Shown piece after piece: positions 1 through 64,000 of a stretch of DNA of 64,000 nucleotides (positions are counted from its first letter, which is position 1; each line of letters begins with the position of its first letter). The notes beneath the pieces were generated by a model. That model was not told the DNA's origin. It did not search any database and was given only the letters and a program-made list of their open reading frames with translations. The translations under genes were made by a program, and so were the position numbers. The stretch is from Sulfurovum sp. XGS-02 (lineage in GTDB: Bacteria > Campylobacterota > Campylobacteria > Campylobacterales > Sulfurovaceae): positions 1,612,001 through 1,676,000 of the forward strand of contig NZ_CP093312.1 of NCBI RefSeq assembly GCF_023213175.1, in the 5' to 3' direction.

Positions 1-120
1 ACCACCCTCTTTTGAAACAGTTCCGGCTAACTGGTCCCAAGATATACCAACACCCATACCACCTTGCACGATAGGTTTTTCAATGGTATATTTTCCAATT
101 TTCAAAGATTTAAATGCCAC
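1..120 (-). CDS. Nitronate monooxygenase / NPD-family flavin oxidoreductase, N-terminal fragment
   Basis: Only the first 40 codons are inside the window; the gene runs off the left edge. The translated start reads VAFKSLKIGKYTIEKPIVQG and continues GGMGVGISWDQLAGTVSKEGG. This is the N-terminal strand and phosphate-loop region of the 2-nitropropane dioxygenase/FabK TIM-barrel family, which are FMN-dependent oxidoreductases. The start is a GTG at 118-120 that shares one base with the tyrS stop codon, so translation is probably coupled to tyrS. The family is clear, but nitronate oxidation versus enoyl-ACP reduction (FabK-like) cannot be decided from this fragment. Confidence 0.75.
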   Translation of the reverse strand, partial: MAFKSLKIGKYTIEKPIVQGGMGVGISWDQLAGTVSKEGG

Positions 121-1319
121 TACTTCACCTTCACTTTTGCAAACTTTCTTTTTCCTACCTGCAGGATATACTCTCCCGCTGTAAGATTTAACTTTTCATC
201 AGAGATCTTTTTCTGATCAATACTCACTGCATTCTGTTTAATATCTCTTCTTGCTTGAGAGGTAGAAGGTTCGATACCGGCATCTACCAATGCCTTGCAT
301 ATCCAGATCCCCTCTTCTACTTCTACTTCATTCATATCTGTTGGGAGTTGGTTTGATTTAAAGACATTATCAAACTCTCCTTTGGCTAGTGTAGCCAACT
401 CTTCATTATAAAACCTTGTAACCAGTTCAAGTGCCAGGTTTTCCTTCACAGTTTTAGGGTGAAGTGCGCCTTTTTCTACATCCTCTTTCATCGTAGCTAT
501 CTCTTCCAGTGATCTCTCACTCAAAAGCTCATAATAACGCCACATCAATTCATCTGAAACTGAAAGGGTTTTCCCATAGATATCTTTAGGCTCTTCAGTG
601 ATACCAATATAGTTGTTCAAAGACTTACTCATTTTCTGTACACCGTCCAGTCCTTCCAGGATCGGCATCATCAACACTGCTTGCTCTTTTCCTACATTGT
701 ATACACGCTGAAGGTGTCTCCCCATCAGAAGGTTGAATTTCTGATCGGTTCCTCCGATCTCAATATCACTTTTGAGTTCAACAGAATCATACCCCTGAAG
801 CAGCGGGTATAAAAATTCTGAGATAGAGATACTCTGTTCACTTTTAAAACGTTTGGTAAAGTCATCACGCTCAAGCATACGTGCCACACTAAAAGTCGTT
901 GTGAGTGCAACCATCCCCGCCGCACCCAATTTATTGAGCCATGTAGAGTTAAATACTACCTCTGTCTTACTCTCATCAAGAATATTAAACACCTGTTCCT
1001 GGTACGTTTTTGCATTGGCCATGATCGTATCGTTATCCAGTACTTTTCTTGTTTCACTCTTACCGGTAGGATCTCCTATCGTTGCCGTAAAGTCACCGAT
1101 AAGAAGTTGTACCCTTCCTCCGTGGTTTTGAAATGTTCTAAGCTTTTGAAGAAGTACAGTATGCCCCAAGTGCAGATCAGCACCGGTAGGGTCAAATCCT
1201 GCTTTAACCGTATACGTACTGCCATCCTCATAATATTTTGAAACCAATTTCTCAATACGTTCCATATCTATGACTTCTGCAGTACCTCTACTGATCTCTT
1301 CTAATGCTTTTTGTACCAT
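120..1319 (-). CDS. tyrS: Tyrosyl-tRNA synthetase
   Basis: Class I aminoacyl-tRNA synthetase that charges tRNA-Tyr in the cytoplasm. The 399-residue protein has the HIGH-type signature HLGH at residues 50-53, the motif GGTDQKFN near 189-196 that lies in the tyrosine pocket, and KMSKS at 229-233. The C-terminal 60 or so residues form an S4 RNA-binding domain (around SQARRDIKQNAVSI). Length is normal for the family. It follows spoT by 17 bases and overlaps the next gene by one base, so it sits near the end of the pyrH-rpoZ-spoT-tyrS transcription unit, an order recurring in Campylobacterota. Confidence 0.97.
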   Translation of the reverse strand: MVQKALEEISRGTAEVIDMERIEKLVSKYYEDGSTYTVKAGFDPTGADLHLGHTVLLQKLRTFQNHGGRVQLLIGDFTATIGDPTGKSETRKVLDNDTIMANAKTYQEQVFNILDESKTEVVFNSTWLNKLGAAGMVALTTTFSVARMLERDDFTKRFKSEQSISISEFLYPLLQGYDSVELKSDIEIGGTDQKFNLLMGRHLQRVYNVGKEQAVLMMPILEGLDGVQKMSKSLNNYIGITEEPKDIYGKTLSVSDELMWRYYELLSERSLEEIATMKEDVEKGALHPKTVKENLALELVTRFYNEELATLAKGEFDNVFKSNQLPTDMNEVEVEEGIWICKALVDAGIEPSTSQARRDIKQNAVSIDQKKISDEKLNLTAGEYILQVGKRKFAKVKVK

Positions 1320-1336
1320 TTTTACTTACCCTTTGT

Positions 1337-3490
1337 TTATTTATTATATGCGTCGTCTAAACTAATGATCTCTATCAATTTGAACTGACGTGAAATTTTT
1401 TCTGCAAGAAGCTGCTTTTTAGACTCATTGCTTTCCACTTCTATCTGACAAAACTCTGCTTGTTCTGAATTTCTTATACCCAACTCTATACTCAAAATAT
1501 TGAGATTGAGATCAGAAAGTTTCACCAATAGGTCTGCCAAAATGCCTTTTCTGTTTTGAAGACTGATAGTGAGCCTGTACCTAGAGAGTTTGGAACCACT
1601 CCAGCTCACATAGACCATCTCTTGCCCTTCTAACATCTTATCGTAGGCTTTCTTGCATAATTTATGGTGTATAATAGCTTTACTACCCTTATAAAATGCA
1701 ACGATTTGGTCACCAACTTTAGGATGACAGCAATAATCAAACTCTACACCGTCTATAGGCTTATTCGTAAAGAATCTGAAATGCTCCAACTCTTTGATAT
1801 ATGGCTTTTTATACCCTTTTTTGAGTAATTCCCAAAAGCGCACGACCCTGGTACCCATGTAATCTGCCACTTTATGTATGGTCTCTTTGTAATAGTCAAG
1901 CTGGACCGGCAGTTTATAAATGGAATCCATGTGGTCTATATTCTCTACAAGCTCTTTCATAGCACTGCTCTCTTGAGAGAAGAGTGTTCCCAGAATATTG
2001 TATGCACTTAAAGTATCTGCCTCTTTTATTCTGGCCCTACATGAACTTCGTATACCCTCTTTGGCTTTGGATGTTTTTACGGTGTCAAGCCATGAACAGT
2101 ACAAGTGCGCTTCATTGTCTTTGATAATATTCACAATGTCGCCATTTTTCAAAATGGTCAGCAGTGGCACTTTTTGTTTATTGACCAAAGCTTCCGCTGC
2201 ATTGGCACCGACCTGGGAGTGCACGGCATAGGCAAAATCTAGGGCCACCGATCCTTTAGGTAAGGTATAATAGTCCCCTTTCGGTGAGAACACGGTAATA
2301 TCTTCAGAGAAAAGATCAGACTTTGCCAGTTCATAGAACTCTTCTATGGATTCATTTTGATAATGCAGACTCTCAAGCCATGCCAGATTCACACCGATGT
2401 TTCCATCTTTATATTTCCAATGTGCCGCAACACCATACTCTGCGAGTCTATGCATCTCTACGGTTCGTATCTGTGCCTCCACGATCCCCTCTTCAGAGAA
2501 CAGTGTCGTATGGATGGTCTTATATCCATTTTCCTTAGGTACGGCGATATAATCTTTAAACCTGGAGATAAGAGGCGTAAACCTCAAATGCACAAGTCCC
2601 AGGACCCTGTAACACTCTATAGGGTTTTTCACAATAATACGGATCGCCAGCAGATCCAATACCTCTTCTATACTCACACCTTTGCGGTGCATCTTTAAAT
2701 AGATGGAATAATAGTGTTTGACCCTTCCGATGATCTCAAAATCATCCTCATCAAACCCGTCTTTTACCATCGTGTCTTTGACATTTTGAATAAAAGCATT
2801 GAGTTTGAACTTCAAATTTTGTGCATTGGACTTCATATACGTATCTATGCGCTTATAATCTTCAGGATAGATATAACGGAAACTCAGATCTTCCAAATGG
2901 TTTTTAAGTCTGGAGATACCCAGTCTATGCGCAATAGGTGCATAGACAACCAGTGTCTCTTCAGAGATACGTTTTTGTTTTGCAAAACTCAGGGCATCCA
3001 GTGTGATCATATTGTGGAGTCTGTCACAAAGTTTGATCACAAGCACACGCACATCTTTGATGGATGCAATAAGCATTTTTCGGAAGGAAAGCGCGGAGTT
3101 GATCAACCTTTCATCGGAGCCTGAAGGGACCAACTCTTCATCACGTATCTCTACGATCTTGGTGAGTCCCTCGACCATATGTGCCACATCATACCCGAAT
3201 TCATGTTCCAGCTCTTCGATCGTATAGTGTGTATCTTCGACAACATCGTGCAGGAGAGCAGCCTGTACCATCATTTCATCATTAGAGATCTTTGCAGTGA
3301 TCGCTGCTACCAAAATGGGATGGACGATATATGGCTCTCCGCTTTTACGTGTCTGCCCTTTATGTGCTTCGAGTGAATGTTCCAGTGCTTTGGTTGTTGC
3401 AGGGAGGGGATTTGGGATGACTTCCCAAAGAAGGGCACTCGCCTCTTCTATAGTCTTTATCTTTTTAGCTTTATCGAGAAAAGCATCCAA
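1337..3490 (-). CDS. spoT: Bifunctional (p)ppGpp synthetase/hydrolase, RelA/SpoT family
   Basis: Controls the stringent response by making and degrading (p)ppGpp. The 717-residue protein has the full Rsh layout. The N-terminal HD hydrolase domain carries HD at residues 81-82 followed by VVEDT. The synthetase domain contains the RFKDYIAVPKENGYKTIHTT region. A TGS domain follows (ITVFSPKGDYYTLPKGSVALDFAYAVHS) and a C-terminal ACT domain ends the protein. The intact HD motif suggests active hydrolysis, as expected where one bifunctional Rsh is the only long enzyme. Translation appears to begin at a TTG seven bases after the rpoZ stop. An AAGG element overlaps the end of rpoZ, which points to coupling. 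Confidence 0.95.
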   Translation of the reverse strand: MDAFLDKAKKIKTIEEASALLWEVIPNPLPATTKALEHSLEAHKGQTRKSGEPYIVHPILVAAITAKISNDEMMVQAALLHDVVEDTHYTIEELEHEFGYDVAHMVEGLTKIVEIRDEELVPSGSDERLINSALSFRKMLIASIKDVRVLVIKLCDRLHNMITLDALSFAKQKRISEETLVVYAPIAHRLGISRLKNHLEDLSFRYIYPEDYKRIDTYMKSNAQNLKFKLNAFIQNVKDTMVKDGFDEDDFEIIGRVKHYYSIYLKMHRKGVSIEEVLDLLAIRIIVKNPIECYRVLGLVHLRFTPLISRFKDYIAVPKENGYKTIHTTLFSEEGIVEAQIRTVEMHRLAEYGVAAHWKYKDGNIGVNLAWLESLHYQNESIEEFYELAKSDLFSEDITVFSPKGDYYTLPKGSVALDFAYAVHSQVGANAAEALVNKQKVPLLTILKNGDIVNIIKDNEAHLYCSWLDTVKTSKAKEGIRSSCRARIKEADTLSAYNILGTLFSQESSAMKELVENIDHMDSIYKLPVQLDYYKETIHKVADYMGTRVVRFWELLKKGYKKPYIKELEHFRFFTNKPIDGVEFDYCCHPKVGDQIVAFYKGSKAIIHHKLCKKAYDKMLEGQEMVYVSWSGSKLSRYRLTISLQNRKGILADLLVKLSDLNLNILSIELGIRNSEQAEFCQIEVESNESKKQLLAEKISRQFKLIEIISLDDAYNK

Positions 3491-3496
3491 AGGGGC

Positions 3497-3706
3497 TTAA
3501 CCTTCTAGGCTGACAGTGATTTTACCTTCAGCTATTTCTTGCAGTGCAATATCTGAATATTTCATGCCTGATGTATCGATATCTAAAAGTATTTCTGCAC
3601 CGTTAGCGATGGCTTCTGCTCTTTTTCCTACTGCGTTCGCAAGAAGGTATTTATCAAAGTCTACTTTTTCAAGTGCTTTTGCTGTTAATTGTTCTGTTCT
3701 CATCAT
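3497..3706 (-). CDS. rpoZ: RNA polymerase omega subunit
   Basis: Small omega subunit that helps assemble the beta' subunit of RNA polymerase and, in many bacteria, forms part of a ppGpp site. The 69-residue product contains the conserved KVDFDKYLLANAVGKRAEAI helix and the following GAEILL segment. Two adjacent ATG codons are possible starts (3706 or 3703). It lies directly upstream of spoT with a six-base gap. That pairing is common in proteobacteria and joins the alarmone target with its synthetase. Confidence 0.93.
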   Translation of the reverse strand: MMRTEQLTAKALEKVDFDKYLLANAVGKRAEAIANGAEILLDIDTSGMKYSDIALQEIAEGKITVSLEG

Positions 3707-3731
3707 ATTCTTTCCTTTATTATTTCATTCT

Positions 3732-4493
<762 letters not shown>

Positions 4494-4509
4494 TTAAACT
4501 CTTAGATAC

Positions 4510-5877
4510 CTATATAGTTATCAGCCTCAACGGGTTAATATGCTTAGAGTCTTTGGTCGCCTGGAAAATAAGTTTTTCATTGACCTTTCCTACCACGTAT
4601 CCCTTTTGAATCTTTGCCCCGACATGTATGGTAGGCGCAATTTTAGAGAGTCCTGCGTAGACTGTATGGATCTTACTGCTATGTGAAACCACCACGACAT
4701 TTCCTAGCATACTGCTTTTACCCGCAAACACCACTTTCCCGTTCAAAATATTTTTTACTTTTGAGTTTGCTGCTGGCGATTTAAGTGTAATGGACTCATT
4801 GAATATCTTGATCTTGTAAATAGGATCCACATAGGTACCGAACTTTTTGATGATCCGTGCTCCCGGCAGTGGGGAGATTGTTTTTCCGCCTCTGTATGCA
4901 TAGGTTTTGGACTTTTGATACGAAGAGTTTACCTGTCGTACTTTTTCACTCTCTTTATAGCTCTTCTGCTCTGCTTTTTTTGCTTCAGACGCAGCCAAGC
5001 GCGCTTTTTTTCTCTCTTGCTCTGTTTTTGCTGCTTGCAGAGCCTCTTGGGCTTTTCTTGCTTTGATACGTGCCAATGCTTTGGCTTCGCGTATCTCTCT
5101 TTGTCTCTTTTTCTCAAGACGCATCGCTTCTTTCTCAGCTTCTGCCCTTTTTCGTGCTTCATTGACCTCTTGTGTATGTAAGATATTCAGTTTGGCCAAT
5201 GTGGAGCGAAGAGAGTTCTGTTTATCCACGATCTTTGCAAGTTTTGCATTGTATTTTTCTTCATCGGAAGCAAGCTTTTTACGCAACTTCTCTTTTGCTG
5301 CCTTTTTTTGCGCATACTCGTCTCTTTTTTTCACAATACGTGCAATCTCGTTTTTTGTTTTATTGCGCAGATAGACCTTATCCTCTTTCTGTTTTTTAAG
5401 CTTTTCCAGATCTTTTTTTAGGGCAGCCAGCATTTTGGTATTATGGTTTTTATAGGCAATATAGACTTCATGCGAAAGTATAGATTCTTTCGTAGGTTCA
5501 TGTGCTTTTTCCATAGCAAAAACGATGGAAAATTGTTCAGAAAGCAAAGAGACGAATGCTTGATGTTTTGCTTCCAATGCCTGACTTGTAGAGGCTAAAT
5601 CTTTTTCAGATTTAACCAATTCAGTTTTTAATACGGCATACTTCTCTTCTGATCTTTTTTGATCTATTTCAAGTTCACCGATCTTCGTTTCAAGATAAAC
5701 GATATCCTTCTCTGCAGCCTGTATGTCCTTGGCAATTTTGTGAAGCTGTCTGCTTGTCTTTTTTTTGGCAGCTGATGCAGCAGAGAGCTTTTCTTTAGAC
5801 GTTTCGATCTTTGAAGTCGTTGATGCACTATGAAGCAACCCTATTGCTACAAAGCAGATCAGAATTAAAGATCTCAC
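4510..5877 (-). CDS. EnvC-like coiled-coil protein with degenerate LytM (M23) domain
   Basis: Predicted periplasmic murein-hydrolase activator of 455 residues. A signal peptide occupies about residues 1-18. Residues 25-330 are a long charged coiled coil rich in Lys, Glu and Ala. The last 115 residues form an M23/LytM fold beginning near SPLPGARIIKKFGTY. Active M23 enzymes need the HxxxD and HxH zinc motifs. Here the first is replaced (FNESITLKSP) and the YAHL motif reads YAGL, so zinc binding is probably lost, as in E. coli EnvC. The start overlaps the ftsX stop by four bases. The ftsE-ftsX-LytM arrangement supports an FtsEX-controlled activator. It could be called simply an M23-family protein; the EnvC role is inferred. 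Confidence 0.85.
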   Translation of the reverse strand: MRSLILICFVAIGLLHSASTTSKIETSKEKLSAASAAKKKTSRQLHKIAKDIQAAEKDIVYLETKIGELEIDQKRSEEKYAVLKTELVKSEKDLASTSQALEAKHQAFVSLLSEQFSIVFAMEKAHEPTKESILSHEVYIAYKNHNTKMLAALKKDLEKLKKQKEDKVYLRNKTKNEIARIVKKRDEYAQKKAAKEKLRKKLASDEEKYNAKLAKIVDKQNSLRSTLAKLNILHTQEVNEARKRAEAEKEAMRLEKKRQREIREAKALARIKARKAQEALQAAKTEQERKKARLAASEAKKAEQKSYKESEKVRQVNSSYQKSKTYAYRGGKTISPLPGARIIKKFGTYVDPIYKIKIFNESITLKSPAANSKVKNILNGKVVFAGKSSMLGNVVVVSHSSKIHTVYAGLSKIAPTIHVGAKIQKGYVVGKVNEKLIFQATKDSKHINPLRLITI

Positions 5878-6689
5878 TCCTGTACCCCCTTACTGCTAAA
5901 TACAACCGTATAGACGGCAATAATAACGATCACAATAGAAGAGCCTAACAAGATACCGATATCACTCACCTTAAAAAGTGCTTCCTGGTTTTGTACCATG
6001 ATATCTATCCCGCTCTGAACCGCCCAGTAAAACTTGGTATAAAAGAAGATCGCAGAGACCAACAGCGTTGAAAAGATCGCATCCAGAAAAGCGACTTTGA
6101 AAAGCACACCTGATCTGAGCATCAACGGTGCACCGAATATCTCCATCACCTGCATACGCTCTTTATGTGCATATTTCCAGATCTCCATCTGTTTGATAAT
6201 GAGAAAGAGACTGACAATGGCCATAAAAACGATAAATATTTTCAGTATGAACTTAATAAATGCAAAAAGTCGATAATTGGACTGATAGCTGCTTCCGAAT
6301 GTTTCAACCTGTTTAATGTTGGCATCCGCTTCAAGATCTTTTTTGATCTCTTCCAACCCTGAAGTATGAAGATAGGAGTCTATGCCAAGATTATAAAAAT
6401 AGGGCAATGTGGCCAAGATCTCTTTGCTGCTACTTTGACTTATCCCTTTTGCCACTTCTGAGACGATACTCTCGCGTTTGATCTTCTCTGCGGTACTGAT
6501 ATGGTCATTCAGTGCTTGAAAATCAGAAAGCTCCATAGGCTTTTTGGTTACGGCAAGCATAAAATAACCCTCTTGAAGCCCTTTTTCATAGGTGTTTGTT
6601 GTACGTTCAAATACCAGATAAAATTCAATACCCAATAAAATTGCCATCAGGGGCAAAATAAACATAAGATGGTTTTTAATGAACTTCAT
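5874..6689 (-). CDS. ftsX: Cell-division protein FtsX
   Basis: Membrane subunit of the FtsEX ABC-type complex that transmits ATP hydrolysis to periplasmic cell-wall hydrolase activators. The 271-residue protein starts [20 protein letters not shown]. It has one N-terminal membrane segment, a periplasmic loop of about 120 residues, and three C-terminal membrane segments, the FtsX/MacB-like topology. I chose ATG 6689, which has an AAGGG element just upstream; an open frame continues upstream but lies inside ftsE. The start overlaps the end of ftsE by 14 bases and the stop overlaps the EnvC-like gene, so all three are probably co-translated. Confidence 0.92.
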   Translation of the reverse strand: MKFIKNHLMFILPLMAILLGIEFYLVFERTTNTYEKGLQEGYFMLAVTKKPMELSDFQALNDHISTAEKIKRESIVSEVAKGISQSSSKEILATLPYFYNLGIDSYLHTSGLEEIKKDLEADANIKQVETFGSSYQSNYRLFAFIKFILKIFIVFMAIVSLFLIIKQMEIWKYAHKERMQVMEIFGAPLMLRSGVLFKVAFLDAIFSTLLVSAIFFYTKFYWAVQSGIDIMVQNQEALFKVSDIGILLGSSIVIVIIAVYTVVFSSKGVQE

Positions 6690-7350
6690 ACACACCCTTG
6701 CTCTCGATAATAAAATGTCTATAAGGTAAGGAGAAGATCGTTGGAATTTTGTGTGTAACAACCAAAACAGTGGTATCAAGCTGCTGACAGGCATTTTCCA
6801 TCAGGTCCCAGATCACATTGGAAGAATAATCATCCAGGTTACCCGTAGGCTCATCTGCAAGTATCACCACCGGATTTTTCGCCAATGCTCTCGCCACACC
6901 CACACGCTGCTGTTCTCCACCGCTCAATTCCAATGGATATTTATCTGCATGTTCAGGAAGTTTTACATGTTTAAGCAGTCTTCGTGCCTGCGTATCCTGT
7001 ATCTCACTATCGTATCCTGCTATCATCAAGGGGAGAACAACATTTTTTTTCACGGTCCATTCATTCACAAGTTTATAATCCTGGAAAATGATACCCATAT
7101 GGGTTCTGAGCTCTTGCAGTTTACGTTGGCTGACATTAGCCAGATCAAGTCCACCCACAACAAGATTGCCTTCACTTGGTCTCAGCTTTCCGTACAGTGC
7201 TTTAAGCAGTGTAGATTTACCTGAACCACTCGGTCCCGTGATAAAGACAAACTCACCTTTTTTTATGCTGAAGTTGGCATCTTTAATGACCTCTTTCCCC
7301 GCTTTTCCATAGGTAAGGGTAAGATGTGAAGCGTGGATCACATTGGACAT
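6676..7350 (-). CDS. ftsE: Cell-division ATP-binding protein FtsE
   Basis: Cytoplasmic ATPase of the FtsEX complex. The 224-residue ABC protein has Walker [10 protein letters not shown] at 39-47, a Q-loop (IIFQD near 88-91), signature LSGGEQQR at 142-149, Walker [11 protein letters not shown] from 161, and the H-loop in VVTHK. It is followed by ftsX with a 14-base overlap and preceded by trmB with a three-base gap. Confidence 0.95.
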
Positions 7351-7353
7351 GCG

Positions 7354-8538
7354 CTACTCTCCTTTGACGAGCATCATCTGCTCAGCTAGTTTTTGATGTG
7401 CTTGAAAGTTGACTGTTGTCTTCACAGGTGGAGAGACAAAATATCTGCAACTCTCTTTTTCTAATAAAATGTATTTATGTTCCGGTCTGTCAAAACTTCC
7501 AAAAGCACACTTGATAAGTAGACCCTCTTCAGATATTTTATACACCCGTTCAAAGTGTACGAAATACCCGTCAAATACCAATGCTTTTTTCGGTAAACAT
7601 TCTTCTATCCCTGACGTATATTTTACATCATTAAAATTAAAATCTATAGTCAACTCTTTAGGTGCTGATTTTTGCGTGCATTTGACATACACATCATAGA
7701 TATCTTTTTCCTGTCTAAGCCACCTTGCTTCATACTTACTTGTCACTTCCAAGGCTTCATTTTTGCGTACTTCCACTTCAACCTTGGGTATAGCAAAGAA
7801 GGTTTCCAACGCATACCAAAAGTATTTGTCACTGTCTGTACGAAGCTCCAGGCGTCCGCCCATTCTTAATACTCTCATAGACTCATCTAAAAAGCTGGGA
7901 CTGATCACCCTTCTGTGTGGTTTCTTGTCCCAAGGCACAGGGAAATGCACAAAGATCTGTTCACATACATTCGAAGGCAACATCTCTAAGAAGAGTCTTG
8001 CATCGTAGTTCACAACCCAAATATTCTCAAGCCCCTGAAGCTCGATCTGCTTAAGGACCTGTTGTGCTGAAGGTGTATGGATCTCTAACCCGATAAAAAG
8101 CGTATCTGGATTCTTCTTCGCCTGATGAAGCAAATGTCGTCCACTCCCAAATCCTACCTCAACAGAGATCTTCTCTTTAGGATAGGTGATATTTTCGAAA
8201 TCCTCTATCTTTTTAAAGTGTTCTGAAGAGAGCGGGGTTTTTGTATTGGATATAGCAATATTTGAAGAGAGCACATCCAGGTCCAACGCTTTTGAAACAC
8301 TCTCCAGTGCTTCTTTGAGAATGTTCACTTTAAGGGGTCTGGTCACTTTGTCATATTTGAGCAAGTAAGCTTTTTCATCCGGTTTGAGTTGCAGTAAGAA
8401 CTCTTCTCCTGCATGTTCAATACCGATAAGCATATCGCTACGGTTCAGTGCAGTGGCGCAAAAGGTCATCATAGGACTGTTTTTTATCTGTGCTTCTATT
8501 ATAGATGTATCAAAGGGGGTAACTTTTAAGTGTGGCAT
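7354..8538 (-). CDS. trmB: tRNA (guanine-N7-)-methyltransferase, long form
   Basis: Methylates G46 of tRNA with SAM. The SAM-binding motif VEVGFGSGRHL lies at about 126-136, and the TrmB signature VHFPVPWDKKPHRR at 197-210. At 394 residues it is far longer than the roughly 230-residue E. coli enzyme. About 120 residues precede the catalytic domain and about 100 follow it. Long TrmB forms of this type are known in Campylobacterota. An AGGA element sits upstream of the ATG. It is packed between the Fn3 lipoprotein gene (nine-base gap) and ftsE. Confidence 0.93.
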   Translation of the reverse strand: MPHLKVTPFDTSIIEAQIKNSPMMTFCATALNRSDMLIGIEHAGEEFLLQLKPDEKAYLLKYDKVTRPLKVNILKEALESVSKALDLDVLSSNIAISNTKTPLSSEHFKKIEDFENITYPKEKISVEVGFGSGRHLLHQAKKNPDTLFIGLEIHTPSAQQVLKQIELQGLENIWVVNYDARLFLEMLPSNVCEQIFVHFPVPWDKKPHRRVISPSFLDESMRVLRMGGRLELRTDSDKYFWYALETFFAIPKVEVEVRKNEALEVTSKYEARWLRQEKDIYDVYVKCTQKSAPKELTIDFNFNDVKYTSGIEECLPKKALVFDGYFVHFERVYKISEEGLLIKCAFGSFDRPEHKYILLEKESCRYFVSPPVKTTVNFQAHQKLAEQMMLVKGE

Positions 8539-8547
8539 TGTTCCTGC

Positions 8548-9213
8548 TTATAATGTAATTTTTGTTGCTTCGCTTGGATAAGCGCGTATTTTGTCATAAC
8601 TTTGTGCGATGATCCGGTAGCTGTATGTATGTCCGCCTCTTACAAAAGTATCAATGTATTCAGCCATCAACTGTCCTTGTACCTGTGAGACAAATGTCCA
8701 TTCAGTACCATCCACTGATCTTTCTACGATATAACTATCGATACTTGGATCTGCATGCGGTTTCCACAGCAGTTTTACCACAGAGGGTGCTACCCTATAG
8801 GCTTTCACAAAAGAGACTGCTGGAAATGGAGGGTGGGTTCTTACTTCTATCGTCTCACTGAGCCTGGACTCTTTTCCAAAAGTAAAGGTACTAAAGCGAT
8901 AACGATACATACTGTCTGCATGGACATGTGTATCTACAAAGTGTGTTGCATAAGGGTTGCCCACGGTACCTATCCGTTGAAAACGCTGCCCTTCTTTCGA
9001 AGCATCACTTCTGTATATATTGACACCGTGTATACGATGGTCATCGATCTTCTTCCATTCAAAACCTACAGAGTTCATTCTGGGTAAAGCATGTACCTGT
9101 TCAATCGTTTCTAATGAGGGGTCTGTACCATAGGTCATCAAACCCTTGACAGCACCACACCCGTTAAAGGTGATCAAAGAGACTGCCCAGAGTATGAGGA
9201 TCGATTTTTTCAT
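8548..9213 (-). CDS. Fibronectin type III-domain lipoprotein
   Basis: Predicted lipoprotein of 221 residues with a lipobox (FNGC, Cys19) after a hydrophobic signal. Two Fn3-like modules follow, recognisable by VGFEWKKIDDHRIHGVNIYR and VKLLWKPHADPSIDSYIVER together with their YRYRF and YSYRI strands. Fn3 repeats usually mediate protein or carbohydrate contacts; the partner here is unknown. The start overlaps rluD by 50 bases. It is supported by an AAGGTGAAG ribosome-binding site inside rluD and by the well-formed signal peptide, so the overlap is likely real. Confidence 0.82.
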   Translation of the reverse strand: MKKSILILWAVSLITFNGCGAVKGLMTYGTDPSLETIEQVHALPRMNSVGFEWKKIDDHRIHGVNIYRSDASKEGQRFQRIGTVGNPYATHFVDTHVHADSMYRYRFSTFTFGKESRLSETIEVRTHPPFPAVSFVKAYRVAPSVVKLLWKPHADPSIDSYIVERSVDGTEWTFVSQVQGQLMAEYIDTFVRGGHTYSYRIIAQSYDKIRAYPSEATKITL

Positions 9214-10117
9214 CTACTTCACCTTGATCGAAATTTTTAGATATATACATTTTCATATCATCAAAAAGTGGGGCGACAAACTCCATTCTTTTACCGCTTA
9301 CAGGGTGGACCAGATAGAGTAAATATGCATGCAAGTTAACTCTGGAAATTTTATCTCTTTTGCTCTTAAAGCCATATAAATCATCACCCAAAATATGGCG
9401 TCCAAGCGTATTTAAATGTACCCGTATCTGATGGGTTCTTCCCGTAAACAGTTTTGCTGCGATCAGTTCAACATTGTGTTGGCTTGTGAGGAGTTTTACG
9501 AAGGCTGTTTTAGCGTTTCGACCATCCGGGACCACATCCATTTTGAGTCTGTTTTTAGGGTTACGTCCTATGGGTTTATCGACAACGATGTTCTCTTTGA
9601 GCGGGTGATCGATCAATGCCAGATAGTAACGTCCCATACTCTTGTCCTGGAGCTGCAGACTCAGCGCTTCATGCACTTTGTTGTCCTTGGCCACGACCAG
9701 TGCACCCGTCGTCTCTTTATCGATACGGTGCACGATACCATAGCGTTCTTCCCCGCTGATCGTGGAAAGGGAAATACCCTTATGGATCAGCCAATCTACC
9801 AGTGTAGGCTCTTTGACCGAAGGTGCGGGATGGACCACAAGGCCGGCAGGTTTGTTCACTACCAAAAGATACTCATCTTCATAGATCACCTCGACATCAA
9901 AGTCCACAGGTGCCACTTCACGTTTCTCAGCCTCTTTGAACGCATAGGCTATCTCATCATCCTCTTCTACCTTAAAACTGGTTTTTATGATCGTTTTGCC
10001 ATTGACGGATACCAACCCTTCTTTGATGAGCTTTTCTATCTGGTTACGGCTTACGTCTAATTGGTTGGCGAGTATCTTGTCTAGACGTCCTGATGCTGCA
10101 GCTGTAAATTGATTCAT
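9164..10117 (-). CDS. rluD: Large-subunit rRNA pseudouridine synthase, RluD-like
   Basis: Converts specific uridines in 23S rRNA to pseudouridine. The 317-residue protein has an N-terminal S4 RNA-binding domain (GRLDKILANQLDVSRNQIEK), then the RluA-family catalytic domain. HRID lies at 130-133, with the catalytic Asp133 in HRIDKETTG, and GRTHQIRVH follows. Length and architecture match RluD rather than RluA. The exact rRNA target positions are inferred from the family. Confidence 0.92.
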   Translation of the reverse strand: MNQFTAAASGRLDKILANQLDVSRNQIEKLIKEGLVSVNGKTIIKTSFKVEEDDEIAYAFKEAEKREVAPVDFDVEVIYEDEYLLVVNKPAGLVVHPAPSVKEPTLVDWLIHKGISLSTISGEERYGIVHRIDKETTGALVVAKDNKVHEALSLQLQDKSMGRYYLALIDHPLKENIVVDKPIGRNPKNRLKMDVVPDGRNAKTAFVKLLTSQHNVELIAAKLFTGRTHQIRVHLNTLGRHILGDDLYGFKSKRDKISRVNLHAYLLYLVHPVSGKRMEFVAPLFDDMKMYISKNFDQGEVDEKIDPHTLGSLFDHL

Positions 10118-10134
10118 ACTTTTTTCGTAAAAGA

Positions 10135-10488
10135 TCAGTCTGTCTGCTTACAAGGTTCATCAGAGAGAAACTGCTTACGTACCCAGCCTCTTTGACCATC
10201 TGCATCTACTTTACACCATACCGGGTATTTCCATGCCATATAGCTTCTTTTGGTCGCATTCATCTCTTCAAGCTCTTTTTGTGTAACCTCTCTTAAACAG
10301 CCGAGGTTTTGGACGCACTCCTCTGTCCAGACACGGGTATAGATCTTTTTGGCTTTGCGGTTGGGTTCTTCACTTAATGTAAGGGATTCACATCTTTTTA
10401 TCAGTTTCACGGTAAATTCCCGGGGTTCTATCTGCTCCTCACCCATCACATGAGCAAACAAGAAACTTAGTAGCAAGAGAAGTCTCAC
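10135..10488 (-). CDS. Small secreted SH3-like protein
   Basis: Unrecognised 117-residue exported protein. A signal peptide of about 16 residues ends at HVMG. The mature part has five cysteines, which could form disulfides in the periplasm. The stretch PNRKAKKIYTRVWTEECVQN and the closing GQRGWVRKQFL resemble a bacterial SH3 fold, where a W-V-R/K segment forms the last strand. Its ATG overlaps the ttcA stop by four bases, so expression is probably coupled to ttcA. No function can be assigned. Confidence 0.7.
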   Translation of the reverse strand: MRLLLLLSFLFAHVMGEEQIEPREFTVKLIKRCESLTLSEEPNRKAKKIYTRVWTEECVQNLGCLREVTQKELEEMNATKRSYMAWKYPVWCKVDADGQRGWVRKQFLSDEPCKQTD

Positions 10489-11297
10489 AGCTCTTCCTCT
10501 ATATCATCTCGGTCCCAGCGTGCAGGGTCAAAAAAAGTATCATCATGGATATGTTTAAATGAAGCCCGGAACATTTTAAAGATATCTTTATTCTCTTTTT
10601 CAAGTTCAGCCAACCATGCTTTGGTCGTAGCTCTAGCATAGGGCATCTTTACCTTTTTTAACATGGCAGGGCAGGCTTCATCACCGATCACCTGTAAGTT
10701 ATTTTCTTCGGCAAAAGCACGAAGCTGTGTCTCTCGGGCTTGGATCAGCGGGCGTATCAGGTGAAAACCTCTGCTTGTTTTATAAATAGGTGCCAAAGCC
10801 CTCATGGTTCCATTATAGAACATATTCATGAAAAAGCTCTCTACCGTGTCATCAAAGTGATGCCCAAGTGCCACCTTGGTGAAACCACCCTCTTCGGCAA
10901 AACTATAAAGTGCCCCTCTTCTCATACGTGAGAAATAGGAACAAAATGAAGAGTTTTCCCTGATCGTATCATTTGAAATTTCATAAATGTTGGTGTCATA
11001 GACGGTATGCTTGATACCATACTCTTCACAATGCTTGCTCAAGAATTCATAGTGTTCATCCGGCATACCATATTTGACCGTACAGGCTTCAAATTCAAAG
11101 TGAAAAGGTGCGTGCCTCTGTATATGTTTCAAGATGTGTACAAGTGCAAGGGAATCTTTACCTCCGCTCAGTCCGACCAGTACTTTATCTCCCTCACCTA
11201 TCAGTTTGAACTCTGCATTGGTCTTCCCTGCCAACTTGAGCAGTTTTTTGCTTATGGGTATGCTTTTAGAAGCAGCACGTCTTTGATTATCGTCCAA
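10485..11297 (-). CDS. ttcA: TtcA-like tRNA 2-thiocytidine biosynthesis protein
   Basis: PP-loop ATPase of the TtcA/TilS superfamily that would adenylate a tRNA base before thiolation. The 270-residue protein has the PP-loop SGGKDS at 44-49 and the ALGHHFDDTVESFFMN segment typical of TtcA. Canonical TtcA binds a [4Fe-4S] cluster with three cysteines, two of them in a CxxC just before SRLRRG. Here that site reads CSYFSRMRRG: Cys119 is kept and the second Cys is Phe122. The third cysteine may be Cys209 in DEACPAM. Either the cluster is liganded differently or the target differs. It overlaps mtn by 11 bases. Confidence 0.8.
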   Translation of the reverse strand: MDDNQRRAASKSIPISKKLLKLAGKTNAEFKLIGEGDKVLVGLSGGKDSLALVHILKHIQRHAPFHFEFEACTVKYGMPDEHYEFLSKHCEEYGIKHTVYDTNIYEISNDTIRENSSFCSYFSRMRRGALYSFAEEGGFTKVALGHHFDDTVESFFMNMFYNGTMRALAPIYKTSRGFHLIRPLIQARETQLRAFAEENNLQVIGDEACPAMLKKVKMPYARATTKAWLAELEKENKDIFKMFRASFKHIHDDTFFDPARWDRDDIEEEL

Positions 11298-11988
11298 TTG
11301 TATCCACCATACTCAAAATGAAATCAGCAGAGATCTTTGCAGAGCTTTCCAAAAATGCATCAAAATTAAAACTTGCATCCATATCGGCACTATCCGAGAT
11401 CGCACGTAAAATAAAGAAAGGTACATTCAACGCATTACAGACCACTGCAACACTTGCCCCTTCCATCTCTAGAGCATCAGCTTTAAAAGTACTCTTGATC
11501 CACTCCTTACGTTCAGGGTCTGCGATAAACTGATCTCCCGTTGCGATGATACCCTCTTTGATAGTTAAACCTTTTTCCTTCGCTACAGTTTTAGCAATAT
11601 CACGTAATACGGTATCTGTAGAGATGCAGACATTCCCTTCTGGTACATACCCGAATGGATGTCCAAAAGCGGTGATATCCAGATCATGTTGACATAGTCC
11701 GTTTGCGATGATCAGATCACCGATCTTCAGTTCATCACTTATAGCGCCTGCAACACCCGAAAAAAGGAGTATATCACAGCCAAATTTTTCTATGAGCGTG
11801 GTTGCTGTTAATGTAGCAAAGACTTTACCTATTTTGGAATAGGCCACAACCACTTCTTGCCCATGGTAGGTACCTTCATAGTATTTATTATCACCATATA
11901 CATCCGTTTGTACATTCTCAAGTTTATCGATAATAGGTTCTATCTCTTCAGGCATTGCACCCATGATGGCAATTTTTTGACTTGTCAT
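11287..11988 (-). CDS. mtn: 5'-methylthioadenosine/S-adenosylhomocysteine nucleosidase
   Basis: Hydrolyses the glycosidic bond of MTA and SAH to recycle by-products of SAM use. Many Campylobacterota use the same enzyme on 6-amino-6-deoxyfutalosine for menaquinone synthesis. The 233-residue protein has Glu12 in GAMPEEI, the EMEGA motif at 174-178, and the catalytic Asp199 in RAISDSAD. The gene starts two bases after fabD and overlaps ttcA. The futalosine role is family knowledge from Helicobacter and Campylobacter, not visible here. Confidence 0.93.
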   Translation of the reverse strand: MTSQKIAIMGAMPEEIEPIIDKLENVQTDVYGDNKYYEGTYHGQEVVVAYSKIGKVFATLTATTLIEKFGCDILLFSGVAGAISDELKIGDLIIANGLCQHDLDITAFGHPFGYVPEGNVCISTDTVLRDIAKTVAKEKGLTIKEGIIATGDQFIADPERKEWIKSTFKADALEMEGASVAVVCNALNVPFFILRAISDSADMDASFNFDAFLESSAKISADFILSMVDTIGR

Positions 11989-11990
11989 AA

Positions 11991-12932
11991 TTATCCTAGC
12001 TTACTGATCTCTTCTATCGCTGTTTCCAACGATGCCATATCTGAAACCACAAAGTGTGGCTTGTTGGTTGCTTTACGGTTCAATCCTTTTAGTACACCCC
12101 CATGTCCGAATTCAACATAACAATCTACAGAATCATCAAAAGCTGCTATAGACTGCTTATAGAGTACAGGAGAGACCAACTGTTTAGGAAGCAGATCCAA
12201 AGCCTCTGCTTTACTGCTGTATCCTTTTGCAGTAACATTTGAGATCACTGGAGCAATAAACTCATCCTTCAACATCTCAGTGAGCTTTTCTGATAAAGGT
12301 GCTGTAGCACTCTCAAGGAGTGGACAGTGACTCGCGACTGACATGTTAAGCAACATCGCTCTTTTTGCTTTTGCTTCTTTCAGGACAGGTGCCAGAACTT
12401 CAAGGTCAGACTTTACACCCGCGATCACGATCTGTCCTTCAGCATTATAGTTCACAGGCCATACTTTTAATCCCGCTTCTCTTTGTGCATCACAGATCTC
12501 TTCAACCACCTTATCTTCAAGACCGAGAGATACCATCATCCCCACATCCTGACCGGCACATGCTTCAGCCATCAGCTTACCGCGAAGGTTCACTAGTTCT
12601 ACTGCATCTATGGCATCTATAGCACCTACGGCGACCAGTGCAGAAAATTCACCCAGTGAGTGCCCCAATGCGTAGACCGGTTTGATAGGCATCTCATTTT
12701 CAAACAGCGTATGCGCTATTGCAGATACAAGCAGGATAGCCGGTTGTGTAAACTCTGTTTTTTCAAGCTTGTCATTCTCTTCAAAAAGCAGGTTTTCAAA
12801 GTCTATACCTGTTCTTTCAGTGGCATCAGCTACCATCTGTTTTGCTATATCAGAATTGTTAAAAAAATCTTGGCCCATCCCTACAGCTTGTGAACCTTGG
12901 CCCGGAAATAAAAATGCACATTTGATTGACAT
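11991..12932 (-). CDS. fabD: Malonyl-CoA:ACP transacylase
   Basis: Loads malonate onto acyl carrier protein for fatty-acid synthesis. The 313-residue protein has the N-terminal FPGQGSQ motif, the nucleophile elbow GHSLGE with Ser92, and the catalytic histidine in SVASHCPLLES near residue 200. It starts at ATG 12932 with an AAAGGA element upstream and leads the fabD-mtn-ttcA run. A rubredoxin gene diverges on the other strand. Confidence 0.95.
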   Translation of the reverse strand: MSIKCAFLFPGQGSQAVGMGQDFFNNSDIAKQMVADATERTGIDFENLLFEENDKLEKTEFTQPAILLVSAIAHTLFENEMPIKPVYALGHSLGEFSALVAVGAIDAIDAVELVNLRGKLMAEACAGQDVGMMVSLGLEDKVVEEICDAQREAGLKVWPVNYNAEGQIVIAGVKSDLEVLAPVLKEAKAKRAMLLNMSVASHCPLLESATAPLSEKLTEMLKDEFIAPVISNVTAKGYSSKAEALDLLPKQLVSPVLYKQSIAAFDDSVDCYVEFGHGGVLKGLNRKATNKPHFVVSDMASLETAIEEISKLG

Positions 12933-12989
12933 ACGTGTCCTTTAGAAGAATTGAAATATTTTATGTATTTTACCATCTTTAAATTATGA

Positions 12990-12995
12990 TATGAT
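12990..12995 (+). promoter_or_regulatory. Candidate -10 box for the rubredoxin gene
   Basis: TATGAT on the plus strand lies 29 bases before the rubredoxin ATG. An overlapping TATGAT at 12985-12990 is an alternative. An AGGAGG ribosome-binding site at 13013-13018 follows. Confidence 0.45.
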
Positions 12996-13024
12996 AGTAA
13001 TACCAAACAAGCAGGAGGTTTATC

Positions 13025-13195
13025 ATGAGTAAAAAGTATATTTGTACCGTCTGTGACTACATTTATGACCCTGAGATTGGTGATCCTGACTCAGGTATTG
13101 CGCCGGGGACTGCATTTGAAGATATCCCTGAAGATTGGGTCTGTCCGGATTGTAATGTGGGCAAAAGTGACTTCGAAGTGCTCTCAGTAACATAG
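13025..13195 (+). CDS. Rubredoxin
   Basis: Small iron-sulfur electron carrier of 56 residues. Two CxxC knuckles (CTVC at 7-10 and CPDC near 40-43) supply the four cysteine ligands of a single iron. The intervening [14 protein letters not shown] and [15 protein letters not shown] segments are classic rubredoxin. A strong AGGAGG precedes the ATG by six bases. It stands alone on the plus strand between two minus-strand genes, so its redox partner is not shown by context. In relatives rubredoxins often serve oxidative-stress proteins such as rubrerythrin. Confidence 0.95.
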
Positions 13196-13204
13196 TCTTA
13201 TGAA

Positions 13205-14503
13205 CTATTTTAACTGCAGTTCCTTCTTGATCGCTTCGGTTAACTTTTGGAGTTCTATATGGTACTTTCCGGGATAGATAGGCAGCATATCAAGTTTATC
13301 ATAGACAAAAATAAGACTAAGCGTTTCAGCAAGCTTGAACATACTCTCAGCCCCAATAAGTTTTGCCTGTCTTTCAAGATCTATACAGAACTCTTTGATC
13401 TTGTTGATAGATCTTTGATTGACGATCTCCCTGAAATAAAGATCTGAACGGTCAAAAGTATCTAAGAAGGTTTTCAACTCATGGGCATAGGTCAATCCCG
13501 TGTGCTTTATGTTTGCTTCTCCTATCGTCCTGTCCAGGATAGGCAGGTCCATCCCTCTTCTTTTTTCGATCATCGCCTCAAGGCTCTCTTGTACAGCACT
13601 GCTTTGTTCTTCAGACTTTTCACTATCCTTATTGGATTGAAGGTATTTTTCAAGATCGATCGTATTTATCTTTGAGTGAGACCTCACTTCTCGACTGGCT
13701 GTTTGTATTTTGAAAAGCGATATGATCAATTCATAAACACTCTCTTCTGTCACCGGTTTGATCAAATTGGTAGAAACGCTGATCATTTTACGCTCTGTAA
13801 TATGCGCATCTTGAAGCAGTACATACTTAAGAGGTATGTTCTGCTGTATACGGGCGATCAAATGTTCAAACTCTTCGGTATTAAGGTGATCGTCCACAAT
13901 TAAAATATCATAAGGAGTCAGATCATTACCCTGTGCTTTAAAAGCATCAAACCCCACATCCACATCATACAGAAAATACTTAAACATTTTTTCAATGCTG
14001 TGTGCTATGGCTTCATTCTCACAGATCAATAAAACCTTTTTCCCTAACATAGAGATATCCGGCAATCTATAATGCCTTCTATGACCCAATTCGCTGATCT
14101 TGAACGGTAGGTTTATATGTATATCCGCATCATCCTCATACACAATCTCTCCCTCAAGTATCTCAATGGCATCATGCAAATCGGTTTCCAGGAATTGCCG
14201 TATCTTCTCTTTTTCAATATGTATATCATTGATTGTAAAGGAGATAAACTCTTCGTACAGAAAATCTTCAGGTGCATCCAAAGAGAGTACTATCTCTTTT
14301 TCATCGGTATTCTGACAAACAAAGGTGAGCACTTTATTAAGTACACGCAGCAAGACATCAGGATCCCCTCTCAATTCTCTAGGTATAGTTGCTTCCATAT
14401 CATAAATAAGTTCAATATTTTTTTCTTCTCTGATTGTTTCTACAGAAGAAAACAGAGTCATCAAAACAATATTAATATCAAAAAGTTTTTCTATCTTATG
14501 CAT
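13205..14503 (-). CDS. Degenerate hybrid kinase: vestigial HATPase, receiver and HPt-like domains
   Basis: A 432-residue cytoplasmic protein that looks like a two-component hybrid with lost catalytic parts. Residues 15-135 resemble the end of a DHp domain plus an HATPase N-box (RELRGDPDVLLRVLNKVL), but no H-box histidine or G-boxes are visible. Residues 155-275 form a receiver with YDILIVDD, carrying the phospho-acceptor-type Asp, and a conserved Lys in NLIKPV. The acidic pair at its first loop is reduced to CENEA. The C-terminal helices (ERQAKLIGAESMFKLAETL) look like an HPt bundle without the phosphorylatable His. GGAGG lies just upstream of the ATG. Function unknown; a phosphorylation-blind adaptor is one possibility. 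Confidence 0.7.
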   Translation of the reverse strand: MHKIEKLFDINIVLMTLFSSVETIREEKNIELIYDMEATIPRELRGDPDVLLRVLNKVLTFVCQNTDEKEIVLSLDAPEDFLYEEFISFTINDIHIEKEKIRQFLETDLHDAIEILEGEIVYEDDADIHINLPFKISELGHRRHYRLPDISMLGKKVLLICENEAIAHSIEKMFKYFLYDVDVGFDAFKAQGNDLTPYDILIVDDHLNTEEFEHLIARIQQNIPLKYVLLQDAHITERKMISVSTNLIKPVTEESVYELIISLFKIQTASREVRSHSKINTIDLEKYLQSNKDSEKSEEQSSAVQESLEAMIEKRRGMDLPILDRTIGEANIKHTGLTYAHELKTFLDTFDRSDLYFREIVNQRSINKIKEFCIDLERQAKLIGAESMFKLAETLSLIFVYDKLDMLPIYPGKYHIELQKLTEAIKKELQLK

Positions 14504-14630
14504 GTTAGCCTCCAGAAATCATACAAATCATCATATCAAAATATCTTATAAATTTACATTTTCATAGGATATATTTTACTCTGTAAGTGGTTAATTCTGT
14601 ATAAAAAGGGTTTGGAGGAAAGGAGTAGAT

Positions 14631-14675
14631 ATGCGCTGTTTGAGCGACATAGCGCTATCTTTGATTCAAAGATAG
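14631..14675 (+). other. Possible 14-codon micro-ORF with strong ribosome-binding site
   Basis: ATG at 14631 follows the purine tract GGAGGAAAGGAG at 14614-14625 with ideal spacing and encodes MRCLSDIALSLIQR. Its 3' half coincides with the hairpin at 14654-14676. It lies in the 189-base gap between slyD and the degenerate kinase gene, antisense to the general transcription direction. It may be coincidence. Confidence 0.2.
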
Positions 14676-14676
14676 C
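14654..14676. terminator. Perfect 9-bp hairpin downstream of slyD
   Basis: GCTATCTTT and AAAGATAGC flank a five-base loop. The hairpin lies 17-39 bases past the slyD stop and is a likely transcript end for slyD, though no U-tract follows on the minus strand. Confidence 0.45.
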
Positions 14677-14692
14677 ACTGAAGAATGAAGGA

Positions 14693-15208
14693 TTAGTGAC
14701 AACCACATCCTGAACCACAGCTACCGCCAGCTGCAGGTGCACCGCCAACTACACCAGATGATACTTCATCCGCAGTTGCTTCTCTTGCACTTAACACAGT
14801 TACTGAGAACATCAGGTCTTTACCAGCCAATGGGTGGTTAAAATCAACATTCACTTCTTTATCATCAAAAGATTTTACTGTAACTTGTACAGTCTGACCA
14901 TCTTGACCTTGACCATAAAGTGTCATACCTTCTACAAGATCTACACCCTCGAACTGTTCGATAGGAAGTGTTTGAATTGCTTCCGGATTTACATCACCGT
15001 ATGCATCTGCAGCAGCAACCATAATGTCTCCGCTTTCACCTTGAGCCATACCTACAAGTGCATTCTCAAGACCTGGAATGATCTGTCCTTTTCCAATGAT
15101 GAACTCTAGTGGTGCACCACCTTTATTGCTGTCTACAACCTCTGTTGTACCTGCTTGTTTTACTTCGTATTCGATACCGACTACACAGTTTTCGTTTGTT
15201 ACTGTCAT
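14693..15208 (-). CDS. slyD: FKBP-type peptidyl-prolyl isomerase SlyD
   Basis: Cytoplasmic prolyl isomerase and metallochaperone. The 171-residue protein has the SlyD layout: split FKBP domain (PLEFIIGKGQIIPGLENAL) interrupted by an insert-in-flap domain, then closing with VDFNHPLAGKDLMFSVTVL. The C-terminus SCGSGCGCH is a Cys/His metal-binding tail. In E. coli and Helicobacter this tail delivers nickel to hydrogenase or urease. The tail here is short but has the expected chemistry. It appears to be a single-gene unit. Confidence 0.94.
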   Translation of the reverse strand: MTVTNENCVVGIEYEVKQAGTTEVVDSNKGGAPLEFIIGKGQIIPGLENALVGMAQGESGDIMVAAADAYGDVNPEAIQTLPIEQFEGVDLVEGMTLYGQGQDGQTVQVTVKSFDDKEVNVDFNHPLAGKDLMFSVTVLSAREATADEVSSGVVGGAPAAGGSCGSGCGCH

Positions 15209-15264
15209 AATGTTTCCTATATATTAGATTTGTGCTATTCTAACTAATCAAACTTTAGTGAGCC

Positions 15265-15381
15265 TTAGGTAAGAGATATTTTTTCTCTTATTTGCCATGA
15301 AGCAAAGGTCTTGCAGTATAGGTCAATCATTCTGCTATCTATCTCAGGACTACCTGTATCAATGTCATAGAAGAGGTGTTT
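15265..15381 (-). pseudogene. Open in-frame stretch after the L,D-transpeptidase stop codon
   Basis: Immediately after the TAA of the L,D-transpeptidase gene the same frame stays open for 38 more codons, ending at TAA 15265-15267. It includes the protein-like segment LFYDIDTGSPEIDSR. No ribosome-binding site or convincing start is present. It could be the eroded end of a longer ancestral protein or a chance open frame; I do not recognise the sequence. Confidence 0.25.
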
Positions 15382-15960
15382 TTACCTTTTCCCGTAGATT
15401 TTGCTCAAGTCCTCTTTGGCAAAAGGCATATAGGTATGTCTGGTGATGACCACTTTTGTTTGATAGTTGGACCAGTGATAGATCACAGGTACATCCTTAG
15501 GGTCTATATGTATACAACCATGTGACAGCCAGTCCACACTCCCCTTATGCAGAGCATGTCCTCTTTTAGTAAACTTCATCATATAATCCATGTTATTCAC
15601 ACCGCTCTCATCAGGAAAATCCTTGGACATATGATAACGCTTCTTCTGAAAGATCGTGAAAATGCCAGAAGGGCTTCTAAACTCTGGGGCACCCGAAGTG
15701 ACCGGTCCGCTCCACCATACCGTACCATCACGGTCCACAGCATAAAAACGTCCGTCACTCCCACGTTCACGTACAGAGACCACGATAAAATTCTTTCCTG
15801 TGAGATCAACGATCTTTTCACTCTCATCTTTAATCTGTTTAAAAACCGTTTTAGCGACAGGCATCGTCTCTGTTCCTATAGGTGGCAGTATTTCAACCTC
15901 ATCACCTGCCATGCCTGCGGTCACCAAAGTCATAACAATGAAGAGGATTTTAAACATCAT
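15382..15960 (-). CDS. L,D-transpeptidase (YkuD family)
   Basis: Periplasmic enzyme of 192 residues predicted to make 3-3 peptidoglycan cross-links or attach proteins to peptidoglycan. A signal peptide spans about residues 1-18. The YkuD domain starts near FIVVSVRERGSDGRFYA. It contains His138 in HALHKG and the catalytic SHGC at 146-149, with Cys149 as nucleophile. Two start codons (15960 or 15957) are equally possible. It lies six bases after cpoB, so it may be transcribed with the tolB-pal-cpoB unit and act on the same envelope layer. Confidence 0.92.
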   Translation of the reverse strand: MMFKILFIVMTLVTAGMAGDEVEILPPIGTETMPVAKTVFKQIKDESEKIVDLTGKNFIVVSVRERGSDGRFYAVDRDGTVWWSGPVTSGAPEFRSPSGIFTIFQKKRYHMSKDFPDESGVNNMDYMMKFTKRGHALHKGSVDWLSHGCIHIDPKDVPVIYHWSNYQTKVVITRHTYMPFAKEDLSKIYGKR

Positions 15961-15966
15961 ATGGTC

Positions 15967-16782
15967 CTAAAGTTTTTTCAATCTATCTTTAGCGATCTTT
16001 GCTGTTTTCTTTCCCTTATAGTTCTCTATGATATTCTCATAAAATGCTTTTGCCTGGCCTTTGTCACCAGTCTCTTCAAGCGAAACAGCAGTATGAAGAA
16101 GCAGTGTATCTATATAGGAAGCCTTGTCGTAAATACCTGCACTCTTTTTAAAATAGAATATTGCATCTTCATACTTCTTGGTATAGTAGGCTATTTCTCC
16201 CAGGTAATAGTTTGATGCGGCAGGCTTATAGCCTTTTGTATCGGTTATCGTAAATCTTTTCTCCGCTTCATCATAACGTTTTTTAACAAAATAGCGTACC
16301 GCTTCACTATAAAGCTGTGCATTACTTTTACCCTCAATGGATTCACTCTTCGGAGGAAGTGTTTTTGTGGTGTTTTTTACCTGATTTGTCTTGCCCAAAG
16401 CACTTTGCAACTCTTCTTTACTCACATAGTTCGCATTGATCTCGTCGATCATTGCCGCTAACTTTTGAAGCAATGCCGTGTTAGATGAACCATTTGTCTC
16501 CATAGAAGAGGCCTTATTAGCCCCTCCAGACTGCTGCAGTTCATGAATAGATGCGCTCAAGCCCTCTATGATTGTCGTGAGTCCGTCTATTCTTTCATTT
16601 TGCTGGGCTATTTGCTGCTGTAGGGAAGCCAAGCTTGCGTTACTACTTTCTGTGGTTTGTACATTTTCCGTAGATTCATCCGTCCCAAACCCATACACAG
16701 AAGGTTCGGCATAGACAGACACTGTACTTGCAAAGATCATACAAACACACGGTACTGCAATCTTCTTTAGTATACCTCTCAT
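15967..16782 (-). CDS. cpoB: Tol-Pal-associated periplasmic protein CpoB/YbgF
   Basis: Periplasmic coordinator that links outer-membrane constriction to peptidoglycan synthesis. The 271-residue protein has a signal peptide ending near VYAEP, a trimerising coiled coil at about 50-85 (LASLQQQIAQQNERIDGL), and three TPR-like repeats in the C-terminal 120 residues (AQLYSEAVRYFVKKRYDEAE). Length and layout match the family. It sits seven bases after pal, the standard tolB-pal-cpoB order. Confidence 0.92.
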   Translation of the reverse strand: MRGILKKIAVPCVCMIFASTVSVYAEPSVYGFGTDESTENVQTTESSNASLASLQQQIAQQNERIDGLTTIIEGLSASIHELQQSGGANKASSMETNGSSNTALLQKLAAMIDEINANYVSKEELQSALGKTNQVKNTTKTLPPKSESIEGKSNAQLYSEAVRYFVKKRYDEAEKRFTITDTKGYKPAASNYYLGEIAYYTKKYEDAIFYFKKSAGIYDKASYIDTLLLHTAVSLEETGDKGQAKAFYENIIENYKGKKTAKIAKDRLKKL

Positions 16783-16789
16783 CTCTAGC

Positions 16790-17305
16790 CTACTTTATTA
16801 AACGTAAGTCAACTCTTCTGTTTCGCTGATAACAACTGTCACTCGTTTCAGTACATACAGCATTACTCTCACCAAAGCTTACAAGTACCATTCTACTCGG
16901 ATCTATCCCTTGTGCTGCAATACTGTCTTTTACTGCTTTGGCACGCTTTAAGCCCAGGGCATAATTGTACTCATCTGTACCAAACTCATCACAGTTACCT
17001 TCTATTTTTATTTTAGAGGCTGCTGTATTGGCAACCTCTATATTTTGGTTCATATTGTTTTCCATATCCGGAGAGATCGAATAGTCTGCAAAACCGAAAT
17101 AGATACTTTTGAAGCCATCGCTACTGCTGTTATAATTTGCAGTAGAACCTGTACCGTATGCATTTTCATCTATACTGACCGTATCACCTTCGATATGGTT
17201 TGCATCAGTAATATTGTTTTTAGCTGCCAGATCAGGTGCAGGCTGTGCACATCCGATCAAAAGTAATGAAATGAGCGATGTCGTTAAAAGTAGTTTATGT
17301 GTCAT
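16790..17305 (-). CDS. pal: Peptidoglycan-associated lipoprotein
   Basis: Outer-membrane lipoprotein that binds peptidoglycan and TolB. The 171-residue precursor has lipobox LIGC with Cys19. The C-terminal OmpA-like domain contains IEGNCDEFGTDEYNYALGLK, where the Asp and following Arg of the family contact diaminopimelate, and closes with RRVDLRL. An unusual extra cysteine pair (NAVCTETSDSCYQ) could form a disulfide in the OmpA domain. It lies between tolB and cpoB. Confidence 0.95.
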   Translation of the reverse strand: MTHKLLLTTSLISLLLIGCAQPAPDLAAKNNITDANHIEGDTVSIDENAYGTGSTANYNSSSDGFKSIYFGFADYSISPDMENNMNQNIEVANTAASKIKIEGNCDEFGTDEYNYALGLKRAKAVKDSIAAQGIDPSRMVLVSFGESNAVCTETSDSCYQRNRRVDLRLIK

Positions 17306-17368
17306 TATGTATCCTTTTTATTAAATAGTCTCAGAGCAGTTACTAAATAACTTCCTGAAAAAAATATA

Positions 17369-18622
17369 TTACCAATCAATGGATTGAACTTTTCTGTCAT
17401 TGAACGGGAAAAGTAAACTCTGATGACTTGACAAATTCGTATATCCTATAGAAGAGCTGTGCCCCCTCTGTTTAAGGAAGAGTATCACAGATCCGTCCGT
17501 AGAAAAACGGGGAAACTGGTTTGAACCCGTGGTTGTGATAGGTCTCGTGTCTGAACTTCCTGTAGAGGTAAGGTAAAGATTAAAGGTGTTATCCCCAAAT
17601 GCATTACTGCTCTCCCTGCTGGAGTAGACTATTTTATCTCCATAGGCATCACAGGCATTGTTGTTACGTCCGTGATACACCACTTGAGAGGTCGGTCCGC
17701 CCGCTATAGACTTTTTAAATACATTGGCATAGCCCAACCGGTTAGAGACAAAGACGATACGACTCTCATCATCTACGTACCGGCCGTTCACATCAATACC
17801 TTTAAAGTTCGTTACCCTTCTCTTCGATCCGGATGCAAGATCAAATTCATAGATATCTGCCTGTCCTTCAGGTGCCATAGTAAGTAGAAGTTTGGAACCG
17901 TCACTCTTCACATCAGAGCAGACAAGCATTCCTGCAGAACTGGCTATCTTCGTTTTTGTTCCGTTATAGATATTCAGTTTGTAGAGTGTAGGGAGTGTCC
18001 CTTTATAAGAGGTATAATAAATATTCCTTTGTGCTCTGTCCGCCCATTTAGGGAAGAGGTTCAATCCGCCTTTGATAATCGTTTTTTTATAACTGAAGGT
18101 ATAATCGGCCAAACGTATTTCACTACGGCCAGGGGTCGTATAGACAGCATAGGCCACATAACGATTGATCCAAGCAATACTTGGATATTGTAAAACATTG
18201 TTAATATCGCTTATCGCTTTGTGTATAAGAAACGGCATTTTTGCTTTGGCGGAGATCGCATAGCTCTTCTTAAAGATCTGTGTACCGTTGGATGCTTTTA
18301 AAAGTCGTACCAGAAGTTTTGCACCGGACCGCTGCTCCATAGCGTACTTAATGACATACTCCTGGCTTTTCAATGCCGGTATGATATAGTCAGAAGAGAG
18401 CTCACCTATATGGTGTGTAGTGTCCGGTAAAAAATGCCCGGAGATCTTAAGATCTGAAAGCAAGATATTAAACACTTTACTGCTCTGTTCAGATGAACCA
18501 TCCATAAGCGCTATACGTGCACGCTGCTCCACATCTTTTTCTATTTTAAGCGTTGCATCTACCCCGAAAACGTTCAATGTAAAAAAGGTAATTGATATGA
18601 AAATTATTGATAGATATCTCAA
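17369..18622 (-). CDS. tolB: Tol-Pal periplasmic beta-propeller protein TolB
   Basis: Periplasmic partner of Pal in the Tol-Pal system. The 417-residue protein has a signal peptide ending near VFGVDA, an N-terminal alpha/beta domain and a C-terminal beta-propeller with WD40-like PD40 repeats (NLFPKWADRAQRNIYY, NQFPRFSTDGSVILF). Translation begins at TTG 18622, supported by AGAGGA seven bases upstream. It is no longer contiguous with tolA and must have its own promoter; a TACAAT at 18659-18664 is the candidate. Confidence 0.93.
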   Translation of the reverse strand: MRYLSIIFISITFFTLNVFGVDATLKIEKDVEQRARIALMDGSSEQSSKVFNILLSDLKISGHFLPDTTHHIGELSSDYIIPALKSQEYVIKYAMEQRSGAKLLVRLLKASNGTQIFKKSYAISAKAKMPFLIHKAISDINNVLQYPSIAWINRYVAYAVYTTPGRSEIRLADYTFSYKKTIIKGGLNLFPKWADRAQRNIYYTSYKGTLPTLYKLNIYNGTKTKIASSAGMLVCSDVKSDGSKLLLTMAPEGQADIYEFDLASGSKRRVTNFKGIDVNGRYVDDESRIVFVSNRLGYANVFKKSIAGGPTSQVVYHGRNNNACDAYGDKIVYSSRESSNAFGDNTFNLYLTSTGSSDTRPITTTGSNQFPRFSTDGSVILFLKQRGHSSSIGYTNLSSHQSLLFPFNDRKVQSIDW

Positions 18623-18658
18623 GAATATTCCTCTATTTTAGTGTTTGTTTTAGTCTGT

Positions 18659-18664
18659 ATTGTA
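18659..18664 (-). promoter_or_regulatory. Candidate -10 box for tolB
   Basis: TACAAT on the minus strand lies 36 bases upstream of the TTG start of tolB. A separate promoter here is expected, because the upstream genes run in the opposite direction. Confidence 0.5.
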
Positions 18665-18754
18665 TCCTTGCTCTCTTAAAATATTCATTAATTAATATCA
18701 AAATATTTTTTGGTGATTGAATTTATGATAAAATAAAAAATAAAGGAGTCTACG

Positions 18755-19312
18755 TTGAATGATATAGTGATAGCCTTAGCCAAAGCTGCTATTTCAGCGG
18801 CACTGAATCAACCTCAAGATTTTGATCTGGAATCTGCCTTAAAAACCTATCCCTCCCTTAAAGAGAACGGTGCTGCTTTTGTCACCATTAACACAAAATC
18901 CCATGGACAACTTCGGGGATGTATAGGTTCACTGCATGCCTGTCGCCCACTCTATGAAGACATTATACATAATGCACAGTCTGCTGCCCTGTGTGACCCA
19001 AGATTTTTACCTCTTAGTATAGAAGAACTAGACCAAATTGATATAGAGGTCTCTATCCTTTCAGAGCCTCAACCCTTATCCTATGACTCTATAGAAGATC
19101 TAAAAGCCAAAATTGTTCCTTTCAAAGATGGTATCGTACTGAAACTGAACGGCAGACAAGCTACCTACTTACCGCAGGTTTGGGAGCAGTTGCCTCGCTT
19201 TGAAGATTTCTTCTCCAGTCTGTGCTTGAAAGCCAACCTTGGAAATAACTGTCTCTCTCAGCATCCTGAGATCTCTACCTATAGGGTCAAAAAATATAAG
19301 GAAGGGTCATAA
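18755..19312 (+). CDS. AMMECR1-domain protein (AmmeMemoRadiSam protein A-like)
   Basis: A 185-residue AMMECR1 protein with the signature QLRGCIGSL near residues 51-59 and the usual domain end YRVKKY. Start is TTG 18755, supported by AAAGGAG six bases upstream. In many bacteria this family is encoded beside a Memo-like protein and a radical SAM enzyme (the AmmeMemoRadiSam set). Neither is next to it here, so this copy is an orphan or works with partners elsewhere. The molecular function of the family is not settled. It lies between tolB and the GGDEF/EAL gene. Confidence 0.88.
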   Translation: MNDIVIALAKAAISAALNQPQDFDLESALKTYPSLKENGAAFVTINTKSHGQLRGCIGSLHACRPLYEDIIHNAQSAALCDPRFLPLSIEELDQIDIEVSILSEPQPLSYDSIEDLKAKIVPFKDGIVLKLNGRQATYLPQVWEQLPRFEDFFSSLCLKANLGNNCLSQHPEISTYRVKKYKEGS

Positions 19313-19616
19313 ATATCTTCTCATACAAGACTACCCATTATCAAACATTGTCACCAAAGGGTAATATCCTCTATATTTACATTTTGAACATGTATACTCG
19401 CGCTTCATCGTATGGGAAACGTACATCCTAAATATAAAATTACAAAAAAATGCACTACACGATTGAAATACCCTCATAAAATATACCATCTATACAGCAA
19501 AAACAAATAGAACAAAAGATACCATGTTACGCAACATGGTATCTGGTCATGGGAGGGAGAGTTTTTTTGGCCTTAATGGGTCAATTCAGTGTTAAAAGGA
19601 CAAGGATATATTTTCT
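19313..19616. other. 304-base intergenic region with a perfect 12-bp hairpin
   Basis: This AT-rich gap between AMMECR1 and the GGDEF/EAL gene has no coding sequence I can support. Its one clear element is the palindrome at 19517-19544. A T-run (19562-19568) and purine-rich AAGG segments near 19594-19605 precede the GGDEF/EAL start. Confidence 0.6.
19517..19544. promoter_or_regulatory. Perfect 12-bp inverted repeat upstream of GGDEF/EAL gene
   Basis: AGATACCATGTT and AACATGGTATCT flank a four-base loop. On the minus strand the stem is followed by TTTTGTTC, which would suit an intrinsic terminator for minus-strand transcription. On the plus strand the palindrome lies 73 bases before the downstream gene and could be an operator or leader structure. 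Confidence 0.6.
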
Positions 19617-21929
19617 ATGGAGTATTTAAAAGAGCTGTTTCAATTAAGAAAACATAGGGTTGTTGATCAAAACACACTTGACAATGTCTATAACTTTGCA
19701 AGAAAATCCCTTATCAGTCTTGTACTACTTGAAACGATCTTTCTTTATCTGCTGACACCTTATGTTGGTAACCATGCATTTGTCTGGTATGGTATAACCG
19801 TAGTATTTACACTGTGGAGACTGCATGATGCCTATGACTATAAAAATCATGTGGAGAGATATTCGCTCGAAAGATGGCATAAAAGGTTTGTGATTCGGTC
19901 ATGGATGACCGCATTGATGTATGCCATCTTGATTCTCTTTATCACTCCCCAGCTCAATGATTATTATCAAATGCTTGTCTTTGTCATTATCCTCGGGATG
20001 AGCAGTGCGGAGGCAAACACCCTATCGTATGACTACCGTACTGCGATAGGTTTTCTACTCATACTTTATATCCCTCTTTTTATGACGATGCTTCTCATTA
20101 CAAAAGTGGAAACTATCATCCTCGCCTTTTTATTGCTGATCTATTTCTTTGCCCAGGCAAATATTATTTTACACTCTTACAATCAGAAAAAAACACTTGA
20201 AAGCAAAGAAGAGATCATCTCCGAAATGGAAGTCATGCTTCAGGAAAAACAAGAACTGCTGCACAGTTTATTTGAGGAAGCCCCTATTGGTATATTCTCC
20301 TGTGATACAGACTGCAGCATCATCAACTGTAATGAAAAATTGAGTACACTTTTTCAACGTCCACAAGAAGAGATCATTGGTCAGACTGCCTATAAGGTCT
20401 TTCAAAACAGCACCTCCGGAGATCTTCATAGGGTGCTCAGAGGTAATTCTCTTGTCTCTAAAGACTCACATCTCCTTCCAAATAATGAAGAGCTACTGGT
20501 AGAGATAAAATATTTTCCATTTACTGACAGTGACAATAAAAGCATTGGTCTCATAGGTCTGGTAGATGATAAGACCCAGGAGCATAAAGTACAAGAACAG
20601 TTGAGTATACTTGCTGCACAGGATGCATTGACTTCACTTCTTAATAGACGCGGGTTTGAAGAATATATGCAGAGTCTTACAAATGATCTCCGATATGGTA
20701 CATACTATTCACTGCTTTACTACCTGGATCTGAATGATTTTAAAAATATCAATGACACCTTGGGGCATAGCACAGGTGATATTGTGCTCATTGATATCTC
20801 AAGACGATTGAGTAAAGCGTTAACCGTTTCTTGCGAGATCTGCCGACTCGGAGGTGATGAGTTTATCATTATGATACCCTTTATCTCTACAAACATGGAG
20901 GTCATGCAAGAAAGAATGCACTATTTTTCTGAAAAGATCATAGATACATTTAAAGAGCCACTGGTGATACATAACTCCTCTCATCTGCTATCTGCAAGTA
21001 TGGGTATGCTCATAGTAGAGCCCGGTTTTAATGATATAGGGGAACTCATACGCCAAGCGGATATCGCCATGTATCAGGCCAAAGGGTCGGGTGAAGCCAC
21101 CTCTTTTTACAATGCCGTACTCGATCAAAAACAACAAGAGGAATTTGCACTGCAATCTGATCTACACCATGCATTGAGAAATAGAGAGTTCATACTTCTT
21201 CTTCAACCTATCGTCTCTATGACAGATGACACAGTCATTGCAGCAGAAACACTACTACGTTGGCAACATCCGACAAAAGGACTTCTTAATCCGGATAAAT
21301 TTATCCCTCTTCTTATGAAAAGTGGCTTGCTATGGGATACAACTTGGTGGATCCTCGAGCAGACGTGTATACAGATAAGCACATGGAAAAGACAGAACCG
21401 GTGGAATCTTGAATATATATCCATCAATATCGATGTACTACAGCTCCTGGAAGATAATTTTGCCCCGCGTTATCTTAGTATGATAGAACGCCATGGATTA
21501 AAATGTTCAGATATTACCTTCGAGATCACGGAGCAAACACTGATAGAAAACTTTAAAAATACCAAAGAGGTCATCTCCACCTTACAGCAGAACGGAGTAC
21601 GATTTGCTATAGATGACTTCGGTGTAGGATACTCCTCACTTTCCTATATTCAAAATCTCTCTCTGGATACGATCAAGATAGATAAATCATTTGTCCTCAA
21701 TATAGAAAATAATGTTTCAGATATCGCGCTCATTAAAACCATATTACACATTGCTGAACAGTTCGATTATACACTGGTGATTGAAGGGATTGAAAATGAA
21801 AAACAAAAAAAGTTACTCTATGATCTGGATAACAAACTTGTCTATCAAGGTTTCCATTTTTCTAAACCTATAACAAAAGAAGAGTTTGGTATCAGATATT
21901 TATACAGCATCAATATGATAGCCTCTTAA
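19617..21929 (+). CDS. Membrane-anchored PAS-GGDEF-EAL cyclic-di-GMP enzyme
   Basis: A 770-residue inner-membrane protein for c-di-GMP turnover. Residues 30-190 hold about six membrane segments and 215-320 a PAS domain. A GGDEF domain carries an exact RLGGDEF at 410-416, and an EAL domain spans 520-760. The upstream RxxD inhibitory site is absent (VSCE). The EAL signature is ETL at 544-546, with its glutamate kept. Other phosphodiesterase residues are present, including ISINID, FEITEQ, IDDFGVGYSS, IKIDK and EGIE. Both activities are therefore possible. It lies convergent to tolA. Confidence 0.93.
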   Translation: MEYLKELFQLRKHRVVDQNTLDNVYNFARKSLISLVLLETIFLYLLTPYVGNHAFVWYGITVVFTLWRLHDAYDYKNHVERYSLERWHKRFVIRSWMTALMYAILILFITPQLNDYYQMLVFVIILGMSSAEANTLSYDYRTAIGFLLILYIPLFMTMLLITKVETIILAFLLLIYFFAQANIILHSYNQKKTLESKEEIISEMEVMLQEKQELLHSLFEEAPIGIFSCDTDCSIINCNEKLSTLFQRPQEEIIGQTAYKVFQNSTSGDLHRVLRGNSLVSKDSHLLPNNEELLVEIKYFPFTDSDNKSIGLIGLVDDKTQEHKVQEQLSILAAQDALTSLLNRRGFEEYMQSLTNDLRYGTYYSLLYYLDLNDFKNINDTLGHSTGDIVLIDISRRLSKALTVSCEICRLGGDEFIIMIPFISTNMEVMQERMHYFSEKIIDTFKEPLVIHNSSHLLSASMGMLIVEPGFNDIGELIRQADIAMYQAKGSGEATSFYNAVLDQKQQEEFALQSDLHHALRNREFILLLQPIVSMTDDTVIAAETLLRWQHPTKGLLNPDKFIPLLMKSGLLWDTTWWILEQTCIQISTWKRQNRWNLEYISINIDVLQLLEDNFAPRYLSMIERHGLKCSDITFEITEQTLIENFKNTKEVISTLQQNGVRFAIDDFGVGYSSLSYIQNLSLDTIKIDKSFVLNIENNVSDIALIKTILHIAEQFDYTLVIEGIENEKQKKLLYDLDNKLVYQGFHFSKPITKEEFGIRYLYSINMIAS

Positions 21930-21962
21930 TATAACTGATTACGCTGCAGCATAATGCATATA

Positions 21963-22766
21963 CTATTCAGTAGCAACGAACTCAACATCCAGCTCATAGG
22001 CTCTGTTTCCCTTATGCGGTCCAAAGCCTATCTTTTGCAACTGCTCTAAGTAAGCCATGAGACCTGTATTGAATGCTTCATTTCCGGATGCCGTGATCAC
22101 TTCATATTGAAATCTACCGTTGGGTTCTACCCTAAGCCATACTTTTGCCTTCTCTCCTGCATATTCACTTTGTGCCGGCCAACCTTTGAGTTTCTCTTCT
22201 ATCTTGGCCAAATAGGCATTCTCTATACCCGTATCACTCTGTTTTTCTCTCTTTAATGAATCAGAGACAAGATCACTTGCACTGGTTTTATTTGCAACTT
22301 TTTTGATCTCAACTTTTTTTGGCTTCACAGGTATTGTCTTAACAGGCTTAGGCTTTTCAATCTTCTTTTTAGAAGTAATATTGGCAAACAGATCTTTTGG
22401 TTTATTTACCTTTTTAGGCTTAGTCGTATTGACATCTTTTTTCTTTTTGACAACCTTTGCTTTTTTCACTACCTTCTCTTTAATGATCTTTTTTTCAACT
22501 ACTTTCTTCTTCACTTCTTTTTTAGGTTTTGGTTTTGGCTTAGGCTTTGGTTTCACTACTTTCTTGGGTGCTGTGGTGATCTCTTTTTTAACCTGAGGTT
22601 TAGGTGTACTCATAGAGACGCGAATACGCTCTTCATTTTTCTTCACAAAATGTACCGGTTTTTTTTCATCACGTGTATTGAAATAGAAGAGAAGCAGCGA
22701 AATGACACCTATATAGATGCCCACAGCCAACAATCCTGAAATAAGTGTAGAGGGCTTCTTGATCAT
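21963..22766 (-). CDS. tolA: TolA/TonB-like energy-transducing protein
   Basis: Inner-membrane protein spanning the periplasm, predicted to pass proton-motive force from TolQR to TolB-Pal. The 267-residue protein has a membrane anchor at about 9-29. A long Lys/Pro-rich region follows (residues 50-170; KPKPKPKPKPKKEV). A C-terminal TonB/TolA-type domain has WLRVEPNGRFQYEVITASGN. Its position after tolR favours TolA over TonB, though the low-complexity linker is TonB-like. The start overlaps tolR by four bases. Downstream there is a switch to convergent genes instead of tolB. Confidence 0.87.
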   Translation of the reverse strand: MIKKPSTLISGLLAVGIYIGVISLLLFYFNTRDEKKPVHFVKKNEERIRVSMSTPKPQVKKEITTAPKKVVKPKPKPKPKPKKEVKKKVVEKKIIKEKVVKKAKVVKKKKDVNTTKPKKVNKPKDLFANITSKKKIEKPKPVKTIPVKPKKVEIKKVANKTSASDLVSDSLKREKQSDTGIENAYLAKIEEKLKGWPAQSEYAGEKAKVWLRVEPNGRFQYEVITASGNEAFNTGLMAYLEQLQKIGFGPHKGNRAYELDVEFVATE

Positions 22767-23149
22767 AATGTTATCAATGAGACCTTCTCGAAACCTGCTG
22801 CTTTCACGCTTTTAAGAAGATACATAATATTTTTGTATTTCAAGCTTTCATCTGCTCGGATATAGACTTCGGAGTTTTTATCATATTTTACAGACTGGTT
22901 CACAAAATCATCTGCAAAAGTATCTAAGGCATAGGTATCTTTGCCAAGATAGATCTTTTTCTCCTTGTCCATACGGATCGTAAGTGTTTTTGGTTTTTCT
23001 ACTTTAACGGTTTTTGATCCTTGAGGTAAGGTTATTTGTTCTTGAAAAGTGATCGTAGGGGCCGTGACCATCAGGATAGCCATCAATACAAGCATAACAT
23101 CCACAAGTGGCGTAATGTTCAAGTCTGGATCATCATCCCAACTAAACAT
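22763..23149 (-). CDS. tolR: TolR/ExbD-family proton channel subunit
   Basis: Membrane protein of 128 residues that with TolQ forms the proton-conducting motor. One N-terminal membrane segment carries the conserved aspartate in LNITPLVDVMLVLM. The C-terminal periplasmic domain ends KAAGFEKVSLIT, typical of ExbD/TolR. The start shares one base with the tolQ stop, and the stop overlaps tolA by four bases, so the three genes are translationally coupled. Confidence 0.92.
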   Translation of the reverse strand: MFSWDDDPDLNITPLVDVMLVLMAILMVTAPTITFQEQITLPQGSKTVKVEKPKTLTIRMDKEKKIYLGKDTYALDTFADDFVNQSVKYDKNSEVYIRADESLKYKNIMYLLKSVKAAGFEKVSLITL

Positions 23150-23727
23150 TATTCGTCCCCATTAACCTGGGAGAGGATCACTTCTGATTGAGAAGAGAGC
23201 AATGAACTTAGCTCATAAGCCTTGCGCTTGAGTATCAAATGAAACGAATAGGCAAATATCGCTACAGCAATACCTGCTGCAGTCGCGATAAGCGCTTCAG
23301 ATATCGCTGGGGCAACGACACTCAAAGAGGCACTCGATTGTGCCCCCAGTTTCGTAAATGTTTCAAGTATTCCAACTACCGTACCAAAAAGACCTATGAA
23401 AGGGGAAGTGGATGCAATAATAGAGAGCCAGGTAAGTCCTTTTGTGGATACCCTTATCGCATCAGAAGATGCTGCTTGAAGTATAGCTTTATTGGGTACA
23501 TTGACACGAGACAGATAAGTAAAAATAAGTGAATTACTGGCCACTGATTTTGACTGACCTGTATAGAGAGCTTTGAGTGATTTGGCTTCAGATGCAATAC
23601 GTGCATTCAAGATATAGAATCTGTCCAGAAATACCCAAAATGTAGCTATAAAGTATCCTGAGAGTAAAAGCAGTACAAATATCGTGATTGCACTGCTTTC
23701 AAAGAAATAAGTAGTGAGAGAGCTCAA
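23149..23727 (-). CDS. tolQ: TolQ/ExbB-family proton channel subunit
   Basis: Integral membrane partner of TolR, 192 residues with three membrane segments. The family core is seen at LSIIASTSPFIGLFGTVVGILETF and the final segment at ALIATAAGIAVAIFAYSFHL. Translation likely begins at TTG 23727, one base after the atpC stop, with GGAAAG about ten bases upstream. This tight join places tolQRA at the end of the ATP synthase transcript, an arrangement seen in related genomes. Confidence 0.92.
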   Translation of the reverse strand: MSSLTTYFFESSAITIFVLLLLSGYFIATFWVFLDRFYILNARIASEAKSLKALYTGQSKSVASNSLIFTYLSRVNVPNKAILQAASSDAIRVSTKGLTWLSIIASTSPFIGLFGTVVGILETFTKLGAQSSASLSVVAPAISEALIATAAGIAVAIFAYSFHLILKRKAYELSSLLSSQSEVILSQVNGDE

Positions 23728-23728
23728 A

Positions 23729-24115
23729 TTATAAAGACTTTCCGATGTGCTCTACTTTGCTTACCGCTGCTGCGATAGCTGTGCTAGAAGATTCAGCACT
23801 TTTGAGTAACTCTTTTGCTGCTTCAAGTGCTTTAGCAAGATCACTATCTGCACCGGAAAGAGCAACTGCACCATCTACGATACAAGTTGTCTTCTCTTCA
23901 TCGACTTTTACATACCCGGAGTTGATAGCTACTGCTACTTCGCTCCCGTCTGCCTTATCGATCACAATGACACCCGTATCAAGTAATGATACCAAAGTAG
24001 CGTGATTGGCTAAAACACCAAATTCACCCTCTGACCCCGGTAGTGTTACCTGTTTTACTTCAGCGTCAAAAATCACACCGTTTGGTGTGACTATTTCTAG
24101 CTTCATAAGTTCCAT
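23729..24115 (-). CDS. atpC: ATP synthase F1 epsilon subunit
   Basis: Central-stalk subunit that couples rotation and can inhibit ATP hydrolysis. The 128-residue protein has the N-terminal beta-sandwich signature (LEIVTPNGVIFDAEV, LPGSEGEFGVLANHA) and a C-terminal two-helix region rich in Ala and Ser. It is the last atp gene and is followed by tolQ after one base. Confidence 0.95.
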   Translation of the reverse strand: MELMKLEIVTPNGVIFDAEVKQVTLPGSEGEFGVLANHATLVSLLDTGVIVIDKADGSEVAVAINSGYVKVDEEKTTCIVDGAVALSGADSDLAKALEAAKELLKSAESSSTAIAAAVSKVEHIGKSL

Positions 24116-24144
24116 AAATATCCTTTATAAGACAAGAACTAAGA

Positions 24145-26447
<2,303 letters not shown>

Positions 26448-26459
26448 ATTAAGCCTTTC

Positions 26460-27974
26460 TTATCCAGCGAATGAAGCTTTGAAATCTTCGATAGCTTTAC
26501 GTAATTCTCCATCTGTATCATCAGAGATCTTCTTCTCAGTTCTGATAGCATCAAGGATATTCGCATATTTTGCTTCCATAAATGGCATAAGGTCTGCTTC
26601 AAACTTTGTTACAGAAGATGCAGCGATATCATCAAGGTATCCATTTGCACCTGCAAAGATGATCACAACTTGTTTCTCAATTGCAACCGGCTGGTATGGC
26701 CCTTGTTTAAGTACCTCTACCATTCTCTGACCACGCTCAAGCTGACCTCTTGTATAGTCATCAAGATCAGATGCAAACTGTGCAAATGCCTGAAGCTCTC
26801 TAAATGAAGCAAGGTCAAGTCTCAATGTACCAGATACTTGTTTTGTTGCTTTGATCTGTGCAGCACCACCAACTCTTGATACAGAAAGACCTACGTTGAT
26901 CGCCGGTCTGATACCTGAGTTGAACAAGTCAGTTTCTAGGAAGATCTGACCATCTGTAATAGAGATAACGTTTGTCGGGATATACGCCGCAACATCACCT
27001 GCTTGTGTTTCAATGATCGGGAATGCAGTAATAGAACCTGCACCTAGATCATCAGAAAGCTTTGCAGCTCTTTCAAGAAGTCTTGAGTGAAGATAGAAAA
27101 CATCACCTGGGTATGCTTCTCTACCCGGAGGTCTTCTAAGGATCAATGACATCTCTCTATATGCAACTGCATGTTTAGAAAGGTCATCATAGAAGATAAC
27201 CGCATGTCTACCGTTGTCTCTGAAGTACTCAGCCATAGTTACACCCGCATATGGAGCAAGGAACTGAAGTGCTGAAGAGTCAGCTGCACCAGCAGTTACA
27301 ACGATCGTGTAATCCATTGCACCATGCTCTTCAAGCTTCTTCACTGTAGCAGCTACAGTTGATTGCTTTTGACCAATCGCAACATAGATACATACAACAT
27401 CTTGACCTTTTTGGTTGATGATCGTATCGATAGCCAATGTTGTTTTACCTGTTTGTCTATCACCGATGATAAGCTCTCTTTGTCCTCTACCAACCGGTAC
27501 AAGTGCATCGATCGCTTTGATACCTGTTTGAAGTGGTTCATGAACTGATTTTCTAGCCATGATCCCTGGTGCTTTTTCTTCAATAAATCTATGCTCAGTT
27601 GCTTCAACTGCACCTTTACCATCTACAGGCTCACCAAGTGGGTTTACTACTCTACCCATCATACCGTCACCTACTGGTGTCTTAAGAAGATCTCCCGCTC
27701 TTTTAGCACTCATACCTTCTTTGATACCTGCACTTGAACCAAGAACAACCACACCAACGTTTGCTTCCTCAAGGTTTAATACAAGTCCTTTAGCACCGTT
27801 ATCAAACTCTACAACTTCACCAGCCATAACATTGTTAAGACCATATACTGTTGCAATACCGTCTGCGATACCTACTACTTTTCCTACTTCATTGATGTCA
27901 ACATCAATTTCAAAATTCTCAATTCTTTCTTTGATGATAGAACTTATCTCATCTGCTTGCAATTTAACTGCCAC
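26460..27974 (-). CDS. atpA: ATP synthase F1 alpha subunit
   Basis: Non-catalytic nucleotide-binding subunit of F1, 504 residues. The P-loop GDRQTGKT is at 171-178. [31 protein letters not shown] and the C-terminal [15 protein letters not shown] are diagnostic. Normal length. It is preceded by atpH with a 23-base gap. Confidence 0.98.
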
Positions 27975-27997
27975 TGATACTCCTTTCTTTTAGATAA

Positions 27998-28522
27998 CTA
28001 CAAAGATTTCTTAATGAAATCAATTAACTGTTCTTTAACTCTCTGCTTAGAGAAGTTTACCTCTATACCCAAATCATCAACTGAAACACGTACCCCGTCA
28101 AAGTCACTTTTTTCTTGTGTCAGTTTGATCATTGAACCTGTATACTTTTTAAGTGTCTCTTCAAGATTAGCGACTGCTGCCTCATCAAGTGATGATGCAC
28201 TTTTCAATACACCTTCATATGAATTTGAAGCTTTTTGCTGATCTGAATTCAATACTTTTGTAATAATAGGAAGGAGATCAAGTCTTCCATTTTCACCTAA
28301 AATCTTAATGAAGTTCACAAGTGTTGCATCACTCTCACCCAGTGAAGATAAGATCATTGCTGTCTTATCTTCACTTGAAATGATCGGAGATGTCAATGTT
28401 GACTTGATCTCTGTACTGCTTACCACTTCACTAAGTACATTAAGTACTTCTAAAACACCTGGAAGGTCTTTAGATACTGAAGAAAGTGCTTTAGCATATC
28501 TTTTAGCAATTAACTCTTCCAT
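27998..28522 (-). CDS. atpH: ATP synthase F1 delta subunit
   Basis: Connects the F1 head to the peripheral stalk. The 174-residue protein begins IAKRYAKALSSV, the usual delta/OSCP start. It ends with the strand GVRVSVDDLGIEVNFSKQRVKEQLIDFIK, although the typical GG(hydrophobic)xxxG turn is weak. It overlaps the atpF stop by one base, so the two are coupled. Confidence 0.92.
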   Translation of the reverse strand: MEELIAKRYAKALSSVSKDLPGVLEVLNVLSEVVSSTEIKSTLTSPIISSEDKTAMILSSLGESDATLVNFIKILGENGRLDLLPIITKVLNSDQQKASNSYEGVLKSASSLDEAAVANLEETLKKYTGSMIKLTQEKSDFDGVRVSVDDLGIEVNFSKQRVKEQLIDFIKKSL

Positions 28523-29073
28523 TACGCCACCTTCTTAGAAATAATTTCAACAACTTTAGCTTCATCTAACATGATGTCATCTGCAGTGATATTTTCACTT
28601 AATATCTCATCGATGGCTTCTCTTGCTGCTTTTCTCTCTTCAAGAGACATTTTCTCTTCAAGTTGTTTATCTAAAAGTGCTAACTCATTTTGATTTGCAG
28701 TCGCGATCTTTTCTGCTAAGAGAATTGCTTCTGCTTTTGCGTCGGCAAGAATTTCTTCTGCTCTCTTTTTACTTTCATCTAAACGATTCTGCGCTTCTTT
28801 TTTCTCATCTTTCGCTGCTTGAAGTTTCTTTTCGATCTCATTTAGTTGCGTTGCAATATCTTCACTTCTGCCTTTAAAGAAGTTTTTGATCGGATTTGCG
28901 ATCAAGTAATAAAGCAAAGCTGCAAAGATCGTAAAGTTAATGACTCTCGGCCAAAAGTCTGATTCTCTACCAGTTTGAGCAAAGTAACGGCTTGACTCTG
29001 CATCACCGCCACTAGCCAAAAGCACAGCAGGTACCATAAGTAAAGACAATAGTACTATTTTTTTCATCTTCAT
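28522..29073 (-). CDS. atpF: ATP synthase F0 b subunit
   Basis: Peripheral-stalk subunit of 183 residues. It starts with an apparent cleavable or anchoring hydrophobic segment (LLSLLMVPAVLLASGG). A second membrane segment lies near VINFTIFAALLYYLIANP, followed by a long amphipathic helix with many Lys, Glu and Ala. The second segment is the true b-subunit anchor; the extra N-terminal one is common in Campylobacterota b subunits. It forms a heterodimer with the b' subunit encoded just upstream. Confidence 0.93.
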   Translation of the reverse strand: MKMKKIVLLSLLMVPAVLLASGGDAESSRYFAQTGRESDFWPRVINFTIFAALLYYLIANPIKNFFKGRSEDIATQLNEIEKKLQAAKDEKKEAQNRLDESKKRAEEILADAKAEAILLAEKIATANQNELALLDKQLEEKMSLEERKAAREAIDEILSENITADDIMLDEAKVVEIISKKVA

Positions 29074-29079
29074 CCCTTC

Positions 29080-29502
29080 CTATAATTTGCTAAATTTAGC
29101 TTTTAGGCTCTCTTTAAATAGAGGCATTTGAGAAAGAAGAGAGTTTTTAAGGTTCTCTTTGTCAGAGTTTAGCTTTTCTACGAATTTGTTATACTCAGTT
29201 TCTAATTCATTTTGTCTAGTCTCAATTCGACTTGCAGCCAATGTTTTTTCATCATCAATTGCTTTCTGTCTGATCCCCGCAGCTTCATTTTTAGCATCGC
29301 TAATAATTTCATCTGCCTTTGCATTTAGTTCGTCACTGTTACCACTAAGACCTTTTGCAGCTTCCAAATCTTTTGCTATAGAGTGATCTCTGTCATCCAT
29401 GAATTTTACCAATGGCTGAAATAGCATATTATTTAAAAGAACAAGTAGGGTTAGAAACAAAGCCAATACGAACAACATCAATGGTAAATGTATGTCAAGC
29501 AT
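29080..29502 (-). CDS. ATP synthase F0 b' subunit
   Basis: Second peripheral-stalk subunit, 140 residues. One N-terminal membrane segment (LPLMLFVLALFLTLLVLLN) precedes a charged helix. It is the first gene of the operon and pairs with atpF, as in phototrophs and Campylobacterota that have heterodimeric b/b' stalks. The a and c subunits are absent from this locus. A hairpin at 29510-29551 overlaps its ribosome-binding site. Confidence 0.92.
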   Translation of the reverse strand: MLDIHLPLMLFVLALFLTLLVLLNNMLFQPLVKFMDDRDHSIAKDLEAAKGLSGNSDELNAKADEIISDAKNEAAGIRQKAIDDEKTLAASRIETRQNELETEYNKFVEKLNSDKENLKNSLLSQMPLFKESLKAKFSKL

Positions 29503-29509
29503 TAAAACT

Positions 29510-29551
29510 CCTCATGTAATTTCGCGTAATATTAACATTATTGACATGAGG
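29510..29551 (-). promoter_or_regulatory. Leader hairpin covering the ribosome-binding site of the ATP synthase operon
   Basis: Arms at 29510-29517 and 29544-29551 are perfectly complementary over eight bases (CCTCATGT and ACATGAGG on the minus strand) and enclose 26 bases. The 3' arm contains most of the GAGGAG element that lies eight bases before the b' ATG. Folding would hide the ribosome-binding site. Confidence 0.5.
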
Positions 29552-29591
29552 ATATGATTAAAATCTGTGAGTATTTTAAATATAAAGAGGA

Positions 29592-29597
29592 ATTATA
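29592..29597 (-). promoter_or_regulatory. Candidate -10 box for the ATP synthase operon
   Basis: Perfect TATAAT on the minus strand, 89 bases upstream of the b' subunit start, in the gap after parB. It would give a leader of about 80 bases that includes the hairpin at 29510-29551. Confidence 0.6.
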
Positions 29598-29631
29598 GGT
29601 TTTGTTTTATAAAGTGTTTATCTTCTACCCA

Positions 29632-30501
29632 TTACTTTGTTTGTAACTGTGTCAGGAAGTTTTCAACCTCTTTTTCATTATCAAAACTAATCTCGATACT
29701 TTTTGCTTTGAGCTTATGTTTAAAAGGCAAACTCTCTGCTAAAACATCAGCGTATTTTTCCAGTAGCTTCACAGTGACCGGTTTAGAGGTAGTGACAGGA
29801 ACATTCTCTTTATGACTCTTCACCATATTTTCTGTATCACGTACACTCAGTTTCTGACCAATGACACTGTCTATCACAATTTTTTGTTTCTTTTCATCAA
29901 GTCCGACCAGGACCTTTGCGTGTCCCTGCGATATCTTCCCCTCAACAAGTTGCTCTTGAGCATAAGAAGAGAGGCTGAGAAGACGCATTGTATTGGTGAT
30001 CTGTGAACGGCTTTTGTGCACAATAGAAGAGAGGTCATCATGTGTGATATTATGGACCTCTATCAGCTCGGCATAAGAATTTGCCAGTTCAATTGCATTG
30101 AGGTTTTCTCGTTGTATATTTTCAATCAGTGCAAGTTCACGGAGTCTTATCTCATCTATGTCTACATTGGCAATAATGGCTTTTATAGTAGTGAGTTTTG
30201 CAAGTTTATGTGCTCTAAGACGACGCTCACCGGCAATAAGAAGATACCCCTCCTCTTTTTCTATCACAACGATAGGCTGAAGCAGTCCATGCTCTGCGAT
30301 AGAGTGACTTAACTCTTTGAGGGCCTGTTCATCAAAATGTTTACGTGGTTGGAATGGGTTTGCTGCAATACTCTCAACGGCGATATCTTCTACCCTGGCA
30401 CCTTGAGATTCAAGCTCAAAACTGTCAATATCGCTTAAGTCTCTTTCATACGCCTCTTCTACCTCAGAAAGGATCTCTCCCAGTCCTCTGCCTAATGCCA
30501 T
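29632..30501 (-). CDS. parB: Chromosome-partitioning protein ParB
   Basis: CTP-binding DNA clamp that loads at parS and works with ParA in chromosome segregation. The 289-residue protein has the ParB/Srx-type domain with PFQPRKHFDEQALKELSHSI and the CTP motif GERRLRAHKLA. A helix-turn-helix follows (LSSIVHKSRSQITNTMRLLSL). The C-terminal dimerisation domain is short. It follows parA after three bases. I did not find an obvious parS palindrome in the window. Confidence 0.95.
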   Translation of the reverse strand: MALGRGLGEILSEVEEAYERDLSDIDSFELESQGARVEDIAVESIAANPFQPRKHFDEQALKELSHSIAEHGLLQPIVVIEKEEGYLLIAGERRLRAHKLAKLTTIKAIIANVDIDEIRLRELALIENIQRENLNAIELANSYAELIEVHNITHDDLSSIVHKSRSQITNTMRLLSLSSYAQEQLVEGKISQGHAKVLVGLDEKKQKIVIDSVIGQKLSVRDTENMVKSHKENVPVTTSKPVTVKLLEKYADVLAESLPFKHKLKAKSIEISFDNEKEVENFLTQLQTK

Positions 30502-30504
30502 ACC

Positions 30505-31290
30505 CTAACCTCTTGCAATGACTGTTGCAAGGTCCCTATAGGCAACAGAACCTTTTGAACTTACAGCATATGAAGTCACTGGTTTTCCAAAACTTGGACT
30601 CTCTGCGATCTTGACATTTCGCGGTACAACAATACACTTTTTCCCTTTTTTTACATGGAAAAGTTTGTCTTTAAAATGATGACTCAAGTCGGCAAGCACC
30701 TGCTTAGAAAGGTTATTCTGACCTGAATACATCGTAGGCAGGAAACCTTTGATCTTGAGTTTCGGATTGATCGTCTTTTTCAAAAGCCCTACTGTATTGA
30801 GGAGCTGTGCCAATCCTTCCAGGGCGAAAAATTCACACTGGATCGGTATGATCACAGAATCCGATGCACTCAACGCATTAATGGTAATAGGGCCCAGTGC
30901 CGGAGGTGAATCTATAATAATAAAATCAAATTTCGAAGCGACCTCTTGAAGTTTTCCTTTTAGAAACAACTCTCTGTTTTTTGCCTTAGGATTATAAAAC
31001 TCTTTTTCTATACCGACCAAACCAATGTTAGAAGGCACAAGTTTTAGATTTTTAATATCTGTTTTAAGGATCACTTCTGAAAGTTTTTTACTTCCGATAA
31101 GTACATGATAGATATTATATTCATAATCCCCTCTGCTGAAGCCCAAACTCGTGGTTGCATTGGACTGTGGATCAATGTCAAGAAGAAGGACTTTCTTCCC
31201 TTTTTCAGCCAAAGAGGCTGCCAAATTTACTGCTGTCGTTGTTTTTCCTACGCCACCTTTTTGATTGGCTATACTAATTATCTCACTCAT
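30505..31290 (-). CDS. parA: Chromosome-partitioning ATPase ParA/Soj
   Basis: Walker-type ATPase, 261 residues, that drives ParB-parS segregation. The deviant Walker A KGGVGKTTT lies at 11-19, Walker A' in VLLLDIDPQSNATTS and Walker B in FIIIDSPPALG. It lacks an N-terminal helix-turn-helix, as expected for chromosomal Soj rather than plasmid ParA. Its start overlaps the birA stop by four bases. Confidence 0.96.
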   Translation of the reverse strand: MSEIISIANQKGGVGKTTTAVNLAASLAEKGKKVLLLDIDPQSNATTSLGFSRGDYEYNIYHVLIGSKKLSEVILKTDIKNLKLVPSNIGLVGIEKEFYNPKAKNRELFLKGKLQEVASKFDFIIIDSPPALGPITINALSASDSVIIPIQCEFFALEGLAQLLNTVGLLKKTINPKLKIKGFLPTMYSGQNNLSKQVLADLSHHFKDKLFHVKKGKKCIVVPRNVKIAESPSFGKPVTSYAVSSKGSVAYRDLATVIARG

Positions 31291-31922
31291 CGTAAACTAA
31301 ACACCCTCTTCCCCTCTATAATTAAAGAGCCGTCTGCACATAAAGTCGCATCTGAAAGGCTCTTTTTATCGTTTTCAATATGAACTGAAAACTTTCTGCT
31401 AAGCTCAAATTCTATCTCATACAATCTAAAAATTTGCTTCCATGTTGGAAATTTTTCAATTTTCTCAAGGTACATTTCCAGCAGATTTTTGGCTTGAATA
31501 TCGCATTCTAAGGCTCTATAGCCATTTTGAGAATTTTTTAAATTTATCCCCATTCCACATACTAACGTATTTTTGAATTTATTTGTAATTGTTCCGCCTA
31601 TTTTTTCATCATTTAGATAAAAGTCATTGGGCCATTTTAACCAAACATCTTCACCAAGTGCCTCAAGCGTTTGCTTCATGATGAAAGAGAAATAGATAGA
31701 GGCAGATTCTAGCGGCAAATCTTCAGGCAGATCATCCAAATTCACTGCGATGGAAGCGAAAAAGTTTCCTTCTCCCCCTGACCAGGAATTGTCACGGCTC
31801 CCGATACCCGAATGCTGTTGATTTGCGATCACTGCCAAAGGGGCCTGCAGGCTTTGCTTCTTTAATTGTTCTAAAAGATACTTTTGTGTAGAAGCAAGTG
31901 TATCAAATGATACTATCTCCAA
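31287..31922 (-). CDS. birA: Biotin--[acetyl-CoA-carboxylase] ligase
   Basis: Attaches biotin to the carrier domain of acetyl-CoA carboxylase. The 211-residue protein is the catalytic form only and lacks the DNA-binding repressor domain of E. coli BirA. Signatures are GSRDNSWSGGEGNFFASI in the place of GRGRxGRxW, and WLKWPNDFYLNDEKIGG. Translation begins at TTG 31922 inside the end of fmt, a 20-base overlap. Confidence 0.9.
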   Translation of the reverse strand: MEIVSFDTLASTQKYLLEQLKKQSLQAPLAVIANQQHSGIGSRDNSWSGGEGNFFASIAVNLDDLPEDLPLESASIYFSFIMKQTLEALGEDVWLKWPNDFYLNDEKIGGTITNKFKNTLVCGMGINLKNSQNGYRALECDIQAKNLLEMYLEKIEKFPTWKQIFRLYEIEFELSRKFSVHIENDKKSLSDATLCADGSLIIEGKRVFSLR

Positions 31923-32817
31923 CTTTCAGCCCCCTTCCTACACAATATGCTTTTGCCGACATTGGCTTTTTTGATGCAGGCTGGATCGTTTCCACTTTCA
32001 AAGACCCTTCAAGACACCCCACGACAACGCTCTCGTCTATAAAGGAGAGAATCTCAAATGCTTTGTTTTTTGACCCTGTATCTACCAGAGAGAGTCCGTC
32101 AAATTTTGTACCGTTCGCAGCAAAAATGCCTGGCCAACCTTCAAATGCTCTGTATTTATTATAGATGATACTTGCATCTTCAAAATCTACTTCACCGTCA
32201 CTCTTCTTGATCTTTTTACAAAGTGATGCTTCCGCTTCATCTTGCACTTGGGGTGTAATGTTCTCAAAATTCCTGATGGTACTTAGCGTCAGTCTGCATG
32301 CATCCAAAGTCAGTTGTGCCATCAGGGCATGAAGACGCATATCTGAAGGTATGTCGAACTCTATTTTTTCAAGCATAGGACCCGTATCCAGCCCCTCTTC
32401 CATCAACATGGAAGTGACACCCGTTTTTGTGTCACCGTGAAGTAGAGATTGCTGTACAGGAGAGGCACCTCTATACTGAGGTAAAAGCGAAGCATGCAAG
32501 TTGATGCAAGGTGCAATATCCAGTATGCTTTTAGGCAGGATCTGCCCAAATGCTGCTACCACGATGAAATCGGGATTCAATGTTTTGATCCTATCTTCTA
32601 TACCCTCATCACTCAAACGGCCAGGCTGTAAAACTTCAATACCGTGTTGCAATGCCAACTCTTTTACAGGAGGGGGAGTCAAAACTTTCTTACGTCCTAC
32701 AGGACGGTCTGGTTGTGTGAGAACCAAAGAGACTTCCATATCTTCAGCCTCTATCAGTGTTTTAAGTATCTCTTTTGCATAATGGGGTGTTCCCATGTAG
32801 ACTATTTTGTATTTCAT
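31903..32817 (-). CDS. fmt: Methionyl-tRNA formyltransferase
   Basis: Formylates initiator Met-tRNA using 10-formyl-THF. The 304-residue enzyme has IVYMGTPHYAKEILK at the start and the catalytic region INLHASLLPQYRGASPVQ with its Asn-His pair. The aspartate-containing DTGPMLEK and a C-terminal OB-like domain follow. Normal length. It sits between proB and birA. Confidence 0.96.
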   Translation of the reverse strand: MKYKIVYMGTPHYAKEILKTLIEAEDMEVSLVLTQPDRPVGRKKVLTPPPVKELALQHGIEVLQPGRLSDEGIEDRIKTLNPDFIVVAAFGQILPKSILDIAPCINLHASLLPQYRGASPVQQSLLHGDTKTGVTSMLMEEGLDTGPMLEKIEFDIPSDMRLHALMAQLTLDACRLTLSTIRNFENITPQVQDEAEASLCKKIKKSDGEVDFEDASIIYNKYRAFEGWPGIFAANGTKFDGLSLVDTGSKNKAFEILSFIDESVVVGCLEGSLKVETIQPASKKPMSAKAYCVGRGLKVGDSII

Positions 32818-32849
32818 TTTATTCTTCTTATTATTATAAATTCACATCA

Positions 32850-33611
32850 TCAGGCTTTAAACAGTGTTCCGCCCTTATGTTCACCCTCTACAAGAAAAGC
32901 TTTCACATCACTCAGATCAAATCCACTTGCCAAAAACATCTCTCTTCCCTGTCTCATTAAAAAATCTGCAGATTGCAGTTTTGTCACTATACCACCTGTA
33001 GCAAATTCATTATTCGGTGTATGCTCAGCATTGAGTTCATCCTCTTCCAGCCTGTTGACCACTACTCTTCGTTTTGCATCATCATATTTATTTGGATCCT
33101 TGTCATAGAAAGCATCGATATCTGAGAGTATGACAAGCAGTGAGGCATCAAAGTAGTGTGCTACATGTGCAGAGAGTCTGTCATTGTCTCCAAAAACCAA
33201 CTCTTCGATACTGACGGTATCATTTTCATTGATGATAGGTACTACATTGTTTTTTAACAATGTATCTATCGCATTTTTGGCATGTGCGATGTGTTCAGGT
33301 TCTCCAAACACATCTGCACTCAAAAGTACTTGAGAACAGAGTAGATTAAATCTGGCAAACTTCTCCTGATACATTTTAAGAAGCAGTGGCTGGCCTATTG
33401 CAGCCAATGCCTGCTTGTTTGAGACCTGACTTCTATCCAGTGGTAATTGTGTATATCCTGCAGACACCGCACCCGAACTCACCAAGATCACATCATAGTG
33501 ATGTGTTTTCAGTTCAGCTATCAGTTGCACCAATGCCAGCATACGTGGTTTGGCAATAGCACCATTTTCTGTTAAAACATGAGAACCCACTTTAATGACT
33601 ATTCTTTTCAT
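32850..33611 (-). CDS. proB: Glutamate 5-kinase, short form
   Basis: First enzyme of proline synthesis: phosphorylates glutamate. At 253 residues it consists of the amino-acid-kinase domain only and lacks the C-terminal PUA domain of the 367-residue E. coli enzyme; the short form is common in Campylobacterota. Motifs are [26 protein letters not shown] and [13 protein letters not shown]. It follows obg by 18 bases. Confidence 0.94.
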
Positions 33612-33629
33612 TAGACCTACTTACGCAAT

Positions 33630-34736
33630 TTACTGTTCTGCTTTAACCATTTTGACAAAATCACCGATCGCATAACGCAATGCTTCGGTATTTAAATGTG
33701 CTACAGATGAGATAGGAAGTACAAAAAATGGTTTCTCTTCTGGCATCTGTATACCAAAATCTGTCTTGAACCCATAACTTAGATAGTTTGTATCTGCTTT
33801 ATATTGATGTAATGTATCATTCGCTTCCAAACCGATATCTGCTAAGAATGTTTCTGTCAAAGCATTCACTTCATCTTGTGAAAGTGAATCAATTTTGGTA
33901 ATAGCGATCGCATGCTTTCGTGTAGCAAGTGTTTCAGAATAACGTTTCAACTCAACCAGAAGTGTCTCATACTGATATTTCATCTCTCTATAGTTTGCCG
34001 CATCGATCATAAGAAGCAGTGTTTTGGTTCTTTCAATATGCTTTAAAAACTCTAATCCCAAACCTCTACCGTCACTGGCACCCTCGATGATCCCAGGTAT
34101 ATCCGCCATCATAAAAGAATCGAAGTCACCTACATGTACGACACCGAGTTTCGGTGTCAGGGTTGTAAACTCATAGTTTGCTACTTGCGGCCTTGCATTG
34201 GAAAGCGTAGAGATCAGTGTAGATTTTCCTACATTCGGATAGCCCACCAAACCTACATCTGCAATAAGTTTCATTTCAAGTCTTACATGCTTGGTGATCC
34301 CAGGAAGTCCAGGTTGTGCATAGGTTGGTCTTTGGTTACTTGAACTTTTAAAGTGCATATTTCCCAGACCGCCTTTGCCTCCTTCAAGAAAGAGTACCAC
34401 TTCTCCTTCATTGACCAGATCAAGCAACTCTTCACCCGTATCAACATCCACTACAGTAGTACCGGGAGGTACCGTGATTATGGTATCATGTCCCTTACGG
34501 CCATAACACTTACGCCCTTCTCCTGGACGTCCATTTTCTGCTTTGATATGATTTCGGCCACGAAGTGCTGAGAGGGTATCTGTATTGTTATCTATTTTAA
34601 AATATACAGAACCTCCACGGCCACCGTCACCGCCATCTGGCCCGCCTTTGGTGACAAATTTTTCTGTCCAAAAAGAGATGGCTCCTGCACCACCTTTACC
34701 AGAACTAATGGTTAGTTCTACACTATCTACAAACAT
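33630..34736 (-). CDS. obg: Obg-family GTPase
   Basis: Essential GTPase associated with the 50S subunit. The 368-residue protein has the glycine-rich Obg fold over residues 1-158 ([16 protein letters not shown]). The G domain shows G1 GYPNVGKST at 165-173, G3 DIPGIIEGA and G4 TKID. No extended C-terminal domain is present. It is typically grouped with rplU and rpmA, as here, although a lipoprotein gene on the other strand now lies between. Confidence 0.96.
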
Positions 34737-34801
34737 TTAAAAACCTTTTATCTTGTGAAAAAAACTATCGTATCTTATGACCATAGTATATGAATTACGA
34801 A

Positions 34802-34807
34802 ATTATA
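34802..34807 (-). promoter_or_regulatory. Candidate -10 box for obg
   Basis: TATAAT on the minus strand 66 bases upstream of the obg ATG. It lies back to back with the plus-strand promoter at 34830-34835. Confidence 0.5.
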
Positions 34808-34829
34808 CCTAAATTAGGGGAAGAATCGC

Positions 34830-34835
34830 TATAAT
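34830..34835 (+). promoter_or_regulatory. Candidate -10 box for the 102-residue lipoprotein gene
   Basis: TATAAT on the plus strand, 29 bases before the ATG, followed by an AAAAGGTGAAG ribosome-binding site. Confidence 0.55.
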
Positions 34836-34863
34836 TTTCATATTTGAGCGAAAAGGTGAAGAT

Positions 34864-35172
34864 ATGTTTCGACGAAAATCAGTATCATTATTTCTCATCG
34901 GCAGTGCATTACTCTATTTAACCGGCTGTGTACATGACGATGAACCTGTACATCAGACAGGCTATTACCATAGTGGTATCTATTTTGGTAAAAACCTTCC
35001 TGTAAACTATCAACAAGGCATTATAGATGGGTGCACAACATCAAAAGGTAGATATACCAAATCACATACGCTCTTTAATAACGATCAAAATTATAATAAT
35101 GGTTGGTTTTTAGGCCGTAACAGATGTAGACATCTATTGGTTATAGAGGATGAAAAAAGTGAGGAAACATAA
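34864..35172 (+). CDS. Small lipoprotein of unknown function
   Basis: A 102-residue protein with lipobox LTGC (Cys22). The mature part is rich in Tyr, Asn, His and Gly, with YYHSGIYFGKNLPVNYQQG and NNGWFLGRNRC. Two further cysteines (near 57 and 88) might form a disulfide. I do not recognise a domain; similar short Campylobacterota lipoproteins of this composition are annotated as hypothetical. It has its own promoter and ribosome-binding site and interrupts the obg-rpmA-rplU order on the opposite strand. Confidence 0.8.
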   Translation: MFRRKSVSLFLIGSALLYLTGCVHDDEPVHQTGYYHSGIYFGKNLPVNYQQGIIDGCTTSKGRYTKSHTLFNNDQNYNNGWFLGRNRCRHLLVIEDEKSEET

Positions 35173-35191
35173 GCCCGAACCTGTCGGACTT
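35171..35191. terminator. Hairpin between lipoprotein gene and rpmA
   Basis: AAGCCCGA and TCGGACTT pair over eight bases with one mismatch on the plus strand, or one G-U pair on the minus strand. It overlaps the lipoprotein stop codon and follows the rpmA stop at 35201, so it can end both convergent transcripts. U-tracts are weak. Confidence 0.5.
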
Positions 35192-35200
35192 ATAAAGGGA

Positions 35201-35455
35201 TTATGCAGGTACTACTGAAACTTTCTTTTGCTTAGCAGATTTATTGTCAAACTTCACTACACCTTCAACAAGTGCAAAGATCGTATGGTCTTTACCCATT
35301 CCTACACCATTACCTGGGTGTACTTTAGTTCCTCTTTGTCTGATGATGATGTTACCAGGGATAACTGCTTCACCACCAAATTTTTTAACGCCTAAACGAC
35401 GTCCAGCTGAATCACGGTTATTTTGAGTGGATCCTTGTCCTTTCTTGTGTGCCAT
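35201..35455 (-). CDS. rpmA: 50S ribosomal protein bL27
   Basis: Ribosomal protein near the peptidyl-transferase centre. The 84-residue sequence starts [20 protein letters not shown] and contains [16 protein letters not shown], both diagnostic. There is no N-terminal extension of the Firmicutes type. It follows rplU with a nine-base gap. Confidence 0.98.
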
Positions 35456-35464
35456 CTGAGCTCC

Positions 35465-35770
35465 TTATGCTATTTTAGTAATTCTAACTCTTGTAAAGTC
35501 TCTTCTGAAACCTCTTTTAAGTTTTGAATCTTTTCTTCTTCTTTTTTTGTAGATGATAACTTTTTTATCTCTACCTTCATTGATTACTTCACCTTTAACT
35601 ACAGCACCCTCTACGAAAGGAGCTCCTACAGTTAATTCACCGTTGTCTAGTGCTAGAACTTCTTTAAATTCTACCGCTGCTTTTGGCTCAAGATTCATGT
35701 TGTCAAAACAGATGATATCACCCTCTTGAACTTTAAATTGTTGGCCACTTGCTTTAATGATTGCGTACAT
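35465..35770 (-). CDS. rplU: 50S ribosomal protein bL21
   Basis: Ribosomal protein that binds 23S rRNA, 101 residues. Signatures are [18 protein letters not shown] and the basic C-terminal [22 protein letters not shown]. It leads the rplU-rpmA unit with an AAAGGG ribosome-binding site. Confidence 0.98.
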
Positions 35771-35811
35771 TGCAAAACCCTTTATATCTATTGTTTTTTA
35801 AAAAGTTCGTG

Positions 35812-35817
35812 ATTATA
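35812..35817 (-). promoter_or_regulatory. Candidate -10 box for rplU-rpmA
   Basis: TATAAT on the minus strand, 42 bases upstream of the rplU ATG. AT-rich sequence lies further upstream without a clear -35. Confidence 0.6.
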
Positions 35818-35882
35818 CCCAAAGTTGTTTTAATATTTTTTTAAACTAAACTACTTTCCCCGGGTATTCACTACTTTTGTCT

Positions 35883-36272
35883 CTAAAAATTATAATCTGC
35901 TCCGGCAATTGCAATACAGTCGATCTCAACCAGTGCATTTTTTGGAAGTGTTTTCACAGCAACTGTACTACGTACCGGTTTATGTGTACCAAAATAGTGT
36001 GCATAGATCGCATTGACTTTTTCAAAGTCATTCATGTCTGCCAAAAAGATCGTTGTTTTGATCACATCATTAAAGTGTGCTCCGGCTGCTTCAAGTACAT
36101 AAAAAAGGTTTTTCATTACTTGATGTGTCTGATTCTCTACATCATCTGCTGCCATCACACCTTCCGGTGTCAATGCGATCTGTCCTGAAGTATAGATGAA
36201 TCCATTAACCTCAACTGCTTGTGAGTATGGTCCTATTGCTGCGGGTGCTTCGTTTGTCGAAATAAATTTCAT
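35883..36272 (-). CDS. ridA: RidA-family enamine/imine deaminase
   Basis: Hydrolyses reactive 2-aminoacrylate released by PLP enzymes. The 129-residue protein has the family start with EAPAAIGPYSQAVEVNGFIYTSG and the catalytic arginine in KPVRSTVAVKTLP. The closing VEIDCIAIA is the YjgF/RidA signature. Its presence fits a region with several PLP-dependent genes (metY, ACC deaminase-like). A lipoprotein gene follows directly. Confidence 0.95.
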   Translation of the reverse strand: MKFISTNEAPAAIGPYSQAVEVNGFIYTSGQIALTPEGVMAADDVENQTHQVMKNLFYVLEAAGAHFNDVIKTTIFLADMNDFEKVNAIYAHYFGTHKPVRSTVAVKTLPKNALVEIDCIAIAGADYNF

Positions 36273-36285
36273 TTACCTGTTCTCC

Positions 36286-36621
36286 TTAATTTCTTTCATA
36301 AAATATATACGATGTTGAGTAATCAGAAAATTCAAAATAAACTTTCTTCTCTCCTTCATCTTTTTTACCATTAAAGTTTAGATCATCAATACCGTATCCG
36401 TAACGATAAGGTCTTTGCTTACTGTCATTGCTTCCATACGCCGTTGAAAGCTTATCTATTTTGATAAATTTATGTACCAGTTTATCTCCGGCATATATGT
36501 CAAGGACGCCATTGGTACCCGTCCAGTTTTGTAGTGAACGGCTAAGACTGTTCTGGGTCTCTTGGGTACATCCGGAAAAGAACAAAATAAGTCCTGATAA
36601 AAGCAGACTGTTTAATTTCAT
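36286..36621 (-). CDS. Small lipoprotein of unknown function
   Basis: A 111-residue precursor with lipobox FSGC (Cys18). The mature sequence has one beta-rich segment (VLDIYAGDKLVHKFIKIDKLSTAY) and a tail ending SYIFYERN. The acidic DLNFNGKKDEGEK loop resembles a calcium-binding loop but this is speculative. It is placed upstream of ridA with a 13-base gap and downstream of the ThiF-like gene. Not recognised beyond the lipoprotein signal. Confidence 0.78.
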   Translation of the reverse strand: MKLNSLLLSGLILFFSGCTQETQNSLSRSLQNWTGTNGVLDIYAGDKLVHKFIKIDKLSTAYGSNDSKQRPYRYGYGIDDLNFNGKKDEGEKKVYFEFSDYSTSYIFYERN

Positions 36622-36668
36622 AGTATTCCTTTACTCTTTATCATATTTTAGCACTATTTGATTTAGTT

Positions 36669-37343
36669 TTACGCCTCTGGCATGCCGAATTTTTGTGTCA
36701 TTAACTCACCTTCATCGTTAAAATAGAGATAATAGAGTTTATCTTTCGTCACGGAAAGCCCCGCAAGATAGCGCAATGCCAGATTGGCCTGCAGAGATCC
36801 GATGTGCATCACGATAGGCGCCGTGATACCGCCGGGTTTATGGTCAGAAATATTAAAGACTTGAAAATTTGCTTGATCAAAGAAACAGACCTGTCCGTTA
36901 AACTCTTCCACACTTGCATAGATCCAAGGTGTATGGGTCGCTTTGGCATGTTTATCTATCTCACCTCTTACAGGAAGGTTATCTGTTGCATCAAGTATGA
37001 GATCATACGTGTTCCCCAGCTCTTTGAATGCATCAAAATCCATATCAAAAGCAAACGCTTTGACAAACGGGTTTTTAGCCTCTATCAATGCAGCTACCGT
37101 TTTGGCTTTGTTTTTTCCTTCATCCTTCAGTGTAAATGCAATCTGTCTATGGATATTATGATTTGAAACGGTATCAAAATCCACCATATGTATCTCCCCA
37201 ATACCTGATGTACCCAGTGCCATCGCCAAAGTAGATCCCAGTCCACCAGAACCGATGATAGCTATCTTTTTATTTTGAAGTGATTTTTGTGTCGCTTCAC
37301 CCCATAACTGTATCTGTCTGTTAAAGTATTGCTCTGGTGTCAT
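36669..37343 (-). CDS. ThiF/MoeB-family adenylyltransferase
   Basis: E1-like enzyme of 224 residues that would adenylate the C-terminus of a sulfur-carrier protein (ThiS, MoaD or similar). The nucleotide loop IIGSGGLGSTLA lies near 29-40, and DFDTVSNHNIHRQIAF matches the D-N-R signature. DATDNLPVRGEID is the conserved metal/substrate region. It lacks the paired CxxC zinc motifs of MoeB and most ThiF proteins and has a single cysteine (GQVCFF). No sulfur carrier is encoded nearby, so its partner is unknown. AAGGA precedes the ATG. Confidence 0.85.
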   Translation of the reverse strand: MTPEQYFNRQIQLWGEATQKSLQNKKIAIIGSGGLGSTLAMALGTSGIGEIHMVDFDTVSNHNIHRQIAFTLKDEGKNKAKTVAALIEAKNPFVKAFAFDMDFDAFKELGNTYDLILDATDNLPVRGEIDKHAKATHTPWIYASVEEFNGQVCFFDQANFQVFNISDHKPGGITAPIVMHIGSLQANLALRYLAGLSVTKDKLYYLYFNDEGELMTQKFGMPEA

Positions 37344-37396
37344 ATCAAATCCTTTTTATACATGTTTATCAAACTGTCTCTTCTGGCAAGAAAGAA

Positions 37397-38200
37397 CTAC
37401 TCCATTCTTAACTGCAACTCTTTCTCAAACGCCCATGCTTTTCTGTGTTCCAGCACATCTGCTTTATCTATCACTTCAACCAACATGGACTCTTTATCTT
37501 CCAGCATCATCTCTATCTCTCCCTCCGGAGAGACGAGCATAGTGTCACCATAGAATTTCCATTTGACTTCATTGTCACTGTATTCACCTAAACGGTTTGC
37601 TCTTAGGACATAACATCCATGTAAAAAAGCTTTTGTTTTGATGATCTCTCTCCAACGGTTATGGGAACCGAATGTTGAAGCGGTAGGAAGCAAAACAAGA
37701 TCGACCTTTTTTTCAGTTACCCTTTGCCAGAAATGGTCAAAATGAAGTTCAAATCCGGCCATGACCATCACTTTGAATCCTTTGATATTGAATGTCATAG
37801 GATCTTTGAGTGATGTGATTGGATTGGCAAAAAACTTTTTTTCGTTCCAGTGCGCATAAGGGAGAAGGATTTGCTGTTCATAATACCTTGTGGTCTTAGG
37901 CGTGATCTTCACAATGGTTTTATGATATCCATCTTTTTTGCTCACAATTATAGGTGCAACAAAGACGATATCATACTTTTGTGCAAGATGTTTAAGAAGT
38001 TCTGTATGTTTACGCGTCTGTTCTTTCACCATATTAGGTGACATCGTGGCAAACTCTTTAAAAAAATGATTCAGTACATACTCACCAAGAAGCATCACCT
38101 CTGCATTTCTCTGCTTGGCTTGTTTGAGATAGAACTCAAGCCTTGTTGCATTCATACCCAATGTTGGTAATTGGAGTGCTGCTACAACAAGTTGTGCCAT
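37397..38200 (-). CDS. Nitrilase-superfamily protein lacking catalytic Cys and Lys
   Basis: A 267-residue protein with the carbon-nitrogen hydrolase fold: starts LVVAALQLPTLGMN, has Glu40 in LLGEYV, and ends with the expected GDTMLVSPEGEI strand. Active members need a Glu-Lys-Cys triad. The lysine position (YRKxHL in relatives) reads YYEQQILL. The cysteine position (ICYDxRFPE) reads MAGFELHFDHF with Gly149. It therefore appears catalytically dead or uses other chemistry. It overlaps xseB by one base (TAATG) and shares the metX-xseB transcript. Confidence 0.82.
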   Translation of the reverse strand: MAQLVVAALQLPTLGMNATRLEFYLKQAKQRNAEVMLLGEYVLNHFFKEFATMSPNMVKEQTRKHTELLKHLAQKYDIVFVAPIIVSKKDGYHKTIVKITPKTTRYYEQQILLPYAHWNEKKFFANPITSLKDPMTFNIKGFKVMVMAGFELHFDHFWQRVTEKKVDLVLLPTASTFGSHNRWREIIKTKAFLHGCYVLRANRLGEYSDNEVKWKFYGDTMLVSPEGEIEMMLEDKESMLVEVIDKADVLEHRKAWAFEKELQLRME

Positions 38201-38409
38201 TACAGGGTATCTCCTGTGTTTTGGTTCGCCTGTTCTATCACAGTAATTTTCGTTTTGGCCTCTTCTATCAGTGTTTGTGCCTCTTTGATGTTTTTTAACC
38301 CCTCTTCATACAGCTTGACAGACTCTTCAAGTGTGATCTCAGGGTTCATCAGCTTTTCAAGTAGGGCTTTTGAATGTTCTAACTTCTCTTCAAATGTTTC
38401 GTTTTTCAT
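38200..38409 (-). CDS. xseB: Exodeoxyribonuclease VII small subunit
   Basis: Small subunit of ExoVII, 69 residues. The sequence FEEKLEHSKALLEKLMNPEITLEESVKLYEEG is the standard family core. The start overlaps metX by four bases and the stop overlaps the nitrilase-like gene by one. The large subunit xseA is not nearby. Confidence 0.93.
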   Translation of the reverse strand: MKNETFEEKLEHSKALLEKLMNPEITLEESVKLYEEGLKNIKEAQTLIEEAKTKITVIEQANQNTGDTL

Positions 38410-39500
38410 TGTAATACATCCTTGATATGGTCTTCGAATTTATCCAACTCGACTAAAAAGGCATCATGTCCATAATTGCTCTCAACTTCAAGATAAGTAT
38501 ACTTTTGTCCGTTACGTTCCATCATCTTGGCAATGTGTTCCATCTCACATGGGAAAAAGAGATAATCAGATGAAAAACTGATCAGATGTACATTTGCTTT
38601 GATACGTAAAATAGCCTCATGCAAAGAGTCATATCCACGACTTAAATTGAAGGTATTGATCGCTTTAACTATATATAGGTAGGAGAGCGGATCAAATATA
38701 CGTGAGAAGTTATTGGTATTGTACTCCATGTATCTCTCCACTTCATACCGTCCGAAGAGTTCAAAAAGTCCATCATTATTAACATAATTACGTCCAAACT
38801 TATTATCCATAGAATCCGGTGCCAGGTAAGAGATATGTCCTGCGATACGCCCTATGGCCAATCCATCCAGACCATCTTCTTTAAAAGCATCTCTTTCATA
38901 GTTACCGTGGTTAAATCTTGGATCTCTGCGGATCGCTTCTACCGCCACTTTGTTAAATGCTATGGTCCAAGGTCTTGTAGCGTAGGTTGCTGCAAGAGAA
39001 ATGATATCATCAGAAAAATTCGGGTAATCCACGGCAAACTGCAGTGCCTGCATACCTCCCATAGAACCACCTATGATCGCACGTACATGGTAGATACCCA
39101 ATTGCGAAAGAAGATGCATCTGTGCCCGTACCATATCTTTGATGGTCACTACAGGAAACCGGAGTCTATAAGGATCCTCACTGGGATAGTTGTTGCTCAT
39201 AGGTCCAGTAGAGCCAAAGCACGAACCTATCACATTAGTACAAATCACAAAATATTTGCTGGTATCAACCGCTTTACCGTCACCTATCAGTCCATCCCAC
39301 CAGCCGGCCTTTCGTTCACCTTCATAAGTCCCGGCTGCATGATGGGAACCACTCAGGGCATGACAGACTAAAATAACATTGGATTTATCTTCGTTTAACG
39401 CTCCGTATGTCTCATAGGCGATCTCATACGGTTCTAAGATACGCCCACTTTCTAGATAGAGAGGAGAGCTAAACTGTGCTGTTTTAGTTGTGATTTCCAT
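38406..39500 (-). CDS. metX: Homoserine O-acetyltransferase
   Basis: Acetylates homoserine for methionine synthesis; alpha/beta-hydrolase fold. The 364-residue protein has VILVCHALSGSHHAAG, the nucleophile elbow GGSMGGMQ, and the late Asp and His of the triad in SFSSDYLFFP and NYGHDAF. It forms a pathway with the metY gene upstream, from which it is separated by a 185-base leader. Succinyltransferase activity occurs in some MetX homologues; acetyl is the usual case for this group. Confidence 0.94.
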   Translation of the reverse strand: MEITTKTAQFSSPLYLESGRILEPYEIAYETYGALNEDKSNVILVCHALSGSHHAAGTYEGERKAGWWDGLIGDGKAVDTSKYFVICTNVIGSCFGSTGPMSNNYPSEDPYRLRFPVVTIKDMVRAQMHLLSQLGIYHVRAIIGGSMGGMQALQFAVDYPNFSDDIISLAATYATRPWTIAFNKVAVEAIRRDPRFNHGNYERDAFKEDGLDGLAIGRIAGHISYLAPDSMDNKFGRNYVNNDGLFELFGRYEVERYMEYNTNNFSRIFDPLSYLYIVKAINTFNLSRGYDSLHEAILRIKANVHLISFSSDYLFFPCEMEHIAKMMERNGQKYTYLEVESNYGHDAFLVELDKFEDHIKDVLQ

Positions 39501-39566
39501 AGACTGCTTTTTTATTTATTGAACATTTTTGAGCTAAGTGAAAAAACGATGTTGTCACTATGGCAC

Positions 39567-39617
39567 ACCCATGGGTATACACAAGCGATAACCTCAACTC
39601 TTGGCTCATGCGATGAG
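39567..39617 (-). promoter_or_regulatory. Structured leader of metX
   Basis: Within the 136-base predicted leader are the palindrome ACCCATGGGT (39567-39576) and a hairpin CTCAT-GCG-ATGAG (39605-39617). I do not match it to a known SAM or methionine riboswitch class; it could be a binding site or a structured RNA. Confidence 0.3.
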
Positions 39618-39642
39618 TCACATACAAGCACAATGTCCATTG

Positions 39643-39648
39643 ATTATA
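39643..39648 (-). promoter_or_regulatory. Candidate -10 box for metX
   Basis: TATAAT on the minus strand 143 bases before the metX ATG and 38 bases before the metY stop boundary. It implies that metX can be transcribed separately from metY with a leader of about 136 bases. Confidence 0.5.
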
Positions 39649-39685
39649 TTATTTTGTCGTATTTTATCTAATTTGCGCTTTATAA

Positions 39686-40948
39686 CTATCCAAGTGCTTT
39701 TGCCAAATCATCTATAAGGTCTTGTGTATCTTCTATCCCCACACTCAGTCTCACCAAACCTCCGGGAACACCAGCCTCTTCAAGCTCCTTGGCCGAAAGC
39801 TGTTGATGTGTTGTACTCGCCGGATGCGTGATGATAGACTTACTGTCACCGATGTTGACGACCACGGCAAATATCTCTGTTGCATCTGCGATACTCTGTG
39901 CCAACTCTTTACTCTCTACCTCAAATGAAAGAAGACCACTGGCCATCCCCTCTTTAAAGTACTTTTGAACAAGCGGGTTTTGGGTACTGGACTTTAGACC
40001 AGGGTAATTGACCTTTTTTACCTTGGGATGTGCTTCCAAAAACTCAGCGATAGCCAATGCTGAAGCAGAGTGCTGCTTCATACGAAGTGGTAAGGTCTCC
40101 AGCCCCTGAATATACAACCATGAATTAAAAGGTGACGGTGCGGCACCCAGGTCACGAAGCAGTGCCAAACGTGTTCTAAGTGTAAAGAGCGGCAGTGGTA
40201 CATCAGAGTATACAAGTCCATGATAACTTGCATCCGGCTCATTAAAGTGAGCGTAACGTGCATTTCCTTTGATCTTCTCTACAAGATTGTGACGCTCTAC
40301 GATAACACCACCGATCGCCAGTCCCTGACCTGTCGTATATTTACTTGCAGAGTGTACTGTGATATCTACACCATGCTCTAACGGTTTACATAAAATAGGG
40401 GTAGCAACCGTATTATCCACACACGTTAAAACACCATGCTTATCGGCAATCGCCACAATCGCATCAAAATCAGCCACATCGATACTCGGATTTGTAATAC
40501 TCTCAAAAAGTATGATCTTTGTTCTCTCATCTACCAGTGCTTCGATCTCTGAGGGATTTCTTACATCAAAATAACGTGTCTCAATACCAAAACGTTTGAT
40601 CGTATGTCCGGTCAGTGTTGTCGTTCCACCATATACTTGTTTTGCTACGATGATATTATCACCCGCTTCAGCCACATTTGCAATAGCATAAAAGATCGCT
40701 GACATACCAGAAGCAGTGCCGATCGCAGCTACCCCACCTTCGAGTGCTGCAAAACGTTTTTCAAAGACATCTGTAGTAGGGTTCATCAATCTTGAATAGA
40801 TATTTCCAAGCTCTTTCAGTGCAAAGAGGTTCGCTGCATGTTCTGTATCTCTAAACTCATAGGCTGTACTTTGGTAAATAGGTACTGCCATAGTCCCTTG
40901 TGCATCTTTCTCATATCCTGCATGGACGGCCAGTGTTTGTTCGTGCAT
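39686..40948 (-). CDS. metY: O-acetylhomoserine sulfhydrylase
   Basis: PLP enzyme that joins O-acetylhomoserine with sulfide to give homocysteine. The 420-residue protein has the PLP-lysine motif SASKYTTGQGLAIGG, the phosphate-binding TASGMSAIFYAI and the C-terminal SIGLEH-like LSVGIEDTQDLIDDL. Length (about 420) and the paired metX favour MetY over cystathionine gamma-synthase (about 380). With metH in the same window it would complete methionine synthesis. A TATAAT and AAGGA precede the ATG. Confidence 0.93.
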   Translation of the reverse strand: MHEQTLAVHAGYEKDAQGTMAVPIYQSTAYEFRDTEHAANLFALKELGNIYSRLMNPTTDVFEKRFAALEGGVAAIGTASGMSAIFYAIANVAEAGDNIIVAKQVYGGTTTLTGHTIKRFGIETRYFDVRNPSEIEALVDERTKIILFESITNPSIDVADFDAIVAIADKHGVLTCVDNTVATPILCKPLEHGVDITVHSASKYTTGQGLAIGGVIVERHNLVEKIKGNARYAHFNEPDASYHGLVYSDVPLPLFTLRTRLALLRDLGAAPSPFNSWLYIQGLETLPLRMKQHSASALAIAEFLEAHPKVKKVNYPGLKSSTQNPLVQKYFKEGMASGLLSFEVESKELAQSIADATEIFAVVVNIGDSKSIITHPASTTHQQLSAKELEEAGVPGGLVRLSVGIEDTQDLIDDLAKALG

Positions 40949-40977
40949 TACAATTCCTTATTTCATTATATAGGTAA

Positions 40978-40983
40978 ATTATA
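40978..40983 (-). promoter_or_regulatory. Candidate -10 box for metY
   Basis: TATAAT on the minus strand 29 bases before the metY ATG. A second TATAAT at 40965-40970 is closer to the start and less likely. A short hairpin CCGTAT-CAC-ATACGG near 41050-41064 lies between it and guaB and may end the guaB transcript. Confidence 0.5.
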
Positions 40984-41084
40984 GCTTGTGCTTGCTTGAA
41001 GAGAGGATTAATTGGAAGAAAAGATATCGTATTTATAAATGAAAGGAATCCCCGTATCACATACGGAGAGTTTGGTAAGAATCT

Positions 41085-42530
41085 TTAAGAAGAGTAGTTT
41101 GGAGATTCTTTAGTGATCGTTACATCATGTACATGAGATTCTTTCAGTCCTGCAGAGGTAATTTCAACAAATTCCGCTTTTTCCCAGAATACTTTGATCG
41201 ATTCCGAACCGCAGTATCCCATAGATGAACGGAGTCCCCCTACCATTTGATGTACAACATCTGCCATACGTCCTCTGTAAGGTACACGTCCTTCGATCCC
41301 TTCTGGTACCAGTTTATCTGCTGCGGTACCTTCCTGGAAGTAACGGTCTGTACTTCCTTTGGTCATCGCACCGATACTTCCCATACCTCTGTACTCTTTA
41401 AACTGTCTTCCGTTGAAGAGGATCATATCTCCCGGTGCTTCGTATGTTCCTGCAAGTGCAGAACCCAACATCACCGAGCTGGCACCTACAGCCAAGGCTT
41501 TTGCTACATCACCAGAGTATTTAATACCACCATCAGCCACTACTGGTACACCCGCTTTGTTTGCCACTGCTGCTACTTCATCAATCGCAGAGATCTGAGG
41601 TACCCCCACACCTGCAACGATACGTGTCGTACAGATAGACCCAGGCCCGATACCTACTTTGACTGCGTCAGCACCTGCATCTATAAGATCTTGTGCTCCT
41701 TCAGCAGTGGCAATATTTCCTGCGATCACATCGACATCCAATGTTTTTTTAATGAGTTTCAGTGTATCAATGATACCTTGTGAGTGCCCGTGCGCCGAGT
41801 CAAGTACTATCACATCCACACCTGCTTCTACCAGTGCCGTCGCACGATCAATCTGACCTACGCCTATCGCCCCACCTACTCTTAAACGTCCATGCTCATC
41901 CTTATTGGCATTAGGGAACTTCTCTTTTTTCTCGATATCTTTAATGGTCACAAGCCCCTGAAGTACACCATTATCATCTACAAGCGGCAGTTTTTCGATC
42001 TTATGTTCCTGAAGTACTTTTGCTGCTTCATCCAATGTAATACCTACTTTTGCTGTCACCAAAGGTGCTTTGGTCATCACATCAGCGATGCTTAAACTCA
42101 TATCCGTGATAAAACGCATATCACGGTTTGTGATGATCCCCAGAAGTTTCAACTCATCATCCACTACCGGTACACCGGAGATCTTATATTCGCCCATCAA
42201 AGCATCCGCATCTGCCACCGTTTTATCCGGACCTATAAAAATAGGATCAATAATAATACCACTCTCAGACTTCTTAACTTTCGTGATCTGCTTTGCCTGT
42301 GTTTCAATATCCATATTTTTATGAATGATACCGATACCACCCAAGTGTGCCATAGCGATCGCTGCTTTGTACTCAGTTACCGTATCCATCGCTGCTGAAA
42401 CAATAGGTGTATTCAGTGTTACACGTTTCGTCAAATTACTTTTTAAACAAACTTCTTTAGGAAGTACAACTGAATGTTGTGGTACTAGTAATACATCTTC
42501 AAATGTTAATGCTCTTTTTTTAATTCTCAT
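41085..42530 (-). CDS. guaB: Inosine-5'-monophosphate dehydrogenase
   Basis: Oxidises IMP to XMP, the committed step to GMP. The 481-residue protein has the TIM barrel interrupted by two CBS domains (about residues 95-205). The catalytic loop is [11 protein letters not shown], with its Cys, and the flap contains RYFQEG. C-terminal [12 protein letters not shown] is typical. It follows gatA by 17 bases in a gatA-guaB order that I would expect to be cotranscribed with ileS. Confidence 0.97.
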
Positions 42531-42547
42531 TTTTTTATTTCCTTCGT

Positions 42548-43891
42548 TTATTTAATATAGTTTACAGCTTTTTCCATGCTTGCAGCACCGTCAAAAAGTG
42601 TTTTTTCGTTAAATGCTTTAGCAATGAGTTGTAACCCTATAGGCATCCCCTCATCATTTTTAGCAACTGGTAGTGAAATGGCAGGAAGTCCTGCAAGGTT
42701 GATCGCAATAGTATACATATCACTCTTGTACATTTCAAGCGGGTCTTCAGATGATCCTATCTTCGGTGCAACAGATGGTGCAACCGGAGAGAGTATAAGA
42801 TCAGCCTCTTCAAAAATAGCATTGAACTCATCTCTGATAAGGTGTCTTACCTTTTGTGCTTTGACATAGTATGCATCGTAATAACCTGATGAAAGGACAA
42901 AGTTACCAAGCAGGATACGTCTCTTCACCTCTTCTCCAAAGCCTTCGGAGCGTGTATGGTAAAAAAGTTCTTCCGTCGTTTTTGATTCTGCTCTTGTTCC
43001 GTAACGTACCCCGTCAAAACGTGCAAGGTTCGTTGCTGCTTCTGCCGTGGCCAAAATATAATAGGTCGCGATATCATACTTTGTGTTTTGCATATTTTTA
43101 TGTACGATCGTATGGCCTGCCTCTTCAAGCACCTTGACTGTATGGGCATAGGCTTTTTGTGTATCTTCATCTGCTTCAGAGATGTAGTTGTCGATCACTG
43201 CGATCGTCAGTTTTACATCTGTGTTGATGTTGTTAGCGATATCTTCTATCTCAAAATCTGCTGACGTCGAGTCTTTTTCATCATGTCCTTTGATCGCATC
43301 ATACAAAATCGCTGCATCTTCAACATTCTGAGTGATGGGACCTATCTGGTCAAGAGAAGAAGCATAGGCAGCCAGCCCAAAACGGCTCACTCTTCCATAG
43401 GTCGGTTTCATTCCTACTACACCACAATAGGCTGCCGGCTGTCTGATAGATCCGCCTGTATCTGATCCGAGTGCAGCAATAGCAATACCTCCGGCAACAG
43501 CTGCAGCTGACCCACCCGAAGATCCTCCAGGCACACGGTCTGTACCATGTGGATTCTTCGTAGGTCCATAAAAAGAGCTCTCCGTGGTTGAGCCCATTGC
43601 GAACTCATCCATATTGGCTCTACCGAATGCCATCATCCCTTTAGATTTAAGGTTAGTGATAGCTGTCGCTTCATAAGGAGCAATATACCCCTGAAGAATT
43701 TTAGATGCTGAAGTCACAGACCACCCTTTAACTTGAATGTTATCTTTGATAAGGATCGGTACACCCTCACCTGAACTTTCAAACCCTACATAGGCATTGA
43801 GTCCGCTCTCTTTGGCTTTGACTTCAAGTTGTGCTTTTATCTCTTCTAATTCTTCATTAGATTTTGTTAGCGCTTCTTTTAGTGTTATCAC
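42548..43891 (-). CDS. gatA: Aspartyl/glutamyl-tRNA amidotransferase subunit A
   Basis: Amidase subunit of GatCAB that converts mischarged Glu-tRNA-Gln and Asp-tRNA-Asn. The Ser-cisSer-Lys triad is visible: Lys49 in PILIKDNI, Ser124 in PGGSSGGSA and Ser148 in SDTGGSIRQ. At 447 residues it is slightly shorter than the usual 480 but keeps the whole core. The start is a GTG at 43891 that overlaps the stop of a 41-codon ORF upstream (GTGA). Confidence 0.95.
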
Positions 43892-44013
43892 GAATTGCTT
43901 CCTTTTCTCTTATAATATTCTACGACTGCCAAACCTATCCCCACCAATCCAAAGATGAAAACGATCGAACCGATGATCACCTCCATCTGTATGGGTTGAG
44001 ACATATCAAACAT
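43888..44013 (-). CDS. 41-residue single-span membrane microprotein
   Basis: A small ORF precisely filling the ileS-gatA gap. Its ATG shares one base with the ileS stop (TAATG) and its TGA overlaps the gatA GTG (GTGA), so it appears translationally coupled on both sides. The peptide has a short polar N-terminus ([12 protein letters not shown]), a membrane segment ([19 protein letters not shown]) and a basic tail ([10 protein letters not shown]), giving an N-out/C-in prediction. A potential ribosome-binding region is inside ileS. No family is recognised. The exact packing and membrane pattern argue for a real gene. Confidence 0.72.
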
Positions 44014-46766
44014 TAGGCAACGACCTTTGCACATCTCTCACAGGCACACTCATCACTGCTGCTTGTAAATCTCCAACATCTCGGACATTTTGAAGCGGTT
44101 GCTTTATGTACCGTATACGTTGAACCATCTACTTCGAAAGAAGCAACCTGCTCACCCTCACTGCTTGATTTCATCGCTGAAACCACAAACCAGTCTTCAA
44201 GGTCTTTACTGTCATTAATCGCAAACTTACTTATATCTCCTGCGATCTCCACTTCAAGCGTCGATTTCATCAATTTCTCTTTTTTGAGTTTGTCTACCGC
44301 CTCAGAGAATTTTTCACGTGCCGTGATAAGTATAGTATCATCAAAACTTGCCTCAACTGTTGGTACTGCAACATATACAAGATCAAATACATTCTCCATT
44401 CCATCTTTGAAAAGTGCCGGTGCATACTCCAGGATCTCATCTGCCGTATAGGTCAATACAGGAGCAACAAGTCCCAACATCGCTTTGGCAATATGTGCCA
44501 TGGCAGACTGTGTGGCTCTTCTGACAGGATCATTTTTATCTTCACAATAGAGTCTGTCTTTCGTGATATCCATATAGATACCTGAAAGCTCATTGGTGAT
44601 AAAGTGGTTCAGTGTTGCAAACCCTCTAAGGAAATCATAGGCATCAAATGAGCTTTTGACCGATGCAAATACCTCTGCTGCCTTAGTGAGGATCCATCTG
44701 TCCAATTCACCATAGGCATCATTGGCCACATAGTTTTCAAGATCATCCACATTTGCAAGTAGGAACCTGAATGTATTTCTTATCTTTCTATACTGTTCAG
44801 CTGTCTGTTTCAAAATATTGTCAGAGATCTTCAAGTCTGACTGATAATCTGAAAGCGCTACCCAGAGTCTCAGAATTTCAGAACCATACTCTTTGACAAC
44901 TTTGTCCGGAGCGACAACGTTACCTTTGGACTTGGACATCTTCTCACCCTTCTCATCCACAGTAAAGCCATGCGTGATCAGTGTTTTATACGGAGACACT
45001 TCATTCACTGCTGCTGAAAGCAATAGTGAAGACTGGAACCACCCTCTATGCTGGTCACTTCCTTCGATATACAGGGATGCAGGGTATTCACCCGCATCAT
45101 AATTTCCGCTTTTGATCACAGAATTCCAGGTCGAACCTGAGTCAAACCATACATCCAGGATATCATTGATCTTTTCGAGATCATCAGCATTGTAACCTGA
45201 GTTCTCTGGAAGAAGCTCTTCGATACTCATAGAGTACCAGGCATCTGCCCCCTGCGCATCAAAAAGCGTAGCCACATGGTCCAATACCTTTACATCGAAG
45301 ATCACCTCTTTGGTACTCTTGTTTCTAAAGAATGCGATAGGCACTCCCCAAGAACGCTGACGAGAGATACACCAGTCAGGTCTTCCTTCGATCATCGGCT
45401 TGAGACGGTTTTTAGATGTTTTAGGATAAAAATCCACACCTTCGATCGCATGAAGTGCTGTATCTCTAAGAGACTCTTTGGCACCTTTAGCTGTATCATC
45501 TATGGAGATGAACCATTGGTTCGTTGCTCTATAGATCAGCGGTTTTTTTGTTCTCCAACAGTGTGGATAGGAGTGAACGAATTTACTTTGTTTTAACAAT
45601 GCATCACCCAGGATCTCCAAGATAGGCTCATTGGCTTTAAAGATATGCATCCCCACAAACTCGTCTGGATTAGGAAGTAGGTTTAATCCTTTGACACTCT
45701 CATCATAACATCCGCGCTCATCGACAGGCATCACCACTTCAAGGCCATACTTCAATCCTACTTTGTAGTCATCTTCACCATGTCCGGGAGCGGTATGTAC
45801 ACATCCGGTACCGCCGTCCATCAGTACATGGTCACCAAGGACCACGGTAGAAGTACGACCGTTTACAGGGTTTATCGCCAAAAGATTTTCCATCTCTTTG
45901 GCTGCGATCTTTCTATTTGCATGTCCTGAGACCACACCCTCTTCTATCATCGCTTCATGACGAGCCTCTGCTACGATATGCCCATCATCGGTCAAGACAT
46001 ACATCTCGTCAGGATTCAGAGAGATACCTGTATTCGCCGGCAGTGTCCAAGGCGTGGTGGTCCAGATCACAAGACCGGCTTTACCTTCTAGTCCCAGCTT
46101 CTCTTTGGCTGCATCGCTGAGTTCAAAGTGTACATAGATAGAGTAGTCTTCTTTATCTTCATACTCTACTTCTGCATCCGCAAGTGCAGTTCTCGCAGCC
46201 CATGACCAGAAAATAGGTTTATGTCTTTCGACCAAGAGACCTTTTTGTGCTACTTCGCAAAGTGTTCTATAAATGTTTGCTTCAAATTTAAAATCCATCG
46301 TTACATAAGGATTTTCCCAATCTGCAATGACACCCAAAGCTTTAAATCCGTCTCTTTGTATATCTACAAACTTTTCAGCATGTGCACGGCAAAGCTCTCT
46401 GAACTTCTCTGTAGGCATTGCTTCCTTCTTGCTTTTGCCCAGTTTCTCTTCAACTTTCTGTTCGATCGGAAGACCATGACAATCCCAGCCCGGAGTCATA
46501 CGCACCGCTTTGCCTTGAAAATAGTTATATTTTAAGATGATATCTTTGAGTATTTTGTTCAGTGCATGTCCAATGTGAATGTCGCCGTTGGCATACGGAG
46601 GTCCATCATGAAGTGTAAACATTTCAGCACCTGCGCGTTTTGTTTTCATCTGCTCATAAATATCGGCATCAAACCATGCATTGTACTTTTTAGGTTCATT
46701 GTTTGGAAGATTTCCACGCATTGGAAAATCGGTTTTTGGGAGGAGAAGTGTGTCTTTAAAATCCAT
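44013..46766 (-). CDS. ileS: Isoleucyl-tRNA synthetase
   Basis: Class I synthetase charging tRNA-Ile, 917 residues. HIGH lies at 64-67 (GDIHIGHALNK) and KMSKS in EKGEKMSKSKGN. The editing domain contains GLVIWTTTPWTLPANT. The C-terminal zinc knuckle is CPRCWRFTSSSDECACERC. Length is in the normal bacterial range. It has its own divergent promoter facing the pncC-type gene. Confidence 0.97.
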   Translation of the reverse strand: MDFKDTLLLPKTDFPMRGNLPNNEPKKYNAWFDADIYEQMKTKRAGAEMFTLHDGPPYANGDIHIGHALNKILKDIILKYNYFQGKAVRMTPGWDCHGLPIEQKVEEKLGKSKKEAMPTEKFRELCRAHAEKFVDIQRDGFKALGVIADWENPYVTMDFKFEANIYRTLCEVAQKGLLVERHKPIFWSWAARTALADAEVEYEDKEDYSIYVHFELSDAAKEKLGLEGKAGLVIWTTTPWTLPANTGISLNPDEMYVLTDDGHIVAEARHEAMIEEGVVSGHANRKIAAKEMENLLAINPVNGRTSTVVLGDHVLMDGGTGCVHTAPGHGEDDYKVGLKYGLEVVMPVDERGCYDESVKGLNLLPNPDEFVGMHIFKANEPILEILGDALLKQSKFVHSYPHCWRTKKPLIYRATNQWFISIDDTAKGAKESLRDTALHAIEGVDFYPKTSKNRLKPMIEGRPDWCISRQRSWGVPIAFFRNKSTKEVIFDVKVLDHVATLFDAQGADAWYSMSIEELLPENSGYNADDLEKINDILDVWFDSGSTWNSVIKSGNYDAGEYPASLYIEGSDQHRGWFQSSLLLSAAVNEVSPYKTLITHGFTVDEKGEKMSKSKGNVVAPDKVVKEYGSEILRLWVALSDYQSDLKISDNILKQTAEQYRKIRNTFRFLLANVDDLENYVANDAYGELDRWILTKAAEVFASVKSSFDAYDFLRGFATLNHFITNELSGIYMDITKDRLYCEDKNDPVRRATQSAMAHIAKAMLGLVAPVLTYTADEILEYAPALFKDGMENVFDLVYVAVPTVEASFDDTILITAREKFSEAVDKLKKEKLMKSTLEVEIAGDISKFAINDSKDLEDWFVVSAMKSSSEGEQVASFEVDGSTYTVHKATASKCPRCWRFTSSSDECACERCAKVVA

Positions 46767-46800
46767 GTTTGATAATACCTTAGTCTTATATTATCCCGTG

Positions 46801-46841
46801 ATTGTATCCAAAAGAGCATTAGAAGCTACTTTTGATACAAT
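46801..46841. promoter_or_regulatory. Symmetric divergent promoter pair for ileS and the pncC-type gene
   Basis: TACAAT on the minus strand (46801-46806) and TACAAT on the plus strand (46836-46841) sit in inverted arms. CTTTTGGATACAAT faces CTTTTGATACAAT, the arms being identical apart from one inserted base. The plus-strand -10 box ends only six bases before the pncC-type ATG. Confidence 0.55.
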
Positions 46842-46847
46842 TATCTT

Positions 46848-47330
46848 ATGAAAAATATAAAAGAACTCACAGAAAAAATCATTCAAAAATTGACGAAAGA
46901 GGGACAAACGATCTCTTTTGCAGAAAGTTGTACGGGTGGTCGTATCGTTGCAGCCTTTACTTCCATATCAGGTGCCTCTGAGGTACTGCATGGCTCTTGC
47001 ATCACCTACTCGAACGATATCAAACATCTCTGGCTGGGTGTAAGCAAAGAGGTACTTGAAAACTTCGGTGCAGTCAGCGAACAGTGTGTATCACAGATGT
47101 TGGACGGTATACAAAAGATGGCAAGTTCTGACTATGCCATAGCTGTTTCCGGTATAGCAGGTCCTACCGGCGGTACAGAGTTCAAACCTGTGGGAACCGT
47201 ATATATAGGGTTGAAAACACCTTTTTCTAAAGAGGTTTTTCATTGCAATTTCAAAGGTTCAAGAGATGAAGTTCAGGAACAATCTACCCTCTTTGCTATC
47301 GAGAAATTGGCTGAAGTATTGGAAATTTAA
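46848..47330 (+). CDS. CinA C-terminal-like nicotinamide-nucleotide amidohydrolase
   Basis: Stand-alone amidase domain of 160 residues of the PncC/CinA-C family, which deamidates nicotinamide mononucleotide in NAD salvage. Family motifs are ISFAESCTGGRIVAAFTSISGAS, VAVSGIAGPTGGTEFKPVGTVYIG and the late FKGSRDEVQEQS. It lacks the N-terminal CinA domain. The ATG has no ribosome-binding site and lies at the expected transcription start of the TACAAT promoter at 46836-46841, so the mRNA may be leaderless. Confidence 0.93.
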   Translation: MKNIKELTEKIIQKLTKEGQTISFAESCTGGRIVAAFTSISGASEVLHGSCITYSNDIKHLWLGVSKEVLENFGAVSEQCVSQMLDGIQKMASSDYAIAVSGIAGPTGGTEFKPVGTVYIGLKTPFSKEVFHCNFKGSRDEVQEQSTLFAIEKLAEVLEI

Positions 47331-47350
47331 AAACATTTCCCATAATTCTC

Positions 47351-47379
47351 TTGACAATCAAAGGTTTCTGAGCTATAAT
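47351..47379 (+). promoter_or_regulatory. Consensus sigma-70 promoter of the tRNA array
   Basis: TTGACA at 47351-47356 and TATAAT at 47374-47379 with a 17-base spacer, both perfect. The following bases CCGTCC form a GC-rich discriminator typical of stable-RNA promoters under stringent control. It lies 40 bases before the first tRNA. Confidence 0.85.
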
Positions 47380-47418
47380 TCCGTCCACTTATTCAAAAAA
47401 TGAGTGCAAAAAACGTGT

Positions 47419-47494
47419 GACCTTTTAGCTCAGTTGGTAGAGCAACTCCCTTTTAAGGAGTGGGCCCATGGTTCGAATCCATGAAGGGTCACCA
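47419..47494 (+). tRNA. tRNA-Lys(TTT), copy 1
   Basis: Complete cloverleaf of 76 bases with encoded CCA. Acceptor stem GACCTTT pairs with AAGGGTC. The anticodon loop CTTTTAA gives TTT. The T arm has GTTCGAAT. Identical to the copy at 47601-47676. Confidence 0.97.
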
Positions 47495-47512
47495 CTATTA
47501 TTTTTTATAGGT

Positions 47513-47589
47513 GCGGTGGTAGTTCAGTTGGTTAGAATACCTGCCTGTCACGCAGGGGGTCGCGAGTTCGAGTCTCGTCCACCGCGCCA
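47513..47589 (+). tRNA. tRNA-Asp(GTC), copy 1
   Basis: 77 bases with encoded CCA. Acceptor GCGGTGG pairs with CCACCGC; discriminator G; anticodon loop CTGTCAC gives GTC. Identical to the copy at 48035-48111. Confidence 0.97.
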
Positions 47590-47600
47590 TAATATTTTAT

Positions 47601-47676
47601 GACCTTTTAGCTCAGTTGGTAGAGCAACTCCCTTTTAAGGAGTGGGCCCATGGTTCGAATCCATGAAGGGTCACCA
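47601..47676 (+). tRNA. tRNA-Lys(TTT), copy 2
   Basis: Same 76-base sequence as the first Lys gene, including CCA. The spacer from the Asp gene is 11 bases. Confidence 0.97.
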
Positions 47677-47691
47677 CTATATATAATGTTT

Positions 47692-47767
47692 GGTCGCTTA
47701 GCTCAGTTGGTAGAGCGCTACCCTTACAAGGTAGATGTCACAAGTTCGAGTCTTGTAGCGACCACCA
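47692..47767 (+). tRNA. tRNA-Val(TAC), copy 1
   Basis: 76 bases with CCA. Acceptor GGTCGCT pairs with AGCGACC; anticodon loop CTTACAA gives TAC. Identical to the copy at 47902-47977. Confidence 0.97.
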
Positions 47768-47798
47768 TTTTTGACAATTTATGTTTATGGTTCTTGAT

Positions 47799-47874
47799 GA
47801 CCCTTTCATCTAGTGGCCAAGGATATTACGTTTTCAACGTAAAAACAGAGGTTCAAATCCTTTAGGGGTCGCCA
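47799..47874 (+). tRNA. tRNA-Glu(TTC)
   Basis: 76 bases with CCA. Acceptor GACCCTT pairs with AGGGGTC; anticodon loop TTTTCAA gives TTC. The only single-copy member of the array. Confidence 0.95.
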
Positions 47875-47901
47875 ATCTTTTCCAAATAAACATTAAAATA
47901 T

Positions 47902-47977
47902 GGTCGCTTAGCTCAGTTGGTAGAGCGCTACCCTTACAAGGTAGATGTCACAAGTTCGAGTCTTGTAGCGACCACCA
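47902..47977 (+). tRNA. tRNA-Val(TAC), copy 2
   Basis: Same 76-base sequence as the first Val gene, including CCA. Spacer of 27 bases from the Glu gene. Confidence 0.97.
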
Positions 47978-48034
47978 TGTACATTTAAGTAAATTAATGT
48001 ACAATTCTTTTCAACCATATATATGGTCTTAGGT

Positions 48035-48111
48035 GCGGTGGTAGTTCAGTTGGTTAGAATACCTGCCTGTCACGCAGGGGGTCGCGAGTTCGAGTCTCGT
48101 CCACCGCGCCA
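48035..48111 (+). tRNA. tRNA-Asp(GTC), copy 2
   Basis: Same 77-base sequence as the first Asp gene. Last tRNA of the array; an AT-rich spacer without a clear terminator follows. Confidence 0.97.
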
Positions 48112-48220
48112 TTTTCTCAAAAAAATCACTTCAATTTTTATCTCTTCATTCAAAAAATAAAAAAATATTCATTTACAATATTTACGTGTTTAAAAATTCA
48201 AAAACAAATGGAAATTTGTG

Positions 48221-48316
48221 ATGGACGACAGTTCTTTGCATTCTCTTTTTTTGGGTTCGTTTTATTCTTTTGTTGCATCAACAAAGAAAAAAAGGAATAA
48301 AAAGAAACTTGAATAG
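48221..48316 (+). other. Possible 31-codon ORF overlapping an inverted repeat
   Basis: ATG 48221 to TAG 48316 encodes a short Ser/Phe-rich peptide with a Lys-rich tail. It overlaps nested inverted repeats: TTTGTTG-CAT-CAACAAA at 48269-48285, flanked by TTTATTC (48261-48267) and GAATAAA (48295-48301). No ribosome-binding site is evident. It may be a structured non-coding element or dispersed repeat rather than a gene. Confidence 0.2.
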
Positions 48317-48345
48317 TAAAGAAAGTATGTTATAGAATTGAAGCA

Positions 48346-48374
48346 TTCGTTACTATGGAGAACATAGTAACGAA
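48346..48374. terminator. Perfect 12-bp hairpin downstream of hisD
   Basis: TTCGTTACTATG and CATAGTAACGAA flank a five-base loop, starting 12 bases past the hisD stop. No U-tract follows on the minus strand (the T-run precedes the stem), so termination would rely on the hairpin alone. Confidence 0.45.
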
Positions 48375-48385
48375 AAAAAAGTAGA

Positions 48386-49678
48386 TTAATCCCTCAGTCT
48401 AATACGCACAGACTCCTCATGCGCCGTCAAACCTTCCGTATTTGCGATCATGGCACACGCACCACCGATCTCCTGCATCCCCTCTTTACTCATAGAGATA
48501 ATAGAAGATTTCTTCAAAAAGTGTTCTACACTTAAAGGTGAATAGAATTTTGCTGTCCCGCCTGTAGGCAGTGTGTGGTTTGGTCCCGCTACATAGTCAC
48601 CTATCGGTTCTGGTGTATTTTCACCTAGGAAGATCGCACCTGCATGTTTGATCTTGTCCAGTAAAGACATTGGATCATTCGTGATCACTTCCAAGTGCTC
48701 AGGAGCGATCTCATTCATCAGTTCGATCGCTTCATCCATATCCTGGGTCACGATAATGGCACCTCTCTCCTCTATAGACTTTCTGGCGATCTCTTCACGT
48801 GAAAGCGTGCCTAAAAATTCTTCTACCTTGTCACTGACCCTGTTTGCCAACTCTCCATCGGTTGTAATAAGGATAGAACTTGCCATCTCGTCATGTTCAG
48901 CCTGTGAAAGAAGGTCAATGGCAATGTAGTCTTCTCTTGCACTCTCATCTGCCAGGATCCCTATCTCGGACGGACCTGCGATCATATCTATGTTCACTTC
49001 ACCGTAAACCAGTTTTTTTGCTGTAGCTACGAAGATATTTCCAGGACCGGTAATGACATCCACTTTAGGAATCGTCTCTGTTCCATATGCCATCGCACCG
49101 ATCGCAGAAGCACCACCCACTTTAAAGACTTTTGTCACTTTACAAAGGTGACAAGCCGCCAGTAGGAGTTCATTGATCTCATCATCCGGTGTAGGTGTAC
49201 ATACCACTATCTCATCCACACCTGCAACTTGTGCAGGTATCACATTCATTAACAGTGAACTTGGATAGGCTGCTTTCCCACCGGGAATGTAAAGCCCAGC
49301 TCTATCTACGGCAGTGACTTTTTGTCCCAGGATCGTTCCATTGGCTTCTTTGTCCATCCATGTCTTTGGCATCAGTTTTTGGTGATAACTTTCTATACGG
49401 TCATACGCAAGGTGGAGAGCATCACGAAGGTCAGGATCTATAGCTTCATAGGCTTTTTTCATCTCTTCTGTGGACACCAAAAGTGCCTCATCATTTGCAG
49501 GTTCCCATCTGTCAAACTTCGCTATCTGACTTTTAACTGCACTGTTCCCTTGGGTTTGTATCTCTTTTAAAAGTCCCGATACAATGCTTGTCACACCCTC
49601 TATATCCATTTTACCACGCTGGAGCAATTCATCAAAATTTGCATCAAATGTATCATCACTACTGTAAAATATTTTCAC
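48386..49678 (-). CDS. hisD: Histidinol dehydrogenase
   Basis: Zinc enzyme that oxidises histidinol to histidine in two NAD-dependent steps. The 430-residue protein has the family signature around IDMIAGPSEIGILADESA. VSAEHLE-like IAPEHLEV and AGAIFLGENTPEPIGDYVAGPNHTLPT are also present. No other his genes are adjacent. Its start overlaps the upstream PLP gene by four bases. Confidence 0.97.
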   Translation of the reverse strand: MKIFYSSDDTFDANFDELLQRGKMDIEGVTSIVSGLLKEIQTQGNSAVKSQIAKFDRWEPANDEALLVSTEEMKKAYEAIDPDLRDALHLAYDRIESYHQKLMPKTWMDKEANGTILGQKVTAVDRAGLYIPGGKAAYPSSLLMNVIPAQVAGVDEIVVCTPTPDDEINELLLAACHLCKVTKVFKVGGASAIGAMAYGTETIPKVDVITGPGNIFVATAKKLVYGEVNIDMIAGPSEIGILADESAREDYIAIDLLSQAEHDEMASSILITTDGELANRVSDKVEEFLGTLSREEIARKSIEERGAIIVTQDMDEAIELMNEIAPEHLEVITNDPMSLLDKIKHAGAIFLGENTPEPIGDYVAGPNHTLPTGGTAKFYSPLSVEHFLKKSSIISMSKEGMQEIGGACAMIANTEGLTAHEESVRIRLRD

Positions 49679-50559
49679 AATATATCCTTATCTATATCTT
49701 TATATTTTCGTTCATATCTCGGGAGCATACTCTCATTGCCTAACACACCACCTTGATGGATGTAGAGTGTCGGTATAGAAAAGACCTCAGGATGGGCAAG
49801 TAAAACCCTCCATCCGAGGGGATCATAGAGGAGATCAAACTCAACTCCCGTCTGTTGATGTAATTTTAGCCAAATTTTATAGTTTTCTTTATAAAGTTTG
49901 GCAAAATGGTGTTTTTTATCCAAACTCAAGGTCACAGGATGTACATTCTCATCCTTTTCTAACGATAAAAACTGTTCTTTGAGATAGTTCTCATCTCCTA
50001 CACATGCTGTCGTATATACCCTGTTTGAAGGAAGATATTTTTGTAAAAAAAGTGCCGTTGTACCGGTCCCGGAAGGTAGAAATATATTTAACTGTGTTAT
50101 ATCATTCTCTTCTTTCCATGCTACAATTTCTTCAGCCAAGGCTCTTATACCAAACTCTGCTTCTTGTTGCCTTCCACCCTCTTCTATAAAAAGAACACTC
50201 TTAGGATAACTTGAAGAAATGCTCTCTTTTTGAATGATCTTCATGCCGTTATCCAGTGCAGCCTTGTAATTACCATGGGGATGTGCTTTCAGATAGTCAG
50301 CGATGTGGTCTACTGCATACTCAAACTCCCATCCTTTCATCTTTGCCAAGACAGAGAGTGAATACATCGCATTAGACTGTGCAGAGCCATAAGAGACAAG
50401 CTTCCTGACATCAGGAAAATCGTGTTGAAGAAAATAGTAAAATTTTCGTGCTTTGTTACCTGAGAAATCAGAATCTATCAAATCATCCCGTTTCAGATAA
50501 AAATGATGTTCGTCAAAAGTGATGGATTGGATCGGAGAGGGGAAATGTAACGTTTTCAT
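49675..50559 (-). CDS. PLP-dependent ACC deaminase / D-cysteine desulfhydrase-like protein
   Basis: Fold-type II PLP enzyme, 294 residues. FYLKRDDLIDSDFSGNKARKFYYF contains the PLP lysine in GNKARK, and the phosphate loop is PSGTGTTALF. Family members act on 1-aminocyclopropane-1-carboxylate or D-cysteine; this sequence is short and divergent, so the substrate is open. A 10-bp hairpin ends six bases before the ATG and leaves no accessible ribosome-binding site. The gene is coupled to hisD. Confidence 0.82.
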   Translation of the reverse strand: MKTLHFPSPIQSITFDEHHFYLKRDDLIDSDFSGNKARKFYYFLQHDFPDVRKLVSYGSAQSNAMYSLSVLAKMKGWEFEYAVDHIADYLKAHPHGNYKAALDNGMKIIQKESISSSYPKSVLFIEEGGRQQEAEFGIRALAEEIVAWKEENDITQLNIFLPSGTGTTALFLQKYLPSNRVYTTACVGDENYLKEQFLSLEKDENVHPVTLSLDKKHHFAKLYKENYKIWLKLHQQTGVEFDLLYDPLGWRVLLAHPEVFSIPTLYIHQGGVLGNESMLPRYERKYKDIDKDIL

Positions 50560-50565
50560 TTGTAG

Positions 50566-50588
50566 ATTCTCGGGTTCTACCCGAGAAT
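50566..50588 (-). terminator. Perfect 10-bp hairpin between fba and the PLP gene
   Basis: ATTCTCGGGT and ACCCGAGAAT flank a three-base loop. It lies 14 bases after the fba stop and six before the next ATG. It may act as a terminator or attenuator for fba; no U-tract follows. Confidence 0.55.
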
Positions 50589-50601
50589 AAGAAACAATAT
50601 G

Positions 50602-51675
50602 TTAGTTTCTATTTAAACAGTTAAGGTCATCAAATGCCCTCTCGAGTCTTGCAACCGTTGACTCTTCTGCAGCACGTAACCATTTTCTTGGATCATAATA
50701 CTTTTTGTTCGGTTTGTCCTCGCCCTCAGGGTTACCGATCTGCCCCTGCAAGTAGTCATGATACTTGGCAACATAGGTACGTACACCATCCCAGAATGAC
50801 CACTGTGTATCGGTATCTATGTTCATTTTGATCACACCGTAACTGATCGCTTCTCTGATGTCAGAGAGTTCAGAACCTGAACCACCGTGGAAAACAAAAT
50901 TCACAGGTTTTTTGGCTGTATTGTACTTCTCTTCGATATAGGATTGAGAGTTATCAAGTATCTTCGGTGTAAGGGTCACATTCCCAGGTTTATACACCCC
51001 GTGTACATTTCCAAAAGAAGCAGCAATAGTGAACTTGTCAGAGATCTTTGAAAGTTCTTCATACGCATACGCTACCTCTTCAGGCTGAGTATAGAGCAGT
51101 GCATTATCGATATGTGTATTATCAACCCCGTCTTCTTCTCCGCCTGTGACACCGAGTTCTATCTCAAGTGTCATGCCCATCTTAGACATACGCTCCAAAT
51201 AGACCTTACATGTAGCGATATTCTCTTCTATAGGTTCTTCAGAGAGGTCTATCATATGAGAAGAGAAAAGAGGAACCCCGTGTACCTTGTAATGTGCTTC
51301 ACTTGCATCCAGCAGTGCATCGATCCAAGGCAGAAGTTTTCTTGCTGCATGGTCTGTATGAAGTACAACAGGTATACCATAGGCTTTTGCCACCGTATGT
51401 ACGTGCTGTGCACCTGAGATACACCCTAATATCGCTGCCTCGTCTGAAGGCAGTCCTTTACCTGCATAGTATGCACCACCGCCATTTGAAAACTGGACCA
51501 TGATAGGAGAGTTCACTTTCTTTGCAGCTTCGAGTACAGCATTCACAGAAGAGGTACTTACCACGTTCACAGCAGGTAAAGCAAACCCGTCCTCTTTTGC
51601 AATTTTAAATAACTTTTGAAGGTCATCCCCCGTCACTACACCTGCCGGTACTACATCTAGAACTTTTGTAGACAT
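50602..51675 (-). CDS. fba: Class II fructose-bisphosphate aldolase
   Basis: Zinc-dependent aldolase of glycolysis and gluconeogenesis, 357 residues. Zinc and catalytic motifs are PVVLHTDHAARK (His-x-Asp-His), ELGVTGGEEDGVDN, and VFHGGSGS. Length marks it as class IIA, like E. coli FbaA. Monocistronic-looking; its downstream hairpin separates it from the PLP gene. Confidence 0.96.
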   Translation of the reverse strand: MSTKVLDVVPAGVVTGDDLQKLFKIAKEDGFALPAVNVVSTSSVNAVLEAAKKVNSPIMVQFSNGGGAYYAGKGLPSDEAAILGCISGAQHVHTVAKAYGIPVVLHTDHAARKLLPWIDALLDASEAHYKVHGVPLFSSHMIDLSEEPIEENIATCKVYLERMSKMGMTLEIELGVTGGEEDGVDNTHIDNALLYTQPEEVAYAYEELSKISDKFTIAASFGNVHGVYKPGNVTLTPKILDNSQSYIEEKYNTAKKPVNFVFHGGSGSELSDIREAISYGVIKMNIDTDTQWSFWDGVRTYVAKYHDYLQGQIGNPEGEDKPNKKYYDPRKWLRAAEESTVARLERAFDDLNCLNRN

Positions 51676-51697
51676 TTACAATTTCCTTTTTATGCAA

Positions 51698-52183
51698 TTA
51701 TTTTATTTTAATGTTTGCATTTTTCATCAACTGACCCACAACTTTTTCCTGTGCAAGTTGCATCTTAATATTATTTTTCACTACATCAAATGCCGGTATA
51801 GTTTGTGTGCTTTTTGCTTCTTTGGCTGCTTTTTTCATCTTGTCATATGCATCTTGTGCTTCTTTATCCGTCACTTCAGTGGATAACATTTTTTTCTGCA
51901 TCCAGTAACCTGCGAGTGCAGCTTCTTTTTCTTTATCCGTTAAAGATTTGTTTGATTCTGCCACTAACAATTTATCTAAAGCCATTCTTTCAATCAGTTG
52001 TTTTTTACCGTCAGCTGGAAGTTTTTCCCACGTCATCTTGCCTTTTGTCAGTGTATTAAGCACACTGTTTGCTTCTTCAACTGTGATTGTCGTACCATTC
52101 ACTGTACCTGCAGCCGTTGCAGCTACTGCATGATGTGTTGTGAATGCCAACGCGAGACCTAATATAACAAGAGTTTTTTTCAT
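51698..52183 (-). CDS. SurA-N-like periplasmic protein without a parvulin domain, paralogue 1
   Basis: Exported protein of 161 residues, signal peptide ending near AVAATA. The mature part is all-helical and matches the N- and C-terminal chaperone helices of SurA/PEB4: AAGTVNGTTITVEEANSVL at the start and IPAFDVVKNNIKMQLAQEKVVGQL at the end. The peptidyl-prolyl isomerase domain is missing. It lies in a tandem of three relatives, next to a larger paralogue and a full-length PEB4-like protein. A chaperone role is inferred. Confidence 0.8.
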   Translation of the reverse strand: MKKTLVILGLALAFTTHHAVAATAAGTVNGTTITVEEANSVLNTLTKGKMTWEKLPADGKKQLIERMALDKLLVAESNKSLTDKEKEAALAGYWMQKKMLSTEVTDKEAQDAYDKMKKAAKEAKSTQTIPAFDVVKNNIKMQLAQEKVVGQLMKNANIKIK

Positions 52184-52261
52184 TCTCTATTTCCTTTTGT
52201 ATTTGTATAATGTTGTGTGTATTCTACCTAATATTTACCAATTACTCATTAATAAACGTGC

Positions 52262-52867
52262 TTACAATACTTCTATCTTTGCATCTTTTACAAGTTTATC
52301 GACCAGGGTCTTCTCAATGATCTGGATTTTCAGTTTATCCTTGATCGTTTCAAATGATGGGATATTTTGGGTAGCATTGTTCTCTTCGGCTTGCTGTTTC
52401 AACTGATTATATACGGTCAACGCCTCTTCATCCGTGACGTTGATCTTACGTCCTTCTTTTTGCATCCATGCACGTGTATAGACTGACTGTTTCTCTTTTT
52501 CAGTCAACTCTTTTTGTGCAGCATCCAGTACTATGATAGGAAGTACCAGCTCTTGAATAAGACGTGGACGTTGCTCTGGCGGCAAGTGATCAAAATTAGT
52601 CACTTTCCCCTGTGTACGCTGTTCAAGATAACTGTCCGCCTCTTTTTTGATGATCTTATGTCCATTGACCGTAGCGATCACTGCTTTAGAAGATCTTGTT
52701 TTTGGCTGTTTAGGTTTTGCATCTAGGTTGATACTACCCAGGTCCACCACTCCTGATGTCTCTTTTGTGTTTAACATATCTGTTAAACTGTTTTTTAAAT
52801 CATCTGCAGATATTGAAGTTATCATTAAGACAGACGATACCCCCAACATCATAAAAATTTTTGTCAT
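52262..52867 (-). CDS. SurA-N-like periplasmic protein without a parvulin domain, paralogue 2
   Basis: Exported 201-residue protein with the same fold as its downstream neighbour. After a signal peptide (about 1-21) a linker of some 40 residues precedes VIATVNGHKIIKKEADSYLEQR. It ends IPSFETIKDKLKIQIIEKTLVDKLVKDAKIEVL, closely parallel to the 161-residue paralogue. No parvulin domain. A 78-base gap separates it from paralogue 1 and 31 bases from the PEB4-like gene, so all three are probably cotranscribed. Confidence 0.8.
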   Translation of the reverse strand: MTKIFMMLGVSSVLMITSISADDLKNSLTDMLNTKETSGVVDLGSINLDAKPKQPKTRSSKAVIATVNGHKIIKKEADSYLEQRTQGKVTNFDHLPPEQRPRLIQELVLPIIVLDAAQKELTEKEKQSVYTRAWMQKEGRKINVTDEEALTVYNQLKQQAEENNATQNIPSFETIKDKLKIQIIEKTLVDKLVKDAKIEVL

Positions 52868-52898
52868 ACTCTTTTCCCTATTTTAATGGCTAAAATTA

Positions 52899-53744
52899 CT
52901 ATTTGGTTGTATTTGCTTCTTCTGTCATATCAACAATAGTAGCTTTACTTTTAAGTTCTTTTGCGACCTCTTTAATTTTAACAGTAAACTGCTGTTGCTT
53001 TAGTAAAGCAATGATATTATCTTTCACTTTCTCATAAGGCGCCGGTTTTGCTTCCGTTTTTGTTTCAAGGTAGATCACGTGGTAACCAAACTTTGTTTTC
53101 ACAGGCTTTGTCGTTATTTTACCATTCTCAAGTGCCCACACTGCTTCTGAAAACTCTGGAACCATCTGTCCTTTACTGAATGTACCAAGATCCCCACCAT
53201 TTGGTCCGGAAGGTCCTGTAGATTTAGATTTAGCCAATTCGATGAACTTGGTTTTGAGCGCCTCGCCTTTCAGTGGCTTTAGCGTATCAATGATATCTTG
53301 TGCATCTTTTTCATTTTCAAGTAAAATGTGTCTTGCACGCATAGAAGCTTTTTCCATGAACTTTTCACTGTTTTTATCATAAAATGCTTTTGCTTCACTC
53401 TCACTTACAATAGCATTATCCAACTGTTCTTTCATCCACATGTTTACTAAAAGTTCATCTTTGATCTTTTCCATGTTTCTTTTAAATTCAGGTTTTTTGT
53501 CTATACCCTCTTGTGCTGCAAGCTCTGTAAAAAGGACTTTTTCTACCAGTCTATCTGTAACCATTTTTTTCTCAGCAGGTGGAAGTTCCATGAAGTTTGC
53601 CTGAGGTGCAGAGGCAGATACAAATGCTTGTGCATCCTGCTTCGTGATATTTTTGCCATTGACTGTTATAAGTATGTCTGACGCCACTACTGATGTTGCC
53701 ATGACAGCCACAGCAAGAAGTGAAGTTTTTGCGAGTTTTAACAT
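52899..53744 (-). CDS. Periplasmic peptidyl-prolyl isomerase, PEB4/SurA-like
   Basis: Full-length member of the tandem, 281 residues. A signal peptide ends near VVASD. An N-terminal helical chaperone domain starts ILITVNGKNITKQDAQAF. The parvulin domain spans about 135-235 (RARHILLENEKDAQDI, GGDLGTFSKGQMVPEF, TKFGYHVIYLE). C-terminal helices resemble the paralogues. Homologous to Campylobacter PEB4 (Cj0596) and Helicobacter HP0175, which assist outer-membrane protein folding. Confidence 0.92.
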   Translation of the reverse strand: MLKLAKTSLLAVAVMATSVVASDILITVNGKNITKQDAQAFVSASAPQANFMELPPAEKKMVTDRLVEKVLFTELAAQEGIDKKPEFKRNMEKIKDELLVNMWMKEQLDNAIVSESEAKAFYDKNSEKFMEKASMRARHILLENEKDAQDIIDTLKPLKGEALKTKFIELAKSKSTGPSGPNGGDLGTFSKGQMVPEFSEAVWALENGKITTKPVKTKFGYHVIYLETKTEAKPAPYEKVKDNIIALLKQQQFTVKIKEVAKELKSKATIVDMTEEANTTK

Positions 53745-53768
53745 TTCGAATTATCCTTAATTACTTAA

Positions 53769-53802
53769 ATTTACCCAAGAAGTATATACCTCTTGGGTAA
53801 AT
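53769..53802. promoter_or_regulatory. Perfect 12-bp inverted repeat between the PEB4-like gene and nth
   Basis: ATTTACCCAAGA and TCTTGGGTAAAT flank ten bases that contain TATACT on the minus strand, a possible -10 box for the PEB4-like gene. It lies between divergent genes, where a terminator is not needed, so an operator or leader structure is more likely. Confidence 0.5.
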
Positions 53803-53859
53803 CATTTATTAATGTGCTACTATTCTAATTACTATTTTATTAGAAGAAGGCAAAGAAGT

Positions 53860-54510
53860 ATGGCAAAAGTCAAAAAAGCAACCAAAAAAGAGATAGAAGA
53901 GATAAAAAGTATCTTTCTTGAACACTATCCTGATTCTGTCACAGAATTAGAGTATCGTAATCTCTATGAACTGCTCATTGCGGTCATGCTTTCTGCGCAG
54001 TGTACAGATAAACGTGTGAATATCATTACCCCTGCTCTTTTTAAAGCCTATCCGGACCCGGTATCTCTTGCCAATGCTGATCTGGATGAAGTCAAATCCT
54101 ACATCAATACCTGTTCATTTTTCAACAACAAAGCCAAAAACCTCATCAAAATGGCACAGAGTGTGGTAGAGAACTATGGGAATGAAGTCCCGCTGGAGCG
54201 TGATGAACTGGTCAAACTTGCAGGCGTAGGCCAAAAAACAGCCAATGTTGTCATGATAGAGTATACCGGAGCCAATCTCATGGCTGTAGATACCCATGTA
54301 TACAGGGTCGCACACCGTTTAGGACTCTCGGATGCCAAAACCGCTGTCAAATGTGAAGAGGAGTTAAGCAAGAAGTTCAAAACAGACCTACACCTGCTCC
54401 ATCAGGCGATGGTGCTCTTTGGACGCTACAGATGTAAAGCGGTCAAACCCGAATGTGAAGGGTGCTTTATGGAGGCCCATTGTAAAACAAAACAAACCTT
54501 TAAAGTATAG
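53860..54510 (+). CDS. nth: Endonuclease III
   Basis: Base-excision repair glycosylase/AP lyase for oxidised pyrimidines, 216 residues. The helix-hairpin-helix GVGQKTANVV contains the catalytic Lys, the catalytic Asp is in VDTHVYRVAHR, and the Fe-S cluster motif is C-x6-C-x2-C-x5-C at the C-terminus (CKAVKPECEGC onward). I start at ATG 53860, preceded by AGAAGG/AAAGAAG; an in-frame upstream extension lacks a ribosome-binding site. Confidence 0.95.
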   Translation: MAKVKKATKKEIEEIKSIFLEHYPDSVTELEYRNLYELLIAVMLSAQCTDKRVNIITPALFKAYPDPVSLANADLDEVKSYINTCSFFNNKAKNLIKMAQSVVENYGNEVPLERDELVKLAGVGQKTANVVMIEYTGANLMAVDTHVYRVAHRLGLSDAKTAVKCEEELSKKFKTDLHLLHQAMVLFGRYRCKAVKPECEGCFMEAHCKTKQTFKV

Positions 54511-54532
54511 GTTATCTTAAGACTTGTTCAAT

Positions 54533-55819
54533 CTATTTCTGTGCTTCATTGACCGATCTTATGATCAGTTTCACTACCTCAAACGTACGCTCTACGGATT
54601 CCAGATCCACCATCTCTCTGGTAGAATGAGGATAACGGATCGTTGGACCAATGGAAGCAAACTTCATGTCAGGATATTTCTCTGCGATGACACCACACTC
54701 AAGTCCTGCATGTATCGCCATCATCTTTGTTTTACCGAACACCGATTGCATCTCTTGACTCACAAGATTGGTAAAATCACTGATATCCGGTTTCCACGCA
54801 GGGTATTTATCTTCAAGTTTTACGTTAAAACCGTAAGCATTAAAGAACGCCAATGTTTCTTTTGAAATATCTTCCAGCTTCACCGCATCCATGGCACGTG
54901 CGCTGGTTTCCACAAGAAGCCCACCCTTCTCATCTGCAGTGATAATAGCCAAGTTGATACTGACGTCAGGAATCCCCATTTCTTCATTTTGGGCATGTAC
55001 GCCATGCTTGAATCGATGTATCATCTCTATGGTTTTATTGCCCTCACGCAAAACTTTCGGCCTCTCAGTCAGTTCACGTACCTTCACCAACTCTGTGTTT
55101 TCTAGCTTCGATTCACTGCATACTATGGCCACTGCATTGGCTGGAATAGAATTTCGACGTTCTCCTGCATAGATACTTGCCAACTGAGTGATCTGCTGTT
55201 CATACAAATACTCACCCAGTACTTTAATCGCAGAAGGAATGCCCTTATCGATATCTACACCTGAGTGTCCACCGACCAGTCCTTTGACTGCCACTTCATA
55301 ACACGTCCCATTTCCATCAACATAACTGTCTTGTTTTGAGGCTGTAATATCGACACCACCTGCACACCCTATATAGACCTCTGCTTCATCTTCACTGTCC
55401 AGGTTTAACATATAGGGACTCTGAAGATCAAAGGAGACTTGATTTGCACCTATCAGTCCCACCTCTTCATCAGACGTAAACAGGAACTCCAACTCTTTAC
55501 CTTCATCCATCAGCTGCATCATCATTGCAATGGCCATACCGTTATCTGCACCTAATGAAGCATCTTTGGCTTTCATCCATCCATCCTCCACGTAGGTTTC
55601 TAAGATAGGAGCCTTACCCATGCAGACCATGTCATAGTGTGCTTGAAGACAGAGTGTCGGTCTGCCTTTTGATAGGTAAATATTTTTAGCATCATCTACT
55701 TCAACCTCATACCCTCTCTCTTTAGCGAATGTAACTAAAAATTCCAATAACTTATCTGCTATCTTACTGCAGTGGGGGATCTGTGTAAGGGTTTGAAAGT
55801 GTTCGATGATCGATGACAT
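54533..55819 (-). CDS. pepD: Aminoacyl-histidine dipeptidase (PepD, M20 family)
   Basis: Zinc dipeptidase of 428 residues that hydrolyses Xaa-His dipeptides. M20 metal motifs are LQAHYDMVC, DNGMAIAMM, SDEEVGLIGA and LNLDSEDEAE, with GLVGGHSGVDID in the lid domain. The start is ATG 55819 (MSSIIEHF). A longer frame from TTG passes through a TATAAT at 55838-55843 and is rejected. It ends 22 bases from nth, convergent. Confidence 0.93.
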   Translation of the reverse strand: MSSIIEHFQTLTQIPHCSKIADKLLEFLVTFAKERGYEVEVDDAKNIYLSKGRPTLCLQAHYDMVCMGKAPILETYVEDGWMKAKDASLGADNGMAIAMMMQLMDEGKELEFLFTSDEEVGLIGANQVSFDLQSPYMLNLDSEDEAEVYIGCAGGVDITASKQDSYVDGNGTCYEVAVKGLVGGHSGVDIDKGIPSAIKVLGEYLYEQQITQLASIYAGERRNSIPANAVAIVCSESKLENTELVKVRELTERPKVLREGNKTIEMIHRFKHGVHAQNEEMGIPDVSINLAIITADEKGGLLVETSARAMDAVKLEDISKETLAFFNAYGFNVKLEDKYPAWKPDISDFTNLVSQEMQSVFGKTKMMAIHAGLECGVIAEKYPDMKFASIGPTIRYPHSTREMVDLESVERTFEVVKLIIRSVNEAQK

Positions 55820-55837
55820 ATATACTCTTTTTTCCAA

Positions 55838-55843
55838 ATTATA
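55838..55843 (-). promoter_or_regulatory. Candidate -10 box for pepD
   Basis: TATAAT on the minus strand, 18 bases before the chosen ATG of pepD, implying a leader of about 12 bases with a purine-rich AAAGAG element. Confidence 0.5.
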
Positions 55844-55873
55844 GTACAATCATATAAAAAACAGGGAGCATTC

Positions 55874-56056
55874 ATGGAGCATTTCTTTACCTGCCCCTAC
55901 TGCTGGGAACGTATCTCTATGATACTCGACTATTCCGAAGAGCAAAGCGATTATATAGAGGATTGTGAAGTATGCTGTCGTCCCATAGAACTCCGTTTTA
56001 GGTTTTCCGGGGAAAATTTAGTGAGTTTTGAGGCGAGAAGAATGGAAGGGATCTAA
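55874..56056 (+). CDS. CPXCG-motif cysteine-rich protein
   Basis: Zinc-ribbon-like protein of 60 residues. Two cysteine knuckles, CPYC (7-10) and CEVCC (31-35), bracket an acidic segment. The order matches the bacterial CPXCG family of unknown function. An AGGGAG element precedes the ATG. It converges with the DUF1653 gene and the two stop codons overlap by four bases (56053-56056). Confidence 0.85.
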   Translation: MEHFFTCPYCWERISMILDYSEEQSDYIEDCEVCCRPIELRFRFSGENLVSFEARRMEGI

Positions 56057-56271
56057 TCCTCATCCTCTAGTTTTTCAAAGCGGGGTATAAAGAGTCCCTC
56101 TACTTCAACTTTTTCCACAAACATCTCATACGGACGCACCCACATCCCCTGATCCCCATACAAAGCCTTATAGACTACCATCCACTCCTCGGTCTCTGAG
56201 TGTTGTGCTGTCATAAAGACCTCATAAAGGTTCCCTTTATAATGTTTATAAATCCCTTTTTCCAGTTGCAT
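56053..56271 (-). CDS. DUF1653-domain protein
   Basis: A 72-residue single-domain protein of the DUF1653 family. The conserved GIYKHYKGNLYEVF and VYKALYGDQGMWVRPYEMF segments are visible. I chose ATG 56271, which has AAGAAGG nine bases upstream; an ATG three codons earlier (56280) directly abuts that element and is less likely. Biochemical function of the family is unknown. Confidence 0.85.
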   Translation of the reverse strand: MQLEKGIYKHYKGNLYEVFMTAQHSETEEWMVVYKALYGDQGMWVRPYEMFVEKVEVEGLFIPRFEKLEDED

Positions 56272-56375
56272 CTTCAACATCCTTCTTTTTAATTATTTAA
56301 ATATGGTTTATAGCATTTTCCATAAAGATACTATAATATACTTATAATTATAGATTTTACTCAAAAGGATAGAAA

Positions 56376-56960
56376 GTGAAAAAATGGCGTTTGGATTTTA
56401 GAGTGTGGCACTGGATACATGCGACTGTTATTTTAGGGCTGTTAGGTACAGTATTTTTACGAAAAACCTTTTTAAGTTGGAGAGCGAACTCTGAGCTCAT
56501 TACACAAAAACTTTCAGAGATCAACATTGAAGTCACGTCTGATCAGGCGAAAGGACTCGCCACAGCCATCCGTGCGCCCATGTGGGAGTGGCATATCCTC
56601 TTAGGGTATGCGTTCGCTATTTTAGTTCTATGGAGACTCCTACTCTTTTTTACCCAAAGCGGAAAAACCAACTACCAAAACTTCAAAGAAAAGACACTCC
56701 ACAAAAAAATCGTAGCACTGAGTTATATCGTTCTCTATGCTGTCCTTCTATTTATGGCAGTTTCAGGATTGGCCATTCACTTTCATGAAGCACTTTCCCT
56801 TACAAAAGATACGGCCCATGACATCAAAGAGATACACGAACTTGTTTACAATGCCGTATTGATCTTTGTTCCCTTGCATATCATCGGGGTCATTCTTGCT
56901 GAGAACAGAGATGAAAAAGGGATCATTTCAAATATGATCCATGGAGGAAGTCAAACTTGA
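56376..56960 (+). CDS. Cytochrome b561-type diheme membrane protein
   Basis: Inner-membrane electron carrier of 194 residues with four membrane segments. Candidate heme ligands are in VWHWIHA (segment 1), EWHILLGY (segment 2), AIHFHE (segment 3) and VPLHIIG (segment 4), the pattern of the bacterial cytochrome b561/Ni-Fe hydrogenase b-type family. The start is GTG 56376 with AAGGA nine bases upstream. No partner oxidoreductase is adjacent, so its electron donor is unknown. Confidence 0.88.
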   Translation: MKKWRLDFRVWHWIHATVILGLLGTVFLRKTFLSWRANSELITQKLSEINIEVTSDQAKGLATAIRAPMWEWHILLGYAFAILVLWRLLLFFTQSGKTNYQNFKEKTLHKKIVALSYIVLYAVLLFMAVSGLAIHFHEALSLTKDTAHDIKEIHELVYNAVLIFVPLHIIGVILAENRDEKGIISNMIHGGSQT

Positions 56961-57039
56961 TCTACTGGATCGATGGGAACTGAACCCATAAGAGAGAAAG
57001 CCCTCCTATAGATCTTTGGAACAAATGAAAATGTAAAAT

Positions 57040-60000
57040 CTATAACGAATAATAGGTCGCACTTTTATGGTGTACCACCAGTGCCGTAGTACTCTGTTCC
57101 GGAACGATCTGGAATGTTTCAGAGAGTTCTATACCAAACTCTTCAGGCTTTAACATATCAAACAACTCTCTACTCTGTTCAAGGTCAGGACATGCCGGGT
57201 AACCGAACGAATATCTCGCACCCTGGTAACGGTTCATCCGTACATCACGCAACGTATTACCTTCATCTTCCGAAGCGATATTGAGATCCAAGCGTATCTG
57301 TTTATGTACCACTTCAGCCAGTGCTTCAGCCAGTTCAACAGAGAGCCCGTGTACCATGTTATACTCCAGATATTTACCTGCATCATAAAGCTCTTTCTCA
57401 TATGCAGAGAACTTTGCTCCGGCACTGACACAGGTAAGAGCTATCACATCGTGTCTATCATGTCTGTAGAAGTCAGAAAGTGCCCGGTGGGGTTTTCTAC
57501 TTTGTCTAGGAAAAGAGAATTTGGTAACTGCCCTGCCGATGACCTGGTTTAAAGGTTCACGGTTGGCATTGGCATCGACATTCCACCCTTCACTCTCATC
57601 AAACAGGTACAACTCCTGATCATCACTCCTACAAGGATAATATCCGTAGATGATCGTCGGTTCAAACAGCTCTTTTTCGATAAACTCTTTTTTCAAACGT
57701 TCAAAAGCAGGATAGACCGTCTCATCCATGAGCTTTTGATACGCCTCTTTGTCCATACCTTTACTCTTATAACCCCAGTGCATTTTAAAGACAGAACGTG
57801 TATTGATCCACTCGTAGATCATAGAGAGATCCAAATCTTCTTTTTGAAGGACTCTTCTTCCCCAGAATGGCGGTGTTGGTATCTCCACTTTCTCAGGCAT
57901 CTCTATCTCTTCAAAAGGTGGTATAATCACCTCTTTTTTTACTTTCTCCTGGCGTTCTTCCATATCTCCGGCAAGTCGCGTGTCCAGTCCTACACTTGGG
58001 TCTTCATTGAACTTCTCTATACGGCTCATAGCGATCACCCCGTCAAAGGCATCACGACAGTAGAATATAGGCCCTTTATAGATTGGACGGCAGAAGTCAT
58101 CAACAAAAGAGCGTGTGAGCGCTGCGCCTCCCAAAAGTACCGGTATCTCCATACCCATCTCGGCCATCGTTTCAAGATTCTCTTTCATCACCGCTGTAGA
58201 CTTTACTAAAAGACCACTCATCCCTATAGCCTGTATCGGTTGTTTTTCTAGAACATCCAGATACTCTTGAAGTTCGGTTTTGATCCCTACATTAATCACC
58301 TTGAAGCCATTATTTGAAAGGATAATGTCTACAAGGTTTTTACCCACATCATGTACATCCCCTTTGACCGTACCGATGACCAGTGTGGTATCTGTCTCTT
58401 TTTCCTGTTTGGTCAGGTGGGGATTGAGGTAATCTACTGTAGCTTTCATCGTTTCAGCTGACTGAAGAACAAAAGGAAGCTGCATCTGTCCCGAACCAAA
58501 GAGTTCACCCACCACTTTCATCGCATCGATAAGGATCTCATTAACGATCATATCCGGGTGTATCTCATGACGAGCCTCTTCCACAAGTGGGAGCATCCGT
58601 TCTTTGTCACCGTCCATAAGCAGTTTTTTGATCTTCTCTTCACTGCTCATCGCCTCATAAGCCTCATCGGCACCCTCATCCTCCACCACAGCATCTGCAA
58701 AATGGTCAATAAATTTAAAGAGTGAGTGCTCATCTGGGGTAAAGAGCAGCTCTTCACATACTGCAATATCTTCTGGTGTCATTTTAGCCAGTGGTATAAT
58801 GTGCTTTACATTGATGATCACAGAGGTCATACCTGCCTGTACACAGTGATGTAAGAAGACTGAATTGAGGTAGAATCTTGCATGCTTTTCCAAACCGAAT
58901 GAGATATTTGAAAGTCCAAGCGTAGAACCTACTTCAGGGTAGATCTCATGTATCTCTTTAATGGCTTCATAGGCATTCTTTCCTGCAAACCTGTCTTCCT
59001 CTTCACCTGTCCCCACAGTAAAGGCCAACATATCGAACATGATATTTTGAGGTTTCAGTCCATGTGTGTTCACAGCAAGGTCATACATGCGTTTTGCCAC
59101 TGCTACTTTCTTCTCTTTGGTTCTTGCCATCCCCTCTTCATCGATCACAAGACAGACAAGCACAGCCCCATACTTTTTGGCCAACTTACAATAGGTTGCA
59201 AAGTTCTCTTCTCCATCTTCGAGGTTCGTAGAGTTGATGATAGGCTTTCCACCGATACACTTAAGTCCCTCTTCGATGGTATTGGGTCGTGTTGCATCCG
59301 GCATCAAAGGAAGCGGAATCTTCTGATTATAAAGCTCCATGACCGCTCTCATATCCTTGGCCCCATCACGCCCTGCAAACTCTACGTTGACGTCGAGCAT
59401 ATGTGCTCCATCTCGTACCTGTGCTTGACCTACCGTCAGTGTACCTTCATAGTCACTGGCCAATATAAGTTCTCTAAATGCCTTTGAACCCGTCGCATTA
59501 GAACGCTCTCCTATCAACAATGGCGCAGGTTCTTGAAAAAGCTCAACAGTGTTGAACAAAGATGCAACACTTGGTTTGATACTACCTGTTGGTGTTTTAG
59601 GAACTATCACTTCAACTGCTTTTTTGAGTGCTTGTATATGCTGTGGTGTTGTTCCGCAACATCCACCTAAAAAGCTTACGCCATCATACCCTGTGAACTC
59701 CAATTGTTTTTCAGTAAATTCATCCGGTCCCATAGGATAGTAGGTATACCCGCCACGGTTCTGTGGCAACCCTGCATTCGCATGCACGGAGATAGGTATA
59801 TTACAAAGTTCAGAGAGTGTCTTGAGGTGTTTTTTGACTTGGTCCGGTCCCGTACCGCAGTTAAATCCTAAAGAGAGAATATCAAACGGCTCCAAAATAG
59901 TAACGATAGTTTCTGCATTGGTCCCTATAAGCATCGTACCGCTGAGCTCAATGGTCACTGAAACCATGATCGGAAGCTTGCTGCCACGCTCCTCATTTGC

Positions 60001-60546
60001 ATCCTGACAAGCATGTAGTGCTGCTTTGATCTGTAGAGGATCTTGACAGGTCTCTAAAAGAAAAACATCACATCCGCCATCGATAAGCCCAAGTGCGACA
60101 AGTTTATATCCTGCATACATCTCGTCATAGTGAATATGCCCCAGAGAAGGAAGCTTTGTCCCAGGCCCTATAGAACCTAAGACAAACTTTGGTGACTCCT
60201 GTGTGCCATATGCCTTACAGACCTCTTTGACAATTTCAGCACCTTTTTTAGAAAGTTCATAGGCGCGTTCACCCATCTGATACTCATCAAGTACCCAGGG
60301 CATCGTACCAAATGTGTTCGTCTTAAGCAGATCAGCCCCTGCCATAGCATAACGCTTATGAATACGTTCTATAAGTTCTGGTGCAGTGTGGTTCAGCAGT
60401 TCATTACATCCTTCCTGATCCACACCTTTATCATCGATCCATGCTTCTGATGGAACTTTAAGATCTTGTATCTGAGTACCCATTGCACCATCGATGACGA
60501 GTATACGCTCTTGTAAAAGTGATTTGATTGTTTCTGTAATAGACAA
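57040..60546 (-). CDS. metH: Cobalamin-dependent methionine synthase
   Basis: Transfers methyl from methyl-THF to homocysteine. The 1168-residue protein has all four modules. The homocysteine domain has zinc cysteines at 230 (FNCGTG) and 296-297 (GGCCGTTP). A pterin domain follows. The B12 domain has DVHDVGK at 730-736 with lower-ligand His732. The reactivation domain contains ARYSFGYPACPDL. I start at TTG 60546 because AAAGGGG lies six bases upstream; ATG 60564 lacks one, and longer frames run into the promoter. Confidence 0.94.
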   Translation of the reverse strand: MSITETIKSLLQERILVIDGAMGTQIQDLKVPSEAWIDDKGVDQEGCNELLNHTAPELIERIHKRYAMAGADLLKTNTFGTMPWVLDEYQMGERAYELSKKGAEIVKEVCKAYGTQESPKFVLGSIGPGTKLPSLGHIHYDEMYAGYKLVALGLIDGGCDVFLLETCQDPLQIKAALHACQDANEERGSKLPIMVSVTIELSGTMLIGTNAETIVTILEPFDILSLGFNCGTGPDQVKKHLKTLSELCNIPISVHANAGLPQNRGGYTYYPMGPDEFTEKQLEFTGYDGVSFLGGCCGTTPQHIQALKKAVEVIVPKTPTGSIKPSVASLFNTVELFQEPAPLLIGERSNATGSKAFRELILASDYEGTLTVGQAQVRDGAHMLDVNVEFAGRDGAKDMRAVMELYNQKIPLPLMPDATRPNTIEEGLKCIGGKPIINSTNLEDGEENFATYCKLAKKYGAVLVCLVIDEEGMARTKEKKVAVAKRMYDLAVNTHGLKPQNIMFDMLAFTVGTGEEEDRFAGKNAYEAIKEIHEIYPEVGSTLGLSNISFGLEKHARFYLNSVFLHHCVQAGMTSVIINVKHIIPLAKMTPEDIAVCEELLFTPDEHSLFKFIDHFADAVVEDEGADEAYEAMSSEEKIKKLLMDGDKERMLPLVEEARHEIHPDMIVNEILIDAMKVVGELFGSGQMQLPFVLQSAETMKATVDYLNPHLTKQEKETDTTLVIGTVKGDVHDVGKNLVDIILSNNGFKVINVGIKTELQEYLDVLEKQPIQAIGMSGLLVKSTAVMKENLETMAEMGMEIPVLLGGAALTRSFVDDFCRPIYKGPIFYCRDAFDGVIAMSRIEKFNEDPSVGLDTRLAGDMEERQEKVKKEVIIPPFEEIEMPEKVEIPTPPFWGRRVLQKEDLDLSMIYEWINTRSVFKMHWGYKSKGMDKEAYQKLMDETVYPAFERLKKEFIEKELFEPTIIYGYYPCRSDDQELYLFDESEGWNVDANANREPLNQVIGRAVTKFSFPRQSRKPHRALSDFYRHDRHDVIALTCVSAGAKFSAYEKELYDAGKYLEYNMVHGLSVELAEALAEVVHKQIRLDLNIASEDEGNTLRDVRMNRYQGARYSFGYPACPDLEQSRELFDMLKPEEFGIELSETFQIVPEQSTTALVVHHKSATYYSL

Positions 60547-60573
60547 AAAACGCCCCTTTATCATAATTCTGTA

Positions 60574-60579
60574 ATTGTA
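60574..60579 (-). promoter_or_regulatory. Candidate -10 box for metH
   Basis: TACAAT on the minus strand 27 bases before the TTG start of metH. It excludes the upstream part of the long open frame from the message. Confidence 0.5.
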
Positions 60580-60770
60580 GCAAAGTATGAAGAAAATATG
60601 ATTAATCTTTATCATAAGGTAGTGCATTATGTCCATATAAGCTTTAGATAGATACCATATTAATGTAAAAGCTAAACTCATTGTAAAGTGAGGACAGAAA
60701 GTTATGGGTCTCAATGCAGATCGCCAAACTGCCAGATATGTTTGCTCTGCATTTGTACTCCATTTTGTCC

Positions 60771-60776
60771 TATAAT
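60771..60776 (+). promoter_or_regulatory. Candidate -10 box for the PAS protein gene
   Basis: TATAAT on the plus strand, 38 bases before the ATG, followed by TTGGAGAAATA just before the start. Confidence 0.5.
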
Positions 60777-60814
60777 ACTTTTAATGCAACTTATCTATTG
60801 TCCTTGGAGAAATA

Positions 60815-61267
60815 ATGGGAAAAACAATTAAAAACACTATTACAGGTAAAGAGATCACAAAGCCGGATCCTGTAGATATAGAAGTGCCATTTGATGGTGG
60901 TGTGATGATCACGGAGACTGACCCGGCAGGTATCATCACCTATGCCAACCGTAAATTTCGTGATCTTACCGGTTATACGAAAGAAGAACTCATCGGCTCA
61001 CCACACAGTATAAACAGACATCCAGATATGCCAAAAGCTGCCTTCAAAGAGTTATGGGAGACAATAAAAGGTGGAAACTACTGGGAAGGTTTTGTCAGAA
61101 ATATGACAAGTGAAGGGAAATATTACAATGTTGTTGTATGGATAAAACCCAAGTTGGATGATGATGGCAATATCATCGGATATATTGCAGGAAGAAAGAT
61201 CCCTGATAAAGACCTCATGCAAAGAGCTTTCGACAAATACAAGGTCATGAAGCATGATGAAGTGTAG
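60815..61267 (+). CDS. Single PAS-domain protein, CetB/Aer-like sensor
   Basis: A 150-residue protein made almost entirely of one PAS domain. ITYANRKFRDLTGYTKEELIG and NRHPDMPKAAFKELWETIK followed by GNYWEGFVRN match the FAD-binding PAS of Aer and Campylobacter CetB, which sense redox state for energy taxis. There is no membrane or output domain, as in CetB, which pairs with a separate transducer. No such transducer is adjacent. The stop codon lies in a 9-bp hairpin. Confidence 0.88.
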   Translation: MGKTIKNTITGKEITKPDPVDIEVPFDGGVMITETDPAGIITYANRKFRDLTGYTKEELIGSPHSINRHPDMPKAAFKELWETIKGGNYWEGFVRNMTSEGKYYNVVVWIKPKLDDDGNIIGYIAGRKIPDKDLMQRAFDKYKVMKHDEV

Positions 61268-61289
61268 TTAATGGGGTCATCCCATTAAC
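61267..61289. terminator. Perfect 9-bp hairpin at the PAS gene stop
   Basis: GTTAATGGG and CCCATTAAC flank a five-base loop. It lies between convergent genes and can serve both; no U-tract is seen. Confidence 0.5.
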
Positions 61290-61307
61290 CAGAAAGTATC
61301 TACAATA

Positions 61308-61538
61308 CTATAATGCCTTTTTTGCCTCTTGCAATGCTTCGATCACTGCATCGATATTTGCTTTAGGAATATGCACTTTCCAATCCGGTTCTTCAGCACC
61401 TGCCTGCAGTGAAATACCGATACTTGCTACACTTTCACTCTTTGGTCCATATGGTTCTTCTACTGTCGTAACCGTAATCTTCCCGTCTTTTGTACCGCTC
61501 AAAGTCATTTCATCTATTTTTGTGACTGTTCCGCTCAT
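61308..61538 (-). CDS. Small protein of unknown function
   Basis: A 76-residue, acidic, probably cytoplasmic protein without signal or membrane segment. The middle contains PYGPKSESVASIGISLQAG and the C-terminal helix DAVIEALQEAKKAL. An AAAGGAG ribosome-binding site precedes the ATG. I do not recognise the family. Its position next to lpxD may be incidental. Confidence 0.75.
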   Translation of the reverse strand: MSGTVTKIDEMTLSGTKDGKITVTTVEEPYGPKSESVASIGISLQAGAEEPDWKVHIPKANIDAVIEALQEAKKAL

Positions 61539-61588
61539 ATATACTCCTTTAAAATTTTTATATCAATGAGTATATTACAATGACTTAA

Positions 61589-62548
61589 CTATTTTTTACC
61601 TTTGAGCAAACCCATCATTTTTGCCTGCAGACGCAACCACATTTTATGATCAATAGCAGGGAAACCAGCATAGGTTTTACCGCCTTCAAGAGATTTCGTG
61701 ACACCACCTTTCCCTGCAATAGTTGCAAAGGCACCCACTTCCAAATGTCCTGCAGTGGCACTTTGTCCGCCCATGACCACATTTCTGCCTAAAGTGGTAG
61801 AACCTGCTAGACCCACCTGTGCTGCACAAAGGGTATGTTCTCCTACATCACAGTTATGTGCAATCTGTATAAGGTTATCTAGTTTGGTACCTTTGCGTAT
61901 ATAGGTAGTGCCAAATACGGCTCTGTCTATGGCACAATTCGCACCGATCTCTACCCTATCTTCTACAAGGACATTGCCATTCTGATAGATCTTCACATGT
62001 TCTCCGAGCTTTGTATGTGCAAAGCCGTACCCATCACAACCGATCACGGTACCGCTATGAATCATACACTCAGCACCGATTTTTGTATGATGATACAAGG
62101 TCACATTAGGATGCAATACTGTTCCGGAACCAACAGTCACATTGTCTCCGAGATAACAACCCGGTAAAATGGTCACGTGGTCTCCAAGTGTCACATTCTT
62201 ACCAAAAGAGACGCTCTTGTCTATATCACATCCCTCACCTACAGTAGGCTCTGATGTCCCATTTTCAAGTTTATGTGCAAAGAACTTAGAGGCCAGTGCC
62301 AGTTTAAGATAGGCTTCATCAGTGATCAGTGCAATGGTTCCGGAAGGCAGCAGTTTGGCATGCTTTTCATCAATCAATACTGCAGCAGCCTTGGTATCTG
62401 CCAATTGTGAAGCATATTTGCTGTCTGTAAAAAAACTGAGTTGTGTGGAAGTAGCTTCACTTAAGGTATGTATCCCTTCTATAGTGATATCTTCACCATG
62501 AAAATCTACACCGATATCTTCTGATATTTGAGAAAGCGGGTAAGTCAT
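61589..62548 (-). CDS. lpxD: UDP-3-O-acylglucosamine N-acyltransferase
   Basis: Third step of lipid A synthesis. The 319-residue protein has an N-terminal uridine-binding domain followed by left-handed beta-helix hexapeptide repeats ([23 protein letters not shown]...). The catalytic histidine is in [10 protein letters not shown]. The C-terminal helices end at GLLKGKK. It follows ilvN with a 69-base gap that includes a hairpin. Confidence 0.95.
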
Positions 62549-62576
62549 AAAGTGGTCCTTTTAACTTAAAGTAGGG

Positions 62577-62601
62577 GTCACCCTCCTTAGAGAAGAGTGA
62601 C
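62577..62601 (-). terminator. Hairpin between ilvN and lpxD
   Basis: GTCACCCT and AGAGTGAC pair over eight bases (one G-U) around a nine-base loop. It may attenuate transcription from ilvBN into lpxD; no clear U-tract. Confidence 0.35.
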
Positions 62602-62617
62602 AGAAGTAAAATAATTC

Positions 62618-63097
62618 TTATCTTTCTATCGCTACAACACCGCCACGTACAATCTCATAAGGATTGTAACGTTGTGCTGCTTCTATAAAATGCTGTATAC
62701 GTATAGGTTCATCTGCTACCATTGCAATGATCATCTCTTTACCCACATTTGCGATACCACCATTATATGCTGCACATAATGCGCCAATATCGCTTAAGTG
62801 CTCTGTAATAGGGAACTTCACCAATACCATCTCTTTTTCAACCATCTCTTCATGCTCGATCACCTTATAGACAGGTATGAGCTTATGTAGTTGCTTGGTG
62901 ATCTGCTCCATGACTTTAGGAGAACCGTTCGTTTCAATCGTAATATGTGACATTTCACTATCAGGGATAGGTGCCACAGTGAGTGATGCGATGTTATACC
63001 CACGTGCTGCAAAAAGTGCCGTTACACGTGCAAGAACAGAACTCTCATTCAATACGATAACAGAAATAACACGTCTTTCATTCATAGAATTTTCCAT
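62618..63097 (-). CDS. ilvN: Acetolactate synthase small (regulatory) subunit
   Basis: Regulatory subunit for branched-chain amino-acid synthesis, 159 residues. The N-terminal ACT domain (SVIVLNESSVLARVTALFAARGYNI) senses valine; a C-terminal domain follows. Its ATG shares one base with the ilvB stop, so the subunits are coupled. Confidence 0.96.
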   Translation of the reverse strand: MENSMNERRVISVIVLNESSVLARVTALFAARGYNIASLTVAPIPDSEMSHITIETNGSPKVMEQITKQLHKLIPVYKVIEHEEMVEKEMVLVKFPITEHLSDIGALCAAYNGGIANVGKEMIIAMVADEPIRIQHFIEAAQRYNPYEIVRGGVVAIER

Positions 63098-64000
63098 TAT
63101 TTCTCTCCTTTTTGCGGTAACATCATATTAAAGAGTGCTCCACCTGCTGGTACCATTGGAAGTACGTTTTCATAACGGTTCACGGCAACATTCATGAAAC
63201 ATACTTTATCTTGCGCTATCGCATCTTTGATCGCTGCATCAAACTCTTCTTTGGTGGTAACATCATACCCTATTCCGCCACATGCCTCAGCCAAGGCTTT
63301 CCAATTTGGTTGGAATGTCAAGTCTGTTTCAGAGTAGCGTTTTTCATAGAAGAATGTCTGCCACTGTCTAACCATCCCCAGGAAATGGTTATTGAGTATA
63401 AGATTGATGACCGGTATTTTATACTCAGCTGCCGTCACCAATTCTTGCATATTCATCAGGATCGAACCGTCACCTGTGACATTAATCACCGTTTTATCAG
63501 GGAAGGCTCTTTTAGCACCCAATGCTGCAGGGAAACCAAAGCCCATCGTTCCCAGTCCGCCGGAATTGATCCACTGGCGCGGTCTGTCAAACGGATAATG
63601 CTGTGCTGCCCACATTTGGTGTTGTCCGACATCTGAAGTAATGATGGCATTTTCACCTACCAGTTCACCGATACGCTCTATGGCCCATTGCGGTTTGATA
63701 ACCTCATCTGAATCGACATAGGATTGAGGGTGAAGCTCATCATAACGCTTCAATATCTCTCTCCATGCCTGGAATCTGTCCGTATCGATACCATCAAGAA
63801 GCGGTAACATCGCCTCAAGAACTTCGGTTACATCACCTACGATAGGATAGTCAACATCAACCAGTTTACCGATATTCGCTGCATCAATATCTACATGAAT
63901 AATGTCTGCATATTTGGCAAATTCGGAAAGTTTACCTGTCACCCTGTCATCAAACCTTGCACCCAGAGAGATAACCAGGTCTGTCTCAGACATCGCCATG
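63097..64000 (-). CDS. ilvB: Acetolactate synthase large subunit, C-terminal part
   Basis: TPP-dependent catalytic subunit; only the last 301 codons are in the window and the gene continues past the right edge. The TPP motif runs from VTGDGSILMNMQELVTA to NLILNN. The middle domain shows SLGARFDDRVTG. The next gene is ilvN, overlapping by one base. Confidence 0.95.
   Translation of the reverse strand, partial: MAMSETDLVISLGARFDDRVTGKLSEFAKYADIIHVDIDAANIGKLVDVDYPIVGDVTEVLEAMLPLLDGIDTDRFQAWREILKRYDELHPQSYVDSDEVIKPQWAIERIGELVGENAIITSDVGQHQMWAAQHYPFDRPRQWINSGGLGTMGFGFPAALGAKRAFPDKTVINVTGDGSILMNMQELVTAAEYKIPVINLILNNHFLGMVRQWQTFFYEKRYSETDLTFQPNWKALAEACGGIGYDVTTKEEFDAAIKDAIAQDKVCFMNVAVNRYENVLPMVPAGGALFNMMLPQKGEK

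Follow-up and report, generated by a model that had tools for sequence, protein, structure and literature searches.

Isomerase-free relatives of the periplasmic chaperone PEB4 in Sulfurovum and the repeated fusion of their genes

Results

A row of three PEB4-like genes and fba

The window, that is, the whole stretch of 64,000 nucleotides of Sulfurovum sp. XGS-02 that was analysed (NZ_CP093312.1, positions 1,612,001 to 1,676,000), contains a row of genes that reads along the minus strand as peb4, short2, short1 and fba, with gaps of 31, 78 and 22 bases (Table 1). An ORF check recovered the first three frames where a sequence-only reading had seen three tandem SurA/PEB4-like chaperones, two of them without the isomerase domain, and the ORFs, Pfam and homology searches confirmed that description. 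The last gene, judged by its sequence, is presumably that of fructose-bisphosphate aldolase.

Table 1. Features of the peb4-short2-short1-fba row (window coordinates)
Feature	Position	Strand	Basis
peb4, PEB4/HP0175-type SurA-like peptidyl-prolyl isomerase, 281 aa	52899..53744	-	phmmer and Pfam
PEB4 parvulin domain, aa 139-227, missing from short1 and short2	53064..53330	-	Pfam PF00639
PEB4 C-terminal chaperone helix, about aa 229-271; both short proteins end in a homologue of it	52932..53060	-	tail profile
short2, chaperone domain only, 201 aa: domain aa 64-201 behind a signal peptide (by eye) and a tail	52262..52867	-	HMM, hhalign
short2 N-terminal tail, aa 22-63, conserved, probably unstructured; none on short1	52679..52804	-	alignment, tail counts
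short2/short1 intergenic gap, 78 bases	52184..52261	.	coordinates
short1, chaperone domain only, 161 aa: domain aa 25-161 behind a signal peptide (aa 1-21, by eye)	51698..52183	-	HMM, hhalign, AlphaFold2
fba, presumed fructose-bisphosphate aldolase, 22 bases behind short1	50602..51675	-	ORF coordinates; conserved position in loci

When the row was compared across loci, peb4 was upstream of a short gene in all 113 loci with both, and fba followed a short gene on the same strand within at most 134 bases in all 112 loci with both. A promoter scan found no excess of promoter-like sites (9, against a mean of 10.1 in shuffled sequence), and a terminator scan found 4 terminator-like sites against 2.1 in shuffles; within the row, the minus strand had none of these. 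In five comparisons dN/dS was 0.12-0.23 for the short genes, 0.09-0.12 for peb4 and 0.03-0.05 for fba. The short genes are clearly under purifying selection, which is uninformative about their partners.

Two other features of the window were recorded. A row of seven tRNA genes with repeats (Lys x2, Asp x2, Val x2, Glu x1) lies at 47419-48111 on the plus strand, and on the same strand 60662-60737 matches the c-di-GMP-I-GGC riboswitch (Rfam RF03167) with 63.6 bits, against a gathering threshold of 59. About 80 bases downstream of the riboswitch match, at 60815, is a 150-aa ORF that looks PAS-sensor-like by eye.

The short proteins are relatives of PEB4 without the isomerase

The peb4 product had its best PDB matches in 3rfw (phmmer E 1.7e-47) and 5ez1 (E 2e-42), and among the three proteins it alone carried a parvulin domain (Pfam Rotamase, E 7.6e-19); Pfam listed no Rotamase family for short1 or short2. 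Because they have no parvulin domain, each of the two is a PEB4 derivative and not a PEB4. Among nine further isomerase-free proteins, five gave a sub-threshold Rotamase_2 match that covered the model's first 32-62 positions only, and the one at locus L102 was narrowly below the cut-off (26.4 versus 27).

In pairwise BLASTP, short1 and short2 were 37% identical (E 6e-31) and both matched PEB4 (E 9e-8 for short1, 5e-7 for short2), whose chaperone part is 23-27% identical to them. Profile-profile comparison with PEB4 gave a probability of 98.6% (E 5.1e-16) for short1 and 98.7% (E 1.9e-16) for short2 in hhalign. PDB profile searches returned PEB4 3rfw as the only match with E below 0.01, to which short2 added HP0175 6bhf; beyond these there were chance-level rows only (E 0.61 and 0.25). 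Against the HMM of the domain itself, short1 scored 205.5 bits and short2 125.2 bits (aa 64-201). No Pfam or NCBIfam family was above cut-off for either protein: short1 reached 17.1 bits against SurA_N (PF09312, cut-off 30.8), and short2 had no SurA_N listing, with SurA_N_3 at 19.0 (cut-off 27.2) and SurA_N_2 at 14.4 (cut-off 28.5). Routine annotation would therefore probably call both proteins hypothetical.

The sequence-only reading had based the kinship on a shared helix start, NG(x)xITxxEA, and a shared ending, IPxFxxxKxxIKxQL. These motifs are literal in short1 (NGTTITVEEA, ending IPAFDVVKNNIKMQL) but PEB4 (NGKNITKQDA, ending PAPYEKVKDNIIALL) and short2 (NGHKIIKKEA, ending IPSFETIKDKLKIQI) deviate from them, so the form common to all three is looser. 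Since the profile-profile alignments span the N-part, the C-terminal helix was checked separately with a tail profile built from the last 38 residues of isomerase-free domains, at a threshold of 5 bits. This profile matched 93 of 119 PEB4 ORFs, 0 of 119 tail-shuffled versions and 0 of 1091 background ORFs; the shuffled-tail and background controls rule out that the endings are alike by chance. In the PEB4 ORFs the matches fell at about aa 229-262, and in the best 25 of the 93 hits the match was directly behind the parvulin domain. Each part of the PEB4 chaperone domain has its homologue in short1 and in short2, and a short loop takes the place of the parvulin domain.

Predicted structures

The AlphaFold2 model of short1 had a pLDDT of 88.1, with 136 of 161 residues at or above 90, and its best PDB match was again 3rfw (Foldseek E 0.017, probability 0.98). 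In VIA-align, residues 23-161 of the model aligned with PEB4 3rfw (Z 8.0, 136 residues, rmsd 8.3), and the alignment with HP0175 6bhf was alike (Z 6.5). SurA chains aligned with the first half of the model only (residues 22-81 for 1m5y; one row to 103), and PrsA and Cj1289 chains matched the second half without any swap (Z 5-6). Fold scores were modest throughout: Foldseek E was 0.017 and 0.07, and for proteins made of helices a Z below about 13 counts as weak. AlphaFold may also have learnt PEB4. Trees, homology searches and models all make the short proteins relatives of PEB4 with a SurA-like fold, so that neither of the two outcomes that would have overturned the sequence-only reading, a phylogeny unrelated to PEB4 or models lacking that fold, occurred.

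In other genomes the two short genes are one (see below), and a model of such a fused protein (345 aa) had a pLDDT of 81.6, which rose to about 90 when the first 60 residues were set aside; residues 1-55, where the counterpart of the short2 tail lies, were below 50. Residues 62-345 matched the SurA core (25-426) with Z 8.8 for 8pz2_F (148 of 158 residues, rmsd 6.0) and Z 8.6 for 1m5y_A, and the match to PEB4 3rfw covered only 207-265 (Z 7.2). A match to the closed core of SurA, which is monomeric, is expected if the N-part of domain 1 and the C-part of domain 2 form one lobe. Likewise, a swapped pair predicts the contrast between short1, which aligns at full length with PEB4 protomers but by half with SurA, and the fused protein, which aligns with the SurA core. 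The fused model also has strands at the joint (200-205 and 208-212) and at the end (342-344), and the C-terminal strand is not listed in the short1 model. As read from the aligned ranges and the secondary structure of the models, the two domains would exchange strands.

Distribution and architectures

A short2 query had a hit, possibly PEB4 itself, in 74 of 78 genomes of the genus and 83 of 100 of the family, Sulfurovaceae. Loci were then sampled from genomes picked for having a match (120 loci from 119 genomes, one being on two contigs). At least one isomerase-free ORF was present in 115 of the 120, some cut by contig ends; in the other five (four in g38, one in g37) peb4 directly adjoins fba. 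Named Sulfurovum genomes account for 49 of the loci, 9 of them with a fused gene. In other families of the order, no isomerase-free gene was found at 20 PEB4 loci (19 genomes, 3-4 kb each), one of which has a split PEB4.

Within the genus (74 loci including the window), 30 loci have two genes (short1 is cut by a contig end in two and broken in one), 21 have a single fused gene, 9 have short1 beside a short2 of about 295 aa with a repeated N-half, 8 have short1 alone and 6 have one gene of about 203 aa. In 7 of the 8 short1-only genomes the short2 query gave a single match, which was short1 itself; G111 has a second match. The repeated-N loci (L025, L028, L038, L047, L057, L064, L083, L085 and L086) form one branch of the genus (96/90), and the extra N-half of their short2 would be an orphan half-domain that may need the C-part of a partner. 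Other genera of the family mostly have a single gene of 154-264 aa. The sole g36 genome is also fused (L098, cut at the 5' end), and all 10 g40 loci have a repeated middle helix.

Several frames at the sampled loci departed from the usual form. Short1 at L050 (3476-4004) and peb4 at L090 (2020-2864) and L195 (1060-1873) are each broken into two ORFs, by a frameshift or an assembly error, and the fba ORF at L065 (986-2779) has 597 aa instead of the usual 357 or so.

The N-terminal tail of short2 (ADxLKxSL...VxLxxL) was found also in the fused, the single 203-aa and the g34 proteins. A strict pattern matched 25 of 30 short2, 19 of 21 fused, 6 of 6 single 203-aa, 4 of 8 g34 and 8 of 9 repeated-N proteins, and where it missed the tail was visible by eye. 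The pattern was absent from all 38 short1 ORFs (two of which are pieces of one broken gene), all 8 short1-only proteins and all 32 other single-gene proteins. This tail looks like a linear docking motif. In addition, a C-terminal LysM was detected by motif in three other genera of the family (2 of 2 loci in g35, 2 of 2 in g39 and 5 of 10 in g40, or 9 of 14: L097, L102, L108, L110, L126, L130, L134, L138 and L139), and Pfam confirmed it in 4 of 4 checked of these nine. The LysM tails and the conserved, probably unstructured tail of short2 would both suit proteins that have ceased to be general chaperones and serve as adaptors or scaffolds, positioning clients or PEB4 at the outer membrane or cell wall. 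This is the least probable of the explanations weighed here, as short1 has neither LysM nor N-tail and the part that was retained is the client-cradling domain.

Loss of the isomerase preceded the duplication

A chaperone-domain tree with 81 rows included 26 isomerase-free domains sampled from the family, and these formed one clade (100/100). In a tree of 163 domains, with g40 and cut domains left out, short2, the N halves of fused proteins and the repeated-N proteins were on one side of a branch with support 99, and short1, the C halves and the short1-only proteins formed one group with support 92. These trees imply that the isomerase was lost first and that duplication came later. The duplication that gave short1 and short2 is thus placed by the trees inside the genus, in a gene already without the isomerase. 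The sequence-only reading had proposed duplication followed by domain loss. Its isomerase-free relatives of PEB4 are borne out by the phylogeny of the helical domain, but the order has to be reversed; the trees rule out a recent triplication followed by two separate losses. The short clade lies outside all sampled PEB4s (100/100), which may reflect age or a long branch, and its derivation from the family's own PEB4 is conjectural.

Isomerase loss is not confined to this family. Isomerase-free relatives were present in 4 of 4 genomes of g66, which belongs to another family of the order (L215-L218), and the surrounding 3 kb or so contained neither fba nor another PEB4-like ORF; at L215 and L216 a neighbour of the gene looks TonB-like by eye. 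In a third family, one genome (G323, L219) has an isomerase-free relative beside fba and its PEB4 on another contig. In the tree the relatives from g66 and G323 lie towards PEB4 and away from the short clade of the family, with the g66 group placed only approximately, and this placement suggests three separate losses. At least two more short frames, in G344 and G246, were among the matches listed.

Fusion of short2 and short1

A new observation of this study is that the two isomerase-free genes have been joined into one protein in several lineages. The fused protein of the 21 genus loci has about 345 aa with the short2 half first. The intergenic gap and the signal peptide of short1 are gone, and a linker of 4-7 residues remains, of which there are four types (GNTS; DANMI/NANMI; a longer type such as PNSDT; STDKT). 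In the 163-domain tree the N halves of all 22 fused proteins grouped with short2 and the C halves of all 22 with short1.

A PEB4+FBA tree of 78 loci, with 20 of the 21 fused loci (L022 has no PEB4), needed four changes for the fused state, all four forced by starred branches, and a single fusion inherited by all was rejected (one clade, p-AU 3.05e-6). The 163-domain tree joins two of the fused clades by their C halves (92), and its starred branches force no more than two changes for the C halves and three for the N halves. As the domain tree forces fewer changes, the claim made here is at least three fusions, with four likely. The number of state changes alone cannot separate fusion from splitting. 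Fusion is preferred because signal peptides are visible by eye both on short1 where it is a separate gene and on the single-gene proteins of other genera, and splitting would have to recreate one each time.

When neighbouring genes are repeatedly fused at the same joint and in the same order, their products are often partners. However, the fusion of neighbours possibly reflects adjacency alone, and short1 and short2 could be independent homodimeric holdases with different clients, their fusions being neutral deletions between adjacent genes. That short1 stands alone in eight genus loci on three branches, and that the other genera with the gene mostly have a single copy, fits such homodimers. 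Against neutral deletion, the smaller gap in 25 of 28 listed two-gene loci is the one between peb4 and short2 (27 of 37 with the repeated-N loci, where the short2-short1 gap is smaller in 7 of 9 and there is no fusion), yet no peb4-neighbour fusion was found in 114 loci (113 fetched plus the window; the longest PEB4 ORF has 333 aa). Furthermore, order and linker length are alike in all 22 fused proteins, and the fused model fits one closed SurA core. We regard independent homodimers as unlikely, though a serious alternative. The repeated fusion of short2 with short1, and never of the closer peb4 with short2, which serve as a built-in control since both have signal peptides (by eye) and belong to this fold family, suggests instead that short1 and short2 work as a pair.

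Rate covariation did not favour that pair. At 26 separate-gene loci the partial r was 0.41 between short1 and short2 and 0.40 and 0.42 with PEB4, so that short1-short2 did not stand out as specific partners in this mirror-tree test. Equal covariation, along with the same gene row and fold family, would also fit mixed dimers of the short proteins with PEB4 that tune the isomerase dose. In fused genes (n=20) the short2 half still covaried with PEB4, though weakly (r 0.28; 1 of 999 shuffles as high), but the short1 half no longer followed it (r 0.10; 127 of 999 as high). With the chaperone parts just 23-27% identical and a PEB4-short fusion in none of the 114 loci, dimers with PEB4 seem distinctly improbable. 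The sequence-only reading had suggested that the chaperone-only variants may form mixed complexes in the periplasm; repeated fusion favours this for short1 with short2, and for PEB4 as partner the missing fusions stand against the equal covariation.

Discussion

The data presented in this study make it somewhat probable that short1 and short2 form an isomerase-free periplasmic holdase that works as an intertwined pair. In the proposed model, PEB4-derived holdases would have shed the prolyl-isomerase domain and retained the helical domain that cradles clients. The two partners would exchange their C-terminal helices and strands in the manner of the swapped homodimer of PEB4. Short1 with short2 would then make one intertwined pair, a single gene would give a homodimer and a fusion would give a single-chain pseudo-dimer. 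Such a pair may hold unfolded outer-membrane or periplasmic clients beside PEB4. The pair is not obligatory, as the eight genus loci with short1 alone and the six with a single gene of about 203 aa indicate.

More tentatively, with the chances somewhat against it, the architectures may form a series from homodimer to heterodimer to single chain within one genus, in which intertwined subunits were welded at least three times, with a LysM-tethered single-gene form elsewhere in the family. If this is true, the series would include a periplasmic chaperone that occurs naturally and works without prolyl isomerisation, and in other genera of the family the LysM tail would tether the single-gene form to peptidoglycan.

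Besides PEB4, the genome of the window has an open frame of 281 aa that contains SurA_N, one of 492 aa that is PpiD-like, and a parvulin of about 100 aa. No Skp/OmpH was matched in it at E 0.001, and the control matches in E. coli; the isomerase-free holdase possibly takes a Skp-like place.

The purpose of the isomerase domains in SurA-type chaperones is unsettled. SurA without them still binds clients (PMC2635482), and more than 99% of SurA homologues keep an isomerase domain (PMC11401910). Here, the gene row of one family combines a complete PEB4 with a derivative that lacks the isomerase. The natural one-gene, two-gene and fused versions make the role of the isomerase domain directly testable, as well as a possible route from swapped dimer to heterodimer to single chain. 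Among the titles and abstract openings listed by literature searches, none described isomerase-free or fused proteins of the PEB4 type from Sulfurovum.

Several known systems can be compared with the short proteins. The fused model is weakly like trigger factor (3gty, Z 6.6) and MPN555 (1zxj, Z 4.4), which resembles trigger factor. Both have a helical cradle, but the likeness is a fold match of the fused model only, and neither had a sequence match in the PDB profile searches. The SurA-like periplasmic chaperones Cj1289 (SalC) and PpiD of Campylobacterota (PMC5368265) keep the parvulin domain, unlike the short proteins, and the genome of the window has its own candidates elsewhere. Core-only SurA homologues, 73 of 14,244 with 49 of the 73 in Halomonas (PMC11401910), share with the short proteins a SurA-like core without isomerase domains, and some Alphaproteobacteria such as Brucella have a SurA with one or no PPIase domain (PMC2635482). 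However, the core-only homologues count as SurA, whereas the short proteins adjoin an intact PEB4, score below the SurA_N cut-off and are often tandem in the genus. The closest relatives are PEB4 (Cj0596) of Campylobacter jejuni, described as a domain-swapped dimer (PMC5368265), and HP0175 of Helicobacter pylori. These are the best PDB sequence match of the short proteins and the best fold match of short1, and they have the same chaperone domain of N-part and C-terminal helix. The short proteins differ from them in having no parvulin domain, in being duplicated and in being fused into one chain in several lineages.
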